Positions 1-64,000 of a DNA stretch of 64,000 bases are shown in pieces. The stretch is from Burkholderia sp. HI2500 (GTDB lineage Bacteria > Pseudomonadota > Gammaproteobacteria > Burkholderiales > Burkholderiaceae): positions 558,001-622,000 of the forward strand of contig NZ_NKFL01000007.1 of the NCBI RefSeq assembly GCF_002223055.1, read 5' to 3'. Position 1 is the stretch's first letter; every line of letters begins with the position of its first letter. The position numbers and the translations under genes were made by a program. The notes below the pieces were generated by a model. That model had not been told where the DNA came from. It ran no database searches and saw only the letters and a list, made by a program, of their open reading frames with translations.

Positions 1-1
1 T

Positions 2-907
2 CTGCTGAAGGCCGCGTCGAACGCGGGCGCGAACGGCACGACGGGCGGCAACGCACGCACGCAGCAGGTCGTGCTGCGGCTGCTCGGCGACCTGTTCAAG
101 GCGATCGACGATCTCGACATCACGCCCGACGAAGTGTGGGCCGGCGTCAACTACCTGAACAAGCTCGGCCAGGACGGTGAAGCGGCGCTGCTCGCGGCCG
201 GCCTCGGCCTCGAGAAATATCTCGACATCCGGATGGATGCCGCGGACAAGGCGGCCGGCCTCGACGGCGGCACGCCGCGCACGATCGAAGGGCCGCTCTA
301 TGTGGCCGGCGCACCGGTGCGCGACGGCGTGTCGAAGATCGACCTCGACGAAGACGACGGCGCGGGCCCGCTCGTGATCCACGGCACGGTCACCGGCCTC
401 GACGGCAAGCCGGTCGCGGGCGCGCTGGTCGAATGCTGGCACGCGAACTCGCACGGCTTCTATTCGCACTTCGACCCGACCGGCAAGCAGAGCGAGTTCA
501 ACCTGCGCGGCGCGGTAAGAACGGGCGCCGACGGCACGTACGAATTCCGCACGCTGATGCCGGTCGGCTACGGCTGCCCGCCGCAGGGCGCGACGCAGCA
601 GCTGCTGAACGGCCTCGGCCGCCACGGCAACCGCCCGGCGCACGTGCACTTCTTCGTCGACAGCCCCGACCACCGCAAGCTGACGACGCAGTTCAACATC
701 GACGGCGATCCGCTGATCTGGGATGACTTCGCGTATGCGACGCGCGAGGAGCTGATCCCGCCCGTGGTCGCGAAGACCGGCGGCACGGCGCTCGGCATGA
801 AGGCCGATGCGTACCAGGACATCGAGTTCAACTTCGTGCTGACGCCGCGGGTGCAGGGCAAGGACAACCAGATCGTCCACCGCCCGCGCGCAGCCGCGAC
901 GGCGTAA
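2..907 (+). CDS. catA: Catechol 1,2-dioxygenase, 5' end outside window
   Basis: Intradiol ring-cleaving dioxygenase that opens catechol between its hydroxyls to cis,cis-muconate, the first step of the catechol branch of the beta-ketoadipate pathway. The frame is open from the first bases of the window and gives 301 residues. Family members have about 305-310, so only roughly ten N-terminal residues should be missing. The non-haem Fe(III) ligands are recognisable: Tyr in GPLYVAGAP, Tyr in GYGCPPQG, and two His in RPAHVHFF. An N-terminal helical dimerisation segment precedes the beta-sandwich. benABCD, which makes catechol from benzoate, follows 114 bp downstream on the same strand. The pairing of substrate supply and ring cleavage supports the assignment strongly. 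Confidence 0.95.
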   Translation: MLKAASNAGANGTTGGNARTQQVVLRLLGDLFKAIDDLDITPDEVWAGVNYLNKLGQDGEAALLAAGLGLEKYLDIRMDAADKAAGLDGGTPRTIEGPLYVAGAPVRDGVSKIDLDEDDGAGPLVIHGTVTGLDGKPVAGALVECWHANSHGFYSHFDPTGKQSEFNLRGAVRTGADGTYEFRTLMPVGYGCPPQGATQQLLNGLGRHGNRPAHVHFFVDSPDHRKLTTQFNIDGDPLIWDDFAYATREELIPPVVAKTGGTALGMKADAYQDIEFNFVLTPRVQGKDNQIVHRPRAAATA

Positions 908-1021
908 CCACCCGCCGGCACGGCGCGAATACGCCGCCGCCGGCCGGGTTCCCGCGAGATTCAACCGATTACCGATGCGAGCGTGCTTGCAGGACGCGGC
1001 ACGCGCATGGGAGGAGCCAAC

Positions 1022-2380
1022 ATGTCCGCCACGATCGACCAAGCCACCGACCTGGATCACCTGCTCGCCACCGCCGTGCAGGACGACAAGGAAGCCGGCG
1101 TATTCCGCTGCCGCCGCGACATCTTCACGAACGCCGAGCTGTACGAGCTCGAGATGAAGCACATCTTCGAAGGCAACTGGGTGTATCTGGCGCACGAAAG
1201 CCAGATCCCGGCCAACAACGACTACTACACGACGTGGATCGGCCGCCAGCCGATCGTGATCACGCGCGACAAGACCGGCGAGCTGCACGCAGTGATCAAC
1301 GCCTGTGCCCACAAGGGCGCGATGCTGTGCCGCCGCAAGCACGGCAACAAGGGCAGCTTCACGTGTCCGTTCCACGGCTGGACCTTCTCGAACACCGGCA
1401 AGCTGCTGAAGGTGAAGGACGAGAAGACGACCGAGTATCCGGTGCAGTTCAACACGCACGGCTCGCACGACCTGAAGAAGGTCGCACGCTTCGCGAACTA
1501 TCGCGGCTTCCTGTTCGGCAGCCTCAGCGCCGACGTGCTGCCGCTCGAGGACTACCTCGGCGAAGCGCGCGTGATCATCGACCAGATCGTCGACCAGGCG
1601 CCGAACGGGCTCGAGGTGCTGCGCGGCAACTCGTCCTACATCTACGAAGGCAACTGGAAGATGCAGATGGAGAATGGTTGCGACGGCTACCACGTCAGCA
1701 CCGTGCACTGGAACTACGCGGCGACGATGGGCCGCCGCAAGGAAGACGGCACCAAGGCCGTCGACGCGAACAGCTGGAGCAAGTCGGTCGCGGGCGTGTA
1801 CGGCTTCGACAACGGCCACATCCTGCTGTGGACGCAGACGATGAACCCGGAAGTGCGGCCGGTGTACCAGCACCGTGACGAGATCAAGGCGCGCGTCGGC
1901 GATGTGCAGGCGGACTTCATCGTCAACCAGACCCGCAACCTGTGCGTGTACCCGAACGTGTTCCTGATGGACCAGTTCAGCACACAGATCCGCGTGGTGC
2001 GGCCGCTCGGCGTCGACAAGACCGAAGTCACGATCTTCTGCTTCGCGCCGAAGGGCGAGAGCGAGGCCGACCGCACGATCCGGATCCGCCAGTACGAGGA
2101 TTTCTTCAACGTGACGGGCATGGGCACCGCCGACGATCTCGAGGAATTCCGCGCATGCCAGGCCGGTTACGCGGGCATCACGGCGATGTGGAACGACCTG
2201 TCGCGCGGTGCGCCGTTGTGGATCGACGGGCCCGACGAGAACGCGAGGAAGATGGGGCTGAACCCGCGCATTTCCGGCGAGCGCAGCGAGGACGAAGGGC
2301 TGTTCGTGTGCCAGCACGAACACTGGGTGCACGTGATGCGCGATGCGCTGAAGAAGGAACGTGGGGAGGTGGCAGCATGA
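1022..2380 (+). CDS. benA: Benzoate 1,2-dioxygenase, alpha (large) subunit
   Basis: Terminal oxygenase alpha subunit that dihydroxylates benzoate to a cis-diol carboxylate, using electrons from BenC. 452 residues. The Rieske [2Fe-2S] ligands are Cys95-x-His97 and Cys115-x2-His118. The mononuclear iron site is the Asp221/His224/His229 triad in [10 protein letters not shown]. The ATG at 1022 is chosen because GGGAGGAG lies just upstream (1009-1016); the frame could extend to a GTG at 983 but without such a site. It overlaps benB by 4 bp, implying translational coupling. AntA (anthranilate dioxygenase) is the main alternative, but the benBCD gene order, including a benD-type dehydrogenase, favours benzoate. 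Confidence 0.93.
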
Positions 2381-2865
2381 GCTTCGATTACCGGATCATT
2401 TGCGCGGCGCTGTATCGCGAAGCGCGCCTGCTCGACGATCGTCAGTGGGACGCGTGGCTGACCTGCTACACGGAGGACGTCACGTACTGGATGCCCGCAT
2501 GGGACGACGACGATCGGCCGACCGACGATCATCAGAGCCAGATCTCGCTGATGTACTACCCGGACCGCGGCGGCCTCGAGGATCGCGTGTTCCGGATCAA
2601 GACCGAGCGCAGCGGCGCGTCGACGCCCGAGCCGCGCACCAGCCACAACGTGACGAACGTCGAGGTGCTGGCCGAACGCGACGACGAGGTGGACGTGCGC
2701 TACAACTTTCACACGCTGAACCACCGCTACCGCGTGACCGATCACTTCTTCGGCACGATGTTCGTCACGTTGCGCCAGGTGGGCGACGAACTGCTGATCT
2801 CGTACAAGAAGATCGTGCTGAAGAACGACTACATCCGGCAGGTGCTCGACGTCTATCACGTCTGA
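2377..2865 (+). CDS. benB: Benzoate 1,2-dioxygenase, beta (small) subunit
   Basis: Small subunit of the ring-hydroxylating oxygenase, 162 residues, the usual length. It has the NTF2-like fold of this family and forms the structural alpha3beta3 core with BenA. The N-terminus ([17 protein letters not shown]) and the [10 protein letters not shown] segment near residue 30 are typical of the family. The start codon overlaps the benA stop in an ATGA arrangement. No catalytic metal ligands are expected or seen. Confidence 0.92.
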
Positions 2866-2910
2866 CGCCCGTTGTTTCGTCATCAAAGACAAGGAAGTGG
2901 AGGCGACGCC

Positions 2911-3933
2911 ATGTCCAGCTACAAGATTGCACTGAATTTCGAGGACGGGGTAACCCGCTTCATCGACTGCAAGGCCGGCGAGAAGGTGCTCGACGCGGCC
3001 TTCCGCGCGAAGATCAACCTGCCGATGGATTGCTCCGACGGCGTGTGCGGCACCTGCAAGTGCCGCGCCGAAAGCGGCAGCTACGACCTCGGCGACGATT
3101 ACATCGACGACGCGCTCACCGAAGACGAAAAGGACGGCGGCCTCGTGCTGACCTGCCAGATGGTGCCGCAAAGCGATTGCGTGATCGCGGTGCCGACGTC
3201 GTCGGTCGCGTGCAAGACCGGCCAGAGCAGCTTCGCCGCCACGGTGACGAAGGTCGAGCAGCACAACGACGCGGCCGTCGTGCTCGAACTGGACGTCGGC
3301 GCGGCCGCGCCCGTTTTCCTGCCGGGCCAGTACGTGAACATCGACGTGCCCGCGAGCGGGCAGCACCGGTCCTACTCGTTCTCGTCGGCGCCGGCCGATG
3401 CGAAGGTCAGCTTCCTGATCAAGAAGATCCCCGGCGGCGTGATGAGCACGTGGCTCGAATCGGCGCAGCCCGGCGACACGCTGGAACTGCACGGGCCGCT
3501 CGGCAGCTTCTACCTGCGCGACGTGCAGCGGCCGCTGCTGTTCCTCGCGGGCGGCACGGGGCTGGCGCCGTTCCTGTCGATGCTCGAGGTGCTCGCGCGC
3601 GCCGGGTCGCAGCAGAAGATGCACCTGATCTACGGCGTGACGCGCGAGCTCGACCTCGTGCTGGTCGACGCGATCGAAGCCTACGCGGCGAAACTTCCGA
3701 ACTTCAGCTTCGCGACGGTCGTCGCGGATGCGGCGTCGAGCCATCCGCGCAAGGGCTGGGTCACGCAGCACATCCCGGCCGAGGCGCTGAACGACGGGGA
3801 CGTCGACGTGTATCTGTGCGGGCCGCCGCCGATGGTCGACGCGGTGCGCCAGTATTTCGACGACGAAGGCGTGAAGCCGAACAGCTTCCACTACGAGAAG
3901 TTCACCCCCAACGTCACGGCAAAGGCGGCGTGA
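2911..3933 (+). CDS. benC: Benzoate 1,2-dioxygenase electron-transfer component (ferredoxin-FAD-NADH reductase)
   Basis: One-component reductase of the class IB dioxygenase, 340 residues, moving electrons from NADH through FAD and a plant-type [2Fe-2S] cluster to BenA. The N-terminal ferredoxin domain has Cys41, Cys46 and Cys49 (CSDGVCGTC) with the fourth ligand in LTCQM near residue 82. The FAD-binding domain has RSYSFSS, and the NAD domain has GGTGLAPFLSML and CGPPPMV. The ATG at 2911 follows a GGAAGTGGAGG stretch. The gene begins 45 bp after benB and ends 2 bp before benD. Confidence 0.94.
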   Translation: MSSYKIALNFEDGVTRFIDCKAGEKVLDAAFRAKINLPMDCSDGVCGTCKCRAESGSYDLGDDYIDDALTEDEKDGGLVLTCQMVPQSDCVIAVPTSSVACKTGQSSFAATVTKVEQHNDAAVVLELDVGAAAPVFLPGQYVNIDVPASGQHRSYSFSSAPADAKVSFLIKKIPGGVMSTWLESAQPGDTLELHGPLGSFYLRDVQRPLLFLAGGTGLAPFLSMLEVLARAGSQQKMHLIYGVTRELDLVLVDAIEAYAAKLPNFSFATVVADAASSHPRKGWVTQHIPAEALNDGDVDVYLCGPPPMVDAVRQYFDDEGVKPNSFHYEKFTPNVTAKAA

Positions 3934-3935
3934 TC

Positions 3936-4706
3936 ATGCAACGATTCTCTGGCAAGGTCATCGTCGTCACGGGCGCCGCGCAGGGCATCGGCCGTGGCGT
4001 CGCGCTGCGCGCGGCGGCCGAAGGCGGCAGGGTGCTGTTCGTCGATCGCGCGGATTTCGTCGCCGACGTCGCGGCCGAAGCGACCGGTGGCGAGACGGCC
4101 GGCTTCGTCGCCGATCTCGAAACCTACGACGGTGCGCATGCGGCGATCGCGTACGCCGCGCAGACGTTCGGCGGCGTCGACATCCTGATCAACGGCGTCG
4201 GCGGCGCGATTCGCATGCGCCCGTTCGCCGAATTCGAGCCCGCGCAGATCGATGCGGAAATCCGCCGTTCGCTGATGCCGACGCTCTATACGTGCCACGC
4301 GGTGCTGCCGCACCTGCTCGCGCGCGGCGGCGGCACGATCGTCAACATCTCGTCGAACGCGACGCGCGGCATCCGCCGCGTGCCGTACTCGGCGGCGAAG
4401 GGCGGCGTCAATGCGCTGACGGCAGCGCTCGCGATGGAATACGCGGAGCACAACATCCGGGTCGTGGCGACCGCGCCGGGCGGCACCAGCGCGCCGCCGC
4501 GCCGCGTGCCGCGCAATGCGGCCGGTGACAGCGAGCAGGAACAGGCATGGATGGGCGAGGCGGTGCGCCAGGTCACCGAGTCGACGTTCTTCAAGCGCTA
4601 CGGCAGCCTCGACGAGCAGATCGCGCCGATCCTGTTCCTCGCGTCCGACGAGGCGAGCTACATCACCGGCACGGTCCTGCCGGTCGCGGGCGGCGATACG
4701 GGTTGA
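3936..4706 (+). CDS. benD: Benzoate cis-diol dehydrogenase (short-chain dehydrogenase)
   Basis: NAD-dependent 1,6-dihydroxycyclohexa-2,4-diene-1-carboxylate dehydrogenase. It oxidises and decarboxylates the BenABC product to catechol, which CatA then cleaves. 256 residues. The classical SDR features are present: TGAAQGIGRG near residue 12 (cofactor loop), NGVGG, the catalytic Ser in NISSNA, and Tyr-x3-Lys in YSAAKGG near residue 152. Like other BenD proteins it has an insert before the C-terminal helix (RRVPRNAAGDSEQEQ). It completes the benABCD operon. Confidence 0.93.
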   Translation: MQRFSGKVIVVTGAAQGIGRGVALRAAAEGGRVLFVDRADFVADVAAEATGGETAGFVADLETYDGAHAAIAYAAQTFGGVDILINGVGGAIRMRPFAEFEPAQIDAEIRRSLMPTLYTCHAVLPHLLARGGGTIVNISSNATRGIRRVPYSAAKGGVNALTAALAMEYAEHNIRVVATAPGGTSAPPRRVPRNAAGDSEQEQAWMGEAVRQVTESTFFKRYGSLDEQIAPILFLASDEASYITGTVLPVAGGDTG

Positions 4707-4797
4707 GCGATGTGTCGTGGCGCCACCTGCACGTGTTCAACCTGTGTTCATCGACAACCCACCGGTCGGCGCCAAGACGCCGGCCACGGAGACCCTC

Positions 4798-5196
4798 ATG
4801 CGTGATCGCAAAGCCATCGTTCCGGCGGGAATGGAAGCGGTGTACGAGAAAATCGGCTATGCACCGGGCCTGAAGGTCGGCGATACGCTGTACGTATCCG
4901 GCCAGATCGGCCGCGATGCGGCGATGCAGCTCGTCGACGGCCGTGAAGCGCAGATCGTGCAGGCGTTCGAGAATCTGAAGCTTGTGCTGGAGGCGGCAGG
5001 CGCATCGTTCAACGACGTGGTCGACCTGACGACCTTCCATACCGACATGCGCGACCTGCCGTTGTTCATGCAGGTGCGCGACCGCTACCTCGCGGCGCAC
5101 CCGAAGCCGGCGTGGACGGCGGTCGGTGCGCACATGCTGGGCGGCGCGCCCGGCTATATCGTCGAGATCAAGGCGGTGGCCGTGTTGCCGGCGTGA
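4798..5196 (+). CDS. Rid-family (RidA/YjgF-like) protein
   Basis: 132-residue protein of the RidA/YjgF/UK114 chorismate-mutase-like fold, with the family landmarks LYVSGQIG, QIVQAFENLK and a C-terminal YIVEIKAVAV strand. In RidA enamine/imine deaminases a conserved Arg sits in the penultimate strand (S/P-A-R-x-C/A-V-x-V). Here the matching position reads PAWTAVGAH, so the catalytic Arg appears replaced by Trp and the archetypal deaminase activity is doubtful. It lies 91 bp after benD on the same strand and may be read through with the ben operon, but it is not a standard ben gene. Family call firm, function unknown. Confidence 0.8.
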   Translation: MRDRKAIVPAGMEAVYEKIGYAPGLKVGDTLYVSGQIGRDAAMQLVDGREAQIVQAFENLKLVLEAAGASFNDVVDLTTFHTDMRDLPLFMQVRDRYLAAHPKPAWTAVGAHMLGGAPGYIVEIKAVAVLPA

Positions 5197-5427
5197 TGGG
5201 CGCTGATGAGGAGCGGGTGCGAAGTGCCGGCGTCCGCGCCTCGAATCGGCTCGTCGCGTGCTGACCGGGAGCGACAGGCTTCGCGACGCAAGACGGCATC
5301 CTGACGAAATCCTTTCTCTCGACCCGCGGCGTGAAGCGTCATGCGTCGGTCAGCGACAAGTCGCGCGAGTTCGTTTATGGTGCGAGGGAACGCCGCGTCG
5401 TTTCTTTCCTTACGCCGGGAATCCGCG

Positions 5428-6240
5428 ATGAAATGCCTGCCACGCGCCATCCTCGCCGCCCTCGCTGTCACCGTCGCGCAAGCCGTGCTCGCCCAGGCGC
5501 CGGGCACGGTGCAACTCGAAGACATGACCTGGACTGAACTGCGCGACAGCATCCGGGCCGGCAAGACCACGATCCTGATTCCGATCGGCGGGACCGAGCA
5601 AAGCGGGCCGTACGTCGCGCTCGGCAAGCACAACGCGCGGGTCAGGGTGCTGTCCGAGCGGATCGCGGAAGGGCTCGGCAACGCGATCGTCGCGCCCGTC
5701 ATCGCCTATGTGCCCGAGGGTGGCTATGCGCCGCCGACGTCGCACATGCGCTTCCCGGGCACGATCACCGTGCCCGACGACGTCTTCGAAAAGACCCTCG
5801 AATCCGCGGCCAACAGCTTCCGCGTCCATGGCTTCACCAACATCGTGTTCCTCGGCGACCACGGCGGCTACCAGAACGACATCAAGCAATCCGTGGCCCG
5901 GCTGAACAAGTCGTGGGCCGGCACGGGGGCGCGCGCGTTCGTGCCGGCCGCGTACTACGGCACCAGTTCCGACGGTTATGACCAGATCCTGCGCGAGCAC
6001 GGCGTGCCGGGCGCGGAGATCGGCACGCATGCGGGGCTGGCCGACACGGCGCTGCTGCTGGCGGTCGAGCCGCGCATGGTCAGGGTCGACCAGCTGCGCA
6101 ACGCCGCGAAGCCGGGCGCCGTCGACGGCGTCTACGGCGGCGATCCGCGTCATGCGAGTGTCGAACTCGGCCGGCTGGGCACCGACGCCATCGTGTCGCG
6201 CACCGTCGATGCGATCAGAAAGGACATCGCCGGCCGCTGA
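5428..6240 (+). CDS. Secreted creatininase-family protein
   Basis: 270 residues with an apparent Sec signal peptide (about residues 1-24, ending VAQAVLAQA). The mature part matches the creatininase/creatinine amidohydrolase fold: IPIGGTEQSGPYVALGKHN, FLGDHGGYQND and EIGTHAGLADTALLL. In canonical members the metal ligands are Glu (TEQ), Asp (LGTD), His (HGG) and Glu (HAGE). Here Glu and the HGG His are present, but the Asp position is LGKH and the HAGE Glu is Leu, so metal binding may be altered. The ATG at 5428 is preferred because it opens the signal peptide; an upstream ATG would add 29 residues unlike any export signal. The following gene also encodes an exported protein. Confidence 0.75.
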   Translation: MKCLPRAILAALAVTVAQAVLAQAPGTVQLEDMTWTELRDSIRAGKTTILIPIGGTEQSGPYVALGKHNARVRVLSERIAEGLGNAIVAPVIAYVPEGGYAPPTSHMRFPGTITVPDDVFEKTLESAANSFRVHGFTNIVFLGDHGGYQNDIKQSVARLNKSWAGTGARAFVPAAYYGTSSDGYDQILREHGVPGAEIGTHAGLADTALLLAVEPRMVRVDQLRNAAKPGAVDGVYGGDPRHASVELGRLGTDAIVSRTVDAIRKDIAGR

Positions 6241-6301
6241 CGCAGCCGCGCCATCGCGCTACCTTTGTCGTCGTTCCCTTCAATCGAACCGGGACATCGT
6301 C

Positions 6302-7477
6302 ATGCAACCGCGCTTTCTCCGTCATCTTCGCTTCTCCCGTCCCGCGATCGTCATCGTGGCGGCGCTGGCTGTCGGTGCCCGCGGGGCGGTCGCGGCGGCT
6401 GCCGTCGCGACCGTACCCGGCATGCCGCCCGTCCTTCATCCCGACAACCTGTACAGCGAGGCGCAGGCCGGCCGCATGAGCGCGGCGGTAGCGGGCGCGT
6501 TGCCGCGCATCTATGTGCCGAACCTGAGATCGAACGACGTCTACGTGATCGACCCGGCCACGTATCAGGTCGTCGACCGGTTCGCCGTTGGCCGCAGTCC
6601 GCAGCACGTCGTGCCGGCATGGGACCTGCAGACGCTGTGGGTCGCGAACAATGCGGAAGGGCGAACCGACGGCAGCCTGACGCCGATCGATCCGAAGACG
6701 GGCAAGCCCGGCCAGCCGGTGAGCGTCGACGATCCGTACAACATGTATTTCACGCCCGACGGCCAGGACGCGATCGTGGTGGCCGAAGCGCATGCGCGGC
6801 TCGACTTCCGCGACCCGAAAACGATGGCGCTGAAATCGAGCCTCGATGTGCCGCACTGCAAGGGCATCAACCATGCCGACTTCTCGATCGACGGCCGGTA
6901 TGCGCTCTTCACGTGCGAGTTCGGCGGCAAGCTGGCCAAGATCGATTTCGTGAACCGCAAGGTGGTCGGCTATCTCGAGCTCGACCGGAAAGGAATGCCG
7001 CAGGACATTCGCGTGTCGCCCGACGGCAAGGTGTTCTATGTCGCCGACATGATGGCGGACGGGGTGTACGTCATCGATGGCGACGCCTTCACGAAGCTCG
7101 GCTTCATCCCGACCGGCGTCGGGACGCACGGCCTGTACCCGAGCCGCGACGGCACGAAGCTCTATATCGCGAATCGCGGCTCCAATCGCGTCCATGGGCC
7201 GCGTCACGGCAAGGGCAGCGTCTCGGTGCTCGATTTCGCGACCCGCCAGGTGGTCGCGACCTGGCCGATTCCCGGCGGCGGCAGCCCCGACATGGGCAAC
7301 GTCAGCGCGGACGGCACCACGCTGTGGCTGTCGGGCCGTTTCGATGACGTCGTCTACGCGATCGACACCGCGAGCGGCGCGGTCCGGTCGATTCCCGTCG
7401 GCATGGAGCCGCACGGCCTGACGGTGTGGCCGCAGCCGGGCCGCTATTCGCTGGGCCATACGGGAAACATGCGGTAG
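6302..7477 (+). CDS. Exported YncE-like beta-propeller protein
   Basis: 391 residues beginning with a basic n-region and hydrophobic stretch (about residues 12-36), a likely signal peptide. The rest consists of repeated beta-propeller blades of the YVTN/YncE type: LPRIYVPNLRSNDVYVIDPA, LWVANNAEG, DIRVSPDGKVFYVADM, KLYIANRGSN and VSADGTTLWLSG. Such periplasmic propellers act as scaffolds, or as lactonase-like or cytochrome-associated proteins; no catalytic motif is evident here. It follows the creatininase-like gene by 61 bp on the same strand. Confidence 0.78.
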   Translation: MQPRFLRHLRFSRPAIVIVAALAVGARGAVAAAAVATVPGMPPVLHPDNLYSEAQAGRMSAAVAGALPRIYVPNLRSNDVYVIDPATYQVVDRFAVGRSPQHVVPAWDLQTLWVANNAEGRTDGSLTPIDPKTGKPGQPVSVDDPYNMYFTPDGQDAIVVAEAHARLDFRDPKTMALKSSLDVPHCKGINHADFSIDGRYALFTCEFGGKLAKIDFVNRKVVGYLELDRKGMPQDIRVSPDGKVFYVADMMADGVYVIDGDAFTKLGFIPTGVGTHGLYPSRDGTKLYIANRGSNRVHGPRHGKGSVSVLDFATRQVVATWPIPGGGSPDMGNVSADGTTLWLSGRFDDVVYAIDTASGAVRSIPVGMEPHGLTVWPQPGRYSLGHTGNMR

Positions 7478-7615
7478 GGCGGCGGCCGGTCAGCGCGCAC
7501 CGGCACGGCCGCCCGACACGCGGGCCGCCTGGCTCGCCGATGAAACCCGCATACGCAACCGGCGCGCGTGGCCGCCGTCGCGGCGGCCACGTGGCGTCCC
7601 AAACGGAGAAAGCCG

Positions 7616-8098
7616 ATGACCGAACGTCAGTCCCCCGAAACGACGCCTCCGCACCCGGAGCCCAGCGCGCACGATGCGCTCGAACATTTGCTCGGCAGCC
7701 TGCACCGGCATGGATTCCTGCATTTGGCGACCGAGGTCGTCAGCGCGAACGCGCGGCTGGCCGACACGTTCGTCGATGCGCTCGACAAGCCGGGCATGCA
7801 GAGCGGCATGCAGAATCTCGCGGTGCTGTTGATGGCGCTGTCGCGCATTCCGCCCGAGCAGTTCGGCAAGGCCGTGTTCGCGGCCGCCGACGCGCTGCAT
7901 CACGTCGGCGCGTGGCAGCCGGCGCAGCACGAGCATGTCGCACCGGGCGTGCGCGGCGTCTACCGGCTGCTGCACGACGAAGCACTGTGGGACGCGCTGA
8001 CGCCGTTGCTGGAAGGGTTGAAGGTGTTCGCGCAAGGGCTGGCGCGCGCCCCGGAGACGCCCGTTACAGCGCCCGGCGAGAAGACGACGGGCACCTGA
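7616..8098 (+). CDS. DUF1641-type small protein
   Basis: 160 residues, acidic and helical, without signal peptide or membrane segments. The central region (ALEHLLGSLHRHGFLHLATE through LAVLLMALSRI) resembles DUF1641 proteins, often found beside formate dehydrogenase or redox genes. No such genes are nearby here. It starts at an ATG after AACGGAGAAAGCCG and converges on the response-regulator gene, ending 10 bp before that gene's stop. No function can be assigned. Confidence 0.6.
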   Translation: MTERQSPETTPPHPEPSAHDALEHLLGSLHRHGFLHLATEVVSANARLADTFVDALDKPGMQSGMQNLAVLLMALSRIPPEQFGKAVFAAADALHHVGAWQPAQHEHVAPGVRGVYRLLHDEALWDALTPLLEGLKVFAQGLARAPETPVTAPGEKTTGT

Positions 8099-8108
8099 GC
8101 GCAGCGCG

Positions 8109-8819
8109 TCAGTCCCACGCGTGCTTGCTGAACTGATAGCCCTTGCCGCGAATCGTCTTGATTCGCTTCGGTTCCATCAGGTCGTCACGCAGCTTGCGGC
8201 GCAGCTTCGAAATGCGGCCGTCGATCGAGCGGTCGAAGCCGTCGAACTCGATGCCGCGCAGCAGCAGCGTCAGGTCTTTTCGGCTGACCACCTCGCCGGC
8301 GCGGCAGACGAGCGCCCACAGCAGGTCGAACTCGGTCGACGTCAGGCGGGGTGCGCTGCCGTCGGGAAGACGCACCTTGCGATCGGCCCGGTCGATCGAA
8401 AACTTGCCGAACTCGAAACGATGAGGCGATGCCGGCTCGACATCGTCCGGGCGCATGCGCACCCGTCGCAGGTGGGCCTTGATCCGCGCGAGCAGGATGC
8501 GCGGCTCGATCGGCTTGTGGAGAAAGTCGTCCGCGCCGAATTCCAGGCCGAGCAACTCGTCGAACTGTTCGTCGCGAGCCGTCATCATGATGACGATGCC
8601 GTCGTACTGCGTGCGTGCGTCGCGACAAATCTCGAAGCCGTCCTTGCCCGGCAGGTTGATGTCGAGCAGCACCAGGTCGGGGTGACGTGCGACGATCGTG
8701 GCGACGGCGTCGGCGCCGTCGAACAGGCGGTCCACCTCGTACTGATGCGTGCGCAGATAGTCTGCGATCAGTGCGGACAATGGGACGTCGTCTTCGACGA
8801 GCAGGATTCGGATGGGCAT
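8109..8819 (-). CDS. OmpR-family response regulator (orphan)
   Basis: 236 residues: an N-terminal receiver domain (acid pocket Glu9/Asp10/Asp11, phosphoacceptor Asp53 in LVLLDINLPG, conserved Lys in FLHKPIEP) and a C-terminal winged-helix domain (LTSTEFDLLWALVCRAGEVV, IDGRISKLRRKL, IKTIRGKGYQF). It resembles RstA-type regulators. No sensor kinase is adjacent on either side, so it is an orphan in this window. The start at 8819 (MPIRILLVEDD) matches where receivers normally begin; the frame stays open a further 58 codons but those residues have no receiver-like content. Confidence 0.85.
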   Translation of the reverse strand: MPIRILLVEDDVPLSALIADYLRTHQYEVDRLFDGADAVATIVARHPDLVLLDINLPGKDGFEICRDARTQYDGIVIMMTARDEQFDELLGLEFGADDFLHKPIEPRILLARIKAHLRRVRMRPDDVEPASPHRFEFGKFSIDRADRKVRLPDGSAPRLTSTEFDLLWALVCRAGEVVSRKDLTLLLRGIEFDGFDRSIDGRISKLRRKLRDDLMEPKRIKTIRGKGYQFSKHAWD

Positions 8820-9453
8820 CGCTAAACGAGGGGGTGAAACGGGAAAGTGGCGAGCGTTCAAGCCCAGTCCGACCATGGGGTGGCTGAAGAGACGCGCATG
8901 ATACGTCCAAACAATCCGGTGGAATGTGGCGAAATCTGCATCGCTCGACCGCCCGGTCCGCACGCGAATCACCCGGCCCAGGCAGCCAGGCAAATGGGCG
9001 AAGGGGGGGAATCGTGTCGTCGCGGAACGGGGCGACGGTTGGGCGATAAGGTCGGGCGTGGAATCCGGTTAAAGGCCGGCAAGGATCGCTGGCGCGATGT
9101 CGTTCGCACGAAAACGTTTGCGGAAAAATGGCGCGTGAAAAGCACGCCCGCCCGCGCCGCAAGCCGGTAAAGATTGCTCGACATATCATTACAAAATATT
9201 ACGAAACGGGCAACGGACAGGTCCTTACAATCGTGGCGACTCGGTGGCCAGCATGACGCACGCCGGCTTCCGGCCGGCCGCCGAAGTGAATGCCAATGCG
9301 ATGGCGGTGACTGACAGCGTGCCATTGCTCGCGTGGTGCGTCCGTTCGGTGCGGCACTGTCGGTGCCTCGACGCGCGCGAAACAATGTCGACGTCACCCC
9401 GCCTTCCAGGCGGCAAACGTCTGACCGGCACGATGCTCTGATAGGAATGCGAA
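8820..9453. other. Long intergenic region, no supported gene
   Basis: About 630 bp with no reading frame that has a convincing start and protein-like composition. It contains an AT-rich patch at about 9181-9210 that could hold a promoter. It also carries one copy of the 14-mer ACGGACAGGTCCTT (9213-9226), which recurs at 9809-9822 just before another small gene. Confidence 0.5.
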
Positions 9454-9807
9454 ATGACGCCGCTTCAAATCATCCGGAGTCTCGATTCACTCACGAACGC
9501 GATCGAAGTCGCGGTCGCCCACGCCGACTGGAGCGAGGCCGTCCGGGCAGCGGAAACACGTTCGGCGTTCTTGACGGCGCTATCACCCGATCAACCCGAC
9601 GAGGTTCACGCGGCGATCCGGAGAATGCGGGAGATCGATATCCGGATCTCGATCACCGCACGGGAAGCGCTGGAGGCACGCGTCGCGGAGAGCCGGAAGG
9701 CGTTGTACGAAACCCGGCCGCCGTCGCCCGGGGCGGATGCCATGGCCGCCCGATCCCCTTCGTGGCGCTCAGCCATTTCACGGCGCTTCGCGCCGTACAC
9801 GCATTGA
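9454..9807 (+). CDS. FliT-like small helical protein
   Basis: 117 residues, almost entirely helical and charged. The pattern (SLTNAIEVAVAHADWSEAVR, then AAETRSAFLTALS) is that of the FliT flagellar export chaperone fold: a helical hairpin with the DW/E...R.A.L motif. No flagellar genes lie nearby, so a flagellar role cannot be assumed. It starts at an ATG 5 nt downstream of TAGGAATGCG. A small uncharacterised helical protein is the alternative. Confidence 0.5.
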   Translation: MTPLQIIRSLDSLTNAIEVAVAHADWSEAVRAAETRSAFLTALSPDQPDEVHAAIRRMREIDIRISITAREALEARVAESRKALYETRPPSPGADAMAARSPSWRSAISRRFAPYTH

Positions 9808-9808
9808 C

Positions 9809-9822
9809 ACGGACAGGTCCTT
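9809..9822 (+). repeat. Second copy of the 14-mer ACGGACAGGTCCTT
   Basis: Identical to 9213-9226 on the same strand. The second copy overlaps the space between the FliT-like gene and the next small gene; the first lies in the preceding intergenic region. The core GGACAGGTCC is nearly self-complementary, so it could be a binding site. A chance duplicate is possible. Confidence 0.45.
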
Positions 9823-9859
9823 GAACATGCCGGTCAGGTCTCAACATTTCGGTGGCGGT

Positions 9860-10081
9860 ATGCGATTTCGAAAACGTATCAGTTATGTCGATGCAACACG
9901 GTGGTTCGCGGATGGCGACCACGATCGGGTGGAAACCCGTGAAGGCGGACGCGCGATCGCCACACCGGAAGGCTGGCGTTCGGTGAAGTCGGGTGACTGG
10001 ATCGTGCGCGATGATTGCGGCAACTGCTGGCCGATGGACAACGGGCTCTTTACGAGCCTGTATGAACCGGTCGTGGAGTGA
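9860..10081 (+). CDS. Small phage-type protein (PGDYG-like)
   Basis: 73 residues. The pattern is an N-terminal basic stretch, a Trp near residue 14 (VDATRW), then a C-terminal G-D-W-I-V ... L-Y-E-P-V block. It resembles the small proteins common in tailed phages that start with a basic tract and end in a GDWI/GDYI ... F..TYEPV motif. The ATG at 9860 puts the basic tract at the N-terminus as in those relatives; an ATG at 9827 would add 11 residues. Function unknown. It may be a remnant of a prophage, though no other phage gene is nearby. Confidence 0.5.
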   Translation: MRFRKRISYVDATRWFADGDHDRVETREGGRAIATPEGWRSVKSGDWIVRDDCGNCWPMDNGLFTSLYEPVVE

Positions 10082-10142
10082 GCGGCGAGGGCGCGCGGGT
10101 GCCGTCCATACGGTACGCCTTCGTCACCCGTACGCCGGCAGC

Positions 10143-10682
10143 CTATCGGCGCGCGCGCGAAAACAGCAATGAGTCGGTATCGTTGAACCGGATCTGCACC
10201 GGCTCCCCATAACCCGCCTTTTCCGCCACGCGGATCGACGCGACGTTGGTCGGCGCGATCAGGCACACGCTGCGCTCGAACCGGTGTTGCCCGTCGAGCC
10301 ATGCCAGCGCGGCCGAGAGCGCCTCGGTCGCGTAACCCTTGCCGTGCGCCCACGTCGCAAGGGCCCAGCCGGCTTCCGGCACGCCGCGAATCGACGGCTC
10401 GATGAGCCGGTGGAAATCGGCGAAGCCCAGATCGCCGACATAGCGGCCCGACGCCTTCTCGCGAATCGCCCAGTACCCATAGCCGAGCAGCGGCCACAGC
10501 CCGCGATACGCGAGCATGCGCATCCACGAGTCGCGCGGCGCGGACGGCTTGCCGCTGAAGATGTGCTCGACGACCTTCGGCTCGGCCCACATCGTGGCGA
10601 GCGCCTCGAAGTCGCCGAGCGGATGGCCTTCGAGGATGAGACGCGGCGTATCGAGAACGGGCGGGGAGGAGACAGGCGGCAT
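10143..10682 (-). CDS. GNAT-family N-acetyltransferase (RimJ/RimL-like)
   Basis: 179 residues. It begins LDTPRLILEGHPLGDFEALA, the usual start of ribosomal-protein/small-molecule acetyltransferases of the RimJ/RimL group. The acetyl-CoA motif A reads WALATWAHGKGYATEAL and motif B VCLIAPTNVASIRVAEKAGY. The start at 10682 is preceded (on the minus strand) by GGAAGCCACG. It is a free-standing gene with no obvious operon partner. The substrate cannot be inferred. Confidence 0.85.
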   Translation of the reverse strand: MPPVSSPPVLDTPRLILEGHPLGDFEALATMWAEPKVVEHIFSGKPSAPRDSWMRMLAYRGLWPLLGYGYWAIREKASGRYVGDLGFADFHRLIEPSIRGVPEAGWALATWAHGKGYATEALSAALAWLDGQHRFERSVCLIAPTNVASIRVAEKAGYGEPVQIRFNDTDSLLFSRARR

Positions 10683-11090
10683 CGTGGCTTCCGGAGAGGA
10701 GGGGCATGGGACGGTCAGGCCGTCAGCATGTCGATGCCGCGCTGGTTGGGTTCCGTTCGCGCACCGGCAGGCAGATCGGCCGGCGATGTTCCTCGGCGAG
10801 CGACGACGTGCGATTGACGGCAGGCGACGGCGGCCCGCTGCGAGCGGGCATGTCCAATTCGGCAAGACAGGGAGCCGGAATGATAGCAAAACCGTTGCAC
10901 GAACAGGCTGCGGTGCGGGCGGCCGGAGATGATGCCACCGCATCGACGACGTCGCACGGGAAGCGGGCGCAATTCCATCGGCTTCCCGCGCGATAGTCGG
11001 ACTTTCATGTGGCGCGCCGCCCTTCCGATGTGCCGCCGTCACTCGACATGATGCTCGGCGGGATCAATCCGATTCGCGGCCGCAGGCGGT
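10683..11090. other. Intergenic region, nothing recognised
   Basis: About 400 bp between two minus-strand genes. Short open frames on both strands have arginine-rich, low-complexity translations typical of GC-rich shadows. No terminator, repeat or RNA gene was recognised. Confidence 0.4.
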
Positions 11091-11312
11091 CTACTTCCGG
11101 TTCTTCAGGAAGGTCCGGCCTTCGGCCGTGATCGAGGCGCCCGAGCGGCCGTGTGCGGGATGGCTGACGAAGCCCGCGCTGACGAGTTCGCTCGCGATCG
11201 ACCAGCCGAGCGCCGGTGCGTCGCGCCCGTAGCGGACATCGGCGAGGCGTTCGAGCGCCCAGATGGCGGAGGCCGACAGGTTCGGGGTGTTGGACGTGAA
11301 GTTGTCGCTCAT
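11091..11312 (-). CDS. Small uncharacterised protein
   Basis: 73 residues beginning MSDNFTSNTPNLSASAIWAL and ending with a basic KNRK tail. No membrane segment. The middle (AIWALERLADVRYGRDAP, ASELVSAGFV, TAEGRTFL) looks like a small winged-helix-like protein, but this is a weak impression. The internal ATG at 11312 is preferred over one 16 codons upstream because AGGAAGCG precedes it. It lies 63 bp downstream of the HPr-like gene on the same strand and may be co-transcribed with it. Confidence 0.55.
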   Translation of the reverse strand: MSDNFTSNTPNLSASAIWALERLADVRYGRDAPALGWSIASELVSAGFVSHPAHGRSGASITAEGRTFLKNRK

Positions 11313-11375
11313 CGCTTCCTCGTGAAAAGGGGATTCGGGGTGGGCGGGATGCCGTGACATCGAGTGGCGCGCCGG

Positions 11376-11639
11376 TCAGCGCGCTTGCAGCACGGGCAGC
11401 AGCGCCTGCAGGGCTGCCTCCTCGTCGGGGCCGGTGGCCAGCACCTGTGCGGACGTGCCGCCGTGCACCTGCAGCGCCGCGACGGCGGCGCTGTCCTTCG
11501 CATCGCTGCTGATCCCGTTCGCGATCAGCAGGATGTCGCTTTCGAAGCCGCGCGCCGCGTCGGCGGCGGCTGCTCGTGCGGCGTGGCCGCGGTTGCGGTT
11601 CCACGCGGGGCCGATTTCAACGAACACAACGGTTGCCAC
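11376..11639 (-). CDS. Degenerate HPr-like protein
   Basis: 87 residues from a GTG. The length and much of the sequence follow HPr, the phosphocarrier of the PTS: an N-terminal strand ending GPAWNRNRGH, then AARAAAADAARGFESDILL, NGISSDAKDSAA, and a C-terminal QVLATGPDEEAALQALLPVL (HPr: ...A.GPDE..A..AL..L). In true HPr the loop is G-L-H-A-R with the phosphorylated His third. Here it is G-H-A-A-R, so the His is displaced by one residue and Ala occupies its place. A two-residue deletion appears to follow. Canonical phosphotransfer therefore looks unlikely. The start codon is uncertain because the frame is open further upstream. Confidence 0.6.
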   Translation of the reverse strand: MATVVFVEIGPAWNRNRGHAARAAAADAARGFESDILLIANGISSDAKDSAAVAALQVHGGTSAQVLATGPDEEAALQALLPVLQAR

Positions 11640-11838
11640 GATGTCGGAGAGCCTCTGGACGGAACGTCGGGATCGGTGTGCGGCGCCGGGCCGGCGGTGC
11701 GCCAGACAGGCGAGAAACGCGCTGCTCCGCATGACTCCGGAACGCCGGCAGCGCTGCCGGGGCATGCGCATCCTGCGTGGATGTGCCGGCATTCTCGGTG
11801 AAACGGGCCGCAAGTCCGGCGAACGGCGCGAAAACGCC

Positions 11839-11882
11839 CATTATAATACAGCAGCCAAGATATGTGTATTGCATTATAATGC
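11839..11882. promoter_or_regulatory. Two CATTATAAT motifs, one a perfect 12-bp palindrome
   Basis: CATTATAAT occurs at 11839-11847 and again at 11872-11880, 33 bp apart (about three helical turns). The second sits in GCATTATAATGC (11871-11882), a perfect 12-bp palindrome in an otherwise GC-rich genome. The segment lies between the minus-strand HPr-like gene and the PhnA-like gene. It could be an operator for a dimeric regulator of the Fur/Zur size class, and/or supply TATAAT -10 boxes. No good -35 box was found 16-18 bp upstream of either. Confidence 0.5.
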
Positions 11883-11932
11883 CGTGTGCGCCGAAGGCGG
11901 CTCGCCGACCCATCGGCACGTGCCTTCAGGCG

Positions 11933-11967
11933 GGCCGGGCGACGCTGCCAGCGCGCCCGGCCTTTTT
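11933..11967 (+). terminator. Strong intrinsic terminator or attenuator ahead of the PhnA-like gene
   Basis: A perfect 9-bp stem GGCCGGGCG / CGCCCGGCC (11933-11941 with 11954-11962) is followed directly by five T. It lies downstream of the AT-rich promoter-like segment and 36 bp before the PhnA-like start, with no gene in between on the plus strand. It could end a small transcript of about 80 nt starting near 11885, or attenuate expression of the gene at 12003. Confidence 0.7.
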
Positions 11968-12002
11968 ATCGACGACTCAACTCCCCCTGAATGGAAGCCG
12001 CA

Positions 12003-12347
12003 ATGAACGCCGCCCCCGCCTGCCCGCAATGCGCGATGGAAAACACTTACCCGGACGGCACGCTGACCGTATGCGCGGACTGCGGCCATGAATGGTCGGC
12101 CGGCGCCGGCGCCGAAACGGGCGACGAACCGGCGGGCGACGTCGTCAAGGACGCCAACGGCAACGTGCTGTCGGATGGCGACTCGGTCGTACTGATCAAG
12201 GATTTGCGCGTGAAGGGCTCGTCGATCACGCTTAAGATGGGCACCAAGGTCAAGAGCATCCGGCTCGTCGGCGGCGATCACGAGGTCGACTGCAAGACCG
12301 ACATGGGGGGCTTCATGCTGAAGGCCTGCTACCTGAAGAAAGTCTGA
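12003..12347 (+). CDS. PhnA/YjdM zinc-ribbon protein
   Basis: 114 residues, the usual size for the PhnA (YjdM) family. An N-terminal zinc ribbon has CPQC near residue 8 and CADCGHEW near residue 26. The C-terminal SH3-like domain has DANGNVLSDGDSVVLIKDL and ends in LKKV. Despite the historic name, family members are not phosphonate C-P lyase components; the role is unclear. Start at 12003 because GGAAG lies at the right distance; an ATG at 11991 would add four residues. Confidence 0.88.
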   Translation: MNAAPACPQCAMENTYPDGTLTVCADCGHEWSAGAGAETGDEPAGDVVKDANGNVLSDGDSVVLIKDLRVKGSSITLKMGTKVKSIRLVGGDHEVDCKTDMGGFMLKACYLKKV

Positions 12348-12390
12348 GCGCGCACGCTCCAATCGACCGTCAGTAACTGACTGCCCGTTC

Positions 12391-13227
12391 ATGGCCGAGG
12401 ATCGAATTTCCTACGACGCGTTCGTCAGGTTCCTGGCGACGCCGCTGAACGACGGCCGGCCGTTCGTGCTGGAGACGCAGCACGCGCTTTCGCTGCACTT
12501 CGACCATTTCGGCACGCAGAGCTTCATGTCGCTCCGGGATCCGGGCCGGCTCGAGCTCGGCTATACGCGCGTGATGATGGGCTTTCTGCTGCTGCAGCCC
12601 GAGCCCGCGCACATCTGCATGCTCGGGCTCGGCGGTGGTTCGCTGGCGAAGTACTGCTACCGGCACTTGCCCGGCGCGACGATCGACGCGGTCGAGATCA
12701 ATCCGGACGTGATCGCGCTGCGTGACGTTTTCAGGATTCCCGTTGATGACGGCCGGTTCACGGTGGTGTGCGCCGACGGCGCGGATCATCTGGACAGGGC
12801 GGATGTCCGGACGGACGTGATCCTGCACGACGCGTTCGTCGCCGACGGCATGCGGGGCCGCTGTACGGGCGCCGCATTCCTCGCCGCATGTCACGCGCGC
12901 CTGAGCGAAAACGGCGTGCTGGCAATCAACTTCATGGACGACGATCCCGCGCTGCCGGAGCATCTCGAGCAGTTGCGATCCGTATTCGGCATGTCGTATA
13001 CGCTGGCGCCGTGCGGCGACGACAACAACTTCATCGCGTTCGCATGGAAGGGTGGCAGCCGGCTGCCGTCGCTGCGGATCCTGCTCGAACGCGCACTGGC
13101 GTGTGCGCGGGCCGGCGAGCTCAAGCTGGCGGCCACGGCGAGGCGGATGAAGGCCGGGGAGAGCGTCGACCCGCAGCGGCTGGTGATGCGTGCGCAGCCG
13201 CACGGGCGATGGGAAATCGGCGCGTAG
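12391..13227 (+). CDS. Spermidine-synthase-like methyltransferase-fold protein
   Basis: 278 residues. It has the Rossmann core of polyamine aminopropyltransferases: CMLGLGGGSLAKYCY (nucleotide-binding loop), IDAVEINPDVIAL (acidic residue that binds the adenosine ribose), VVCADGADHL and VILHDAFVAD. The N-terminal beta-strand domain (FVLETQHALSLHFDHFGTQS) is also recognisable. The canonical aminopropyl-acceptor DxYD motif is not evident (LHDAF instead), so the true substrate may differ from putrescine. It starts 43 bp after the PhnA-like gene. Confidence 0.72.
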   Translation: MAEDRISYDAFVRFLATPLNDGRPFVLETQHALSLHFDHFGTQSFMSLRDPGRLELGYTRVMMGFLLLQPEPAHICMLGLGGGSLAKYCYRHLPGATIDAVEINPDVIALRDVFRIPVDDGRFTVVCADGADHLDRADVRTDVILHDAFVADGMRGRCTGAAFLAACHARLSENGVLAINFMDDDPALPEHLEQLRSVFGMSYTLAPCGDDNNFIAFAWKGGSRLPSLRILLERALACARAGELKLAATARRMKAGESVDPQRLVMRAQPHGRWEIGA

Positions 13228-13241
13228 CCTGCAGGTAGGCG

Positions 13242-13261
13242 CGGCCTGTACGGCCGTCTTT
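13242..13261. terminator. Weak hairpin between convergent genes
   Basis: CGGCC-TGTAC-GGCCG followed by TCTTT, between the convergent spermidine-synthase-like and ribbon-helix-helix genes. The stem is only 5 bp and the T run is interrupted. It could terminate plus-strand transcription, with low confidence. Confidence 0.3.
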
Positions 13262-13445
13262 ACTTCACGCGCTTGCCGAGCGCGCTCTTGGTCTTGTACG
13301 TTACGCCGTGGCGGTCGAGATACTCGCGGATCAGTTGCCGCACGACTTGCGACGGCGTGAGATCCTGCTCCGCGCAGAGCATCTCGAAGGCTTCCTTTTT
13401 CGCGGGATCGATCAGGACGGTCAGGCGGGCGGTTTTCGTTTCCAT
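13260..13445 (-). CDS. Ribbon-helix-helix (CopG/Arc-type) small protein
   Basis: 61 residues. It starts with a short beta strand (ARLTVLIDPAKKEAFEML) followed by two helices (LTPSQVVRQLIREYLDRHGV), the ribbon-helix-helix DNA-binding layout, and has a basic C-terminus (KSALGKRVK). No toxin gene is adjacent, so an orphan regulator is more likely than half of a toxin-antitoxin pair. An AT-rich patch with ATTATA lies just upstream (13471-13487), which could hold its promoter and operator. Confidence 0.7.
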   Translation of the reverse strand: METKTARLTVLIDPAKKEAFEMLCAEQDLTPSQVVRQLIREYLDRHGVTYKTKSALGKRVK

Positions 13446-13532
13446 TGCGGGGCGAGGGTGGTCGGTATGTTAATCAAATTATAATCGATCCGCCTTCGGC
13501 GCCACCGCCGAAAGCGCGCTCCCGGTGCGCGA

Positions 13533-14291
13533 TCAGCGCCTGCTGCGGAGCAACGCGAGCAGGTCGTCGATCACCGGCACGATCGCGAGCGTGACGAGCA
13601 CCGCGGCAAGCGGCACGGTCGACACGTAGCCGACATGCTTGAAGCCGATCGCGCCGGCCAGGCCGCCGATGAAGAACGACGCGAGCATCGTCGCGTGAAT
13701 CCGCAGTTTCGAGCGGTTGGCGACGACCGCCTGCGCGTCGACGTCGACCGCCGACCGGTTCCAGTAGAACAGCTTCCCGAGCTCGATGCCGAGGTCGGTC
13801 ACGATGCCCGTCATGTGCGTCGTGCGGATCTCCGCGCCCGACAGCTTCGTGATCGTCGCGTTCTGCAGCCCCATGATGAAGCACAGCAGCGTCACGGTCA
13901 CCGGCACGAAGAAGGTTTCCCACAGCGCGAGGTGGCTGCCGAGCAGCCCGAACAGGAGCAGCAGCGCGGCCTCGACCAGCAGCGGCAGCATGAACTGGCT
14001 GTGCAGGCCGCGACGGCGGCCCCAGTTGACGAGGATCGCCGAGCAGCTGGCGCCGATCAGGAACGACCCCAGCGAGCTGATGCCGGCCAGCGCGAGCCGC
14101 ACGTCGCCGAGCGCCGTCTGGTCGGCGATCGCCGACACGATGCCGCTCATGTGCGACGTGTATTGCTTGACCGCGAGGAAGCCGCCGGCATTGGCCGCGC
14201 CGGCGACGAACGCCAGCGAAAACCCGAGCTGACGGTTCGCGGTCGCGCTGCGGTGTTTTCCCGTCAGGTTTCGAAAGTACTGCGCTGGCAT
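13533..14291 (-). CDS. YoaK-family (DUF1275) inner-membrane protein
   Basis: 252 residues with about six hydrophobic segments: LGFSLAFVAGAANAGGFL, ALAGISSLGSFLIGASCSAI, LPLLVEAALLLLFGLLG, VTVTLLCFIMGLQNA, MLASFFIGGLAGAIGF and LAAVLVTLAIVPVIDDLL. The N-terminal VAGAANAGGFLAVKQYTSHMSG and the GLQNATITKLSGAEIRTTHM stretch (opening ~residue 144) are hallmarks of YoaK/DUF1275. The function of the family is unknown. It is transcribed divergently from the 14562 gene, and the palindrome at 14417-14435 lies in the shared upstream region. Confidence 0.85.
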   Translation of the reverse strand: MPAQYFRNLTGKHRSATANRQLGFSLAFVAGAANAGGFLAVKQYTSHMSGIVSAIADQTALGDVRLALAGISSLGSFLIGASCSAILVNWGRRRGLHSQFMLPLLVEAALLLLFGLLGSHLALWETFFVPVTVTLLCFIMGLQNATITKLSGAEIRTTHMTGIVTDLGIELGKLFYWNRSAVDVDAQAVVANRSKLRIHATMLASFFIGGLAGAIGFKHVGYVSTVPLAAVLVTLAIVPVIDDLLALLRSRR

Positions 14292-14416
14292 AGGGGCTCA
14301 GGGGCTTCGCTCAATCGCCGCGAATCGCGGGCACGGACGTGACGACCGGCACCGGACGGCAGGGCGGGCACGCCGCCTGCCCACAGGTGCCGGGTCTCTC
14401 GAATCATGTGACGAAC

Positions 14417-14435
14417 ATGATAATGCCATTATCAT
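14417..14435. promoter_or_regulatory. Perfect 9-1-9 palindrome, Fur/Zur-like operator candidate
   Basis: ATGATAATG-C-CATTATCAT is a perfect inverted repeat of 9 bp around one base. It contains the GATAAT/ATTATC half-sites of Fur-box DNA, although the spacing differs from the standard 19-bp Fur consensus. It lies 126 bp upstream of the yoaK-like start and 127 bp upstream of the 14562 start, so it could control both divergent genes in response to iron, zinc or manganese. Confidence 0.6.
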
Positions 14436-14561
14436 ACTCTGTTAGTCGAATAGGGCTTTCAGTACAATGTCATCCGGCGCGGCCTGACAGCGGCCCGACT
14501 GCGGCTTCGCTGCCGCACGGCCGCGCCGCCCGCCTTCGCGATCACTTCTGCCCACCGCTTC

Positions 14562-14912
14562 ATGACCCCGATCAAGTTCATTCTTCGCTATACGGCGATC
14601 CCGTTCACGGCCATCGTGGCTGTGGTGATCTGGACTGTCATACCATCGTCGAAAGAGATCGATGCGAGACAATATGCGGCGCTGTCGCGCGCGTACGCGA
14701 GTTTCCCGCTGCCGTTCCGGCGCGAGATCTCGGAAACGATGGACCACGGCCGGATCAACGACCGGCGCTACCAGGCGCTCGTGCGCGATTCGCTGGGCAA
14801 TGGCGTCGCGCTGGACTGGCCGGCGTCGGGCGTCGGCGCGCTCGCCGACGAGCGGCACAAACTGGCCGAACTGCTTCAGGCCGATTCCGATCTTCAAGGG
14901 CATCACCAATGA
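14562..14912 (+). CDS. Small membrane-anchored protein of unknown function
   Basis: 116 residues with one N-terminal membrane segment (about residues 9-28, TAIPFTAIVAVVIWTVIP) and a soluble, charged remainder (REISETMDHGRINDRRYQ). It resembles no family I can name. The stop overlaps the start of the DUF2909 gene (ATGA), so the two are translationally coupled. The Fur/Zur-like palindrome is about 130 bp upstream. Confidence 0.65.
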   Translation: MTPIKFILRYTAIPFTAIVAVVIWTVIPSSKEIDARQYAALSRAYASFPLPFRREISETMDHGRINDRRYQALVRDSLGNGVALDWPASGVGALADERHKLAELLQADSDLQGHHQ

Positions 14913-15121
14913 AAACTCTGCTGGTTTCCGTGGCATTCGCGATGATCATCGCGAGCCTGATCTTCGCGCTGTATTTCATGAATCACGATCGCGGCAAGTC
15001 CAAGCGGATGGCATGGTCGCTCGCGGCACGCGTCGGGCTGTCGGTCACGCTGTTCCTGTCGCTGCTGATCGCTTACAAGCTGGGCTGGATCGAGCCGACC
15101 GGGTTGCCGATCGGGCGCTGA
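14909..15121 (+). CDS. DUF2909 twin-transmembrane protein
   Basis: 70 residues with two hydrophobic helices (about 3-22 and 40-58) separated by a positively charged loop (NHDRGKSKRM). The pattern and length match DUF2909, a small inner-membrane protein common in beta- and gammaproteobacteria and often near cytochrome oxidase assembly genes. No such genes are here. It overlaps the preceding gene by 4 bp and is followed by a terminator. Confidence 0.75.
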   Translation: MKTLLVSVAFAMIIASLIFALYFMNHDRGKSKRMAWSLAARVGLSVTLFLSLLIAYKLGWIEPTGLPIGR

Positions 15122-15127
15122 AAGGCG

Positions 15128-15153
15128 AACGCCCCGTTGCATGCGGGGCGTTT
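15128..15153 (+). terminator. Intrinsic terminator after the DUF2909 gene
   Basis: AACGCCCCG / CGGGGCGTT (15128-15136 with 15144-15152) forms a 9-bp stem with a 7-nt loop, and the right arm runs into TTT. It begins six bases after the DUF2909 stop and should end the 14562-15121 transcript. Confidence 0.75.
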
Positions 15154-15614
15154 GCGCAAATGCGAGTTTGGCTCTCTCATCGATCTATTGTGATAAGAAA
15201 ACTTATCGTGATGATGGGGTTGTGTGATCCAAAATCAGGTTTCGCACGACGCGCGACAGAGACTGCCCACGCTGCAACGGCAGCGCAGGGGCGTTGACAC
15301 GGGTCTTCGCGAGACCACGGCCAGTGACAAACCTGAATTCGCGACGTGCAGCCTCATGAATTCACGAGACCTTCGCACCTTCCGGCCAACGTTGAACGGC
15401 CAGGTGACAACCTTGCTTCGCAAACCGCGACAATTTCATTCTGGTCAACGCTACCCGGCACACGGCACCGCGCGTGCAACAGTTGTGATGCGCAGAGGCC
15501 CCATGGACAAAGCCGCCGCGCTCGCTCGCCGAGCGCGGCGTGCTACTCTCGCGAACGGCACCGGCCAGGACAGTTCAGTGGTGCGCGACCCGTCAACATG
15601 GTGGATTCACGCAT
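15154..15614. other. Intergenic region upstream of the histidine kinase, with GATAAG-AAAA-CTTATC
   Basis: About 460 bp without a supported gene. A perfect inverted repeat GATAAG-AAAA-CTTATC is present at 15192-15207 in an AT-rich stretch. It is a plausible operator or promoter region, although it lies about 400 bp before the kinase start. The remaining sequence gave no recognisable protein in any frame. Confidence 0.45.
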
Positions 15615-17057
15615 ATGTACTCGATCTTGCCTGCGTTCGTATCTGCGTTGTTTCTCGGGTTCGGCCTCTACGTGCTGGCCACCAAGGGGCTCACGCGGGT
15701 ATCCGTCCCGTTCGCCCTGATGTGCGCGACGACCTTCGTCTGGCAGGGAACGTGGGCCTTCCTGTTCCAGACCACCGACGCGGACGTCGCCAACGTGCTG
15801 GTCAAGGCCGGCTATCTGTTCATCCTTTTTCTGCCGACGACCTTCTATCATTTCGTGACGGAGATCGTGTCGCGTCGGGACGAGCGGCCGATCATATTCG
15901 CGTCCTACGGACTCAGCGTCCTGCTGGCCGTGCTGCTGGTCACGAGCAATGCGGTCGTCGATGGATTCCGCCCGCATTTCTTTGGCCCGTATCCCAAGGC
16001 GGGCCCGCTGCATCCGTTGCACGTCGTGCAGACGGTACTCCTGGTCTGCCGCAGCGGTTGGCTCCTGATCGAGGCAAGACGTCAGGGGCGGGCGCGAGAC
16101 GTCCGGCAGTTGCTCACGCAATGCCTCGTCAGCCTGGGCCTCTACTCGCTCGCGGCGACCGACTACGCGGTGAACTACGGCGTCGACTTCTATCCGGTGG
16201 GGGTGCTGTTTATCGCGATCAGTCTCGGGATACTCGCGACGTCGATCGTCCGCTATGGGCTGATGGGTCCCTATCTGCTGGCCGCGACGGTCGCGCACGA
16301 AGTGGCCACGCCGCTGGCGGCGATCGGCCTGCACGCGGACGAGCTGCGCGCTGTCCTGCCGGAGCTGCTGCGCGGGTATCGGCTGGCGGTGCAGCACCGG
16401 TTGTGCGCCGACAGTTTGTATCCCGGACAGCTGGAGCGGCTGCCGACGCTTGCGTCGTCGATCCGGCGCCAGGTCGACACCACCAGCACGGTGGTCGAGA
16501 TGTCCCTGGCGTCCTTTACGCTGGACCGACTCGATCGCCACAGCTTCGCGGCCTATCCGATACGGGGCTGTGTCGACGCCGCCGTGGATCGCTTTCCGTT
16601 CCGTCCGGGTGAGCGGGACCGCGTATCGGTCGACGCGATCGATACGGACATCCGGTTTTTCGGCTCCGACTCGCTCGTGATCTTCGTGATCTTCAATCTG
16701 CTGAAAAATGCCCTGTACGCGATCCACGCCAACGGCCGTGGGCAGATCGAGATCGACGCGCATCGCAGCAACGGTTACTGCGTGGTGCGTTTCAGCGATA
16801 CGGGGCCGGGCATCGCCCCTGATGTGCTCCCTCAAATTTTCGACGCCTTTTTCTCGACCAAGTCGCACGGTCGCGGCGCCGGCATGGGCCTGAGTTTTTG
16901 CCGCCGCGCATGTGAAGCGCTCGGTGGCACCATCACGTGTGAATCCGTTCCCGGCATCCGCACCACGTTCACGATCCGGCTGCCGGAGCCCGGGGCGCCG
17001 GCGGACCCGACACTGAACGGTCCGCCGGCGCTCCCCCCGCGCTATCGCATCGGGTAG
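15615..17057 (+). CDS. Membrane sensor histidine kinase with CqsS/LqsS/PhcS-like core
   Basis: 480 residues. The N-terminal ~220 residues contain about seven hydrophobic helices with no periplasmic sensor domain, as in kinases that sense hydrophobic signals within the membrane. The H-box is ATVAHEVATPLAAI with His228. The ATPase domain has the N-box FFGSDSLVIFVIFNLLKNAL, the G1 box FSDTGPGIAP, the F-box DAFFSTK and the G2 box RGAGMGLSFCRRACEALGG. The 'FGSD-L...FNLLKNA' and 'GLSFCRR...GG' signatures are those I associate with quorum-sensing kinases CqsS, LqsS and PhcS. There is no receiver domain. No autoinducer synthase gene of the CqsA/LqsA or PhcB type lies in the window. Confidence 0.8.
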   Translation: MYSILPAFVSALFLGFGLYVLATKGLTRVSVPFALMCATTFVWQGTWAFLFQTTDADVANVLVKAGYLFILFLPTTFYHFVTEIVSRRDERPIIFASYGLSVLLAVLLVTSNAVVDGFRPHFFGPYPKAGPLHPLHVVQTVLLVCRSGWLLIEARRQGRARDVRQLLTQCLVSLGLYSLAATDYAVNYGVDFYPVGVLFIAISLGILATSIVRYGLMGPYLLAATVAHEVATPLAAIGLHADELRAVLPELLRGYRLAVQHRLCADSLYPGQLERLPTLASSIRRQVDTTSTVVEMSLASFTLDRLDRHSFAAYPIRGCVDAAVDRFPFRPGERDRVSVDAIDTDIRFFGSDSLVIFVIFNLLKNALYAIHANGRGQIEIDAHRSNGYCVVRFSDTGPGIAPDVLPQIFDAFFSTKSHGRGAGMGLSFCRRACEALGGTITCESVPGIRTTFTIRLPEPGAPADPTLNGPPALPPRYRIG

Positions 17058-17070
17058 GGCGGTCTCACAT

Positions 17071-17544
17071 TCAGTTCGCGGCGGACGGCAGGATCAGCTC
17101 ATACGCCTTGACCCGCTCGATGATGCCCGGCGGAAACCGGCGGATCCGCTTGTCGGAACCGGCAAACACGATTTGCTGATACCCCAGCGACACCTGCCGC
17201 CCGTCCACGTAGAAGCGAAACAGCAGGTAGGCCGAACATTGCCGAACCTCGAACGTATTGAGAAAGCAATCGACGCGCTGGAACGGAAACGTCTCATGGA
17301 CGTATTCCTGATGCGCGCGCTTCGTCACGAATGCCCCGCCGGCCCCCATCAGGTTGTTGTGGATGCATTCGTGAAACCAGCGTTCACGGCACACGCCCTG
17401 CCATTCGAAATAGCGTGCGAAATAGGTATTCATGAAGGCATTGGAATCCTTGAGGTAAATGTCCACCACATGGTGGAAGGTTTTCTCGGAAATATGGGCC
17501 GTTTCGTTGGAAAGGACGTGAAGAATCGCGTCTCGCGTCAACAT
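17071..17544 (-). CDS. Hot-dog-fold acyl thioesterase-like protein
   Basis: 157 residues. The stretch NAFMNTYFARYFEWQG then VCRERWFHECI (about residues 34-60) matches the N-G-N-x-Y-F-x-x-Y-x-x-W-Q-G-x-C-R-E signature of 4HBT-like thioesterases, particularly those of enediyne/polyketide pathways. The rest (FQRVDCFLNTFEVRQCSAYLL, FRFYVDGRQVSLGYQQIVF) fits the hot-dog strands. It is encoded opposite and between the kinase and response-regulator genes, ends 13 bp from the kinase stop, and diverges from the regulator. The start is supported by GGAG six bases upstream. A role in making or removing an acyl signal is possible but unproven. Confidence 0.65.
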   Translation of the reverse strand: MLTRDAILHVLSNETAHISEKTFHHVVDIYLKDSNAFMNTYFARYFEWQGVCRERWFHECIHNNLMGAGGAFVTKRAHQEYVHETFPFQRVDCFLNTFEVRQCSAYLLFRFYVDGRQVSLGYQQIVFAGSDKRIRRFPPGIIERVKAYELILPSAAN

Positions 17545-17580
17545 GGATAACTCCTTGAATCGCTACTGGCGGTAGCGGCG

Positions 17581-17603
17581 CATTCCTTCAACGAGAAGGA
17601 ATG
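17581..17603. repeat. Hairpin CATTCCTT-N7-AAGGAATG
   Basis: Perfect 8-bp inverted repeat with a 7-base loop, 37 bp upstream of the thioesterase start, in the divergent region between the thioesterase and response-regulator genes. It could be an operator or an mRNA leader hairpin of the thioesterase transcript. Confidence 0.5.
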
Positions 17604-17703
17604 GCCCGATTCTCCCCGTGCAATTCCGCGGAGCGGTGCAGTCGAAACGTGCCGAATTAGCGAATGAAGAGCAGTTGATGTGCGTCGCACTTTCGCCGGA
17701 TAA

Positions 17704-17728
17704 TTGCCGCGATAATCATTCGCGGCAA
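17704..17728. promoter_or_regulatory. Inverted repeat TTGCCGCGA-N7-TCGCGGCAA
   Basis: Perfect 9-bp arms around TAATCAT, 47 bp before the response-regulator start and 160 bp before the thioesterase start. The dyad symmetry and central AT-rich spacer suit a dimeric regulator at the divergent promoters. The regulator encoded at 17776 is an obvious candidate ligand but lacks a recognisable DNA-binding domain. Confidence 0.55.
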
Positions 17729-17775
17729 AGCGTCTCCGTTGCCGCATTATCTTTTGCTGATTTATCGAGACCCTT

Positions 17776-18714
17776 ATGCAACCCTTCGTCAGGCAGCCGG
17801 TGCTTTACCCCGTGTCCGTGGTATTTGTCGACGACAATCCGGATTTCCTGCAGGCGCTGCGGGGCGCATTTCCGGACGAACGCCTGAACCACTTTTTTAC
17901 GCACCCCCGGGCGGCGCTCGACTTCGTGTCGTCGCGTGACGCGGAGATACCCCCCACGGCTGCGGACTATTTCGGTGCGGAGAAAACCGGCGGGAATGCG
18001 ATCGGCGAGGATGCGCTCGCCGATCCTGCCCGATTCGAGGCGGTGGGCGCGGTGGTCGTCGACTATTCGATGCCGGAGGTCGACGGCATCCAGTTCCTGA
18101 CCTCCATCCGCAACGCGAACTGCATGAAAATCCTGCTCACCGGCATCGCCGACGAGCGCGAGGCGGTGGCCGCGTTCAACGCGGGACTGATCGATTGCTA
18201 TCTGAAGAAAACCGACGTCGAGATGGCGCGCAAGCTGGCGAGCGCGCTGGACGACGCGAAACGCAAGTGCTGCGCGGCCCGCGGGCACATCAGCCTGCAT
18301 GAAGCGGGAGCGACCTACCGGGATCCACGGATCGTCAAGCTGATCGATGAGGTGGCCGCGCGGGAAGGCATCGTCGAATACTACTGGCGCCCCAATCAGG
18401 ACGCGGTGCTGATGTTCGATGCCGCCGGCGCGCCCAGTGTATTTCTCGCCTGGAGCGAAGAGGACTGGGCGTTCCACTGCGATATCGTGTCCGACGCGGG
18501 CGGACCGGCCGAATTGCGCCAAGGCATGGAAGCGCGCCGCATCATGCCGCTATTCTGGCCATTTCAGGCCTATCGGCCGGGCCTCGCGGACATTCACCGT
18601 GCGGCCCCGCTTCCCGTTCCGGGATGGCACGGCACGTTTTATAGCTGGATCCGGCTGGATGATCCGGCCACCGAGCACGAACTGCCTACATTGGCAAAAT
18701 GGCGTCACGCGTAA
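17776..18714 (+). CDS. Response regulator with an insertion and an unrecognised C-terminal domain
   Basis: 312 residues. The N-terminal receiver has Asp-Asp in VVFVDDNPDF, phosphoacceptor Asp96 in AVVVDYSMPEVDG, and the conserved Lys144 in CYLKK. A segment of about 30 residues (AADYFGAEKTGGNAIGEDAL region, residues 56-85) is inserted before the phosphoacceptor strand. After residue 170 there is no helix-turn-helix, GGDEF, EAL, HD or kinase domain. Instead there is a compact, aromatic-rich domain (EYYWRPNQDAVLMFDAAG, AWSEEDWAFHCDIVSDAGGP, LFWPFQAYRPG, WHGTFYSWI). Its neighbour is a lone sensor kinase, the probable partner. The output mechanism is unknown. Confidence 0.75.
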   Translation: MQPFVRQPVLYPVSVVFVDDNPDFLQALRGAFPDERLNHFFTHPRAALDFVSSRDAEIPPTAADYFGAEKTGGNAIGEDALADPARFEAVGAVVVDYSMPEVDGIQFLTSIRNANCMKILLTGIADEREAVAAFNAGLIDCYLKKTDVEMARKLASALDDAKRKCCAARGHISLHEAGATYRDPRIVKLIDEVAAREGIVEYYWRPNQDAVLMFDAAGAPSVFLAWSEEDWAFHCDIVSDAGGPAELRQGMEARRIMPLFWPFQAYRPGLADIHRAAPLPVPGWHGTFYSWIRLDDPATEHELPTLAKWRHA

Positions 18715-18884
18715 AGGATCATCCGCTCATTTTCAAACGGGCGGTGCTGTCGTCGTCTCGGTAGCCACTCAAACTGGAACAATCCCTGTCAATGTTGTCA
18801 GTTATCAGCGGCGCGGGATTTTGTTTCAATACACACCTTGTTCCGAGGGCCACCCAATATTCCAATAGACGGCACATCCGTTCA

Positions 18885-18912
18885 GTGCAGACCGTTGACC
18901 AACGGTCTGCAC
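18885..18912. repeat. Perfect 28-bp palindrome, 13-bp arms
   Basis: GTGCAGACCGTTG-AC-CAACGGTCTGCAC. The arms are perfect and only two bases separate them, so as DNA it is a strong dyad. As RNA a two-base loop would be strained but the stem very stable. No T run follows. It lies 171 bp after the response-regulator stop in a gene-free region of about 500 bp, immediately before a second inverted repeat. Confidence 0.75.
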
Positions 18913-18919
18913 GCGCTCT

Positions 18920-18949
18920 CAATATCGATCGATTCTCGATCTGATATTG
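18920..18949. repeat. Second inverted repeat CAATATC...GATATTG
   Basis: Outer arms CAATATC / GATATTG enclose inner arms GATCGA / TCGATC with a TTC centre and one unpaired base. It starts 8 bp after the 28-bp palindrome. Two adjacent dyads outside any gene suggest an operator cluster, an attachment-like site or a structured small RNA. Confidence 0.55.
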
Positions 18950-19209
18950 TCACCACCCTTCACAAAATCTGCAGCGGCAAACGATCCGCAAAATTTCCGA
19001 CTGATGCGTTGAAGCGCGTTTTCACGGCGCGTCGATTGAGCTCGTTTGCCGGAATGCGTCCGCCGGGCCCGTCATGCATTGAAACGGACGCCCTCAGGCG
19101 CCCAACCCCATTAATACGCGCCGGAATGCGGCAATCGAACTGAAATCGAAAGCCGTGCAGTGATCGTCGCGAAATGCGGGATCGGACCCGCATCCGATCG
19201 AGCGGTATT

Positions 19210-19340
19210 TCAACGGCCTGTTATCCGCCCGACTCCGCCCGACTCACTCGCAAAGTCATGGCGATACGCGCGGGGCGAGCAGCCCACGATGCGCTTGAAT
19301 GCATGTCCGAACGCGCCATCCGAGTCGTATCCGAGCCCAG
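19210..19340 (-). pseudogene. Relic of an AraC-family regulator (C-terminal HTH only)
   Basis: Read on the minus strand, this gives the second helix-turn-helix of AraC regulators almost perfectly: LGYDSDGAFGHAFKRIVGCS then PRAYRHDF, and a stop at 19210-19212. Upstream, the same frame shows no first helix-turn-helix or effector domain and no good start, so only about 43 codons of the C-terminus remain. It is positioned divergently from the TauD-type dioxygenase gene, where a regulator of the sulfur island would be expected. Confidence 0.65.
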
Positions 19341-19469
19341 CACGCGAATGTCCTGAAGGGGCCGTGCACGTACCCGACCCGGCGACGGAATCGTGACGGC
19401 CGCCGCGATCGGCCGTTTTCGCACGTGAGCCCGCCGTCCGCCGCCGCGCCGTATGCGGGAGCAGCGATC

Positions 19470-19490
19470 TTTATCAGCGCAGCAGATAAA
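19470..19490. promoter_or_regulatory. Inverted repeat TTTATC-N9-GATAAA upstream of the dioxygenase
   Basis: Perfect 6-bp arms with 9-bp spacing, 78 bp upstream of the TauD-type gene. The geometry (21 bp, AT-rich arms) fits a LysR-type operator such as CysB/Cbl/SsuR sites that control sulfonate genes, but the match is by geometry only. Confidence 0.4.
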
Positions 19491-19567
19491 CGTATCGGAA
19501 TCGCTTCGTTGACGCCGTCCGGCACGCACTCGTAGATTCGCGTTTTGACCGAATCAGGGGCCGTGCC

Positions 19568-20497
19568 ATGACGACTACCGCCATCCGCGACGACGTATCG
19601 CTTTGCGCCGGGCATCCGCCCGCGTCGCGGCCGCGCGTTGCGGCGCAGCATTTCGACATCGTGCCGTTCGATGCGCCGCTCGGTGCCGAAGTGGTCGGCC
19701 TCGACCTGTCGCAACCGCTCGACGCCGCCGACTTCGCGCGCATTCATCGCGCGCATCTCGACCATCACGTGCTGGTGTTTCGCGACCAGCGCATCACGCC
19801 GGACGAGCACATCGCGTTCAGCCGCCGCTTCGGCCCGCTGCAGATCCACGTGCTGCACCAGTTCGCGCTCGCCGGCCATCCGGAGGTGCTGATCGTGTCG
19901 AACGTCGTCGAGAACGGCAAGCCGATCGGGCTCGGCGACGCGGGCCATTTCTGGCACTCCGACCTGTCGTACAAGGAGAAGCCGAGCCTCGGCTCGCTGC
20001 TGCATGCGCAGGAACTGCCGGCCGAAGGCGGCGACACGCTGTTCGCGAACATGCATCTCGCGTGGGACACGCTGCCGGCCCATCTGCGCCGCGCGGTAGA
20101 AGGGCGGCGCGCCGAGCATACGTATCTCGCACGCTATGCGGAGCTGCAGGCGCGCAATCCGTGGCGGCCGAACCTGTCGCCCGAGCAGATCGCGCAGGTT
20201 GCCGCGGTCGTGCATCCGGTCGTGCGCACGCATCCGGAAACGGGCCGCAAGGCGCTGTTCGTCAGCGAGCATTTCACGACGCGCATCGTCGGGCTGCCCG
20301 ACGACGAAAGCCGCGCGCTGCTCGACGAGCTGTTCGCACACAGCGTGCGTGCCGAGCATGTGTACCGGCACCCATGGCGCGAGCACGATCTCGTGTTCTG
20401 GGACAACCGTTCGCTGATGCATCTCGCCGCCGGCACGCCCGACCACCTGCCCCGCAAGCTGTACCGCACCACGATTGAAGGCGACGCGCCTTTCTGA
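19568..20497 (+). CDS. TauD/TfdA-family alpha-ketoglutarate dioxygenase
   Basis: 309 residues. Non-haem Fe(II)/2-oxoglutarate enzyme of the taurine dioxygenase family, which releases sulfite from sulfonates or opens related substrates. The iron facial triad is visible as His-x-Asp in HFWHSDLSY (about residue 138) and the distal His in SLMHLAAG near residue 285. The 2-oxoglutarate-binding Arg lies in LPRKLYRTTIEGD close to the C-terminus. It is the first gene of a run with a sulfonate-type ABC transporter and flavin monooxygenases, so an organosulfonate substrate is likely. TauD itself is one possibility. Confidence 0.85.
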   Translation: MTTTAIRDDVSLCAGHPPASRPRVAAQHFDIVPFDAPLGAEVVGLDLSQPLDAADFARIHRAHLDHHVLVFRDQRITPDEHIAFSRRFGPLQIHVLHQFALAGHPEVLIVSNVVENGKPIGLGDAGHFWHSDLSYKEKPSLGSLLHAQELPAEGGDTLFANMHLAWDTLPAHLRRAVEGRRAEHTYLARYAELQARNPWRPNLSPEQIAQVAAVVHPVVRTHPETGRKALFVSEHFTTRIVGLPDDESRALLDELFAHSVRAEHVYRHPWREHDLVFWDNRSLMHLAAGTPDHLPRKLYRTTIEGDAPF

Positions 20498-20543
20498 GCC
20501 ACGTGCCGCGTCAATCTTCCGCCCCATCCTGACTGGAGTTCCG

Positions 20544-21575
20544 ATGCCGTTTTCGTTTTTGCCGGCGCGCCGCGCGCTGGCGGCAGCACTGACCGCAACG
20601 CTTGCGTTCGCCGGCGCACTCGCCCCGCAAGCCGCGCACGCGGAAGGCCGCATCCGCATCGCCGAGCAGTTCGGCGTCGTCTACCTGATGTTGAACGTCG
20701 CGCGCGACCAGCAGTTGATCGAAAAGGAAGGGCGCAAGGCCGGCCTCGACATCAAGGTCGACTGGGTCCGGCTGTCGGGCGGCGCGGCCGTGAACGACGC
20801 GCTGTTGTCCGGCGCGGTCGACATCGCGGGCGCGGGCGTCGGGCCGCTGCTGACCGTGTGGGACCGCACGCGCGGCCGGCAGAACGTGAAGGGCGTCGCG
20901 TCGCTCGGCAATTTCCCGTACTACCTCGTCAGCAGCAACCCGAACGTGAAGACGATCGCCGACCTGAGCACGAAGGACCGCATCGCGGTGCCGGCGGTCG
21001 GCGTGTCGGTGCAGTCGCGCGTGCTGCAGTACGCAGCCGCGAAGCAGTGGGGCGACAAGCAGTTCGACAAGCTCGACGCGCTCACGCAGGCGATTCCGCA
21101 TCCGGACGCGACGGCTGCCATTCTGGCGAACAGCAGTGTGATTACCGGCCACTTCGGCAATCCGCCGTTTCAGGAGCAGGAACTCGCCGGCAACCCGAAT
21201 GCGCACATCGTGCTGAATTCCTATGACGTGCTCGGCGGCCCGAGCTCCGCGACGGTGCTGTATGCCACCGAGAAATTCCGCGACGACAACCCGAAGACCT
21301 ATCGTGCATTCGTCGCCGCGCTGGCCGATGCCGCGCGCCAGATCGCGGCCGATCCCGAGCGCGCGGCCGATACCTATATCCGCGTGAACGCATCGAAGAT
21401 CGATCGCGCGCTGCTGCTGAAAATCCTGCGCAATCCGCAGGTGCAGTTCAAGACCGCGCCGCAGAACACGCTCGCGCTCGCGCAGTTCATGCACCGCACC
21501 GGTGCGATCCGCACCGAACCGAAGTCGTGGCGCGATTACTTCTTCGACGATCCGGCGACGGCCGGCGGCAGCTGA
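20544..21575 (+). CDS. ABC transporter periplasmic binding protein, SsuA/TauA type
   Basis: 343 residues with a signal peptide (about 1-33, ending APQAAHAEG). The mature protein starts IRIAEQFGVVYLMLNVARDQ and follows the NitT/TauT/SsuA fold: GGAAVNDALLSGAVDIAGAG, LSTKDRIAVPAVGVS, PHPDATAAILANSS. It is followed by its ATPase and permease genes. The likely ligands are alkanesulfonates, taurine or sulfonate-like aromatics. Confidence 0.86.
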   Translation: MPFSFLPARRALAAALTATLAFAGALAPQAAHAEGRIRIAEQFGVVYLMLNVARDQQLIEKEGRKAGLDIKVDWVRLSGGAAVNDALLSGAVDIAGAGVGPLLTVWDRTRGRQNVKGVASLGNFPYYLVSSNPNVKTIADLSTKDRIAVPAVGVSVQSRVLQYAAAKQWGDKQFDKLDALTQAIPHPDATAAILANSSVITGHFGNPPFQEQELAGNPNAHIVLNSYDVLGGPSSATVLYATEKFRDDNPKTYRAFVAALADAARQIAADPERAADTYIRVNASKIDRALLLKILRNPQVQFKTAPQNTLALAQFMHRTGAIRTEPKSWRDYFFDDPATAGGS

Positions 21576-21699
21576 GCGGAGCCGCTTCGACGCCGCGATC
21601 GACGCTTATGCGTCGGTGCGGTTTCGATATGGGCAATCGATGGTTGGTCCGCGAAAGGTCTGGCCGCATGCTGATGCTTTACCCGCAAGAGATTCGATC

Positions 21700-22629
21700 G
21701 TGAACGCCACTTCTCCCCGAACCTGGCTGCCGCCGTATGTGGCACGCGGCGGCGCGGCGCCTGCCGTCCACCCCGTGCCCGACGCGCAGGTCGCCGGCCG
21801 GCCCGCGCCGGATGCCGCGCAGGCTGGCGCGCACAGTGAACGCCTGCTCGCCATCGACCGGGTGAACCTCGAATACCGCAGCGGTGCGCGGATCGTGCGC
21901 GCGACCCACCAGGTCAGCTTCGACGTGTATGGCAGCGACCGCTTCGTGCTGCTCGGCCCGTCGGGGTGCGGAAAGTCGACGCTGCTGAAGGCGATTGCCG
22001 GCTTCATCGAGCCTGTATCTGGTTCGATCGCGCTCGACGGTCGGCCGGTGCGCGGGCCGGGCCCTGACCGCGTCGTGGTGTTCCAGGAGTTCGACCAGTT
22101 GCCGCCGTGGAAGACGGTCGTCGAAAACGTCGCGTTTCCGTTGCGTGCCGCCGCCAGGTTGTCGCGCGCCGAAGCACGGGAGCGCGCGCTGCATTATCTC
22201 GACAAGGTCGGGTTGAGCGGGTTCGCCGACGCCTATCCGCACACGCTGTCGGGCGGCATGAAGCAGCGCGTCGCGATCGCGCGCGCACTGGCGATGCAGC
22301 CGCGCGTGCTGCTGATGGACGAGCCGTTCGCCGCGCTCGACGCGTTGACGCGCCGCAAGATGCAGGAGGAACTGCTGCGCCTGTGGGACGAGTTCCGTTT
22401 CACGCTGCTGTTCGTCACGCATTCGATCGAGGAAGCGCTCGTCGTCGGCAACCGGATCCTGCTGCTGTCGCCGCATCCGGGCCGCGTGCGTGCGGAACTC
22501 AACAGCCACGAGCATTCGCTCGACAACGTCGACACCGGCGACTTCCGCGACAACGTCGCGCGGATCCATCGCCTGCTGTTCGATACCGACACGACCCGCG
22601 TCCCGACGACGGAGGCATCTGCATCATGA
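21700..22629 (+). CDS. ABC transporter ATP-binding protein, SsuB/TauB type
   Basis: 309 residues from a GTG. Walker A GPSGCGKST, Q-loop VVFQEFDQLPPW, signature TLSGGMKQR, Walker B VLLMDEPFAALD and the switch His in FVTHSIEEAL are all present. About 50 residues precede the usual ATPase start (LAIDRVNLEY), a low-complexity Ala/Pro extension not seen in SsuB. The start codon could therefore lie elsewhere; an in-frame ATG is at 21643. The gene overlaps the permease gene by 4 bp. Confidence 0.87.
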   Translation: MNATSPRTWLPPYVARGGAAPAVHPVPDAQVAGRPAPDAAQAGAHSERLLAIDRVNLEYRSGARIVRATHQVSFDVYGSDRFVLLGPSGCGKSTLLKAIAGFIEPVSGSIALDGRPVRGPGPDRVVVFQEFDQLPPWKTVVENVAFPLRAAARLSRAEARERALHYLDKVGLSGFADAYPHTLSGGMKQRVAIARALAMQPRVLLMDEPFAALDALTRRKMQEELLRLWDEFRFTLLFVTHSIEEALVVGNRILLLSPHPGRVRAELNSHEHSLDNVDTGDFRDNVARIHRLLFDTDTTRVPTTEASAS

Positions 22630-23513
22630 GCACGATCGATCCGGCCCTGCCGCCGCTACCGCCCGTGCGCGCCGAATACGAACGCACGCTCGACACGCTG
22701 CCCGACGCCGAACGTGCCGTGCCGGCTCCGCTGTGGCGTCGCGTCGCCGGTGCGGGATGGTTTCGGCGCAGCGTCATCGCACTCGTGCTGATTGCCGCGT
22801 GGGAGATCGTCGCGCGCATCGTCGCGAACGATCTGCTCGTGCCGACCTTCGGCGCGACGCTGGCCGCGTTCGTGCAGGGCATCGAGTCCGGCGAACTGCT
22901 GGTGAAGACGGGCATCTCGCTGTCGGTGTTGCTGCGCGGTTACGCGCTGGGCGTGTTCTTCGCATTTGCGCTGACATCGCTCGCGGTATCGACGCGCATC
23001 GGCCGCGACCTGCTGGCGATGCTGACGTCGATGTTCAATCCGCTGCCGTCGATCGCGTTGCTGCCGATCGCGCTGCTGTGGTTCGGGCTCGGCACCGGCA
23101 GCCTGCTGTTCGTGCTCGTGCACGCGGTGCTGTGGCCGCTTGCGCTCAGCATGTATACGGGCTTCGCGGGCGTGCCGGCCACGCTGAAGATGGCGGGGCG
23201 AAACTACGGCCTCACGGGTCTGCGCCAGATCGCGCTGATCCTCGTGCCGGCCGCACTGCCGTCGATCCTGTCGGGCCTGCGCGTCGGCTGGGCATTTGCG
23301 TGGCGAACGCTGATCGCGGCCGAGCTGGTGTTCGGCGCGAGCGCGGGCCAGGGCGGGCTCGGCTGGTACATCTTTCAGAACCGCAACGAGCTGTATACGG
23401 ATCGCGTGTTCGCCGGCCTCGCGGCCGTCATCGTGATCGGCCTGCTCGTCGAGAACCTCGTGTTCGACACGCTCGAACGCGTGACCGTGCGGCGCTGGGG
23501 CATCCAGCACTGA
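22626..23513 (+). CDS. ABC transporter permease, SsuC/TauC type
   Basis: 295 residues. A soluble N-terminal 45 residues precede about six membrane helices, and the EAA loop reads MAGRNYGLTGLRQIALILVP (residues ~184-203), the coupling site for the ATPase. The C-terminal half contains VGWAFAWRTLIAAELVFGAS and GLGWYIFQNRNELYTDRVFAG (segments of 20 residues), typical of sulfonate/nitrate permeases. It overlaps the ATPase gene (ATGA) and completes the transporter started at 20544. Confidence 0.88.
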   Translation: MSTIDPALPPLPPVRAEYERTLDTLPDAERAVPAPLWRRVAGAGWFRRSVIALVLIAAWEIVARIVANDLLVPTFGATLAAFVQGIESGELLVKTGISLSVLLRGYALGVFFAFALTSLAVSTRIGRDLLAMLTSMFNPLPSIALLPIALLWFGLGTGSLLFVLVHAVLWPLALSMYTGFAGVPATLKMAGRNYGLTGLRQIALILVPAALPSILSGLRVGWAFAWRTLIAAELVFGASAGQGGLGWYIFQNRNELYTDRVFAGLAAVIVIGLLVENLVFDTLERVTVRRWGIQH

Positions 23514-23680
23514 TGTCACCGCACGCGGCAATTCCCGGCGCATGCATAACGTAAGCTGAAATCGGCTTTTCACGCGCGCCGGGTGCGTCCCTATACTTTG
23601 CGATGCTGCGCATGCGGCGGTTCGCGCATGTCGCGATCGCGCTGCGCAGCGCCCGATCTTCCCGAACAAGGACTTGCCGA

Positions 23681-24898
23681 ATGACTGCCCGTGATGCCGT
23701 CGATCCGCGCGACGCGTTGCGCGACGCGCTTGCCGCGCTACCCGATCTCGCAAGCGCGATCGGGCAGGATGCCGCGCAACGCGAGGCGCGTCGCGAACTG
23801 CCGTTCGAGGGGTTCGCGATCTTCCGTCGCTCGGCGCTGGGCGTGCTGCGGATTCCGGTGGAGCGCGGCGGCCTCGGCGGCACGCTGGTCGACCTGTTCG
23901 ATACGATCGCGACGCTGGCCGCCGCCGATTCGAATCTCGCGCACGCGCTGCGGATCCACTACGACCAGATCGAGACGCTGCGGCTGTCGCCGCGCACACC
24001 GTTCAACGACGTACAACTCGAGCGGGCGCTGGCCGGCGCGATCTTCGGCGGTGCGTCGACCGAGCGCGGCACGTCGCGGCCCGGCGAGAACACCACGGTG
24101 TTGCGTCGGGACGGCGATCACTATCGCGTGACGGGCCGCAAATACTATTCGACCGGCACCGCGTTTGCCGATTTCGCGCGCATCAACGTGGAGAACGAGC
24201 AGGGTGACGCGGTCGCCGTGATCATTCCCGTCGCGCGGGACGGCGTGCAGGTGCTCGACGACTGGGACGGCATGGGCCAGCGCATGACCGCGAGCGGCAG
24301 CCTGCTGCTGAACGACGTGCAGGTGTTCGCGGATGAGGTGGCCGCGCGCGACGGCTCGACGCTCGTCGGCCGCCATTGCGGCGCGCTGCGGCAGGTGCAT
24401 CTCGTCGCGACGGGGGCGGGCATCGTGCGCAACGTGGTTGCCGATGCGCGCCGCTACGTGCTCGGGCACGGCCGCCCGGTGCTGCACAGCCCGGCGCCGA
24501 CCGCACGCGACGATCATTTCATCCAGCAGGTCGTCGGCGAGCTGTCCGCGCACAGTCATGCGATCGACGGGCTCGTGCGCGAAAACGCGCGGGCGCTCGA
24601 CCGTTCCGCCGACGCGATCGCAGCCGGCGATGCCGATGCACATGCGCTGGTGCTCGACAGCGCGCTCGCGACGGCACGCACGCAGCTCATCGTCAGCAAG
24701 CTGGCGCTGCATGCGGCGGAGCGGCTGTTCGAGGTCGGCGGCGCGTCGGCGACGGCGCGCGAACACAACCTCGACCGGCACTGGCGCAACCTGCGCACGA
24801 TCTTCAGCCACAACCCGTTGCTGCACAAGGCGCGCGTGATCGGCGACTACGAGCTGAACGGCGTGACGACACACCTGACCGAAGGCCGCGTGTTCTGA
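23681..24898 (+). CDS. SfnB-like acyl-CoA-dehydrogenase-fold flavoprotein
   Basis: 405 residues of the acyl-CoA dehydrogenase superfamily, in the SfnB/DszC subgroup used for desulfurisation rather than beta-oxidation. It has LGVLRIPVERGGLGG, FGGASTERG, a YRVTGRKYYSTGTAFAD block, WDGMGQRMTASGSLLLNDV and a C-terminal RHWRNLRTIFSHNPLLHKAR. The base used by true acyl-CoA dehydrogenases is not evident. It probably oxidises an organosulfur compound with reduced flavin supplied from elsewhere. Its position between the transporter and two luciferase-like monooxygenases supports this. Confidence 0.8.
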   Translation: MTARDAVDPRDALRDALAALPDLASAIGQDAAQREARRELPFEGFAIFRRSALGVLRIPVERGGLGGTLVDLFDTIATLAAADSNLAHALRIHYDQIETLRLSPRTPFNDVQLERALAGAIFGGASTERGTSRPGENTTVLRRDGDHYRVTGRKYYSTGTAFADFARINVENEQGDAVAVIIPVARDGVQVLDDWDGMGQRMTASGSLLLNDVQVFADEVAARDGSTLVGRHCGALRQVHLVATGAGIVRNVVADARRYVLGHGRPVLHSPAPTARDDHFIQQVVGELSAHSHAIDGLVRENARALDRSADAIAAGDADAHALVLDSALATARTQLIVSKLALHAAERLFEVGGASATAREHNLDRHWRNLRTIFSHNPLLHKARVIGDYELNGVTTHLTEGRVF

Positions 24899-24940
24899 CC
24901 TGGCCGCGCGCGCGGCCCTCTTTTCCGGAAACCCTTCCCG

Positions 24941-26302
24941 ATGACGACCCGCACCGGACACCTGCATCTCGGCGCATTCCTGTACCCGACCGGCCATCAC
25001 ATCGCCGCGTGGCGCCATCCCGGTTCGCAGGCCGACGCGGGCGTCGATTTTCGCCACTACGTGCGGCTTGCCCAGGCAGCCGAGGCCGCGAAGTTCGATC
25101 TCGTGTTTCTTGCCGACGGCGTGGGCACGCGCGGCGACGACGTCGAGTTCCTGAGCCGCACCGCGCACAGCTACGTCGCGCAGTTCGAGCCGCTGACGCT
25201 GCTGTCGGCGCTCGCGGCCGTTACCGAGCGCATCGGCCTCGTCGGCACCGCGTCGACGAGTTTCAACGAGCCGTTCCACATCGCGCGCAAGTTCGCATCG
25301 CTCGACCACATCAGCGGCGGTCGCGCAGGCTGGAACCTCGTCACGTCGTCGAGTGCGCACGAGGCGCGCAACTTCAATCGCGATGCGCATTTCGATCATG
25401 CCGAACGCTACGCGCGCGCGGAGGAGTTCGCGGATGTCGTGCGTGGCCTGTGGGATAGCTGGGACGACGATGCATTCGTGCGCGATCGCGCATCGGGCCG
25501 TTTCTTCGATCCGCACAAGCGCCACGTACTCGACCATCGCGGCCGCTTCTTCCAGGTGCGCGGGCCCTTGAATGTCGCGCGGCCGCCGCAGGGACACCCG
25601 GTCGTCGTGCAGGCCGGTTCGTCGCCGGCCGGTACGCGGCTGGCCGCGCGCACGGCCGAAGTGATCTTCACCGCGCAGCAGACGCTCGACGACGCGGTCG
25701 CGTTTTATGCGGACGTGAAGGGCCAGCTCGCGGCGTTCGGCCGCGATCCCGATACGCTGAAGATCATGCCCGGCGTGTTTCCGGTGGTCGGCCGTACCGA
25801 AAGCGAAGCGAAGGAGAAATTCGACGCGTTGCAGTCGTTGATCGACCCGACGGTCGGGCTCGCGCTCGTCTCGGGCCTCACCGGCGGGTTCGACTTGTCC
25901 GCGTATCCGCTCGACGGCCCGATTCCGCCGCTGCCGGAGACGAACGCCAGCAAGAGCCGGCAGGCACTGACGATCGAGCTCGCGCGCCGCGAAAACCTGA
26001 CGATCCGCGAACTCTATTTGCGTGTCGCAGGCGCGCGCGGCCACTGGCAGCTCGTCGGCACGCCGGAGCAGATCGTCGACCAACTCGAAGAGCGCTTCGT
26101 GCGTTACGGCGCGGACGGCTACAACGTGATGGCGCCGACGTTGCCCGGTGGCCTCGACGATTTCATCGCGCTGGTGCTGCCCGAGTTGCGCCGCCGAGGG
26201 CTGTTTCGCGACGACTATGCGGGCCATACGCTGCGCGAGCATCTGGGGCTGCGCCGGCCCGTGCGCCGCGCCACCGCCGCCCGTACCGAAACGGCTGCCT
26301 GA
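24941..26302 (+). CDS. NtaA/SnaA/DszA-family FMN-dependent monooxygenase
   Basis: 453 residues, luciferase-like TIM barrel that uses FMNH2 and oxygen. Family landmarks: LHLGAFLYPTGHHIAAWRHP at the N-terminus, FDLVFLADG, LDHISGGRAGWNLVTSS, NFNRDAHFDHAERYARAEEF, and VQAGSSPAG. DszA oxidises dibenzothiophene sulfone and NtaA nitrilotriacetate; the sulfur context favours a sulfone or sulfonate. It ends 2 bp before the stop of the convergent monooxygenase gene. A flavin reductase partner is not encoded nearby. Confidence 0.85.
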   Translation: MTTRTGHLHLGAFLYPTGHHIAAWRHPGSQADAGVDFRHYVRLAQAAEAAKFDLVFLADGVGTRGDDVEFLSRTAHSYVAQFEPLTLLSALAAVTERIGLVGTASTSFNEPFHIARKFASLDHISGGRAGWNLVTSSSAHEARNFNRDAHFDHAERYARAEEFADVVRGLWDSWDDDAFVRDRASGRFFDPHKRHVLDHRGRFFQVRGPLNVARPPQGHPVVVQAGSSPAGTRLAARTAEVIFTAQQTLDDAVAFYADVKGQLAAFGRDPDTLKIMPGVFPVVGRTESEAKEKFDALQSLIDPTVGLALVSGLTGGFDLSAYPLDGPIPPLPETNASKSRQALTIELARRENLTIRELYLRVAGARGHWQLVGTPEQIVDQLEERFVRYGADGYNVMAPTLPGGLDDFIALVLPELRRRGLFRDDYAGHTLREHLGLRRPVRRATAARTETAA

Positions 26303-26304
26303 CG

Positions 26305-27492
26305 TCAGCGCCGCAGACCAGCATCGCGCAGTAGCGGCAGCACGCGCTCACCAAAGAAGTCGAGATCGGGCTTGAAGTCGTAGAAGCTCAACTGGATGCC
26401 GTCGATGCCTGCACGGTGCAGGCGCACGATGGTATCGGCGACTTCTTCCGGCGAGCCGGTGATCGAGATATTGCCGCCGATCGCGCGCGAGGCAGCCTGC
26501 GAGCGCTGTTCGAAGCCGCCTCGCCACGCATGCGCGTCACTGTCGAAACGGTGGAAGCTGCCTTCGTCCGCATGCGCGACGATCGCGTCGCGGTACGCAC
26601 GCGCTTCCGCCGCCGTCTCGCGGCAGATCACGAGCGGGTTGAGCAACGTGCGGATCGTTCGGCCGCGCGCCGCGGCGGCTGCCTTCACCCGTGCGGTATG
26701 CGCGGGCAGCGCAGCGATCGCGCGTTCGGCATCCGTGCCGGCCGGGCTCGTGACGAACACGATGTCCGAGTAGCGTGCGGCGAAATCGATGCCCGCATCG
26801 GAGCCCGTCGCGTTGATCAGCAGCGGGCGACCGTAGCGCGGCTTCGGCGTCACGAATGCGCCGCCCAGCCGCCAGCTCGACAGCGCCGGCGTGTAGCTGA
26901 AATTGTCCGGTTGCGCCCACAACTGCTGGACCGCGTCGAGAAATTCGGCGGCCATTTCGTAGCGCCGGTCGTGTTCGATCCGGTTCCAGCCGAACATCTC
27001 GTGCTCGATCGCGCGGTGGCCGGTCACGACGTTGATCCCCCAGCGCCCGCGCGAGATGTGATCGAGCGTCGCGGTGAACTTCGCGAAATGCAGCGGATGC
27101 CAGGGCCCGTACAGCACGTGGCTCGTCGCGACGAGGATGATCCGTTCGGTGCGCGCGGTCAGCGCGGCCAGCGTCATGAACGAGTCGAGCGCCTGGCCGT
27201 CGAACACACCGCCGTAACCGCCTTTCGGCAGCCACTGCGACAGCGCGAACACGAGATCGAAGCCGAGTGCCTCCGCGCGCGCGACCAGGTCGGCGTTGTA
27301 GTCGAAGGTCCAGTCGGTCGTGCGCGGCAGCGTCGACGCGCTCCAGCCGCCGGCCTGGATCGGCAGGAACAGCCCGAGCATCAGCGGCTGCGCGAGGACA
27401 CGCGAGACGGGGCTGTCGGGGAAATCCGCCGGTGAGCGCACGTCGACGAACGGTGACGGCGCGACCGGAGCGGCGAGGGACGTGTCGCTCAT
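26305..27492 (-). CDS. Luciferase-like FMN-dependent monooxygenase
   Basis: 395 residues, a second bacterial-luciferase-type TIM barrel, in a different subgroup (SfnG/RutA/SsuD-like). Landmarks are LMLGLFLPIQAGGWSAST, LGFDLVFALSQWLPKGGYGG, LDHISRGRWGINVVTGH and MFGWNRIEHDRRYEMAAEFL. It is convergent with the NtaA-type gene and lies 109 bp upstream of soxD. It probably performs a C-S bond cleavage step (dimethylsulfone or alkanesulfonate type), but the substrate cannot be fixed from sequence. Confidence 0.83.
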   Translation of the reverse strand: MSDTSLAAPVAPSPFVDVRSPADFPDSPVSRVLAQPLMLGLFLPIQAGGWSASTLPRTTDWTFDYNADLVARAEALGFDLVFALSQWLPKGGYGGVFDGQALDSFMTLAALTARTERIILVATSHVLYGPWHPLHFAKFTATLDHISRGRWGINVVTGHRAIEHEMFGWNRIEHDRRYEMAAEFLDAVQQLWAQPDNFSYTPALSSWRLGGAFVTPKPRYGRPLLINATGSDAGIDFAARYSDIVFVTSPAGTDAERAIAALPAHTARVKAAAAARGRTIRTLLNPLVICRETAAEARAYRDAIVAHADEGSFHRFDSDAHAWRGGFEQRSQAASRAIGGNISITGSPEEVADTIVRLHRAGIDGIQLSFYDFKPDLDFFGERVLPLLRDAGLRR

Positions 27493-27601
27493 GAAGGCTT
27501 CCTTGCGGGTTGGACATGTAGCGGACGACAACGCGCGGCACGTGCGGCGGCGAATCGCCCGGGTGTCATGCACGATGTGCGTGCGCGCGGTTCGAGCCGC
27601 G

Positions 27602-28126
27602 TCATAGCGTGCCGGGCCTCGGATCGGACACGAACCCGTCGCGGTTCGGCATCCGCACGCGTGGCAGCGTGCGCGCGTCGAGCCGTGCATCGGCGGGCAC
27701 GATGCCGTTCAGATGGAGCACATAAGCGGTGACCGCATAGACTTCGTCCGCGCTCAGCGATTGCGGCGCGTTGTACGGCATCGCGCGGCGGATGTAGTCG
27801 AACAGCGTCGTCGCGTACGGCCAGTAGCTGCCGACCGTCTTTTTCGGCTTGGCGCTCGCGAGCGAGCCCAGTCCGCCGACGAGCGGATCGCCGACGCCGC
27901 CTTCGCCGCCGGCACCGTGGCACATCGCGCATTTGTCCGCGAACACGTGAGCGCCGCGCGCGACCGTGCCCGAGCCGGGCGGCAGGCCGCTGCCGTCGGG
28001 CGCGACGTCGATGTCCCACGCCGCGAGCGCCGCGCGGTCGACCGGCTGGCCGAGACCGTAGCCCGCGCCGAATGCGCTCGGGACGCTCAGGGATGCGACG
28101 AGCAGGCAGGCAAGCGGCTTACGCAT
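27602..28126 (-). CDS. soxD: Short SoxD-like cytochrome c (sulfite dehydrogenase subunit)
   Basis: 174 residues with a signal peptide (about 1-20) and a single c-haem motif CAMCH near residue 66. The sequence around it (VARGAHVFADK, KKTVGSYWPYATTLFDYIRR, AMPYNAPQSLSADEVYAVTA, MPNRDGF) matches the N-terminal half of SoxD. The second domain of the full-length diheme protein is absent, so this is a single-haem version. It takes electrons from the molybdoenzyme encoded just upstream. Its start lies 8 bp inside the soxC gene, so translation is coupled. Confidence 0.82.
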   Translation of the reverse strand: MRKPLACLLVASLSVPSAFGAGYGLGQPVDRAALAAWDIDVAPDGSGLPPGSGTVARGAHVFADKCAMCHGAGGEGGVGDPLVGGLGSLASAKPKKTVGSYWPYATTLFDYIRRAMPYNAPQSLSADEVYAVTAYVLHLNGIVPADARLDARTLPRVRMPNRDGFVSDPRPGTL

Positions 28127-29402
28127 TGCGCACCTCGCCGTCCGTGCCGATGCGCCAGTTCTGGATGCCGTTGTAGTGGTACTGCGAGTTGACGCCGCGA
28201 GCGGCGACGAGCGCCTCGCGGGTCGGCTGCACATAGCCTGTGTCGTCGGTGGCGCGGCTTTGCAGGTCGGCCGGCTCGCCGTTCCAGATCCAGTCGGCTT
28301 CGAAGCGCGTCAGCGCGCGATCGCGCACGTCGCCCGCGAGTCGAGCGGGCCGCCAGGTGCGGCCGCCGTCGGTCGAGACGTCGACCGCGCGAATCCGGCC
28401 ACGCCCCGACCACGCGTAGCCGCCGATCGGGTAATAGCCGTGCGCGGCGAGCCGATGGCCGGCCGACGGCCGCGTGATGACCGACTTCGCATCCATCTCG
28501 AACACGAACTGGCGCGCGCAGCCGCCGGGCAGCAGGTTCGTGTATTTCGACGTTTCCTCGCGCGTCATCTCCGGCGCGCGCACCAGTTTCAGCCGCCGCA
28601 GCCACTTGATGTTCGTGTTGCCTTCGAAACCCGGCACGATCAGCCGTACCGGATAACCGTTCTCGGGGCGCAGCCGCTCGCCGTTCTGCGCATAGACGAC
28701 GAGCGCGCGCTCGAGGATCCGGTCGAGCGGCAGGCTGCGCGTCATTGCCGCGCCGTCGGCGCCTTCGGCGAGCAGCCAGCGTGCGTCCGGATCGATGCCG
28801 GTTTCGTCGAGCAGCGTCGACAGCCGAACGCCTGTCCATTCGCAGCACGACAGCAGCCCGTGCGTGAACTGAACGGGCAGCCCGCTCGGGCCGTTCCATT
28901 CGCTGCCGGTGTTGCCCGAGCATTCGAGGAAGTGGATCCGCGACTCGGACGGAAAGCGCAGCAGGTCGTCGATCGTGAACACGCGCGGCTCGCGCACGAG
29001 GCCGTGCACGACGACGCGATGACGCTGCGCATCGATCTCCGGCACGCCCGCATGATGACGCTCGTAGACGAGGCCGTTCGGCGTGATGTCGCCGAACAGG
29101 TCGGCGAGCGGCGTCATCGACGAGCCGGAGCCGGGCAATGCCGGCGTGCGGGCGCTGCGGCGGATCACGTCGCGTTCGTGCGGCCCCGGCACGCCGTAGG
29201 GCGGCGACAGTAGCGGCGCACCCGGTTCGCGTGTCCATGGCGGCACGTCGAGCGGGGAGCGCGGAGAGAGCGGGGCGAGCGGCTGACTTGCCAGCGCGCC
29301 GCTGGCAGGCAGCATCGCTGCCGCCCATCCGCCGGCGAGCCGGCGCAGTGCTGCGCGCCGGCCGCTGCGCGGTGGGTGGGGCGGGAAACGGGAGTCGGTC
29401 AT
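28119..29402 (-). CDS. soxC: SoxC-like molybdopterin sulfite dehydrogenase
   Basis: 427 residues with a twin-arginine signal (RRAALRRLAGGW) that exports the folded molybdoenzyme to the periplasm. The sulfite-oxidase fold shows the molybdenum-ligating Cys in IHFLECSGNTGSEW, the cofactor-binding GYPVRLIVPGFEGNTNIKWL and the dimerisation domain with WSGRGRIRAVDVSTDGGRTW. It most likely oxidises sulfite released by the dioxygenase and monooxygenases and passes electrons to the cytochrome encoded next. The rest of the sox cluster (soxXAYZB) is absent, so a sulfite-detoxifying role is more likely than thiosulfate oxidation. Confidence 0.85.
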   Translation of the reverse strand: MTDSRFPPHPPRSGRRAALRRLAGGWAAAMLPASGALASQPLAPLSPRSPLDVPPWTREPGAPLLSPPYGVPGPHERDVIRRSARTPALPGSGSSMTPLADLFGDITPNGLVYERHHAGVPEIDAQRHRVVVHGLVREPRVFTIDDLLRFPSESRIHFLECSGNTGSEWNGPSGLPVQFTHGLLSCCEWTGVRLSTLLDETGIDPDARWLLAEGADGAAMTRSLPLDRILERALVVYAQNGERLRPENGYPVRLIVPGFEGNTNIKWLRRLKLVRAPEMTREETSKYTNLLPGGCARQFVFEMDAKSVITRPSAGHRLAAHGYYPIGGYAWSGRGRIRAVDVSTDGGRTWRPARLAGDVRDRALTRFEADWIWNGEPADLQSRATDDTGYVQPTREALVAARGVNSQYHYNGIQNWRIGTDGEVRNA

Positions 29403-29545
29403 GGTCGAACGCGTATCGTGTGCCGGGGCAGCACGCGGGGAAACGCCCATTCTCGGCAACCGAACCCGGTGCGACAAACAACGATTCCCGCTTTGCTTAT
29501 CGCATCACGCTGCACCACGCTGCACCGCGCCCGATACGCTCGCCG

Positions 29546-30730
29546 TCAGAACTTCACGCGCAGCCCAGTGACGAACGCGACCTGGCGGTTCGTCGACGAC
29601 GCGCTGCCGATATTCGAGATCGCCGCGATCTTGCGATAGCCGCCCGACGTTGCCGTGCTCGCGTCGCCGGCCGCGAGCTGGTAGATGCCGGACAGGTAGA
29701 TATCGGTGCGTTTCGACAGCGCGTAGTCGAACCCGAGCGTGAACTGGTGCCAGCGCGGTTTCAGCGTCTGGCCGCCGGTGCCCGGCAGGCCGCTCGCGCG
29801 CCCGTCGGTGAACGTATAGACACCGATCAGCGTGGCCGCCGGCGTGAGCTGGTAACGCGCGTTCACGTCGTAGTTGTTGAACTTGCGCGACGAGCCGTCG
29901 AGATAGTTGAGCTGTGTGTGGCTCCACGCAAAGCCCAGCGTCGCAGGGCCGAGCGCGTAGTTCGCGCCGACCACGCCGATCTGCTGCTTGAGCACGCCGC
30001 CGTTCAGCCCGTAGAAGAATCCGCCGCTGTAGTCGTTGCCGGTGGTGGAGGTCGCACCGCCCACCGCGCCGCTCGTATTCGACGTCGAATTCGGATGATT
30101 GATGCGGACATAGCCGGCGCCCACCGACAACGGGCCGTTCACGTAGTTTGCCGACGCGCCCCACGCGTTGTTGTTCGAGAATCCGGTGCCCGCGCCACCG
30201 TTGGCCTGGTTACTGAACGCATAGAGCAGGTCGGCCGTGAAGCCGGCGATCGTGTCGCTGCGGAACTTCACCGCGTTGTTCAGCCGGAAGCTCTGGTTCA
30301 TGTTGTCGTTGTCGCCCACGTGCGTGGCCGGCGACCAGAAGCCGGACCCCGAGTACTGCGCAACGAGGTCGGTGATCGGCTCGTACTGGCGGCCGAAGGT
30401 CAGCGTGCCGAGCCCCTTGCTGGCGAGGCCCACGTATGCGGAGCGGCCGAACAGGCGGCCGCCCTGGCCGAGCCCGCCGTCGCTCGGCCGGAACCCGCTT
30501 TCGAGCGTGAAGACCGCCTGCACGCCGCCACCGAGATCTTCCACGCCTTTCAGCCCCCAGCGGCTGCCGCTCAGCTTGCCGCTCGTCTGCTGGATGTTGC
30601 TCGCGCCACCCTGATTGTTCGTATAAGCGAACCCGGCATCGACGACGCCGTACAACGTGACCGAACTCTGCGCATGCGCGCTGACCGAACCGATCGAAAC
30701 CAAACCCAGGACTACCGTTTTTTTGATCAT
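29546..30730 (-). CDS. Gram-negative outer-membrane porin (Burkholderia OpcP/OmpC type)
   Basis: 394 residues: signal peptide (about 1-20, ending SVSAHAQS) then SSVTLYGVVDAGFAYTNN, the standard start of trimeric 16-stranded porins in Burkholderiales. The loop-3 region and many alternating hydrophobic strands follow (LTFGRQYEPITDLVAQY, GANYALGPATLGFAWSHTQL). It ends in a C-terminal Phe (VTGLRVKF), the BAM recognition signal. The start context has AGGATAGTC. Its place in the sulfur island suggests a channel for anionic sulfonates, although such porins are abundant and often general. Confidence 0.92.
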   Translation of the reverse strand: MIKKTVVLGLVSIGSVSAHAQSSVTLYGVVDAGFAYTNNQGGASNIQQTSGKLSGSRWGLKGVEDLGGGVQAVFTLESGFRPSDGGLGQGGRLFGRSAYVGLASKGLGTLTFGRQYEPITDLVAQYSGSGFWSPATHVGDNDNMNQSFRLNNAVKFRSDTIAGFTADLLYAFSNQANGGAGTGFSNNNAWGASANYVNGPLSVGAGYVRINHPNSTSNTSGAVGGATSTTGNDYSGGFFYGLNGGVLKQQIGVVGANYALGPATLGFAWSHTQLNYLDGSSRKFNNYDVNARYQLTPAATLIGVYTFTDGRASGLPGTGGQTLKPRWHQFTLGFDYALSKRTDIYLSGIYQLAAGDASTATSGGYRKIAAISNIGSASSTNRQVAFVTGLRVKF

Positions 30731-31214
30731 GACTATCCTCTGTTTTTATGGGTACATCTGCGAGGATCACGATCCTATTGATGACGGCGGTGCCGGCGAA
30801 CGGTCGATCCGTGGTTTGCAAATCGCTGCGCGGCCGATTTGCAATATGAGTTGCCGCAAGCCCTTCATGTGCGCCGCGATCGCGTCCGGCACCCATGCTG
30901 CGGCGAACGTATCGCGCGAACGGCGAACGTCGAGCACCGGATACACGCGGGCGTCGTCATATCGATCGATGAAATCGTTCGATGTCCGCACTACCGGCGG
31001 CCCGGCGTGCGATGTTTTTACGCAACGCCCGCTGTGCGGCGAGCGCCTGATGCGCTACGTGCGGCCGCATATCGATTCCGCAAAACGTTGGTAGGGCCGT
31101 GCGATGCATGACGGTAGAGTCGGGCATCCGGCCTCGGGCCGGCATGCTCCGGGAACGGAAGGGCGCCCAAGCGCATTCGTCCCGGCTGAACCACGAACAC
31201 GGGAGCCGTCTGTC
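30731..31214. other. Divergent intergenic region between porin and DUF3088 genes
   Basis: About 480 bp that must hold both promoters. One minus-strand frame (30767-30991) has protein-like composition (DDARVYPVLDVRRSRDTF, WVPDAIAAHMKGLRQLIL), but the only start is a GTG without a ribosome-binding site and no family was recognised. It could be a fragment of a lost gene. Nothing else was recognised. Confidence 0.35.
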
Positions 31215-31559
31215 ATGAGTCGCGATGTGCTGTTTCTGCTGGAACCGGGCTTTGCCGATCCGAAGCATCCGGGCCAGCGCTTCGTCTGCCCGCATGGACT
31301 GTCGATCGAGGGGCTGCTCGCGAGCGCGCCCGATCGCGCGAGTCGAATCGACGTGAAACGTGTCGGCTTCGAGCGGCCTCGGCACGCGGTGGTCGACGCG
31401 CTCGACGATGCGCACCAGGGGCTGCCGGTCCTCGTGCTCGGCCGCGACCAGCCGGCGCCGGACGACGCGCAGACGCTCGGCGACGTGCGCTTCGTCACCG
31501 ACGCGCGCCGCATCCTCGAACTGCTGGCCGAGCGCCACGGATTTCCGGTGCTGCATTGA
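31215..31559 (+). CDS. DUF3088 small protein
   Basis: 114 residues. It starts RDVLFLLEPGFADPKHPGQR followed by VCPHGLSIEGLLA, continues with FERPRHAVVDAL and GLPVLVLG, and ends ILELLAERHGFPVLH, all typical of DUF3088, a thioredoxin-like fold without a functional CXXC. It lies 46 bp upstream of a sulfonate-type binding protein gene. In this island it may take part in sulfur-compound handling. Function otherwise unknown. Confidence 0.8.
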   Translation: MSRDVLFLLEPGFADPKHPGQRFVCPHGLSIEGLLASAPDRASRIDVKRVGFERPRHAVVDALDDAHQGLPVLVLGRDQPAPDDAQTLGDVRFVTDARRILELLAERHGFPVLH

Positions 31560-31605
31560 CGCAGCGCTTTTCACTTCCCGTTTGATCGACCGACAGGAGC
31601 ATCCG

Positions 31606-32604
31606 ATGTCGTCAATTTCGGCGGCACGTCGCCGTTTGCTGCTTGCCGGTGCCGCGGTGGCGGCGGCGCCATGGGCCGCGAAGGCCGCGTTCGCCACGCC
31701 CGCGGTCAGCACCGATCTCGCCGGCACCACGTTGCGCGTCGCAACCTACAAGGGCGGCTGGCGCGCGCTGCTGCAGGCGGCCGGGCTGGCCGACACACCG
31801 TACCGGATCGACTGGCGCGAGCTGAACAACGGCGTGCTGCACATCGAGGCGCTCAACGCGGATGCGCTCGACATCGGTTCGGGCAGCGAAATTCCGGCCG
31901 TGTTCGCCGCGCGACAGAAGGCCAACGTGCGGCTCATCACCCGCGTGCGCGAGGACCTGAACAACCAGGTCACGCTCGCGCGCAAGGACACGACGATCCG
32001 CAGCATCGCGGACCTGAAGGGCAAGCGTGTCGGGTACGTGCGTGCGACGACGTCGCACTACTTCCTGTATCGCCAGCTCGCGGAGGCCGGCCTGAGCTTC
32101 GACGATATCCAGCCGATCAACCTGTCGCCGGCCGATGGCTTGTCCGCCTACGATCGCGGCGACATCGACGCATGGGCGATCTACGGCTACAACGGCCAGC
32201 TTGCGCGCAATCGCTACGGTGCGCGCGTGCTGAAGACGGGGAAGGGCTATCTGTCGGGCAACTTTCCGGTCTATGCGAACCCGCGCACGCTCGACGATGC
32301 GCGCCGTCGCGCGGCGACGGGCGATCTGCTGCTGCGGTTTCGACGCGCGTATGCATGGGCGAACACGCATTTCGGCGACTATGCGCTCGTGCAGAACCGC
32401 GAGACGCGCGTGCCGGTTGCCGATCTCGTCGCGATGTTCGACCAGCGCAGCGAAGACTACGCGCTGCTGCCGGTGACGCCCGACGTGGTGGCGCAGCATC
32501 AGCAGGTCGCGGATGTGTTCGCGCGGATCGGTGTGCTGGATGGGCCGGCCAATGTCGCGCCGCTGTGGGATACGTCGTTCAACGCGCTGGTCGCGGCGAC
32601 GTGA
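31606..32604 (+). CDS. Second SsuA-type ABC substrate-binding protein
   Basis: 332 residues with a Tat-like/Sec signal (ARRRLLLAGAAVAAAPWAAK). The mature protein follows the aliphatic-sulfonate-binding fold: VATYKGGWRALLQ, IEALNADALDIGSGSEIPAV, IADLKGKRVGYVRATTSH, LSPADGLSAYDRGDIDAWAI. No ATPase or permease gene is adjacent, so it probably feeds the transporter at 21700-23513 or an unlinked one. The 20544 and 31606 binding proteins are only distantly similar and may recognise different sulfonates. Confidence 0.83.
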   Translation: MSSISAARRRLLLAGAAVAAAPWAAKAAFATPAVSTDLAGTTLRVATYKGGWRALLQAAGLADTPYRIDWRELNNGVLHIEALNADALDIGSGSEIPAVFAARQKANVRLITRVREDLNNQVTLARKDTTIRSIADLKGKRVGYVRATTSHYFLYRQLAEAGLSFDDIQPINLSPADGLSAYDRGDIDAWAIYGYNGQLARNRYGARVLKTGKGYLSGNFPVYANPRTLDDARRRAATGDLLLRFRRAYAWANTHFGDYALVQNRETRVPVADLVAMFDQRSEDYALLPVTPDVVAQHQQVADVFARIGVLDGPANVAPLWDTSFNALVAAT

Positions 32605-32737
32605 GCGGGGGTAATGAGAAGGCGGCCGGGTAAGTGGGGGATTGAGGGCACATGCGCTTTCGGGAAACGCTGCTTTCCCTTCGTGAGCGAGGCTTCACGC
32701 CCTGCGCGGACCCCGATGGGAGATTTTCTCGACCGGG

Positions 32738-33058
32738 TCAGGCGAACGTCGTCGCGACCATGATGCCGAACACGACGCCGATCGCGATTCCGCACAGCCG
32801 GCCGTAAATCGACGCGCGCACATTGTCGTCGAGCACGAACGGCGAGCGTTTGTGCTTCCATACCGTGCTGAATGCGACGGGGCGCGTCAGCAGCGTGATG
32901 CACGCGATCAGCACCGGCGTGGCGATGAGCATCGCGATGCGCGGCCCGTTCCAGTCGACGCCGTGCATCGCCAGCGAAACGATCGCGGCAAGCGGAACCT
33001 CGACGCACAGGCCCAGCAACGAACCGTTGACGAAGGAATCTCCGGGGGACTGGAACAT
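32738..33058 (-). CDS. DUF2798-like small membrane protein
   Basis: 106 residues with three or so hydrophobic segments (SLLGLCVEVPLAAIVSLA, IAMLIATPVLIACITLLT, LCGIAIGVVFGIMVATTF). The start at 33058 is chosen for the AGGA seven bases upstream; in-frame ATGs farther upstream lack one. The family resemblance is weak. It stands alone between the binding protein and DUF2827 genes. Confidence 0.5.
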   Translation of the reverse strand: MFQSPGDSFVNGSLLGLCVEVPLAAIVSLAMHGVDWNGPRIAMLIATPVLIACITLLTRPVAFSTVWKHKRSPFVLDDNVRASIYGRLCGIAIGVVFGIMVATTFA

Positions 33059-33473
33059 GATCGGTCCTGGCGTTCGGATGAAATCGGCGCCCGGCTCGAG
33101 CTCCCGAAGATAAAAAACCATGGCCGTTGCCCAAGGTCGATCGACCGCATTCGACATTAGCCACGATGACGGGCGGATAGTACGGCAAATCATTCGCACG
33201 TTGGCGGGTATTCAAGCTATTTAACAAATGGGCCGGGTAGGCGCGCATTTTCGCGCTCAGGGCCGCCCGGACATCGTCGACTGGATCCGACGCGATTTCA
33301 ATCGACAACCGTACTTCCGTGAATACGAAACCCTGCGCGCCGCTGTATGGCATGCCGTGCAGGGTCACCCGTGCCGAGCACGTATGTCAGATTTTGACAG
33401 TTCTTGACAGCTGGAGACTAGTGCAGCGCTATGATCTAACTCTTTATTGGACGGGCATCCTGGAGAACCTCCC
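33059..33473. other. Intergenic region with tandem TTGACAG upstream of the DUF2827 gene
   Basis: About 415 bp. Near its right end TTGACAG occurs twice (33394-33400 and 33404-33410), followed by TATGAT at 33430-33435. The elements resemble sigma-70 boxes, but the spacing of 20 bp from the second TTGACA is long. The G+C content falls here, marking the edge of the foreign patch. No gene supported in the rest. Confidence 0.4.
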
Positions 33474-34595
33474 ATGAGTTTGGCACGCTCACTCAGCGTC
33501 GGTATCACAATTGGCCTTCACCACGCGGCAGAAAGTCTCTGGGTCAACGGCATCAAGCAGAACGCCTTGTATCTGATGAAGCTCTTTCAACACTCGCCTC
33601 TTGGCCATCAGGTCACCCTCGTCAACACCACGAACGTCCGGATCACGTCGGAACTTCCGTGGGATACCACGCAGTATCCGATACGCTCGTTCGACGATGC
33701 GAAAGACTCGCTCGATGTCCTGATCGAACTCGGGGGGCAAATTGACCAGCAGCAAACCGCGTATCTGCAGGCACGCGGTACAAAAGTCGTGAGCTACTGC
33801 TGCGGTCCTGAATACGTGCACATGATGCAGGCCATGATTTTTGGCAGACGGCATGCGGAAACGGTATTCATCAACCAACGTTACGATCAAGTGTGGATCA
33901 TCCCGCAAGTTGTCGATACCAGCGCGAGCTACTTCAGCGTATTACGACGCCAGCCGGTTCGTGAAGTCCCGTTCGTTTGGGACCCGATGTGCGTCGAAGA
34001 GCGGTCGGCAGCGCTTCCGCATCGCGGGGAGTATCGTCCAACCGGGCAGTCGAAGCGCCTCTCCATCATGGAGCCGAATATCGACGTTACGAAGTTTTGC
34101 CTCTATCCGCTCTTGATTGCGGAACTGGGCTATCGGAAGTTTGGCGAAAAGATATCTTACGTGCACGCGACGAACACGGAGCATCTTGCAAAAAACAGCC
34201 CCGAATTTGTTGGCATCGCGCACCACCTCGACCTGGTGAGAGACTCAAAGATAAGCTTTGTCGGCTATTACAACACCCCTCAATTTCTTTCGGAACATAC
34301 CGACATTGTAATATCCCATCAATCAGGGCTTGCGCTGAATTACTTCTATTTCGATGTGTGCTGGAACGGGTATGCATTGATCCATAACGCATACCTCTGC
34401 CGTGAGCTTGGTTATTTTTATAATGGACAGGATGCGGAGGAGGGTGCACTGCAACTCGGGCAGGCAATCGATTCGCACGATGAGAAATGGGTTGACTACA
34501 AAAATCGACAGCGCGAATTTATCGGCGGATTTCTGTCGACAAATTCGAGACAAATCGAATCATACGACAGGCTCCTGATCGGTCTTTTTGATTAA
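33474..34595 (+). CDS. DUF2827 protein, probable glycosyltransferase-like
   Basis: 373 residues. It opens LSVGITIGLHHAAESLWVNG and then ALYLMKLFQHSP, the conserved start of DUF2827, found in Burkholderia glycan and capsule loci. It has a two-Rossmann layout without membrane segments (VSYCCGPEYVHMMQAMIF, VWIIPQV, VPFVWDP, RLSIMEPNIDVTKFCLYPLL, HTDIVISHQSG). The arrangement resembles GT-B glycosyltransferases. Codon use and G+C are clearly lower than its neighbours, as is usual for surface-polysaccharide genes. It sits next to a truncated glycosyltransferase on the other strand. Confidence 0.78.
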   Translation: MSLARSLSVGITIGLHHAAESLWVNGIKQNALYLMKLFQHSPLGHQVTLVNTTNVRITSELPWDTTQYPIRSFDDAKDSLDVLIELGGQIDQQQTAYLQARGTKVVSYCCGPEYVHMMQAMIFGRRHAETVFINQRYDQVWIIPQVVDTSASYFSVLRRQPVREVPFVWDPMCVEERSAALPHRGEYRPTGQSKRLSIMEPNIDVTKFCLYPLLIAELGYRKFGEKISYVHATNTEHLAKNSPEFVGIAHHLDLVRDSKISFVGYYNTPQFLSEHTDIVISHQSGLALNYFYFDVCWNGYALIHNAYLCRELGYFYNGQDAEEGALQLGQAIDSHDEKWVDYKNRQREFIGGFLSTNSRQIESYDRLLIGLFD

Positions 34596-34815
34596 ATTCA
34601 CGACATTTCACTGGGAAAATCAGTAAGCCGCTGACTGAAGCGGAGTGAAGTTTGATTCGGAATGGGCGTGTCGCTGCCGCCTTGAGGTCGGTATTGACGG
34701 CGAGCCGGTAGCATCAAGTGGAGCGACGTTGGTCTTACACGTTGAGTGCGCTATTCGCTGATCAACGCTTATCTCGAACAGCACGCTCGCTGCCGATGTG
34801 CCTGCTTGATGTCGA

Positions 34816-35040
34816 CTACCATACCGCGCTCTGGCCAGACAATGCCGCCGCCATTTCCGATATCGGGCTGCTCCAGTCACCCAATGTCGCTTGCCGATAC
34901 AGCTGCATGGACCTGTACCACGGCGTATCGCGATGGCTGTTGGACCAACGCTCATCGCATGCAGCCGACAGCAACACCCACACGGGCCGTCCGAATGCTC
35001 CAGCGAGGTGGGCCGGTCCTGTATCCACGGCAATCAACAA
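34816..35040 (-). pseudogene. C-terminal relic of a glycosyltransferase, truncated beside the IS
   Basis: On the minus strand this reads LIAVDTGPAHLAGAFGRPVW, then VLLSAACDERW, HRDTPWYRSMQLYRQ and GDWSSPI. This is the C-terminal end of GT9/heptosyltransferase-like or TPR-linked glycosyltransferases, with the D-T-x-x-A-H-L-x-G-A motif and a stop at 34816. An in-frame stop lies directly upstream at 35044-35046 and the homology ends there, about 60 bp from the IS left end. The N-terminal part is gone. The 5' loss is probably linked to IS activity. Confidence 0.7.
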
Positions 35041-35101
35041 ATATCATTTATTTGACATAATGATGATGATCGCATTTTTTGTTTGTAGCAGCCATATCCT
35101 A

Positions 35102-36700
35102 ATGTCGTGTTCTGGCTATTTACAGATGTCGGGTTTTTGACTGCTGGCATGCTGGACGGCTCGTTGAGCGAGCGCGGAGCCGACCATGCAGCCAGCCGGA
35201 TTGGTGACACTGACGATGCGAGAGCTTGATCGACTCAAGGTAATCCAGGCCGTGGTGGACACGGGCCTGAAGCCCGGACGTGCGGCCGAACGGCTGGGAC
35301 TGAGCGTGCGACAGGTGGAAAGGCTGGTCATCCGATATCGAGAGCATGGACCTAGCGGCGTTGCTTCGGGCCGTCGTGGCCGGCCAGGCAACCGCAAGCT
35401 CGACGAAGGACTAGCGTTACGCGCCTTGACCACTATTCGAGAGCGTTACGCCGATTTCGGGCCGACGTTGGCCTGCGAGAAGCTGTGGGAATGCCATGGC
35501 ATTCGGCTGGCCAAGGAAACGGTCAGGAAGCTGATGACGGACGCTGGCTTGTGGATTCCACGTCGGCAGCGTCCGCCGAAGGTTTATCAGCCGCGAGCGC
35601 GCCGGGCGTGTCTGGGTGAACTGATCCAGATCGATGGTTGCGATCATCGGTGGTTCGAGGAACGGGCGCCGGCCTGCACGCTGCTGGTGTACGTGGACGA
35701 CGCGACGAGCCGGCTGATGATGCTGCACTTCACGCAGACCGAGTCGACGTTCAGCTACTTCGAGGCCACGCGAGCGTATCTGGAGCGCTACGGCAAGCCG
35801 GTGGCGTTCTACAGCGACAAGTACAGCGTGTTCCGCAATACGAGCGCCAGCAAGACAGGCCAAAGCGTGACGCACTTCGGTCGGGCGATGTACGAGCTGA
35901 ACATTGACACGTTCTGCGCGAACAGCAGCTCGGCCAAGGGACGTGTCGAGCGAGCGCACTTGACGCTGCAGGATCGGTTCGTCAAGGAGTTGAGACTGCG
36001 CGGCATCAGCACGGTGGCCGACGCGAACGCTTACGCGCCCTCCTTCATGGCCATGTATAACGAGCGCTTCGCGAAGCCACCGAAGAGCGGCTTTGATGCG
36101 CATCGACCGCTGCGGTCCGACGAGGATCTGGATCTGCTGCTGACCTGGCGCGAGACACGCCGGGTCACGAAGGCGCTGACGGTGCAGTACGACCGGGTGC
36201 TCTATCTGCTGGACGATACGCCGGGGAATCGGGCGTGGATACATCGTGACATCGAGGTGTGGGAGTACCCGGACGGACGCATCGAGCTTCGGGCGGCTGG
36301 CCAGCTACTGTCGGCACAATCCTACGATCGGCTGGCCGAGGTGGATCAAGGCGCGATCGTGGATCACAAGCGCCTGAGCCATGCGTTGCAGGTGGCACAA
36401 GCGTTTCAGGCGCAGCGCGACAGCCGGCGGATCGGCACTGCGCCGTCGCGAACGCATCGGGGGCTGCCGGTGCGGGCAAATGAAGCGCAACCCGGCACGA
36501 AGAAACCTCGCCGGTTCACGGTGACTGACATGGAAGCCGCGATTCTGGAAGTTGCGTCAAAAGCAGAAACTGAGCGGCGGTCTGCCAAGGCCCGCGGGTG
36601 AGCGTAAGCGCCCTGCTGCTTCAGGCTCGGCGCTTCAACGCTGAAGGACGGAAAGGCCGATGAAACATGCGACATCTGTATTTAGCTGGCACTACGACAT
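35102..36700 (+). mobile_element. ISNCY-like (IS1202-type) insertion sequence, about 1.6 kb
   Basis: Terminal inverted repeats are visible: the left end 35102-35131 starts ATGTCGTGTTCTGGC and ends TACAGATGTCG. The right end 36670-36700, read on the opposite strand, starts ATGTCGTAGTGCCAGC and also ends TACAGATGTCG. They match at about 25 of 30 positions with one gap. A single transposase gene lies between. The element looks intact. No clear target duplication was found at the flanks (CATATCCTA versus CTGAATCCG). It sits inside a low-GC patch. Confidence 0.8.
35186..36601 (+). CDS. ISNCY-family transposase
   Basis: 471 residues. An N-terminal helix-turn-helix (ELDRLKVIQAVVDTGLKPGR, RLGLSVRQVERLVIRYRE) is followed by an integrase-like DDE core: Asp in ELIQIDGCDHRWFEER, Asp in VAFYSDKYSVF and Glu in KGRVERAHLTLQDRFVKEL. 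The C-terminal SH3-like portion (DIEVWEYPDGRIELRAAGQ) is present too. Length and composition fit active members of the family. The start at 35186 follows GAGCGCGGAG. No frameshift or stop is seen. Confidence 0.88.
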   Translation: MQPAGLVTLTMRELDRLKVIQAVVDTGLKPGRAAERLGLSVRQVERLVIRYREHGPSGVASGRRGRPGNRKLDEGLALRALTTIRERYADFGPTLACEKLWECHGIRLAKETVRKLMTDAGLWIPRRQRPPKVYQPRARRACLGELIQIDGCDHRWFEERAPACTLLVYVDDATSRLMMLHFTQTESTFSYFEATRAYLERYGKPVAFYSDKYSVFRNTSASKTGQSVTHFGRAMYELNIDTFCANSSSAKGRVERAHLTLQDRFVKELRLRGISTVADANAYAPSFMAMYNERFAKPPKSGFDAHRPLRSDEDLDLLLTWRETRRVTKALTVQYDRVLYLLDDTPGNRAWIHRDIEVWEYPDGRIELRAAGQLLSAQSYDRLAEVDQGAIVDHKRLSHALQVAQAFQAQRDSRRIGTAPSRTHRGLPVRANEAQPGTKKPRRFTVTDMEAAILEVASKAETERRSAKARG

Positions 36701-36764
36701 CTGAATCCGGGTATGACATTAATTGTAGTAGCTAAGTTCAAATGTCCGTTCGGGACGTGCGGCC

Positions 36765-36868
36765 GTACGGCCGTACGGCTGAACCTGAACGTGCGCCAGG
36801 TGGAACGGCTGGTCATCAGGTATCGAGAGCACGGACCTGGCGGCTTTGCTCCAGGCCCGACGGCGCCG
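36765..36868 (+). pseudogene. Fragment of a second, related transposase gene
   Basis: Encodes LNLNVRQVERLVIRYREHGP then GGFAPG, closely matching RLGLSVRQVERLVIRYREHG in the intact transposase (DNA 35279-35383). The rest of the gene is absent, and GGCCGTAC is duplicated in tandem at the left edge. It shows an older related IS copy was present and was mostly deleted before or during the later insertion. Confidence 0.7.
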
Positions 36869-36893
36869 TACACGCATGCCGCACGCGGTCGCC

Positions 36894-37463
36894 CTAATGC
36901 GCGGTGCGCCGCAACATCGTCGTGTCGTAACCGAGCGCCCGCACCCGTTCGACGAGCGCCGCGACCTGTTCAGCGGAAGGCTTCGCATCGCGCGTCAGGA
37001 TCCACAGGAACCGCCCCGACGGTTCACCGACGATCGACCACGCGTAGTCGTCGGCGCGATCGAGCACCCAGTAATCGCCGAAGAAGAACGGCCCGAAGAA
37101 CGACACTTTCAGCTTTGCGCCGCCGCTGTCCGCCACGATCCTTGCGCGGCCGTCGGCGCTTCGCGCGCGGCCGTCCGGCCCGCCTTCGCGGCAGGTATTG
37201 CGCACGCCGACGAGACCGTCTTCCCGCTTCGCATAGTCGGCCGTCACGCCGTCGCATCCGCGCTCGAACCGGTTTTCATACCGCGCGAACTCGTACCATC
37301 TGCCGACGTAGCGATCGAGATCGACGGATTTCGCGGGTTGCGGAACGTGTGCATTCCCGCTGGGCCCGCCGGCGAGGCCTGCACATCCCGCCAGCACCAG
37401 GGCGGCGCCCGCCACGATCGCTCCCGCCGCCCACAGCGGTCGGCCAACGATACTTCGCTTCAT
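36894..37463 (-). CDS. Lipocalin-family lipoprotein (Blc-like)
   Basis: 189 residues. A lipoprotein signal with lipobox LAGC (Cys near residue 27) precedes a bacterial lipocalin: the GxW motif in DRYVGRWYEFARYENRFERG, then VSFFGPFFFGDYWVLDRADD, YAWSIVGEPSGRFLWILTR and a C-terminal ALGYD. Blc-type proteins bind lipids or fatty acids at the outer membrane and respond to envelope stress. It is transcribed divergently from the ECF sigma factor gene at 37714, so it may be a target of that sigma factor. A second lipocalin is encoded at 41137. Confidence 0.87.
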   Translation of the reverse strand: MKRSIVGRPLWAAGAIVAGAALVLAGCAGLAGGPSGNAHVPQPAKSVDLDRYVGRWYEFARYENRFERGCDGVTADYAKREDGLVGVRNTCREGGPDGRARSADGRARIVADSGGAKLKVSFFGPFFFGDYWVLDRADDYAWSIVGEPSGRFLWILTRDAKPSAEQVAALVERVRALGYDTTMLRRTAH

Positions 37464-37713
37464 TGCATGACTCTCCGGACACGAAACCCGGTCATTGTGC
37501 ACGCAACCGACGGTAGTCGGCCGCATTCGCCGCACGTTGCGGCTGCCTGAATCCGCGCGGACGCGTCGCTCGTATCTGGTTGAAGAGATCACAGCGGGCG
37601 TTGCGCTGCACAACGTGCAGCGGACGTGCCACCGATCGTTCGATCACATGCATCCGGGAGTGCTATATTTCGCTCGACATTCACATCATGGCGATCCGCG
37701 CCATCCACTTCGC

Positions 37714-38325
37714 ATGAGCGACACGCCAAGCGGTGCCAGCGGCTTCGATCAGTCAGCCCCTTCGCACGATGCCGATGCGGATGCCGCGCGCCGCGAACAT
37801 CTGAATCGGGTGATGCTTCAGGCAGCAGCCGGCGATCAGGCGGCTTTCGCGGAGTTGTATCAGCTGACCGCGTCGCGGGTGTTCGGGACGATCGTGCGCA
37901 TGCTTCACGATCACGGCGAAGCCGAGGATATCCTCCAGGAGGTCTACACGACCGCATGGCGCCGCATCGACACGTTCGACCCGACGCGCGGCGGCGCGAT
38001 GACGTGGCTGATCACGCTGGCACGCAACAAGACGATCGACCGCTTGCGGCAGCATCGCGACGCGCAACTCGACGACGAACAGGCGCTTGAGCTTCCCGCC
38101 GATGATCCAACGCCCGCCGCGCTGGCGGAGGCCTCGCAGGAGCGCCAGCGCCTCGAGCGCTGCCTCGCGCAACTCGATCCGCAGCAGGGCCGCGCGGTGC
38201 GCGAGGCCTTCTTCAGCGGCGCGACCTACAGTGAGCTGGCAGCGCGACTGCGTGTGCCGCTCGGAACCATGAAGAGCTGGATCCGGCGCAGCCTGATGCA
38301 GCTGAAGGTGTGTCTGGAGCAATGA
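37714..38325 (+). CDS. ECF RNA polymerase sigma factor (SigK-type)
   Basis: 203 residues. Region 2 reads FAELYQLTASRVFGTIVRML then HGEAEDILQEVYTTAWRR and MTWLITLARNKTIDRLRQ. Region 4 reads GRAVREAFFSGATYSELAAR, then VPLGTMKSWIRRSLMQLK. It overlaps the RskA-like anti-sigma gene (ATGA), so the two are co-translated, and the anti-sigma factor should hold it inactive. The related sigma factor at 48401 has no anti-sigma partner next to it. It begins the large stress cluster that runs to 45219. The start at 37714 is preferred, but an ATG at 37648 is in frame. Confidence 0.88.
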   Translation: MSDTPSGASGFDQSAPSHDADADAARREHLNRVMLQAAAGDQAAFAELYQLTASRVFGTIVRMLHDHGEAEDILQEVYTTAWRRIDTFDPTRGGAMTWLITLARNKTIDRLRQHRDAQLDDEQALELPADDPTPAALAEASQERQRLERCLAQLDPQQGRAVREAFFSGATYSELAARLRVPLGTMKSWIRRSLMQLKVCLEQ

Positions 38326-39056
38326 ATACGCCGGCCGATCACGATCCCGAATTGCGCTGCGCCGAATACGCGCTCGGCGTGCTCGACGCAGACGCGCGCC
38401 GCGAGCTGGAGCAGGCCGCCGCGCGCGACCCGGCGTTGCAAGCCACGCTCGAGCGCTGGCAGCGCCACCTCGCCCCGCTCGCGGACGACGTCATGCCCGT
38501 CGACCCGCCCGCGCGAACCTGGACGAGGATCCAGCACCAACTGGGCTTCATCCCGCCGTCGCGCCCGCGCAGCGCCGCGCCATCCGACGGATGGTGGAAC
38601 AACCTGAAACTGTGGCGCTGGGTCGGCATGGGCGCGAGCGTGGCGGCGCTCGGGCTGCTCACGGTCAACGTGATCCGGGTGGGCGAAGCGCCGCCGCGCC
38701 CCGCTGCCGAAGACAGCCACTACATGGCGGCCACGCTGGCACAAGCGGATGGCGTCGCACGGTGGACCGCCACGGTCGACTTGCGGCGTGCCCGGATGGT
38801 CGTGGTGCCCGCGAACACGCCGCCGGTCGCCGCGGACCGCTCGACGGAGCTCTGGCTGATTCCGCCGAATGCGAAGCCGATCTCGCTCGGCGTATTCGCG
38901 TCGAACGCACCAGCGTCGATGACGCTGCCGCAAGCGATCGTCGCGCGACTCGATGCACGCGCGGTGCTCGCCGTATCGCTCGAGCCTCACGGCGGCTCGC
39001 CGAGCGGCCAACCCACCGGGCCGGTGCTCGCCACCGGCGCGATGCACACCACTTGA
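38322..39056 (+). CDS. RskA-like membrane anti-sigma factor
   Basis: 244 residues. The N-terminal cytoplasmic anti-sigma domain starts DHDPELRCAEYALGVLDADA and includes LQATLERWQRHLAPLADD. One membrane helix lies near residues 103-121 (WVGMGASVAALGLLTVNVI). The periplasmic RskA domain has LDLRRARMVVV-like and LWLIPPNAKPISLGVF segments. Signal-dependent release or proteolysis frees the sigma factor. It overlaps the sigma gene by 4 bp. Confidence 0.85.
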   Translation: MNTPADHDPELRCAEYALGVLDADARRELEQAAARDPALQATLERWQRHLAPLADDVMPVDPPARTWTRIQHQLGFIPPSRPRSAAPSDGWWNNLKLWRWVGMGASVAALGLLTVNVIRVGEAPPRPAAEDSHYMAATLAQADGVARWTATVDLRRARMVVVPANTPPVAADRSTELWLIPPNAKPISLGVFASNAPASMTLPQAIVARLDARAVLAVSLEPHGGSPSGQPTGPVLATGAMHTT

Positions 39057-39209
39057 CGCGCGCAACGCGCGCTCGCCCTGTAAACGTAAAGCGCGGCGGC
39101 GTGCCGCCCGCTGCCGTCTCTCTCGACGACATCACGCATCTCGTCGCATTCGTCTGCATCCGATCGGTCGCCGGCTCCGTATAAAGGGTATCGCGCCCTC
39201 GGAGCCCGT

Positions 39210-40043
39210 ATGCCCGCCGTCGTCGTTGCCCTCCTCGCCTTCGTCGGACTGATCCTGTCCTTCACGGCGGTGTGGATTATCCAATTGCAATCCCGGAACG
39301 CCGGGATGATCGATCCGGTCTGGGCCGCGACGCTGGGCGGCGTAGCCGTGTTCGTCGCCGTGCTGGCGACCGGCCCGGAATTGAATCGTGCGCTCGTCGC
39401 CGCCGGCGGCGGCATCTGGGGGCTGCGACTCGCGCGGCACCTGTGGCGGCGCAATCGCGGGCAGCCGGAGGACCCGCGCTATCGACAGTTCCGCCTGCAG
39501 TGGGGCGACGCCGCGCCGCGCAACATGTTCTGGCTGTTCCAGTTGCAAGCGCTGATCTCGATGCTGCTGTCGATCGCGTTCTTCATCCCCGCCTACAGCG
39601 CGGCAGCCCCGTCCCGGTTCGCGATTGCCGCGGCAGTCGCGATCTGGATTGCCGCCGTCGCCGGAGAGACGGCCTCCGACCGGCAACTCAAGCGGTTTCT
39701 CGCGGATCCCGACCACGGCGGCCAGGTCTGTCGCGCCGGCTGGTGGCGCTATTCGCGGCACCCCAACTATTTTTTCGAGTGCGTGCACTGGCTCGCCTAC
39801 ACGGCCCTGGCGATCGGCATGCCGTGGGGCTGGCTGACGCTGTTGCCGCCCGTCCTGATGGCATGGCTGCTGCTCAAGGTTTCCGGCTTGCCGCTGCTCG
39901 AAGCGCGTCTGGTGCAAAGCCGGCCGGGCTACCGCGAGTACATGCGCACGACCAGCGCCATCGTTCCGTGGCCTCCGAGGCCGGCGCCCGGCCCTTCCCC
40001 CACTCGATCCGATCACCCTGACGACCGGAGCACGCGATCATGA
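39210..40043 (+). CDS. DUF1295 membrane protein (steroid-reductase/isoprenylcysteine methyltransferase-like)
   Basis: 277 residues, about six to seven membrane segments. The C-terminal signature ([20 protein letters not shown] near residue 185, then [20 protein letters not shown]) is the DUF1295/steroid 5-alpha-reductase pattern, with NADPH or AdoMet as a likely cofactor. A GGAG motif six bases upstream supports the ATG at 39210. It overlaps the methyltransferase gene by 4 bp, so it probably acts on the same lipid substrate. Confidence 0.83.
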
Positions 40044-41140
40044 CCGCTACCACCTCGCCACCGTCGCCGGCATCGGTGGCGGCACCCAACGACACCTGGC
40101 TGATTCGCTGCTGCGAGCGCGGCTGGCTGCCGGACCGGCTGATCCGGGCCGGCATGCGCTCGCTCATGCGGCAACGCCTGCGCGCCGAACACGCGTATGA
40201 CGGCGAACAGCGCGCGGCGGCCCACGACACGCTGGTGCGTGAACTGGGCGCAAGCCCGATCGCAATCGAGACGCTCGCGGCGAACACGCAGCATTACGAA
40301 GTGCCCGGCAGCTTCTTCGAGGCCCATCTCGGCCCGCGGCTCAAATACTCGTGCGGCTATTACCCGCGTGGCGACGAAACGCTGTCGCAGGCGGAGGACG
40401 CCATGCTTGCGTTGTACGCGCAGCGCGCCAGGCTGGCGGACGGCCAGCGCATGCTCGACCTCGGATGCGGCTGGGGTTCGCTGTCGCTATGGCTCGCCGA
40501 GCGGTATCCGGCGGCGCAGATCGTCGGCCTGTCGAATTCACACGGTCAACGCCACTTCATCGAGCAATGCGCGGCGCAGCGCGGGCTGACGAATCTGCGA
40601 ATCGTGACCGGCAACGTGGTGGAGTTCGACTTCGATCCCGCGGATGCCGGTTTCGACCGCGTACTCTCGATCGAGATGTTCGAGCACATGAAGAACTACG
40701 GGCAACTGCTCGCCAAAATCGCGCGCTGGATGCACGACGACGGCAAGCTCTTCGTGCACATCTTCGCGCACAAGCTGCTCGCCTATCACTTCGCGGTGCG
40801 CGACGACACCGACTGGATGTCGCGCCATTTCTTCACGGGCGGGACGATGCCGTCGGCCGACCTGCTGCTGCGGTTCCAGGACGACGTGCGCATCGCCCGC
40901 CAATGGTGGCTCGACGGGACGCACTACGCCCGCACGGCCAATCAGTGGCTCGCGTCACTCGACGCGGCGCGCCACCGGATCATGCCGATTTTCGAGACGG
41001 TCTACGGCGCCGACGCCCGCCTGTGGTTCCAGCGCTGGCGGATGTTCTACATGGCGGTCGCCGAGCTGTTCGGCTATGCCGACGGGCAGGAATGGGGCGT
41101 CGCCCACTATCTGTTCGACAAGCGCCCGGGTCTCGCGTGA
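40040..41140 (+). CDS. Cyclopropane-synthase-family SAM methyltransferase (coclaurine-methyltransferase-like branch)
   Basis: 366 residues. The AdoMet site reads [20 protein letters not shown] near residue 134 (20 residues), followed by [18 protein letters not shown] and [17 protein letters not shown]. The N-terminal half (SYGYYP-like [20 protein letters not shown]) matches the branch of the family close to plant coclaurine N-methyltransferases. Such proteins occur in SigE/ChrR- and LitR-type clusters and are thought to modify fatty acids. It overlaps both neighbours by 4 bp. Confidence 0.84.
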
Positions 41141-41757
41141 GGGCCGCGATCCCGTGCCGGGTTCTCCGCCGCGTCGCCGCCACGGTCGTGACGGCGCTCG
41201 CGATCGGGGCCGCCGGGTGCTCGGGCAGCCCGCCGAACCCGAATCCGCGCGCCGCCGTTCCGCTGTCGACCGTACCCGTCGACTTGCCGCGCTACATGGG
41301 CCGCTGGTACGTGATCGCGAACATCCCGTATTTCGCGGAACGCGGCTTCGTCGGCAGCCGCGCCGAGTGGCGCCTGCGCGACGACGGCCGGATCGACGAC
41401 GCATTCGTCGGCCGCGACGGCGGCTTCGACCAGCCCGAGAAGCACTATCGGTTCGTCGACGCCGTCAAGCCCGGCAGCGGCGGTGGCGAATGGCGCGTGC
41501 GGCTGTTCTGGCCCGTGTATGTCACGCAACTGACGCTCTACGTCGACCCCGACTACCGGTACACGATCCTCGGCTACCCGGGCAAGACGCTCGGCTGGAT
41601 CTTCTCGCGCGCGCCGACGATGGACGAGGCCACCTATCGCTCGCTGCTCGCCCGGCTCGATGCGATGGGTTACGACACATCGCGCTTCAGGCGGGTGCCG
41701 CAAACACCGGACCAGCTCGGCAAGCCGGGCTTCGCGTCGCCCGGCGATCGCGAATGA
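41137..41757 (+). CDS. Second lipocalin-family lipoprotein
   Basis: 206 residues from a GTG that overlaps the previous stop (GTGA). A lipobox Cys lies near residue 28 ([10 protein letters not shown]). The lipocalin signature is [20 protein letters not shown] near residue 47, with [20 protein letters not shown] and [16 protein letters not shown] in the C-terminal half and [17 protein letters not shown] at the end. It is translated in coupling with the methyltransferase gene and probably binds or transports the modified lipid. It is only distantly similar to the 36894 lipocalin. Confidence 0.85.
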
Positions 41758-41849
41758 ACACCGCACCTGCATCCGCCGCGCGCGGTGCGTCGTATATGAG
41801 CACAGGTGATTCCAGAACCTGCTCTTGTGACTGACGGAGACCCTTCGCG

Positions 41850-43154
41850 ATGCACCCGGAACTTTCAATGTCGCGGCCCGGCCGGCGGATCGCCGTCGTC
41901 GGCGCCGGCATCGCGGGCCTGGCCAGCGCGTACTTGCTGGCCCGCCGTCACCGCGTGACGCTGTTCGAGGCCGCCGACTATCTCGGCGGTCACACGCACA
42001 CGGTCGACGTCGATCTCGACGGCGCACGCCACCCCGTCGATACGGGCTTCCTCGTGTTCAACGACCGGACCTATCCGAACCTGGTCGCGCTGTTCGACGA
42101 ACTGGGCGTGGCCGCCCATTCGACCGACATGTCGTTTTCGGTTTCGGTCGACGGCGGCCGGCTCGAATGGGCCGGCAGCAACCTGAACACGGTGTTCGCG
42201 CAACGCCGCAACCTGTTCTCGCCGACCTTTCTCGGGATGTTGCGCGACATCCTGCGCTTCAACGCGTCCGCGCACGATCACCTCGAATCGGCGAGCCGGC
42301 AGCGTCTTTCGGTCGGGGAACTGCTCACGGCCGGCGGTTACGGCGCCTCGTTCCAGCATCACTACCTGCTGCCGATGGCGGCCGCGATCTGGTCGAGCGC
42401 GGCCAACGACATCCTGCGGTTTCCGGCGGCGACGTTCCTGCGCTTCTGCCTGAATCACGCGTTGTTGCAGGTCAACAGCCGGCCGACCTGGCGCACCGTC
42501 GCGGGCGGCGCGCGGCAGTACGTCGAGCGCATCGCCGCGACGCTCGACGACGTGCGCGTGAATACGCCGGTGCGCGCGATACGGCGCGACGACGCGGGCG
42601 TGACGGTGGCGACCGATTCAGCCGGTCACGAGCGTTTCGACGCGGTCGTGCTCGCGTGCCATGCGCCGACCAGCCTGCGGCTGCTCGCGGATGCGAGCAA
42701 GGCCGAGCGCGACGTGCTCGGCGCCGTGCGCTACCAGCACAACGTCGCGGTGCTTCATACCGATACGGCGTTGCTGCCGCGCCGGCGGCGCGTGTGGTCG
42801 GCGTGGAACTACCTGGGCGGTCGGCCGAGGCGCAAGGGCGGCGAATCGCCCGTGTGCGTGAGCTACCTGCTCAACCAGTTGCAGCCGCTGCCGTTCCGCT
42901 CGCCGGTCGTCGTCACGTTGAATCCGGTCGACGAGCCCGCGCCCGGCACCCAGCTCGGCCGCTACGATTACGCGCATCCGCTGCTCGATCTCGCGGCCGT
43001 GGATGCGCAGCATCGCCTGCCGATGCTGCAAGGGCGGCGCAATACGTGGTACGCGGGAGCGTGGACAGGCTATGGGTTCCATGAGGATGGACTGAAATCG
43101 GCGTTGCGCGTCGCCCGCAGCTTCGGCGTCGCGCCGGCCTGGGCTCGCCCATGA
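41850..43154 (+). CDS. FAD-dependent amine-oxidase-like oxidoreductase (COG2907 type)
   Basis: 434 residues. The N-terminal FAD motif is IAVVGAGIAGLASAYLLARR (residues ~14-33), with FEAADYLGGHTHTVD and DTGFLVFNDRTYPNLVALF next. The C-terminal FAD-contact is NTWYAGAWTGYGFHEDGLKS. This subfamily is a standard member of clusters with DUF1365 and CFA synthase and is believed to act on fatty acyl chains. The start at 41850 follows GACGGAGACCCT. It overlaps the DUF1365 gene by 4 bp. A 26-codon frame (41754-41834) sits in the gap before it. Confidence 0.88.
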   Translation: MHPELSMSRPGRRIAVVGAGIAGLASAYLLARRHRVTLFEAADYLGGHTHTVDVDLDGARHPVDTGFLVFNDRTYPNLVALFDELGVAAHSTDMSFSVSVDGGRLEWAGSNLNTVFAQRRNLFSPTFLGMLRDILRFNASAHDHLESASRQRLSVGELLTAGGYGASFQHHYLLPMAAAIWSSAANDILRFPAATFLRFCLNHALLQVNSRPTWRTVAGGARQYVERIAATLDDVRVNTPVRAIRRDDAGVTVATDSAGHERFDAVVLACHAPTSLRLLADASKAERDVLGAVRYQHNVAVLHTDTALLPRRRRVWSAWNYLGGRPRRKGGESPVCVSYLLNQLQPLPFRSPVVVTLNPVDEPAPGTQLGRYDYAHPLLDLAAVDAQHRLPMLQGRRNTWYAGAWTGYGFHEDGLKSALRVARSFGVAPAWARP

Positions 43155-44005
43155 ACGCGCCCTTTGCCAGCGACGGCATGGCCGCCCGGCTGCTCGTCGG
43201 CACCGTGATGCACGTACGGCTGCGGCCGGTGCGCCATGCGTTCGCGTACCCGCTATTCCAGGTCTGCTGCGACGTCGAGCGGCTGGACGAGATCGACACC
43301 GGCTGGTTCGGCATCGATCGCCGGGCCCCGCTCGCGCTCGCCTCCCGCGACTACGGCCCGCGCGACGGCCGCGCGCTCGGCCCGTGGATGCGCGATGTCC
43401 TCGCGCACGCCGGCATTCCCGCCGACGGCCCGATCTGGCTGCAGACGATCCCGCGCGTCTTCGGCTACGCATTCAATCCGGTGAGCTTCTGGTACTGCTA
43501 CGACCGCGCGGGCCGGCTGCGTGCGCTGTACGCCGACGTGCGCAACACGTTCGGTGCGCACCACGGCTACCTGCTGAGTGCGGTGCGTCACGCGCCGATC
43601 GACGCCGACACCGTGCTGGTCTGCCGCAAGACGTTTCATGTCTCGCCGTTTTGCGACATCGTCGGCGATTACGCGTTTCGCGTGCGTCAGTGCGGCGACC
43701 ATCTGAGCGTGGCGATCGACTATCGCGACGACGACGGTCTGCTGCTGCGCACGGCAATCGGCATGCGGTCCGCGCCGCTGACGGCGGCACGCGCATGGCG
43801 CGCGCTGGCCCGGCAGCCGCTGAACGCGGTCAACGTCGTCATGCGCATTCATTGGCAAGCGCTGCGGCTGTGGCTCGCGCGCGTGCCGTTCCACGGCAGG
43901 ACGCCCCCCGGCCGTTCTGCCGCTGCCGGTTCGCCATTGTCCCGTTCGCCGGGCGCGTCGCCACGCGGCCGCTCGGCGATGTCCGATCACGAGGCTCGAC
44001 CATGA
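43151..44005 (+). CDS. DUF1365 protein
   Basis: 284 residues. DUF1365 landmarks are LLVGTVMHVRLRPVRHAFAY at the N-terminus, IPRVFGYAFNPVSFWYCYDR near residue 99, LRALYADVRNTFGAHHGYLL and KTFHVSPFCDIVGDYAFRV. No signal peptide. The family has no established activity but is nearly always next to the FAD protein and a cyclopropane-synthase-like enzyme, as here, which implies a shared lipid pathway. The last 40 residues are low complexity. It overlaps both neighbours by 4 bp. Confidence 0.88.
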   Translation: MNAPFASDGMAARLLVGTVMHVRLRPVRHAFAYPLFQVCCDVERLDEIDTGWFGIDRRAPLALASRDYGPRDGRALGPWMRDVLAHAGIPADGPIWLQTIPRVFGYAFNPVSFWYCYDRAGRLRALYADVRNTFGAHHGYLLSAVRHAPIDADTVLVCRKTFHVSPFCDIVGDYAFRVRQCGDHLSVAIDYRDDDGLLLRTAIGMRSAPLTAARAWRALARQPLNAVNVVMRIHWQALRLWLARVPFHGRTPPGRSAAAGSPLSRSPGASPRGRSAMSDHEARP

Positions 44006-45219
44006 CCTTGCTTCGCCTGCTGTCTCCCGCCACGCAACCGGCGATGCCGCTGTCGGCCCGGTTGTTCATCGCGCTGCTCCGGCAAATCCACGACGGTCAC
44101 CTGACGCTCGTGACGCCCGAAGGCGCGCAGCATGTGTTCGGCGATCCCCACCGCCAGCCGGCCGCGACGCTGCAGGTGCGCGACTGGCGGGCGTGCCGTG
44201 CGATCCTGCGCGCGGGCGACATCGGATTCGCGGAAGCGTATCGCGCCGGCTGGATCGACACGCCCGAGCTCGTCGCGCTGCTGCGTCTCGCGATCCGCAA
44301 CCAGCCGGTGATCGCGAAGACGGTGACCGGCGGCCGCCTGGCACGCCTCTGGTACGCGCTGCGTCACCGGCTGAGGATGAATACGCGGGCCGGCAGCCGC
44401 CGCAACATCCACGCGCACTACGATCTCGGCAACGACTTTTACGGTTTGTGGCTCGACGACACGTGGACGTATTCGAGCGCATGCTTCGACGGCGACGCGC
44501 AGCGTTCGCTCGCCGACGCGCAAACGGCGAAGTATCAGCGCATCGTCGATTCGCTCGGCCTGCGCGCCGGCATGCGCGTGCTCGAGATCGGCTGCGGCTG
44601 GGGCGGGTTCGCCGCGCATGCCGCACGGCAAGGCATCCGTGTGCATGGCGTCACCGTCTCGCAGGCGCAATACGCGCTGGCCCGCGAGCGCATGGCGCGC
44701 GACGGGTTGTCCGATCGCGTCACGCTTGAATTGCGCGACTATCGCGACGTCGACGGTCAATACGACGCGATCGTGTCGATCGAGATGTTCGAGGCCGTGG
44801 GCGAAACGTTCTGGCCGGTGTACTTCGACACGCTCAGGCAGCGCCTGAAGCCCGGTGCTCGCGCGCTGATTCAGTCGATCACGATCATCGAGTCGCTATT
44901 CGACGCGTATCGCACGTCGAGCGACTTCATTCGCGAGTTCATCTTTCCCGGCGGAATGCTGCCGAGCCCGGCGCGTTTCGTCGATGCCGCGCGGCGGGCC
45001 GGCCTGGCCGCCGAACCGGTGTTCGCGTTCGGTGACGACTACGCGCGCACGCTGCGCACCTGGCGCGCCGCGTTCGAGGCGCGCATCGACTCGGTGCGCG
45101 CGCAACGGTTCGACGAGACGTTCATCCGCACCTGGCGCCTCTATCTCGCCTATTGCGAAGCGGGATTTGCCGAGCGGCGGACCGACGTGATGCATTTCAT
45201 CGTGTCGCCGGGCGGCTGA
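44002..45219 (+). CDS. Cyclopropane-fatty-acyl-phospholipid synthase family protein
   Basis: 405 residues. The N-terminal lipid-binding part has GDIGFAEAYRAGWIDTPELV, and HYDLGNDFYGLWLDDTWTYS at about 144. The AdoMet site is MRVLEIGCGWGGFAAHAARQ near residue 192. EMFEAVGETFWPVYF and FIREFIFPGGMLPSP follow, the bicarbonate-binding glutamate being the one in VSIEMFEAVG. The bicarbonate-binding pattern of true CFA synthases is present, so methylene transfer to unsaturated acyl chains is the likely reaction. It is the last but one gene of the coupled run that begins at 39210. Confidence 0.87.
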   Translation: MTLLRLLSPATQPAMPLSARLFIALLRQIHDGHLTLVTPEGAQHVFGDPHRQPAATLQVRDWRACRAILRAGDIGFAEAYRAGWIDTPELVALLRLAIRNQPVIAKTVTGGRLARLWYALRHRLRMNTRAGSRRNIHAHYDLGNDFYGLWLDDTWTYSSACFDGDAQRSLADAQTAKYQRIVDSLGLRAGMRVLEIGCGWGGFAAHAARQGIRVHGVTVSQAQYALARERMARDGLSDRVTLELRDYRDVDGQYDAIVSIEMFEAVGETFWPVYFDTLRQRLKPGARALIQSITIIESLFDAYRTSSDFIREFIFPGGMLPSPARFVDAARRAGLAAEPVFAFGDDYARTLRTWRAAFEARIDSVRAQRFDETFIRTWRLYLAYCEAGFAERRTDVMHFIVSPGG

Positions 45220-45220
45220 C

Positions 45221-45754
45221 ATGAGGCGCCGGCTTGCGATGCTCGCCGCAGTCGCGGCCGCGGCGCTTGCCGCACCCTTGTTCGCCGGCGCGAACTGCGT
45301 CGACGACATCCCATCGGCGCGACTGATCGGATCCGGCCGGTTCTGCATACTGGGCATCTGTCTGTACGATGCCCAGCTGTGGGCGCCCCGGCCCCCGGGC
45401 GCGTTCGACACGCCGTTTGCGTTGTCGCTGGCCTACCGTCATGACGTGAAAGGCGAACGGCTCGTCTCGACGGGCATGGACGAGATCGAGCGCCTCGCAC
45501 CCGCGCCGTTGCCGGCTGCGACGCTCGATGCATGGCGCCGCGATATCGAACGGGCGTTCACCGACGTATCGCGCGGCGACGTGCTGTGCGGCGTGTATGT
45601 GCCCGAGCGCGGCGCACGCTTCTACACCAACGGCCGCCTCACGGCCGAAGTGACCGACCCGGCGTTCGCGCGTGCATTCTTCGCGATCTGGCTCGACCCG
45701 CGCACGCGGGCAAAATCGTTGCGCCGTCAGTTGCTGGGCGACGATCCGCGCTGA
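45221..45754 (+). CDS. Exported chalcone-isomerase-like protein
   Basis: 177 residues with a signal peptide (about 1-23, MLAAVAAAALAAPLFAGA). The rest follows the bacterial chalcone-isomerase-like fold: LIGSGRFCILGICLYDAQLW, YRHDVKGERLVSTGMDEIER and RGDVLCGVYVPERGARFYTN. Plant relatives without catalytic residues bind fatty acids, which suits the cluster. It starts two bases after the preceding stop. Confidence 0.82.
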   Translation: MRRRLAMLAAVAAAALAAPLFAGANCVDDIPSARLIGSGRFCILGICLYDAQLWAPRPPGAFDTPFALSLAYRHDVKGERLVSTGMDEIERLAPAPLPAATLDAWRRDIERAFTDVSRGDVLCGVYVPERGARFYTNGRLTAEVTDPAFARAFFAIWLDPRTRAKSLRRQLLGDDPR

Positions 45755-45852
45755 TTCGACAGTGAGCGATGGCGACTGATCCAGTGTATCGACGCGGCAA
45801 CGTTGCTCGGCCGGGCAGTGCGTCAGAGATCCGTCTCGACGCGTGATTCGCC

Positions 45853-46023
45853 ATGGCCAACAAGATGCACTTGCCCGAGAAGACCTGCGAGACCTGCGGC
45901 TTGCCTTTCAGCTGGAGAAAGAAATGGAAAGCCGCGTGGGACGAAGTCCGATATTGCTCGGAGCGTTGCCGTCGGAATCGGCGGCCGCCTTCCCGCATGA
46001 AGACGAACGCTGAACGTCGTTGA
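45853..46023 (+). CDS. DUF2256 small zinc-finger-like protein
   Basis: 56 residues: [20 protein letters not shown], then [20 protein letters not shown] and a basic tail. Four Cys in C-x2-C ... C-x3-C arrangement suggest a zinc site. DUF2256 genes are usually adjacent to cryptochrome/photolyase genes in light-stress clusters. No photolyase gene is present in this window, so it may have been lost or lie elsewhere. The gene is too short for most ORF callers. Confidence 0.8.
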
Positions 46024-46552
46024 CTTCGCGTTGATGATCCGGTCGCGAGCAGCGCGCGGGCCCGGATAGCGCTTCGATCTGGCCGAGACGGAATGCTCGC
46101 CCCTGTTTCGGGCAACCGGGATCGATCGGCACCGGCGCGCGCAGGCGCGCTCGTGAGCGCGGCCCTCCACCTTCCCCTTCCCCACGGCCGTCTGGATTGC
46201 AGCATGCCCGGTTGCCTCCAGGCGGTTCACGCCGCCCTGTCTCAGTTGCACGACGCTGGCGGGAATGCGCGGTCATGTTCGTTGGCGTAAACGGCCGCAG
46301 GCCGGATCCTGCTGCATCGACTCGAAAATGTGCGACACGATTGATTCACGTATCGAAATCGCCCCCTTCCGGCGTACTTTCTGCCCCATCCCCACCGGTC
46401 GTTGTCGCCATAGCGTTGACCCTGAAAGTCGTTTCGCATGCATCAAAGACCCGCAATGCGCTTGCAGAAATAAGCATTCACGTGCTGAAAGCGCAATTTT
46501 CCGATGCTGAATCGACAACTGACGCATAAACGTCCAGCACAAATTATTTCAT
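46024..46552. other. Gene-poor region between DUF2256 and the litR paralogue
   Basis: About 530 bp. G+C drops markedly toward the right end, typical of a promoter-containing stretch. No frame with protein-like composition and a start was found. In related clusters a photolyase or regulator can occupy this position, but no recognisable relic was seen here. Confidence 0.4.
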
Positions 46553-46597
46553 GAATCACTTTTCCGCTTCACTTCCCGGAAAATTTGCATACAATCC
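46553..46597 (+). promoter_or_regulatory. Promoter-like region shared with litR (copy 1)
   Basis: Aligns without gaps to 49251-49295 (31 of 45 positions). Conserved blocks are GAATCACTTT at the left, GCTTC in the middle and TGC(A/G)TACAATCC at the right. GCTTCA and TACAAT, 18 bp apart, with a TGC extended -10, could form a sigma-70 promoter. GAATCACTTT could be a shared operator. It lies 35 bp before the GTG start at 46632. Confidence 0.6.
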
Positions 46598-46631
46598 AGC
46601 TGTGCCGCATGAATCGACCGAGGGAGGCCCC

Positions 46632-47417
46632 GTGCCAACACGCAATCACGACATCAAGCCGCGCCGGTTTCCGGCGTGTCCGGCTTCATTGATGGCGCGC
46701 GTGTCCGTTGCCCCGGCACGCAGCCCGTCACACCACGTCGGTGCGGCGCCCGACCGGTCGATCGCATCGCGCTTGCGGGTCGCCGCGCAGCAGCGCGGCC
46801 AACGCTGCCGGCGCCGCTCGCCGCAGCTGACCGACGGGTGTGCAAGCGCCTGCCTGAACGGCGCACTGCCCGAACGGCGATCGAACACCGTCGCGGCTCG
46901 CGCGTGTCCGACGCTGCTCGTCACGGGCGGCCTGACTGCCTCCGACGAAACGATCGAGCAATTCGGCCTGCACGTCAGCGAGCGCGTCGAGTCGGTGTCG
47001 CGGGCGCTCGTACAGCCAGGCCTGGCTGTCGACGCCCTGATCGCCGAGGTCTCGTCGTTGCATATGGATCTGGCCATTCAATTCGTGTCGCTGGCGCAGG
47101 CTCGCCGTGTCCGCGCGGCCGCGATCATCTATGCGTACGGCAGCGCGCAGGCCCTCTCGTTGATCCGCCTTGCAGGGTTCCACCTGTTTCACTCGGTCGG
47201 CGGACGTATCGACCAAACATACGTCCTGACCCAGTTGCAACAATCCGCCGCCGTCATGCTCGCAGCGAAGCCGACGGCGAACGACCCTATGTTGTGGTTC
47301 CGCCGGGACGTCGGCGGCTGCGCCCCGCCAACGCCAGTCGGTCCGTCGTGCGGGATCAGGACCGGATCTCCGGTGACGCTGCCGGGCCGCCATGCACGCC
47401 CGCGTGCGCGCAGGTGA
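46632..47417 (+). CDS. LitR paralogue lacking a recognisable DNA-binding domain
   Basis: 261 residues from a GTG with GGGAGG seven bases upstream. From about residue 97 the sequence parallels the C-terminal domain of the MerR-type regulator at 49331: LLVTGGLTASDETIEQFGLH, VDALIAEVSSLHMDLAIQFV, AAIIYAYGSAQALSLIRLAG, FHLFHSVGGRIDQTYVLTQL. In contrast the first 95 residues are basic and low-complexity with no MerR helix-turn-helix, although the promoters are alike. It may be a regulator whose N-terminal half was scrambled by frameshifts, or a sensor-only partner. The +2 frame there hints at a decayed MerR pattern but is not convincing. Confidence 0.6.
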   Translation: MPTRNHDIKPRRFPACPASLMARVSVAPARSPSHHVGAAPDRSIASRLRVAAQQRGQRCRRRSPQLTDGCASACLNGALPERRSNTVAARACPTLLVTGGLTASDETIEQFGLHVSERVESVSRALVQPGLAVDALIAEVSSLHMDLAIQFVSLAQARRVRAAAIIYAYGSAQALSLIRLAGFHLFHSVGGRIDQTYVLTQLQQSAAVMLAAKPTANDPMLWFRRDVGGCAPPTPVGPSCGIRTGSPVTLPGRHARPRARR

Positions 47418-47552
47418 GCGTCACCCGGTCGGCGCGTCGTCGAAATAGCGGCGGCGTTCGGCCGATTTTTACGCAAGGAACACAGGGAAATCACCGCATC
47501 GCCTCAGTCGCGATCCATCGCATGACCCCCTAACCTCGAGAAAAGAACCGAA

Positions 47553-48284
47553 ATGGGCAATCTGATCGACGCTCCCGAGCACACCCTGACTGCGATCGAC
47601 GAGGGCATTCCCCTGTCGCACCTCATCCGTCGTCGGCTCGAGAGCGCGGGCGCGCGCTTCCATGCAAACGACAACATCGCCGCGCACCTGCGCGACGGCG
47701 AGCTGGATGCTCTGCAGAACGAAGTGGCGCAGGGAATGGAAGCGGTGCTGCGCTCGCTCGTGATCGATGTCGACAACGACCACAACACCCGCGAAACCGC
47801 GCGGCGCGTCGCGAAGATGTTCATCCGCGAAGTGTTCGCGGGCCGCTACGACGCGGCGCCGTCCGTCACCGAATTTCCGAACGTCGAGCGGCTGGACGAG
47901 CTGCTGATCGTCGGGCCGCTGCGCGTGCGCAGTGCCTGCTCGCATCATCTTTGCCCGATCATGGGCCGCATCTGGATCGGCGTACTACCTAGCGCCGCGT
48001 CGAATCTGATCGGCCTGTCGAAGTACGGCAGGCTGGTGAACTGGGTCATGACGCGTCCGCAGATCCAGGAAGAAGCAGTCAAGCAGATTGCCGACCTCCT
48101 CGAATCGCGCATCTCGCCCGATGGGCTTGCCGTCGTCCTCGAGGCCGAGCACTTCTGCATGCATTGGCGCGGCACCAAGGACGACCAGGCAAAAATGACC
48201 AACAGCGTGATGCGCGGGAAATTTCTCGCGGACGCATCGCTTCGCCGAGAGTTTCTCGCCTTGTTGTCCGGAAAGAATGCGTAA
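47553..48284 (+). CDS. folE: GTP cyclohydrolase I
   Basis: 243 residues. Converts GTP to 7,8-dihydroneopterin triphosphate, the first step to folate and pterins. The zinc site is visible as CSHHLCP (near residue 131) and the Cys of EHFCMHWRG. GLSKYGRLVNW and RPQIQEEAVKQIADLL are standard FolE segments. A FolE inside light-stress clusters is thought to supply the pterin or folate cofactor for photolyase. It lies 135 bp after the LitR paralogue, in the same direction. Confidence 0.9.
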   Translation: MGNLIDAPEHTLTAIDEGIPLSHLIRRRLESAGARFHANDNIAAHLRDGELDALQNEVAQGMEAVLRSLVIDVDNDHNTRETARRVAKMFIREVFAGRYDAAPSVTEFPNVERLDELLIVGPLRVRSACSHHLCPIMGRIWIGVLPSAASNLIGLSKYGRLVNWVMTRPQIQEEAVKQIADLLESRISPDGLAVVLEAEHFCMHWRGTKDDQAKMTNSVMRGKFLADASLRREFLALLSGKNA

Positions 48285-48400
48285 AGCGCACGACTGGCAT
48301 TCGTGACGAATGTGCCGGCACCGTGCCCGGCCATGAGCCGCGCCCGCTCGTCACCGCGTGCGCGCAACAGCAGGACGCGCAAAGCCATACGGAGTTCCCG

Positions 48401-49105
48401 ATGAACGGTTCGCACGATTCACTCCGCCCGTCTTCCGGCCAGGGGCGATCGACGACGCTGCATTCAGGCAGGCAGCCACGCCGGGGCGCGTCCCGCGGGC
48501 GGTCGTGCCCCGGCGGCAGAACCGAATTCACCGCCGATGCGGTCGTTCAGCCCGACGAATCACCCGACCCGCATGCGGAACTCGACTCGTTGCTGTCGCG
48601 CGTCGCCGCCGGCGACGAGCACGCGTTCGCGCAGCTGTATCGACTGACGGCGGCGCGGCTGTACGGGGCGATCGTCCGGATGATCCGCGACCGCCACGAA
48701 GCGGAAGACCTGCTTCAGGACGTGTTCACGACGGCGTGGCGTCGCGCCGATTCATTCGACGCCGGACGCGGCACGGCGATGACCTGGCTGATGACGCTCG
48801 CACGCAATCGGACCATCGACCGGATCAGGCAGCGCCGCGAGCTTCCGCTCGACGACGAACTGGCGCTGTCGATCCCCGACGAAAAACCGACGCCCGATCT
48901 CGGTGCGCAGGCGAGCCAGGAGCGCCTGCGTCTGGAGCGCGGGCTCGCGCATCTGGGCAAGCGGCAGGCGTATGTGCTGCGCGAAGCGTTTCATGGCGGC
49001 GCGTCCTATGCGGAGCTGGCCGAACGCATGCAGGTGCCGCTCGGCACGATGAAGAGCTGGATTCGGCGCAGCCTGATGCGACTCAAGACGTATCTCGAGC
49101 CATGA
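48401..49105 (+). CDS. ECF RNA polymerase sigma factor without a local anti-sigma
   Basis: 234 residues. Its sigma domains parallel the factor at 37714: FAQLYRLTAARLYGAIVRMI, HEAEDLLQDVFTTAWRR, MTWLMTLARNRTIDRIRQ, and a C-terminal VPLGTMKSWIRRSLMRLK. An extra ~60-residue N-terminal extension is arginine- and glycine-rich (QPRRGASRGRSCPGG). Downstream is litR, not an anti-sigma gene, so its control must differ: the extension, the distant RskA-like protein, or transcription. GGAG precedes the ATG at 48401. Confidence 0.85.
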   Translation: MNGSHDSLRPSSGQGRSTTLHSGRQPRRGASRGRSCPGGRTEFTADAVVQPDESPDPHAELDSLLSRVAAGDEHAFAQLYRLTAARLYGAIVRMIRDRHEAEDLLQDVFTTAWRRADSFDAGRGTAMTWLMTLARNRTIDRIRQRRELPLDDELALSIPDEKPTPDLGAQASQERLRLERGLAHLGKRQAYVLREAFHGGASYAELAERMQVPLGTMKSWIRRSLMRLKTYLEP

Positions 49106-49250
49106 GCGCGTGAATCACTTCGCGGTTCGAGGACACTCGAAACACCTCCGCGCGTCCTGACCAACCTCGCGACACCGAGCGGTGCCGCTCCGAAGCATGC
49201 TGCCGGCTCGCGCTTCACGAACCACCTTTTCGGACGAAAACCCGCCGATT

Positions 49251-49295
49251 GAATCACTTTCCTGCTTCGTATTTCACGCAAACTGCGTACAATCC
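49251..49295 (+). promoter_or_regulatory. Promoter-like region shared with the litR paralogue (copy 2)
   Basis: Copy of the 46553-46597 element; GCTTCG and TACAAT lie 18 bp apart, with GAATCACTTT upstream. It is 35 bp before the litR start. Autoregulation by LitR of both genes through the conserved block is a reasonable inference. Confidence 0.6.
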
Positions 49296-49330
49296 CGAGA
49301 CAACAGCAGGTCGACTTCAGGAGAGCAACG

Positions 49331-50302
49331 ATGCCCCCTCGCAAGGATCGCGATACGCCGCACCGCTATCGCAGCGGCGAGGCCGCGCGCCTGGCGCGCA
49401 TGCCGGCAGCCACGCTGAGAATCTGGGAAAGGCGCTATGGCGTGATTGCTCCGCCCAAAACGCCGTCCGGACAACGGATGTACTCGGACGACGACGTCCA
49501 GCGAATTCGTTTGCTGAAAACGCTCGTCAATCAGGGCCACGCGATCGGGTCCATCGCCAGCCTGAGCCGCGAGGAACTCGAGGCGTTGTCGTTGACGAAT
49601 ACGCGTGACCCGTCGTTTCACGAGACAAGCGTGCGCCTCGCGGTCGTCGGCGCGCTTTCGATTCCGGAATCCGCGATAGCGCGCATGGGAATCCGGATCG
49701 CCGCGCGAATCGACTCGATCGACGACGCGAGCGCGCATGCGGGTACGCCAGTCGACGCCCTCATCGCGACGACCACGTCGCTCCATGAGGATGTCGTTTC
49801 GCAGCTCGCTGCCGTGGCGCAACAGCTCAACGCGCACGCCGTGGCCGTCGTGTACGCGTTCGGCACGGCAGAGGCGGTCGAGCTGGCGCGTCTGTCGGGG
49901 TTCGAGCTGTTCCGGTCGACGGAAGGCCAGACCAACCCGATAGCCATTATGTCGAGACTGGCGCAAGCCGTCGTCAAGTCGCGCCAATCGAATGACGCGG
50001 ATCGCGGGCTTTGGCTGCGCACGCGGCGACGCTTCGACGACGCGACGCTCGCGTCGCTCAGCGGCCTGTCCACCACCGTCAAATGCGAGTGTCCGCGTCA
50101 TCTCTCCGAATTGATCATGCAGCTCGGTGCGTTCGAGCGATACAGCGACGAATGCGTGTCGCGATCGCCGGCCGATGCGCTGCTGCATCGCCACCTTGGA
50201 GACGCGGCGAATCGGGCAGCCGAATTGCTCGAGACGGCGCTGGCCGTCATTCTTCGCGAAGAGGGATTAGGCGGAACCACGCCGGAACTGAAGGCGCTGT
50301 AG
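49331..50302 (+). CDS. litR: MerR-family regulator, LitR type
   Basis: 323 residues. The N-terminal MerR helix-turn-helix is HRYRSGEAARLARMPAATLR then IWERRYGVIAPPKTPSGQR and YSDDDVQRIRLLKTLVNQG. The C-terminal domain (residues ~95-230) has the fold of the cobalamin-binding domain of CarH/LitR (LHEDVVSQLAAVAQQLNAHA, VAVVYAFGTAEAVELARLSG), but the usual His for B12 in E/D-x-H-x2-G is not evident. Class II LitR of Burkholderia and Pseudomonas lacks B12 binding. It most likely represses the surrounding light-induced genes. The last ~120 residues, with CECPRHLSELIMQLGAFERY, are typical of LitR. Confidence 0.8.
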   Translation: MPPRKDRDTPHRYRSGEAARLARMPAATLRIWERRYGVIAPPKTPSGQRMYSDDDVQRIRLLKTLVNQGHAIGSIASLSREELEALSLTNTRDPSFHETSVRLAVVGALSIPESAIARMGIRIAARIDSIDDASAHAGTPVDALIATTTSLHEDVVSQLAAVAQQLNAHAVAVVYAFGTAEAVELARLSGFELFRSTEGQTNPIAIMSRLAQAVVKSRQSNDADRGLWLRTRRRFDDATLASLSGLSTTVKCECPRHLSELIMQLGAFERYSDECVSRSPADALLHRHLGDAANRAAELLETALAVILREEGLGGTTPELKAL

Positions 50303-50387
50303 CGCGGCAAGCGCCGCCGGCCGTTGCGGCCTGGCCGCGACGACAGGTGGCGATGCGCTTTCGCGTGCAATGCGGGGCTTGCCTCGA

Positions 50388-51347
50388 TCACTGAGCCGAA
50401 ACCGAAGCCCGAGCCGCTGCGGCAGGCGACGTCGGCTGTCTGCTCGTGGTGCCGGCATTCGACGCATTCGCGACGCGATCCACGAACGCGGAGAGATCGT
50501 CGAGCACGGACGCCACGCCTCGCAACGGCGCGCCCAGAACGCCGACGATCGACGCATGGCTCACGTTCCCGTAACGCATGACCACGACGGTATCGCCCCT
50601 GTCTTGCAGCGCGCGCGCGAAGCGGGTCGTGTTGCCGTGCTCGACCACCGTGTCGTTCTCCGCGACGGCCAGCCACATCGGCGGCTCCGTACCCTGGATG
50701 AATCGAATGGGCTGGCTCGCGGCGCGCGCTTCCTCCGGGAAGATCCTTTCAAGCGTGGTGTCCCGCAGCGGCAGGAAATCATAAGCCCCGGCCAGGCCAA
50801 TCACGCCAGCGATATCGCTCTTGCGCATCTCCTGTGCCGCCAGATAGCGGCCGTCGGTCGCAAGCAATGCGGCAATCTGCGCACCCGCGGAGTGCCCCAT
50901 CAGAAACAGGCGACGTGGATCGCCGCCGAACGCAACTGCATGCTCGCGCGCCCACGCCACCGCCTGCGCCGCATCGTCGACGAAACCGGGAAAGGTAGTC
51001 GCCGGATACGTCCTGTAGTCGGGTAAGACGGCAACAAAACCCCTCGACGCGAGCGCCTCTCCCACGAACAGATAGTCCTTGCGCTCGCCGGACTGCCAGC
51101 TTCCGCCGTAAAAGAACACGACCACCGGGGCGCCCGCACTCGCATCGGCCGGCCAGTGATGCAAGACGCGCGTGGGCAAGTAGACGTCGAGCACGTGGCG
51201 TTCGCCGGATCCGTACGGGATACCGGCGAAAAGGCTGAACGTGTAGCTCGGCGTCAGCGCATTCAGGAGCCGCACCGGGCTACACGCGGCGAGGAGACCG
51301 GCCGCGAGCAGCACCGACAGGACGGCAAGTCCGACTTTCATGTTCAT
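50388..51347 (-). CDS. Lipoprotein alpha/beta hydrolase (esterase/lipase-like)
   Basis: 319 residues with a lipoprotein signal (LAAGLLAACSP, Cys near residue 22). The alpha/beta-hydrolase features are the oxyanion stretch VVVFFYGGSWQSGERKDY, the nucleophile Ser in LFLMGHSAGAQIA, the acid in VAENDTVVEHG and the His in GNVSHASIV. It belongs to the BD-FAE/carboxylesterase group and sits in the LitR cluster. The start at 51347 is supported by AGGATATTC. The C-terminal 25 residues are Ala-rich low complexity. Confidence 0.85.
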   Translation of the reverse strand: MNMKVGLAVLSVLLAAGLLAACSPVRLLNALTPSYTFSLFAGIPYGSGERHVLDVYLPTRVLHHWPADASAGAPVVVFFYGGSWQSGERKDYLFVGEALASRGFVAVLPDYRTYPATTFPGFVDDAAQAVAWAREHAVAFGGDPRRLFLMGHSAGAQIAALLATDGRYLAAQEMRKSDIAGVIGLAGAYDFLPLRDTTLERIFPEEARAASQPIRFIQGTEPPMWLAVAENDTVVEHGNTTRFARALQDRGDTVVVMRYGNVSHASIVGVLGAPLRGVASVLDDLSAFVDRVANASNAGTTSRQPTSPAAAARASVSAQ

Positions 51348-51702
51348 GAATATCCTCACACCTGACGATTCCGGCCGCATCCGCCGCCTTGTATGTCGTT
51401 TACGGAGCTTGCGCGCAAGCGGATGCATGCATCGCACGGCAGCCGCCCCCCTTAACGACATCCCGATCTTCCCTGCGCAAGTGCATCCGTCCGCAATGGA
51501 GCGTCGTATGTGAAATGGATAGATGAATCAGCGCGGAATGCCGGCAATCGCTCCGTGCGACGCAATCGTACGGCGGTGGATCCGCTCGTCGACGATAGCG
51601 AGACCTGTCTGCCATGAACGTTCTACCTGCCGTTTTCCGCGAGATGCAACGTCGACGGTGCGGCATGGCGAGCATGCCGTTACTGATCCCGCGCGAACGA
51701 TC
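51348..51702. other. Divergent intergenic region, no gene recognised
   Basis: About 355 bp between the hydrolase and DUF2878 genes, which diverge. The promoters of both must lie here; no convincing -35/-10 pairs or palindromes were found. Confidence 0.4.
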
Positions 51703-52320
51703 ATGAGAAGCACTCCAAATCAACTGACGTCCCGCACGCAAAAGTCTGGGGTCGCTCGCGTATACGTCTATCTCGCGACCACCCAAACAGGATGGCTGGT
51801 CTGCGTAATGACAGCCGCATCGCATCACGCCGCGTGGGGCGTCACCTATGCGCTGATCGCGACAGTCGGCCATCTTCTCTTCGCGCGTCGACCCACATCC
51901 GAGGCGCGGATTGTGATCACGGTCACAGTGTTCGGGTGGTTATGGGACAGCGCCGTTGCCCATTCCGGCCTGCTCGTGTACCCGAACGGCGTTTTTCTCA
52001 AAGGCACAGCACCGTACTGGCTCGCGGGGCTGTGGGCGCTGTTCGCGATTCAACTCAATACCGTGCTGCACTGGCTTCGAGCGCGACCGCTCATCTCGGC
52101 GCTCGTCGGCGCGATCGCCGGCCCGGCGTCCTTTCGCGCTGGTGCGGCGCTGGGAGCCGTTCATTTCAAGGATCCGGCCGCAGCGCTCGTCGTTGTCGCA
52201 ACCGGCTGGGCGTTCATCTTGCCGGCCGCGCTTGCGATTGCAAGCCATTGGGATGGCGTAACGCCTCATTCTCCTGCGCCAACCGGCGCAGACGACATGA
52301 ACGACGCCCGCGCCGGATAG
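51703..52320 (+). CDS. DUF2878 membrane protein
   Basis: 205 residues with five or so hydrophobic segments (WLVCVMTAASHHAAWGV, ALIATVGHLLFARR, ITVTVFGWLWDSAVAHSGLL, YWLAGLWALFAIQLNTVL, VVVATGWAFILPAALAIA). The motif WDSAVAHSGLLVYPNG matches the W-D-x-x-x-x-x-x-G-x-x-x-Y/F-P/N-x-G core of DUF2878. Such proteins recur with the DUF1365, FAD-oxidoreductase and CFA genes of light-stress clusters, which is the context here. Function unknown. Confidence 0.8.
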   Translation: MRSTPNQLTSRTQKSGVARVYVYLATTQTGWLVCVMTAASHHAAWGVTYALIATVGHLLFARRPTSEARIVITVTVFGWLWDSAVAHSGLLVYPNGVFLKGTAPYWLAGLWALFAIQLNTVLHWLRARPLISALVGAIAGPASFRAGAALGAVHFKDPAAALVVVATGWAFILPAALAIASHWDGVTPHSPAPTGADDMNDARAG

Positions 52321-52586
52321 AGCCGGGAGCCTCGCAAGCCGGCTTTATCTCCGATCATGCGAAGCACGCGAATCGTTCGCATTGACGATGCCAAAAATGA
52401 GTCGTTGAACAAGTTCTTTAGTGAACTCGAATGGAGAAAATTCTCGTAATACCTGCTCCATCACGGCAAACCCGCCGCTGCATCCGCTCTCGCGCCTCCA
52501 TCGTATCTGCGTATGTCATCCAGCCAAGATGCTTGGCGTCCCACCTCGGGAAATGGCGTCGCGATGGCATCCAGAGGAGACAACTC

Positions 52587-53276
52587 ATGAAGCTTTTCAT
52601 CGGTATCGTCGTTGCCGCAGCGGCGCCGTTCGCGCTCAGCGCTTGCGGAGGCGGAGATGACATTGCGCCCGTGGCAGCGCAACATCCGGAGAATCAGGCC
52701 ATCTGGGCCGCGCTCGGCGGTGATTCGGCTGCCCCCGGCGTGGTGGCCGGCGTGGTCGATGCAGCTGTCGCAGGCCTGTTGGCGGACCCGGTCGAAGCGC
52801 CCTATTTCGCGGCGGTAACCGGTAATGCCAGCCACAGCAGTGCCGCCCATGACACGCCTGCGCGGCTTGAAGCATGTCTCACGCTGCAGTTTGAATCGCT
52901 CCTCGGCGGTCCGTACACCTACCCCGGCCCCGTCAAGGTGGCCGGAGACATCGACGCTCAACCGGAGATGTGTCAAGACATGACGACAGCCCATAACGAC
53001 GTCGGCGTTCCAGGATGCGTGTTCGACCAGTTCATGGTGGATCTCGTCGCGACGCTGCAAAGCAAACTCCCGGCCGCAGACTTTGCCGCACTGACGTCGA
53101 CGACAAATGGAACGTACACGCTCACCGAGAAAAACTCGGCCGGCATCCCGGTCGGCACAAAATTCCAGTTCAGTGCGGTGCCTATCCTCTTCAATTTGCG
53201 TAATACCATCATCAGCGCCACACCCGGCGGCCCGGTGTATCTTCCGCCGACGGTTGCGACATCATGTACGGGCTGA
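52587..53276 (+). CDS. Lipoprotein with a truncated-haemoglobin-like domain
   Basis: 229 residues. A lipoprotein signal (VVAAAAPFALSAC, lipid-linked Cys near 20) is followed by a domain that aligns with group I truncated haemoglobins: IWAALGGDSAAPGVVAGVVD then LLADPVEAPYF (helices A-C), LTLQFESLLGGPYTYPG, and DMTTAHNDVGVPGCVFDQFM with His136 as a candidate proximal haem ligand. The C-terminal ~70 residues are extra, with an FNLRNTIISATPG segment. Globins are rarely exported, so its site outside the inner membrane is unusual. It overlaps the next gene by 13 bp. A non-haem derivative is possible. Confidence 0.55.
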   Translation: MKLFIGIVVAAAAPFALSACGGGDDIAPVAAQHPENQAIWAALGGDSAAPGVVAGVVDAAVAGLLADPVEAPYFAAVTGNASHSSAAHDTPARLEACLTLQFESLLGGPYTYPGPVKVAGDIDAQPEMCQDMTTAHNDVGVPGCVFDQFMVDLVATLQSKLPAADFAALTSTTNGTYTLTEKNSAGIPVGTKFQFSAVPILFNLRNTIISATPGGPVYLPPTVATSCTG

Positions 53277-53965
53277 CAGCGGTGCGAAGCACCCACGTGA
53301 TCGCGTGGGTCGCTACGGCACTCTCCGTGAGTGTTGCCGGCATCGGCTGGTTGCACACGACCCAAGGGCGACGGCTCCTCACCGAGCTGGGCGTGAAGTG
53401 TCCAGTGGATTCCGTCGATTCCCGAACGGTGCTGTCGATTCGGAACAAAGCCATTTTGCAGGAGAAAGGTGTATCAGCGGCCCCGCAACGTCCTGCGTTC
53501 GGCCTGCAGCTTGATCGCAGTACGGAAGCGGACGTGCTGGAAAAAATGCCGCGATATAACGCGCAGTGCGTCGAATTGACCCGAGGCTTACGCTACCTGC
53601 GCTGTCGAGGCGTGCCTGCAGAAATGCTCGGCTCGACCGGCCCACCCGTGAGCGAAATATGGTTCAGTTTCGCGCCGGATCGCACGTTGATGGCCATCAA
53701 TGTGTACCGTCGCGACATGTCCGTGGAGGAAACACGACTGAGCTGGCAGATCGCCGTCCGGCATCTGCACGATGTGCTCGGCGCACCCACATCGGTGTCG
53801 GGAGATACCACGCTGGAATCGCTGATAGGCAAACCCGTGGCGGTTGCACGGGTAAGCTACGCCTATTCGGATTACGTAGCGACGGTCACCGCATCCCACC
53901 TGCCATACGGGGGATTGGCAGTCCGCGAGCAGTACATGTCTGCCGCGGTCAAGCAGGAAGGATAA
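53264..53965 (+). CDS. Uncharacterised protein with an N-terminal membrane segment
   Basis: 233 residues. One N-terminal hydrophobic stretch (residues ~12-30, IAWVATALSVSVAGIGWLH) anchors or exports it. The remainder has Cys pairs (GVKCPVDS, NAQCVELTRGLRYLRCRGV) and beta-rich segments (VARVSYAYSDYVATVTASHL). It begins 13 bp inside the globin-like lipoprotein gene, so it is very probably co-translated with it. No family recognised. Confidence 0.65.
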   Translation: MYGLTAVRSTHVIAWVATALSVSVAGIGWLHTTQGRRLLTELGVKCPVDSVDSRTVLSIRNKAILQEKGVSAAPQRPAFGLQLDRSTEADVLEKMPRYNAQCVELTRGLRYLRCRGVPAEMLGSTGPPVSEIWFSFAPDRTLMAINVYRRDMSVEETRLSWQIAVRHLHDVLGAPTSVSGDTTLESLIGKPVAVARVSYAYSDYVATVTASHLPYGGLAVREQYMSAAVKQEG

Positions 53966-53974
53966 ACCGGGCTC

Positions 53975-54110
53975 GTGAACACGATGCTCGATGCCGCCAT
54001 CGAAGCAATCGATCGCAGCAACAGCCGGCCTGTGGTCCATTCGGATCGCGGCGTGCGTTATCGCTGGCCAGACCGGCTTACCGGGATGCGTGAGGCCACC
54101 TCGAGCAACC
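53975..54110 (+). pseudogene. Fragment of an IS3-family transposase (OrfB C-terminal piece)
   Basis: Translates to MLDAAIEAIDRSNSRPVVHS then DRGVRYRWPDRLTGM, the segment around the second catalytic Asp of IS3-family OrfB (VHSDRG-x-x-Y-x-W). The reading then leaves the family. Only about 40 codons remain, with no inverted repeats or full-length gene. It shows past IS activity between the two hypothetical genes. Confidence 0.7.
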
Positions 54111-54191
54111 TCGGCCGCCGCACAACCTGGCCGACTCTCGGTGCATCCTCGCGCAGCGTTAAAATAGCGCCCCTTCTCACAGGAGACGAAA

Positions 54192-54506
54192 ATGTCCTGG
54201 TTCGTTTACGAAGTGCCCGAATACCACGAAGACGCTGCGCGCATCGAGCCCTTCAGTGACCTCCGTAGCCGTGTGCTGCAAATCAGTGGCCCGGCCATGG
54301 CCGACGAACTGGAAAGCGTTCGCGAGAACGCCGCAGCGACGGTCGACAGCCCCGAGCGCCCGTTGCGTACGCCGGAAAATCCGCATGTCTTTCCGATTCC
54401 TTACGCCAATTCCATGATCCTGGTCGGGTTCATCTTCGATCTGAAACGCGAATTCCGGCAACTGGTCGTGTCACCCGTGGAAATGCCCTGGCTGAAAGAC
54501 GCATAA
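54192..54506 (+). CDS. Small uncharacterised protein
   Basis: 104 residues: MSWFVYEVPEYHEDAARIEP, then SRVLQISGPAMADELESV, NPHVFPIPYANSMILVGFIF and a final REFRQLVVSPVEMPWLKDA. No signal peptide, and membrane association is not obvious. It has a good ribosome-binding site (AGGAGACGAAA) and normal codon use, so it is likely real. No function can be assigned. Confidence 0.65.
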   Translation: MSWFVYEVPEYHEDAARIEPFSDLRSRVLQISGPAMADELESVRENAAATVDSPERPLRTPENPHVFPIPYANSMILVGFIFDLKREFRQLVVSPVEMPWLKDA

Positions 54507-54704
54507 ATGGTGAGCAGGCCCGGTTGGTCCACCGCTGATCACGCCGCCGCGACGAATGACGGTCAAACGTCATATTATGATATTTAAGGATCGCTGAAAG
54601 AATGACCCGGGCAGCGAGGCAGCCATGCGTCGCCCGCGCTTGCCGGAACCTGTCGCGGGGCGTATGGTTAATTTCTCTATCGCCCTGTTCCGGGAGATAT
54701 CAAA

Positions 54705-56075
54705 ATGGCTGCCATGCAATCCGCGGCCACGCCCCTCTCCGACGAGGAAGCCCGGCGCCAGTTACGCCGCGCCGTCATCGCCAGCACGATTGGCACCACG
54801 ATCGAATGGTATGACTTCTTCCTCTACAGCACGGTCACCGGCCTGGTCTTCGCAAAGCTGTACTTCCCGCAATCCCACCCGCTCGTCGGTACGCTGCAGG
54901 CGTTCCTGATCTATGCCGTCGGCTTCGTCGCACGACCGGTCGGCGCGGCGATCTTCGGCCATTACGGCGACCGCATCGGCCGCAAGGCCACACTGATCGT
55001 GACCCTGTTGCTGATGGGGCTCGCCACGTTCGCCGTGGCCTTCGTTCCGACCTACGCCGCGATCGGCATCTGGGGCGCCGTCATCCTCACGGTATTGCGT
55101 TTCATCCAGGGCGTCGGCGTGGGCGGCGAATGGGGCGGCTCGGTCCTGATGTCGATGGAGTGGGCGCGCACCAATGCGCATCGCGGTTTCGTCGCGTCGT
55201 GGCCGCAGTTCGGCGTGCCGGCGGGCTTGTTTCTCGCCAACCTTGCCGTGCTGGCCATGAGCTGGTTTTCCGGCAACGCATTCCTGACGTGGGGCTGGCG
55301 CGTGCCGTTTATCCTCAGCGTCGTGCTGGTCGCGATCGGGCTCTATATCCGCCTGAATATTCTCGAGACACCGATCTTCGCGAAGCTGCTGGCCGAGCGC
55401 CGGATCGAGAAGACACCGATGCTCGAAGTGCTGCGCAAGCAGCCGCGGGATATCGTGCTGTCGGCGTTTGCGCGGATGGCCGAACAGGCGCCCTTCTACA
55501 TCTATACGGCGTTCGTGTTCACGTACGGGATCACGGCGCTGGGCGTCACGCGCGAACTGCTGCTGGCCGCTGTGCTGGCCGCCTCCGTGGTCGAGTTCGT
55601 CACCATTCCGCTGTTCGGGCACGTGTCGGATCTGATCGGCCGGCGGCGGATGTACATGATCGGTGCGGCTGCCGTCGGCATGTTCGGATTCGTCTACTTC
55701 GCGATGGTCGATAGCCGGAACCCGGTGTGGATCTTCGTGGCGATCGTGTTGTCGCTGGTCCCGCATTCGATGATGTATGGGCCGCAGGCTGCATTGATCG
55801 CCGAATCGTTCACCGGGCGGCTGCGGTATAGCGGCGCGTCGATGGGTTATCAGCTCGCGTCGGTCATTGCCGGTGGCCCGGCGCCGCTGATCGCGACCGC
55901 GCTGTTTGCCTACTACCACTCGGGGTATGCGATCGCGGCGTACGTGCTGGTGTGTGCGGTGCTGAGCGTGGTCGCCGCGTCGAAGCTCGGCGACTATACG
56001 AACAAGGATATTTCGCGGGAATACGACGACGCTCGGGGATTGGGCGATCACGGGCACGCGCCGCCGGTCACTTGA
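54705..56075 (+). CDS. MFS transporter, metabolite:H+ symporter (MHS) family
   Basis: 456 residues with 12 predicted membrane helices. The MHS family N-terminus is ASTIGTTIEWYDFFLYSTVT, with motif A FGHYGDRIGRKATLIVTLLL between helices 2 and 3 (20 residues) and VGGEWGGSVLMSMEWA before helix 5. The C-terminal half repeats motif A as FGHVSDLIGRRRMYMIG. Relatives carry alpha-ketoglutarate, shikimate, proline/betaine or aromatic acids. It stands alone, so the substrate is open. The start at 54705 follows CGGGAGATATCAAA. Confidence 0.9.
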   Translation: MAAMQSAATPLSDEEARRQLRRAVIASTIGTTIEWYDFFLYSTVTGLVFAKLYFPQSHPLVGTLQAFLIYAVGFVARPVGAAIFGHYGDRIGRKATLIVTLLLMGLATFAVAFVPTYAAIGIWGAVILTVLRFIQGVGVGGEWGGSVLMSMEWARTNAHRGFVASWPQFGVPAGLFLANLAVLAMSWFSGNAFLTWGWRVPFILSVVLVAIGLYIRLNILETPIFAKLLAERRIEKTPMLEVLRKQPRDIVLSAFARMAEQAPFYIYTAFVFTYGITALGVTRELLLAAVLAASVVEFVTIPLFGHVSDLIGRRRMYMIGAAAVGMFGFVYFAMVDSRNPVWIFVAIVLSLVPHSMMYGPQAALIAESFTGRLRYSGASMGYQLASVIAGGPAPLIATALFAYYHSGYAIAAYVLVCAVLSVVAASKLGDYTNKDISREYDDARGLGDHGHAPPVT

Positions 56076-56392
56076 CGAACGGGCCCGCTCAGGCCGGCGC
56101 TGACGCCTGCAGCCGCGATCCTATCGCGTCACGGGCGCGAAATGGACATGGCTTGCGGGCGCATCGAGACTGCTTTGGCGGCCGACATGCCGCGAGACGG
56201 CGCCGGGCGCCGCAGAACAGCGACCCGCCCCGTCCGGCGCGGGTCTGACGACAGGACGCGATACGCGAGCCGAGACGTTCGTGATCCGGCGCTCGCCGTC
56301 CGGCGAACGCGTTCCATCTCGATCGAAATGGGGAGAGTCGCCGGACGGCGCGTTCGCCGCTATCGCGCAGCGGCTCGCCCGGCGTAACCGGA
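56076..56392. other. Intergenic region, nothing recognised
   Basis: About 320 bp between the MFS gene and a convergent small gene. GC-rich with arginine-rich shadow frames only. No clear terminator hairpin with a T run was seen. Confidence 0.4.
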
Positions 56393-56581
56393 TTATCGTT
56401 CGCTGACCTTCACGCGTGGTTGCCATTCGGCCTCGGCGCCCTGCGTGCCTTTCAGATGAGCAGGCGTCGCGTCCTGCGTGTGCGCGTCGAGGCGGCGCGC
56501 CGCCTCGGTGTCGAGATGCCGGCCATCGAACGTCGACTGGCGACGGGTAATCATGTTGATGCGAAGGCGTTTTGCCGCCAT
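56393..56581 (-). CDS. Small basic protein, hypothetical
   Basis: 62 residues, MAAKRLRINMITRRQSTFDG..., charged and without membrane segments. Support is modest: a good ribosome-binding site (CAAGGAATACCGACC before ATG) and normal codon use over the whole length. No family recognised. It might also be a fortuitous frame. Confidence 0.45.
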   Translation of the reverse strand: MAAKRLRINMITRRQSTFDGRHLDTEAARRLDAHTQDATPAHLKGTQGAEAEWQPRVKVSER

Positions 56582-57028
56582 GGTCGGTATTCCTTGAGAA
56601 AACGGTACCTCGCCGACTGGCGAAGTGCCATAGATTTACGCGAGAAAGATGTCGCTGCGATGACGCGGCGCGCGAGGCGAATCCCCCGCCATCGCCTTGC
56701 TTGCCGCATGCACCACAGCGGCCGGCGCCCGGGCCGCCTGCTCCATCGCCTCAAGGTAGCGGTGGACGCAAGCCACTCGTGATGGACAACAAGCAGCGCT
56801 TCGAGTTCAGTTTGCTCGGTGGTCGCCAAGGTCACGCGTCACCGCTCTGCGCTCCTTCGTCCTTTTGCCGTTCCAGATGAACACCCGTGCCGGTCGTTGC
56901 ACGAATGAATCGGCTCGTGTCGAATACCGAAACCGAACGGCACCAGCAACGCATCGAAGGCCGACATGCGGGGATGGGACGCTGAGCCAATCGATCTTTT
57001 TTGCGACGCCCGAGCCGCCTGGTGGACG
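56582..57028. other. Intergenic region, nothing recognised
   Basis: About 450 bp between two minus-strand genes. Several frames are open but have no ribosome-binding site or protein-like composition. No RNA gene or repeat seen. Confidence 0.4.
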
Positions 57029-58321
57029 TCATCCCGGCACAAAAATCCCCACGGCTGCAATTGCCATTGCAAGTGTTGCAAGCCACCCTCCCCACGCAAG
57101 CGGCCCCGCAATGGCGAATTCGCCCATGACCCGCTTGCTCCGAGCCATCAGCATCATGATGACCATGATGGGGACCGCCGTTACCCCGTTGATCACGGCG
57201 CTCCAATACAACGCGCGGATCGGATCGAAATGCATGAACGTGATGGCAACACCACCCACGGTCGCCAATGCGATGACCGCATAGAATTCTCGCGCGAGCG
57301 TCAACTTCAGGGCGAGGCTATTGCGCCAGCGGAATGTGCCGGCCGCCGCGTATGCGGTCGATCCGGCGAGCACCGGCAGCGCCAGCAGGCCGGTGCCGAC
57401 GATCCCGAGCGCGAACAGCATATAAGCGAAGCGACCCGCGATCGGCGCAAGGGCCCGCGCGGCGTCAGCCGACGTCTTGACCTCGATGTGGTGCGCATGC
57501 AGCGTAGCCGCCGCGGTGAGCACGATGAAGAAGGCAATGACATTCGATACGCCCATCCCCAGCCAGGTATCGAAACTGATTCGGCGCAGTTGCGCCGGGG
57601 CCTGGTGGGGAACGCGGCGAAGCGGCCCCTCGCGCGGCGCGGATTGCAGTTCCTCGACTTCCTGCGAGGCCTGCCAGAAGAACAGGTACGGGCTGATGGT
57701 CGTGCCGAGGACAGCGACGACCGTCGTGAGGTAGTCCGATTGCAGCACGATATGCGGCCATACGATCGCGCGGCCCACCTCGGTCCACTGGATCGGGACG
57801 ATCAACGCAACCGCCACATAAGCGAGCAGGATCAGCGCCGTCCACTTGAGAAGGCGTGCGTACCGTTCATAGGGAACGAACACCTGAAGCACGACCGACA
57901 GGCCACCCAGCCCAACCACGTAGAGCTGGTGCGGCCCGGGGAGCAGCAAGCCGGCCGCGGCGCCCATCGCCGACAGGTCGGCGGCGATGTTGATGACGTT
58001 GGCGATCATCAGCAGCACGACCGCGCTGTAGAGCAGCCACATCGGGTAGTGAGCCCGCATGTTCGATGCAAGCCCCTTGCCGGTCACTCGCCCGATCCGC
58101 GCGCTCACCAGTTGGATGGCCGTCATGAGCGGGTAGGTCAGGAGGAGGGTCCATAGCAATTCGAATCCGAACTGCGCGCCGGCTTGCGAATACGTACCAA
58201 TGCCCGACGGATCGTCGTCGGCCGCGCCGGTAATCAAGCCGGGGCCAAGGCGACGTACCCAGTTCGGGCCGGCGGGCTTAGGCGCGGTTTTCTCGAATTC
58301 GAGCGGTTCAGGGTCGTTCAT
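57029..58321 (-). CDS. Nramp-family divalent-metal transporter with altered metal motifs
   Basis: 430 residues with about eleven membrane helices: GPGLITGAADDDPSGIGTYS at helix 1, ASNMRAHYPMWLLYSAVVLL at 3, TTISPYLFFWQASQEVEE at helix 6. Canonical MntH has DPGN in helix 1 and MPH in helix 6, both lining the metal site. Here these are DPSG and ISPY, so the Met ligand is missing. Such variants occur in Nramp-related transporters for harder ions such as Mg2+. It is the usual sequence of a Burkholderia subfamily. The start at 58321 opens MNDPEPLEFEKT, a soluble N-terminus. Confidence 0.85.
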   Translation of the reverse strand: MNDPEPLEFEKTAPKPAGPNWVRRLGPGLITGAADDDPSGIGTYSQAGAQFGFELLWTLLLTYPLMTAIQLVSARIGRVTGKGLASNMRAHYPMWLLYSAVVLLMIANVINIAADLSAMGAAAGLLLPGPHQLYVVGLGGLSVVLQVFVPYERYARLLKWTALILLAYVAVALIVPIQWTEVGRAIVWPHIVLQSDYLTTVVAVLGTTISPYLFFWQASQEVEELQSAPREGPLRRVPHQAPAQLRRISFDTWLGMGVSNVIAFFIVLTAAATLHAHHIEVKTSADAARALAPIAGRFAYMLFALGIVGTGLLALPVLAGSTAYAAAGTFRWRNSLALKLTLAREFYAVIALATVGGVAITFMHFDPIRALYWSAVINGVTAVPIMVIMMLMARSKRVMGEFAIAGPLAWGGWLATLAMAIAAVGIFVPG

Positions 58322-58607
58322 GATGGCGGCCTCCCGATACGGCCTCAGCAATTCACGTACCCGTCCAATACGGTCGCCATCCGATACGCGCGGTGGTTCG
58401 ATCCTCGTGGATCACGCGAGGCCTCCCCCTCACGCTTGTTTCTGCGTGATGTTTCGAGTCACGCTGGTCGGGCGGGACGGCCGCTTGTTGCGGGGTCCGC
58501 CTGCCCTCCATCGGGATATCGATCGCGACCGGGTCGCTGCACGGTGACGCTGCGGGCGATCCGGCTGGAGGCCACCGCACCGCCCCGTGCCGGCCCGGCC
58601 CGGCCGA

Positions 58608-58991
58608 TCATTGGATCGGCGACGTCGTACCCAGCTTCTCCGACAGCATCCGCTCATACACGCCGAAGTGCAGATCGACCTCCTTTTGCGTGACGGGCGT
58701 GACCGTGATGTTGATCTGGTCAGGCAGCAGGCCCAGCACCACCGCCACGGCCGCTTCGAGTTGCGGCGCACAAAACTTGTCCTCCGCCATCGTGGTGCCC
58801 ACGACGACGTCGTAAGTCTTTTCCTGCCGGCAGACGACCTCGACGAGCCGAGCCCGCGCGCTCATGTTGTTGTCGATCGCCAGCCGGACGACCTCCGCCA
58901 CGGTGCGCATCGACTCGGTCGGAAACCCCCTCGTCGAGCGCAGCCGAATACGGTGTCTGCCGAGCGTAATCCAGTCCGTGTCGAATTCCAT
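58608..58991 (-). CDS. Uncharacterised protein behind a sigma-32-type promoter
   Basis: 127 residues: MEFDTDWITLGRHRIRLRST, GFPTESMRTVAEVVRLAIDN, MSARARLVEVVCRQEKTYDV, LEAAVAVVLGLLPDQINITV, TPVTQKEVDLHFGVYERML. Soluble, alternating helix/strand, no family recognised. The minus-strand sequence 59026-59054 matches the sigma-32 consensus and ends 34 bp before this start, so it is probably a heat-shock gene that diverges from the Hsp20 operon. Confidence 0.7.
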   Translation of the reverse strand: MEFDTDWITLGRHRIRLRSTRGFPTESMRTVAEVVRLAIDNNMSARARLVEVVCRQEKTYDVVVGTTMAEDKFCAPQLEAAVAVVLGLLPDQINITVTPVTQKEVDLHFGVYERMLSEKLGTTSPIQ

Positions 58992-59025
58992 GGCGCCCTC
59001 CGTAATGCAGTACCGATTCGCCGCG

Positions 59026-59054
59026 ATGATAGGGTCCAGCGCGACAATTTCAAG
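59026..59054 (-). promoter_or_regulatory. Sigma-32-type promoter for the 58608-58991 gene
   Basis: On the minus strand: CTTGAA (59054-59049), 14 bp spacer, CCCTATCAT (59034-59026). Consensus for sigma-32 is CTTGAAA, 11-16 bp, CCCCATnT. It lies 34 bp before the start codon. The -35 box is in one arm of the inverted repeat 59046-59085. Confidence 0.65.
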
Positions 59055-59085
59055 GGCAAAAAATGAGGGTTTTCCCCTTGAAATT
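59046..59085. repeat. Inverted repeat AATTTCAAGGG / CCCTTGAAATT holding both -35 boxes
   Basis: Perfect 11-bp arms at 59046-59056 and 59075-59085, with 18 bp between. Each arm carries CTTGAA in outward orientation, so two sigma-32-type promoters diverge from it. The symmetry might be simply two promoters, or an operator for a regulator that competes with the polymerase. It is not the CIRCE element of HrcA. Confidence 0.7.
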
Positions 59086-59105
59086 CTCCGCAGAATTCCT
59101 ATCTT
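59077..59105 (+). promoter_or_regulatory. Sigma-32-type promoter for the Hsp20 operon
   Basis: CTTGAA (59077-59082), 15 bp, CCTATCTT (59098-59105). Near the heat-shock consensus. Transcription would start near 59112, leaving a 5' leader of about 135 nt before the first Hsp20 gene. Confidence 0.65.
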
Positions 59106-59212
59106 AAGTTTCGCTCAGGCAGACGCGCGGGTCGCTTCATTCCGCGCGCTGCGTGTTTCGATTTGTTTGCCATGCAGTCCGGCAGGCGAACTGGAGCGCG
59201 TAGGCCCGTTCG

Positions 59213-59238
59213 CCTCCATGCTGCGACAAGCCAGGAGG
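59213..59238 (+). promoter_or_regulatory. Leader hairpin that covers the Hsp20 ribosome-binding site
   Basis: CCTCC (59213-59217) pairs with the Shine-Dalgarno GGAGG (59234-59238), and an inner GCT/AGC stem (59220-59222 with 59229-59231) closes a 6-nt loop. A 2x2 internal loop separates the two stems. It resembles a simple RNA thermometer (FourU/ROSE-type principle), which would block translation at low temperature. The pairing is short and untested. Confidence 0.5.
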
Positions 59239-59246
59239 ACAAGATC

Positions 59247-59687
59247 ATGAGCGATCTCTATTTCGGAACCGACCTCTTCAGCGAGTTCGACCGCCTGCAG
59301 CAGCAGATGGCGCAACGCTTCGGCGGTTTCCCGTCCAGCATTCGCGCGAGCCGTTTCGGCACGTTCCCTCAGATCAATATCGGCGCGACAGACGATTCAA
59401 TCGAGATCGTCGCGTTCGCGCCCGGCGTCGACGCCGCCGCGCTCGATGTGTCGATCGACAAGGGGCTGCTGACCATTGGCGGCGAACGCAAATCGGCACA
59501 ACGCGACAGCGGGGGTGAGCGGCGCACCTATGCGCAAGAGCGCTTTGCCGGAACGTTCCGGCGGGTCATCGAGCTGCCCGAGGCCGCCGATCCCGACAAG
59601 GTCCAGGCGCACTACGAAAACGGGTGTCTATCCATCAGCATTGGCAAGCGTGAATCGTCCAGGCCGCGTGCCATCGCTGTCCAGTAA
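59247..59687 (+). CDS. Small heat-shock protein Hsp20 (first of three)
   Basis: 146 residues with an alpha-crystallin domain: INIGATDDSIEIVAFAPGVD, ALDVSIDKGLLTIGGERK, RFAGTFRRVIELPEAADPDK, YENGCLSISIGKRESSRPR. The N-terminal arm is DLYFGTDLFSEFDRLQQQMA. It is an ATP-independent holdase that binds unfolding proteins. It is the first gene of the heat-shock operon, reading from the promoter at 59077. Confidence 0.92.
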   Translation: MSDLYFGTDLFSEFDRLQQQMAQRFGGFPSSIRASRFGTFPQINIGATDDSIEIVAFAPGVDAAALDVSIDKGLLTIGGERKSAQRDSGGERRTYAQERFAGTFRRVIELPEAADPDKVQAHYENGCLSISIGKRESSRPRAIAVQ

Positions 59688-59702
59688 GAGAGGGAGCCGA
59701 TC

Positions 59703-60110
59703 ATGAAAGACACTACCCAACTGGCGGAACGCGACGCGTCCGCCGTTGCGCGTCGCGATACCGAACAGGCCGTGCGCCGGATGACACTCGTGCCGGCCGT
59801 CGACGTCTACGAGGACAGTCAAGGCGTCACGCTGTGGGCCGATTTGCCCGGCGTGACGAAGGACAAGCTGGACGTGAAGGTTCACGACAGCAGCCTCCTG
59901 ATCGAAGCCGAGGCCGTGGTGCCGACGCCGGCCAATCTGCGGCTTCAGCATGCCGAGGTTCGGGAGCCGCATTTCGCCCGCACGTTTACGCTGTCGGCGG
60001 ATCTCGACTCGTCCCGGATCGAGGCGAGCCTTCAGGACGGGGTGCTGAAGCTGACCATCCCGCGCCGCGACGAAGCGCGTCCACGACGCATCGAAATCAA
60101 GACCCGCTGA
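59703..60110 (+). CDS. Small heat-shock protein Hsp20 (second)
   Basis: 135 residues. Alpha-crystallin domain: LVPAVDVYEDSQGVTLWADL, PGVTKDKLDVKVHDSSLLIE, HFARTFTLSADLDSSRIEAS, LQDGVLKLTIPRRDEARPR, with the family A-x-x-x-n-G-v-L motif in IEASLQDGVLKL. Starts 15 bp after the first Hsp20. The N-terminal arm is shorter and more polar than in the neighbours, which suits hetero-oligomer formation of class A/B type. Confidence 0.92.
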   Translation: MKDTTQLAERDASAVARRDTEQAVRRMTLVPAVDVYEDSQGVTLWADLPGVTKDKLDVKVHDSSLLIEAEAVVPTPANLRLQHAEVREPHFARTFTLSADLDSSRIEASLQDGVLKLTIPRRDEARPRRIEIKTR

Positions 60111-60316
60111 CGCGTCATGAGCCAAGGCTCAGCGCGCCCCTCCGTCGACGCAGAACAGGATCAGCGACGCTTCGCTGCCTGAGTTGACGCAGGCCTATGG
60201 GTGAGGACACGCGCTCCGGATCCGCACGATCCCCGTGACGCGAATCACGGCGCGCGTGTCCGCACCGGACGGCTACGCCAGGCTCAAAACAGACTGGAGA
60301 TCAATCGGAGGACGCC

Positions 60317-60880
60317 ATGAATGCCGATCCGAAAAAGTGGAACCCGTTCAAGTTCCTTCGCGGGGCCACCCGCAAGTCCGATCCGGAAGGCCCGGACAGT
60401 CCGCCGACAGGCGAGCCGGGGCGTGCGTCATGGCCCGACATTTCGCGACTGTTTTCACGAGAACCATGGCGCGCCATGGAGGAATTCCTTCATGACCCGT
60501 TCGCCGGCAACGGCGCGCTCGAACGGTGGTTTGGCGACTTCAGTTCATCGCGCTTCCAGCCGCGCATCGACGTCGTCGATGAAGGCCCGGTGCTGCGCGT
60601 GACCGCCGAACTGCCCGGAATGGAGCGCGAAGATCTGAAGGTGAGCGTCGAGGATGGCGCCATCGTGCTGCGCGGAGAGAAAAGGCAAGACGTGCGCAGT
60701 GAAGAAAACGGTTGCTACCGGCTGGAGCGCGCCCATGGAAGCTTCGTGCGCACGATCCCGATGCCGGACAATGCCGACCCTGAGCACACCTTGGCAAAAT
60801 TCGACAACGGTGTCCTCACGTTGACCGTACCGAAATCGGAGCCGGCCAGGCCCACCAGTCGCACGATCGATATCGGCTGA
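60317..60880 (+). CDS. Small heat-shock protein Hsp20 (third, long N-terminal arm)
   Basis: 187 residues. An N-terminal arm of about 80 residues (KKWNPFKFLRGATRKSDPEG, FSREPWRAMEEFLHDPF) precedes the alpha-crystallin domain: RIDVVDEGPVLRVTAELPGM, EREDLKVSVEDGAIVLRGEK, HGSFVRTIPMPDNADPEH, FDNGVLTLTVPKSEPARPTS. It lies 206 bp after the second gene and may have its own promoter. GGAGGACGCC precedes its ATG. Confidence 0.9.
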   Translation: MNADPKKWNPFKFLRGATRKSDPEGPDSPPTGEPGRASWPDISRLFSREPWRAMEEFLHDPFAGNGALERWFGDFSSSRFQPRIDVVDEGPVLRVTAELPGMEREDLKVSVEDGAIVLRGEKRQDVRSEENGCYRLERAHGSFVRTIPMPDNADPEHTLAKFDNGVLTLTVPKSEPARPTSRTIDIG

Positions 60881-60981
60881 GCGGGTTTCCCGTGCCATCG
60901 ACGCGATCGAGTCAGGAGGACAACTGATGGATGTCGACGCGCATCATGCCCCGCGTGTCGCTTGGAACCGGCGGGGCCGAT

Positions 60982-61245
60982 TCAGTCTTCCTCCATCAGA
61001 TAGCGAATCACGAGTGCCGGATCGGCGATATCGAGAATCAGTCGGCGCAGAATCCGTCGGCGCATGTGGTCCGCGTCGAGGCTCCAGGGCGCCCCCTTCT
61101 CGTTGAGATAACGGGTGATGGCGTCCCGGTGATCGGCGTTTGCCGGCAAATCGAGCCGAACAGCCAGCAGTCCTGCCACGACGTCGTCAAGCTCGATGTC
61201 GAGCGGTTTCGAGTCGATGCAAAGTTCGAGTTTCATGTCGATCAT
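60982..61245 (-). CDS. Uncharacterised small protein downstream of groEL
   Basis: 87 residues, MIDMKLELCIDSKPLDIELD..., then VAGLLAVRLDLPANADHRDA, YLNEKGAPWSLDADHMRRRI and a C-terminal ILDIADPALVIRYLMEED. Acidic and soluble, with regular helix pattern. It converges on the Hsp20 operon and follows groEL on the same strand, separated by a terminator-like hairpin. Start uncertain: MKLELCI at 61236 is another option. No family recognised. It may be a co-stress gene of the cluster. Confidence 0.55.
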   Translation of the reverse strand: MIDMKLELCIDSKPLDIELDDVVAGLLAVRLDLPANADHRDAITRYLNEKGAPWSLDADHMRRRILRRLILDIADPALVIRYLMEED

Positions 61246-61298
61246 CGGCAAAAAGGGGCGCCGCATGAGGTGAGGCAGCCTGCGGCGCCAAACGACTT

Positions 61299-61325
61299 GC
61301 ACCGGCCGCGACTGTTGGCCGGTGC
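61299..61325 (-). terminator. Hairpin after groEL
   Basis: GCACCGGCC / GGCCGGTGC, perfect 9-bp stem with a 9-base loop, 23 bp beyond the groEL stop on the minus strand. A short mixed T run (AAGTCGTTT) follows. It should end most groESL transcripts, leaving partial read-through into the 60982 gene. Confidence 0.55.
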
Positions 61326-61347
61326 GTACACGACCCGCTGCCGGGGG

Positions 61348-63006
<1,659 letters not shown>

Positions 63007-63045
63007 TCACGAACACCCGGTGGGGTTCGCGAGCTGCCCGGGATC

Positions 63046-63363
63046 TCAGGCGGCCTGGCGGGACGCGCCGGTATCGGCCTCGAGGACGCCCATGACGTCC
63101 TCCTCGCGCATGACGAGGAGTTCCTCGCCATCGACCTTGACGGTCTGGCCCGCGTATTTGCCGAAGAGAACCTGGTCACCCGCTTTCAACTGGAGCGCGC
63201 GAAGCGTTCCATCCTGCAGCAGCCGGCCACTGCCGACCGCGACGACTTCACCCTGCTCGGGCTTTTCCGCGGCCGAATCGGGAATCACGATGCCCGAGGC
63301 CGTCGTCCGCTGCGTTTCGATTCGCTTGACGATAACCCGGTCGTAGAGGGGACGAATCTGCAT
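63046..63363 (-). CDS. groES: Co-chaperonin GroES
   Basis: 105 residues: [20 protein letters not shown], the mobile loop [20 protein letters not shown] (20), and a C-terminal [20 protein letters not shown]. Caps the GroEL ring. The start at 63363 has AGGAG seven bases upstream; a second ATG two codons earlier would be too close to it. It lies 75 bp upstream of groEL, the standard groESL order. The C-terminus is extended by about ten residues ([11 protein letters not shown]). Confidence 0.94.
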
Positions 63364-63469
63364 TCTCATCTCCTGAGCGATTAAAGGATCGAAAAAGGAA
63401 TCCGCCTGCCGGGCATGGCGACGCAAGCGCCGCTGCCGGGCAGCCGTGCCACTGTCTGGCGGAAAGCGA

Positions 63470-63497
63470 AATAGAGGTGCTGGTCGCCCGCTTCAAG
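63470..63497 (-). promoter_or_regulatory. Sigma-32-like promoter for groESL
   Basis: Minus-strand CTTGAA (63497-63492), 14 bp, CCTCTATT (63477-63470). The -35 box is perfect and the -10 box close to consensus. It lies 107 bp before the groES start. No CIRCE element is visible. Confidence 0.5.
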
Positions 63498-63571
63498 GGG
63501 GGCGAAATCGGCTCTTTGTAACAAATTGTTTCATCCCGCCAAGACGATGGCCGTGGCCGTCCCGCCGCCGC

Positions 63572-64000
63572 TCACGCCTGCCTGGCCGTGGCCTGCGCCG
63601 CCAGCGCGGCCCGCTCGATCCAGCGGATGGCCGGCGCATCCTGCTCGCCCGGCGCGGGCTTGCCGATCAGGAAGCCCTGCACCTCGCGGCAGCCGGCATC
63701 GGTGATGCACGCCAGTTGCTCCTCCGTCTCGACGCCTTCCGCGACGGTCGTCACGCCGAGGCGCTTGCCGAGATCGGCCACCGTGCGCACGACGGCCGCG
63801 CAGTCCGGGCGCGTGACCGCATCGCGCACGAAGCTGCCGTCGATCTTGATCTTGTCGAACGGGAACGCGCGCAGATGCGCGAGCGACGAGAAGCCGGTGC
63901 CGAAGTCATCGAGGGCGACGCGCACGCCCATCGAACGCAGTGCGCGCAGGTCCGCGATGGCCTTGCCCTCGTCGTGCAGCAGCGCGGTTTCCGTCACCTC
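63572..64000 (-). CDS. EAL-domain c-di-GMP phosphodiesterase, 3' end of gene only
   Basis: 142 C-terminal residues; the frame continues past the window end, so the start is not visible. EAL motifs are EVTETALLHD, VRVALDDFGTGFSSLAHLRA, FPFDKIKIDGSFVRDAV, VTTVAEGVETEEQLACITDA and GCREVQGFLIGKP. The catalytic DDFGTG, K-x-D and E-G-V-E-T residues are all intact, so hydrolysis of c-di-GMP is plausible. Upstream domains (GGDEF, PAS, membrane) cannot be seen. Confidence 0.9.
   Translation of the reverse strand, partial: EVTETALLHDEGKAIADLRALRSMGVRVALDDFGTGFSSLAHLRAFPFDKIKIDGSFVRDAVTRPDCAAVVRTVADLGKRLGVTTVAEGVETEEQLACITDAGCREVQGFLIGKPAPGEQDAPAIRWIERAALAAQATARQA

What the first reader, a model, noticed from the sequence alone, without database searches (positions are those of the whole stretch)
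15615..18949. Kinase, thioesterase and odd response regulator form a candidate acyl-signal sensing system
Seen: a lone histidine kinase with a multi-helix membrane sensor and a kinase core resembling CqsS/LqsS/PhcS; a divergent hot-dog thioesterase; and a response regulator with an extra insertion and an unrecognised output domain. Known: CqsS, LqsS and PhcS sense hydrophobic quorum signals (alpha-hydroxyketones or 3-OH methyl esters). Inferred: the thioesterase may make or remove an acyl-type signal that the kinase senses. No CqsA, LqsA or PhcB gene lies in the window, so this would be a new wiring of that family.
Basis: partly seen in the sequence, partly recalled or inferred. Interest (0 to 1): 0.8.

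Follow-up and report, generated by a model that had tools for sequence, protein, structure and literature searches.

The report
Thioesterase-linked Lqs-like sensor with RNA leader
Three neighbouring Burkholderia genes - a membrane sensor kinase, a lipid-cutting enzyme and a regulator related to a known cell-to-cell signalling protein - stay together in many related bacteria, and the enzyme's messenger RNA begins with a conserved folded leader, so this looks like an unstudied lipid-sensing circuit.

Summary
The three genes are real: kinase 15615-17057 (+), thioesterase (TE) 17071-17544 (-), regulator 17776-18714 (+). The "unrecognised" regulator is LqsR/PhcX-family: its best PDB match by sequence and by fold is LqsR, insertion included. 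The kinase joins an LqsS-type core (216-461) to a different, HisKA_7TM sensor. The TE is nearest to enediyne thioesterases and keeps their catalytic arginine. This genome shows no AHK synthase or PhcB.

Of 107 genomes with the kinase, 106 hold an LqsR-family regulator; the exception has lost the phospho-histidine.

New: the TE mRNA has a two-hairpin leader (compensatory changes in 12 of 15 pairs), found before TE in 80 of 80 loci, with no Rfam match.

Best reading: an acyl-sensing two-component module whose ligand level the TE sets. Linkage is shown; ligand, direction of the TE and RNA function are inferred.

The parts
15615..17057 (+). Sensor histidine kinase (480 aa): HisKA_7TM sensor (residues 9-217, about 15639-16265), LqsS-type DHp and ATPase core (residues 216-461)
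   Evidence: Pfam; hhalign to LqsS
16296..16298 (+). Codon of the phospho-acceptor H228
   Evidence: H in 78 of 81 aligned kinases, Q in 3; position computed from the ORF
17071..17544 (-). Hot-dog thioesterase (157 aa), 4HBT_2, enediyne-thioesterase type; D33, N35, Y45, R53 invariant in alignment A2 (23 sequences)
17386..17388 (-). Codon of R53, aligned with the arginine replaced in EspE7 R35A (9ccr)
   Evidence: position computed from the ORF
17542..17614 (-). Structured 5' leader of the thioesterase mRNA, up to the start codon
   Evidence: covariance model R1 match, 70.2 bits
17581..17603 (-). Leader hairpin 1 (9 pairs, 8 of them with compensatory changes)
17561..17577 (-). Leader hairpin 2 (6 pairs, 4 with compensatory changes; loop begins CGC)
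17776..18714 (+). LqsR/PhcX-family response regulator (312 aa): receiver with insertion about residues 54-88, LqsR-type output domain
18061..18063 (+). Codon of the phospho-acceptor D96
   Evidence: D in 58 of 58 regulators; position computed from the ORF

Best explanation
A self-contained acyl-sensing two-component module. SHOWN: thioesterase and kinase are kept together, tail to tail; the kinase goes with an LqsR-family regulator; the thioesterase mRNA has a conserved two-hairpin leader. INFERRED: the thioesterase cleaves an acyl-ACP or acyl-CoA and so sets the level of a hydrophobic ligand (free acid, or a ketone if a beta-keto acid is released and decarboxylates, as for CalE7). The 7TM sensor detects that ligand in the membrane, H228 passes phosphate to D96 of the LqsR-type regulator, and that regulator acts through its non-DNA-binding output domain. 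The leader tunes thioesterase translation or mRNA life and so the ligand supply.
For: TE-kinase adjacency 80 of 80 named loci, 99 of 100 genomes, the same 11 plasmid records for both proteins, and again in one genome outside the family. Regulator in two different arrangements, 40 and 17 of 80 loci, the second 39-115 bases upstream of the kinase on its strand. Of the 57 loci with the regulator, none lacks H228; Q occurs only in the three non-Cupriavidus loci without a nearby regulator, in 6 of 6 further plasmid copies read from that group, and in G675, the one kinase genome of 107 with no LqsR-family regulator. Receiver residues D19, D20, D96, T122, K145 invariant in 58 of 58. TE residues D33, N35, Y45, R53, E54 invariant in A2; R53 aligns with EspE7 R35. 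Leader covariation.
Against: Seven of 107 genomes have the kinase without the thioesterase, so the kinase can do without it. In the H228Q group the kinase lacks its phospho-histidine yet stays under purifying selection (median dN/dS 0.075 sensor, 0.058 core) with TE mostly kept, so TE may serve the kinase protein rather than a phosphorelay. In 20 of 80 loci (Cupriavidus) no regulator lies within 10 kb. No ligand, TE substrate or phosphotransfer is known. Closely related genomes are not independent.
Confidence: 0.5

Rival explanations
1. The thioesterase removes or caps the ligand: the kinase senses an acyl thioester-derived or exogenous lipid and the thioesterase is the feedback arm that lowers it.
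For: The kinase is kept without TE in 7 of 107 genomes; a private translational leader on TE fits a tuned feedback enzyme as well as a signal maker.
Against: No TE-bearing genome of the 100 lacks the kinase; nothing in the sequence separates making from removing.
Confidence: 0.22
2. Membrane-lipid homeostasis without cell-to-cell signalling: the 7TM kinase gauges the acyl state of its own membrane and works with the thioesterase as a pair, partly independent of phosphotransfer.
For: TE and kinase stay paired when the kinase has lost H228 and the regulator is missing, with dN/dS far below 1.
Against: In most loci H228 and the ATP-binding residues are intact (78 of 81 for H228) and the regulator is of a family known from quorum sensing (PMC10653808, passages seen).
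Confidence: 0.2
3. An ordinary Lqs or Phc system: the kinase senses alpha-hydroxyketones or 3-hydroxy methyl esters made elsewhere.
For: LqsS-type core and LqsR-type regulator; in Trinickia terrae a complete lqsS-lqsR-lqsA set lies next to the module.
Against: No AHK synthase over the family cut-off and no PhcB match in this genome; LqsA near TE in 1 of 80 loci; sensor unlike LqsS.
Confidence: 0.05
4. Neighbours by common descent only, with no functional link of the thioesterase to the two-component pair.
For: All holders but one belong to one family, and the genomes are related.
Against: Flanking genes differ between genera while the module stays (13 representative loci); the regulator sits on either side; TE-kinase pair also outside the family.
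Confidence: 0.03

Closest known systems
LqsA-LqsS-LqsR of Legionella pneumophila
   Same: Kinase core and the whole regulator family
   Different: Sensor domain different, no LqsA in this genome, a thioesterase and its RNA leader in its place
PhcX (RSc2734) and the phcBSRQ locus of Ralstonia solanacearum (PMC10653808, outline and passages seen)
   Different: Our regulators form a separate clade with 100/100 support and a long stem; no PhcB match in this genome
CalE7, DynE7, EspE7, SgcE10 enediyne/polyene thioesterases
   Same: Only sequence matches in the PDB at E 1e-3 (6 of 6); catalytic Arg position shared; fold
   Different: Stand-alone beside a sensor kinase; polyketide synthase neighbours not examined systematically. 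By fold alone, YbgC-type thioesterases match about as well, and the top fold hit is 3ck1
Shk (RSp0220) of R. solanacearum GMI1000 (PMC12993560, passages and section 16 seen)
   Same: A lone kinase with seven predicted transmembrane regions that affects quorum-sensing-dependent traits
   Different: Orthology not shown here; its reported partner is RSc0040

Membership tests
LqsR/PhcX response-regulator family | Full-length similarity to LqsR including insertion and output domain | tested here: met
   6sy9 E 1.8e-29 over residues 3-267; Foldseek rank 1, E 1.5e-22
LqsR/PhcX response-regulator family | Intact receiver residues (DD, phospho-Asp, Thr, Lys) | tested here: met
   D19, D20, D96, T122, K145 in 58 of 58 rows
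Lqs alpha-hydroxyketone quorum-sensing system | LqsS-type kinase core | tested here: met
   hhalign 100%, E 8e-67, 216-461
Lqs alpha-hydroxyketone quorum-sensing system | LqsS-type sensor domain | tested here: not met
   hhalign sensor against sensor 0.5%; PF16927 in ours, not in two LqsS. A missed match is weak evidence by itself
Lqs alpha-hydroxyketone quorum-sensing system | AHK synthase LqsA/CqsA in the genome | tested here: not met
   NF005526 best 189.0 bits in G000, cut-off 428; over the cut-off in 8 of 18 genomes tested
Phc quorum-sensing system | PhcB methyltransferase in the genome | tested here: not met
   No match at E 1e-10 in G000; found in 3 of 9 genomes tested
Enediyne-type hot-dog thioesterase | Catalytic Arg (EspE7 R35) with Asn and Tyr of CalE7 (N19, Y29, roles recalled) | tested here: met
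   R53 aligned with EspE7 position 35; N35, Y45, R53 invariant in 23 sequences
Enediyne-type hot-dog thioesterase | Linked iterative polyketide synthase | not tested
   Neighbours were clustered but not searched for polyketide synthases
HisKA_7TM sensor kinases (PF16927) | Score over the Pfam cut-off | tested here: met
   43.5 bits, cut-off 28.6
Known structured RNA family | Match to an Rfam 15 model | tested here: not met
   0 matches at E 1 in 17400-17900; 0 at gathering in 14000-20000
Riboswitch | Ligand-dependent control of expression | not testable with these tools
   Only position and covariation are known

The most novel reading that the evidence does not exclude
A new class of lipid quorum-sensing circuit: an enediyne-type thioesterase releases a fatty acid or ketone signal (beta-keto acid then decarboxylation) under control of its own new RNA leader; a 7TM sensor grafted onto an LqsS kinase core reads it and drives an LqsR-type regulator. 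In one Paraburkholderia lineage the kinase has become a catalytically dead receptor that still partners the thioesterase.
Probability: 0.25. Interest if true: 0.85.

Novelty: new variant of a known kind. Interest (0 to 1): 0.6.

Why it matters
A compact circuit that joins lipid release, a 7TM receptor, an LqsR-type regulator of unsolved output and a covarying RNA leader makes several open questions testable: what LqsR-family output domains do, whether hot-dog thioesterases can make bacterial signals, and why a histidine kinase is kept after losing its histidine. A 2026 review of quorum sensing in the Burkholderia cepacia complex does not use the words LqsR, LqsS, PhcS or hydroxyketone (PMC12838280, word search of its text).

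Tried and rejected
Second sensor kinase beside TE in Ralstonia-like genomes: my note after said so; in G420 it is a 7TM-GGDEF protein. In G404 and G435 a second copy of the kinase does flank TE.

Shk (RSp0220) as ortholog of our kinase: not shown. RSp0219 is listed as a hydroxylase (PMC4371752, passage). In seven unnamed-genome regions read I noticed hydroxylase-like proteins only in two, not next to the kinase. The PhcK paper (PMC7694676) is not held.

AHK link: LqsA near TE in 1 of 80 loci only, so not taken as general.

Leader as a regulon: 220 genomes gave 44 matches of 45.6 bits or more, all 44 directly before TE. The next scored 37.2 bits (G490, without the CGC loop, no TE found there) and the rest 28.9 or less; these I treat as chance. 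Of 45 TE genomes with handles up to 510 only G457, whose TE starts 38 bases from a contig end, lacks it; the genome list was printed only in part, so 45 rests on handle numbers. No leader in the TE-like locus outside the family, nor in the seven TE-less kinase loci.

Promoter and terminator scans gave no more than shuffles. Literature: LqsR with thioesterase gave three papers, none on this by title and abstract; thioesterase, riboswitch and related words gave one unrelated paper. This is an open-licence library only.

Rows dropped: in the list I counted only the places down to E 9.1e-133 (109 places, 107 genomes) and left out the weaker ones, 5.3e-61 and above, which match mainly the kinase core (LqsS-type). 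The co-occurrence p-values ignore kinship and are not used as probabilities. In the H228Q group the TE of L204 matches in two pieces and may be broken; dN/dS used 9 and 10 sequences, few of them independent.
Full report
ANATOMY. The kinase (15615-17057, +), the thioesterase (17071-17544, -) and the regulator (17776-18714, +) are open frames at the reported place. The kinase ends 13 bases before the end of the thioesterase, tail to tail; 231 bases separate the start codons of thioesterase and regulator. Pfam gives HisKA_7TM, HisKA (below cut-off) and HATPase_c for the kinase, 4HBT_2 for the thioesterase and one receiver domain for the regulator.

REGULATOR. Sequence search of the PDB gives one strong hit, LqsR (6sy9, E 1.8e-29, residues 3-267), with the insertion and the output domain aligned. 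An AlphaFold2 model (mean pLDDT 86.3; low in 61-76, the insertion) matches 6sy9 at E 1.5e-22; the next chain is a plain receiver at 2.4e-7. In a tree of 106 rows (101 different) our regulators form one clade of 56 rows, support 100/100, on a long stem (1.91), apart from the groups that hold the lqsA-linked regulators and the phc-linked one (root at midpoint, long branches present). LqsR's output domain is described as GGDEF-like and without cyclase activity in vitro (PMC10653808, passage).

KINASE. Profile comparison with 21 LqsS-type kinases aligns residues 216-461 at probability 100% (E 8e-67), while the sensor regions compared alone give 0.5%. So the core is LqsS-type and the sensor is another one.

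THIOESTERASE. The profile of 23 relatives finds six PDB sequences at E 1e-3 or better, all enediyne or polyene thioesterases or labelled simply thioesterase. R53 aligns with the residue that is alanine in the EspE7 R35A structure. CalE7 hydrolyses an ACP-bound acyl chain and then decarboxylates the beta-keto acid (PMC7713262, passage). The model has mean pLDDT 76.9 and is poor at 32-43, the active-site loop; its best fold hit is 3ck1, followed by 5vpj and CalE7, with YbgC-type chains close behind.

LINKAGE. A scan of 84,980 species genomes with the thioesterase confirmed 157 loci; the best 80 were kept. In 80 of 80 the kinase lies tail to tail with TE. In 398 genomes of the family TE was found in 100, the kinase (down to E 9.1e-133) in 107 and an LqsR-family regulator in 153. 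TE and kinase are adjacent and convergent in 99 of 100; in G562 they lie 117 kb apart; no TE genome lacks the kinase and seven kinase genomes lack TE. In this genus 19 sampled genomes have TE and the same 19 have the kinase and a regulator. In plasmid records both proteins hit the same 11. In the 80 loci the regulator lies beyond TE in 40, just upstream of the kinase in 17, and not within 10 kb in 23: 20 Cupriavidus and L020, L021, L023. Outside the family TE was found in 1 genome of a 240-genome sample of the order that also held two family members with it; there too the kinase is its convergent neighbour. Neighbours beyond the module differed between the 13 representatives examined.

A NATURAL EXPERIMENT. 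H228 is His in 78 of 81 kinases. The three Gln rows are L020, L021 and L023. Six Paraburkholderia plasmid copies that I read (of eight hit) and unnamed G675 also have Gln; those plasmid records show no regulator, and G675 has none at E 1e-30 in the whole genome. 106 of 107 kinase genomes have an LqsR-family regulator; G675 is the exception. These copies look like one lineage, so this may be a single event. The Gln kinases are open and under purifying selection: median dN/dS 0.075 (sensor) and 0.058 (core) over 36 pairs, against 0.182 and 0.195 over 45 pairs of a more diverged His set (NG86, different depths, so the two sets are not directly comparable).

LEADER RNA. Upstream of TE the DNA keeps two inverted repeats whose arms change together. 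On 28 sequences the two-hairpin structure has 94.0% of cells paired (shuffles 79.2, sd 1.1; 0 of 500 as high), 12 of 15 pairs with compensatory change, and slid controls of 34.9-46.2%. On 39 sequences not used for the model (aligned to it, hence leaning towards it; many are close relatives of the training rows) the figures are 96.2% and 13 of 15. The model hits directly before TE in the window and in 80 of 80 loci (one cut by a contig end), 27 of which trained it, and in three Ralstonia-like loci outside the training genera. In 220 genomes its 44 matches of 45.6 bits or more all lie directly before TE; this genome has one copy. No Rfam match. The first three loop bases of hairpin 2 (CGC) are present in 39, 36 and 39 of the 39 rows. 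The window's leader folds at -31.4 kcal/mol, z -5.0; of six tested, L043 was weak at z -1.63.

SYNTHESES ABSENT. The AHK synthase model is over its cut-off in 8 of 18 genomes tested, not in this one. PhcB is not found here at E 1e-10. LqsA lies within 10 kb of TE in 1 of 80 loci, Trinickia terrae, next to a full lqsS-lqsR-lqsA set.

READING. The linkage, the LqsR identity, the sensor exchange and the leader are shown. That the thioesterase sets the level of a lipid that the sensor reads is inference from linkage and enzyme class; making and removing cannot be told apart here. That TE stays with a kinase lacking its histidine speaks for a bond between TE and the receptor that does not need phosphotransfer, and is the main reason why the mechanism stands at 0.5.

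Noticed in passing
L020, L021, L023, L190, L202-L207: Kinase orthologs with Gln in place of the phospho-His, some with further changes at ATP-binding positions, kept open beside TE and without the regulator nearby.
   Followed up: partly
L179:5722-7380: In a Ralstonia-like genome (G420) a HisKA_7TM-GGDEF protein lies on the other side of TE, the same sensor class linked to c-di-GMP chemistry.
   Followed up: partly
   Followed up: yes
G404:C59 and G435:C2: Two kinase copies (about 48-54% identical to ours) flank one TE.
   Followed up: no
window 17057-17071: Kinase and TE genes end 13 bases apart on opposite strands; the gap is -4 to 302 bases in the 99 adjacent genomes' list, so their transcripts may overlap.
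   Followed up: no
window 14000-20000: G+C 0.618-0.626 against 0.65-0.69 in most neighbouring blocks, and the module is patchy within the genus, as for acquired DNA.
   Followed up: no
window 12391-13227: Spermidine-synthase-like methyltransferase fold protein about 2.4 kb upstream; not PhcB by whole-genome search.
   Followed up: partly
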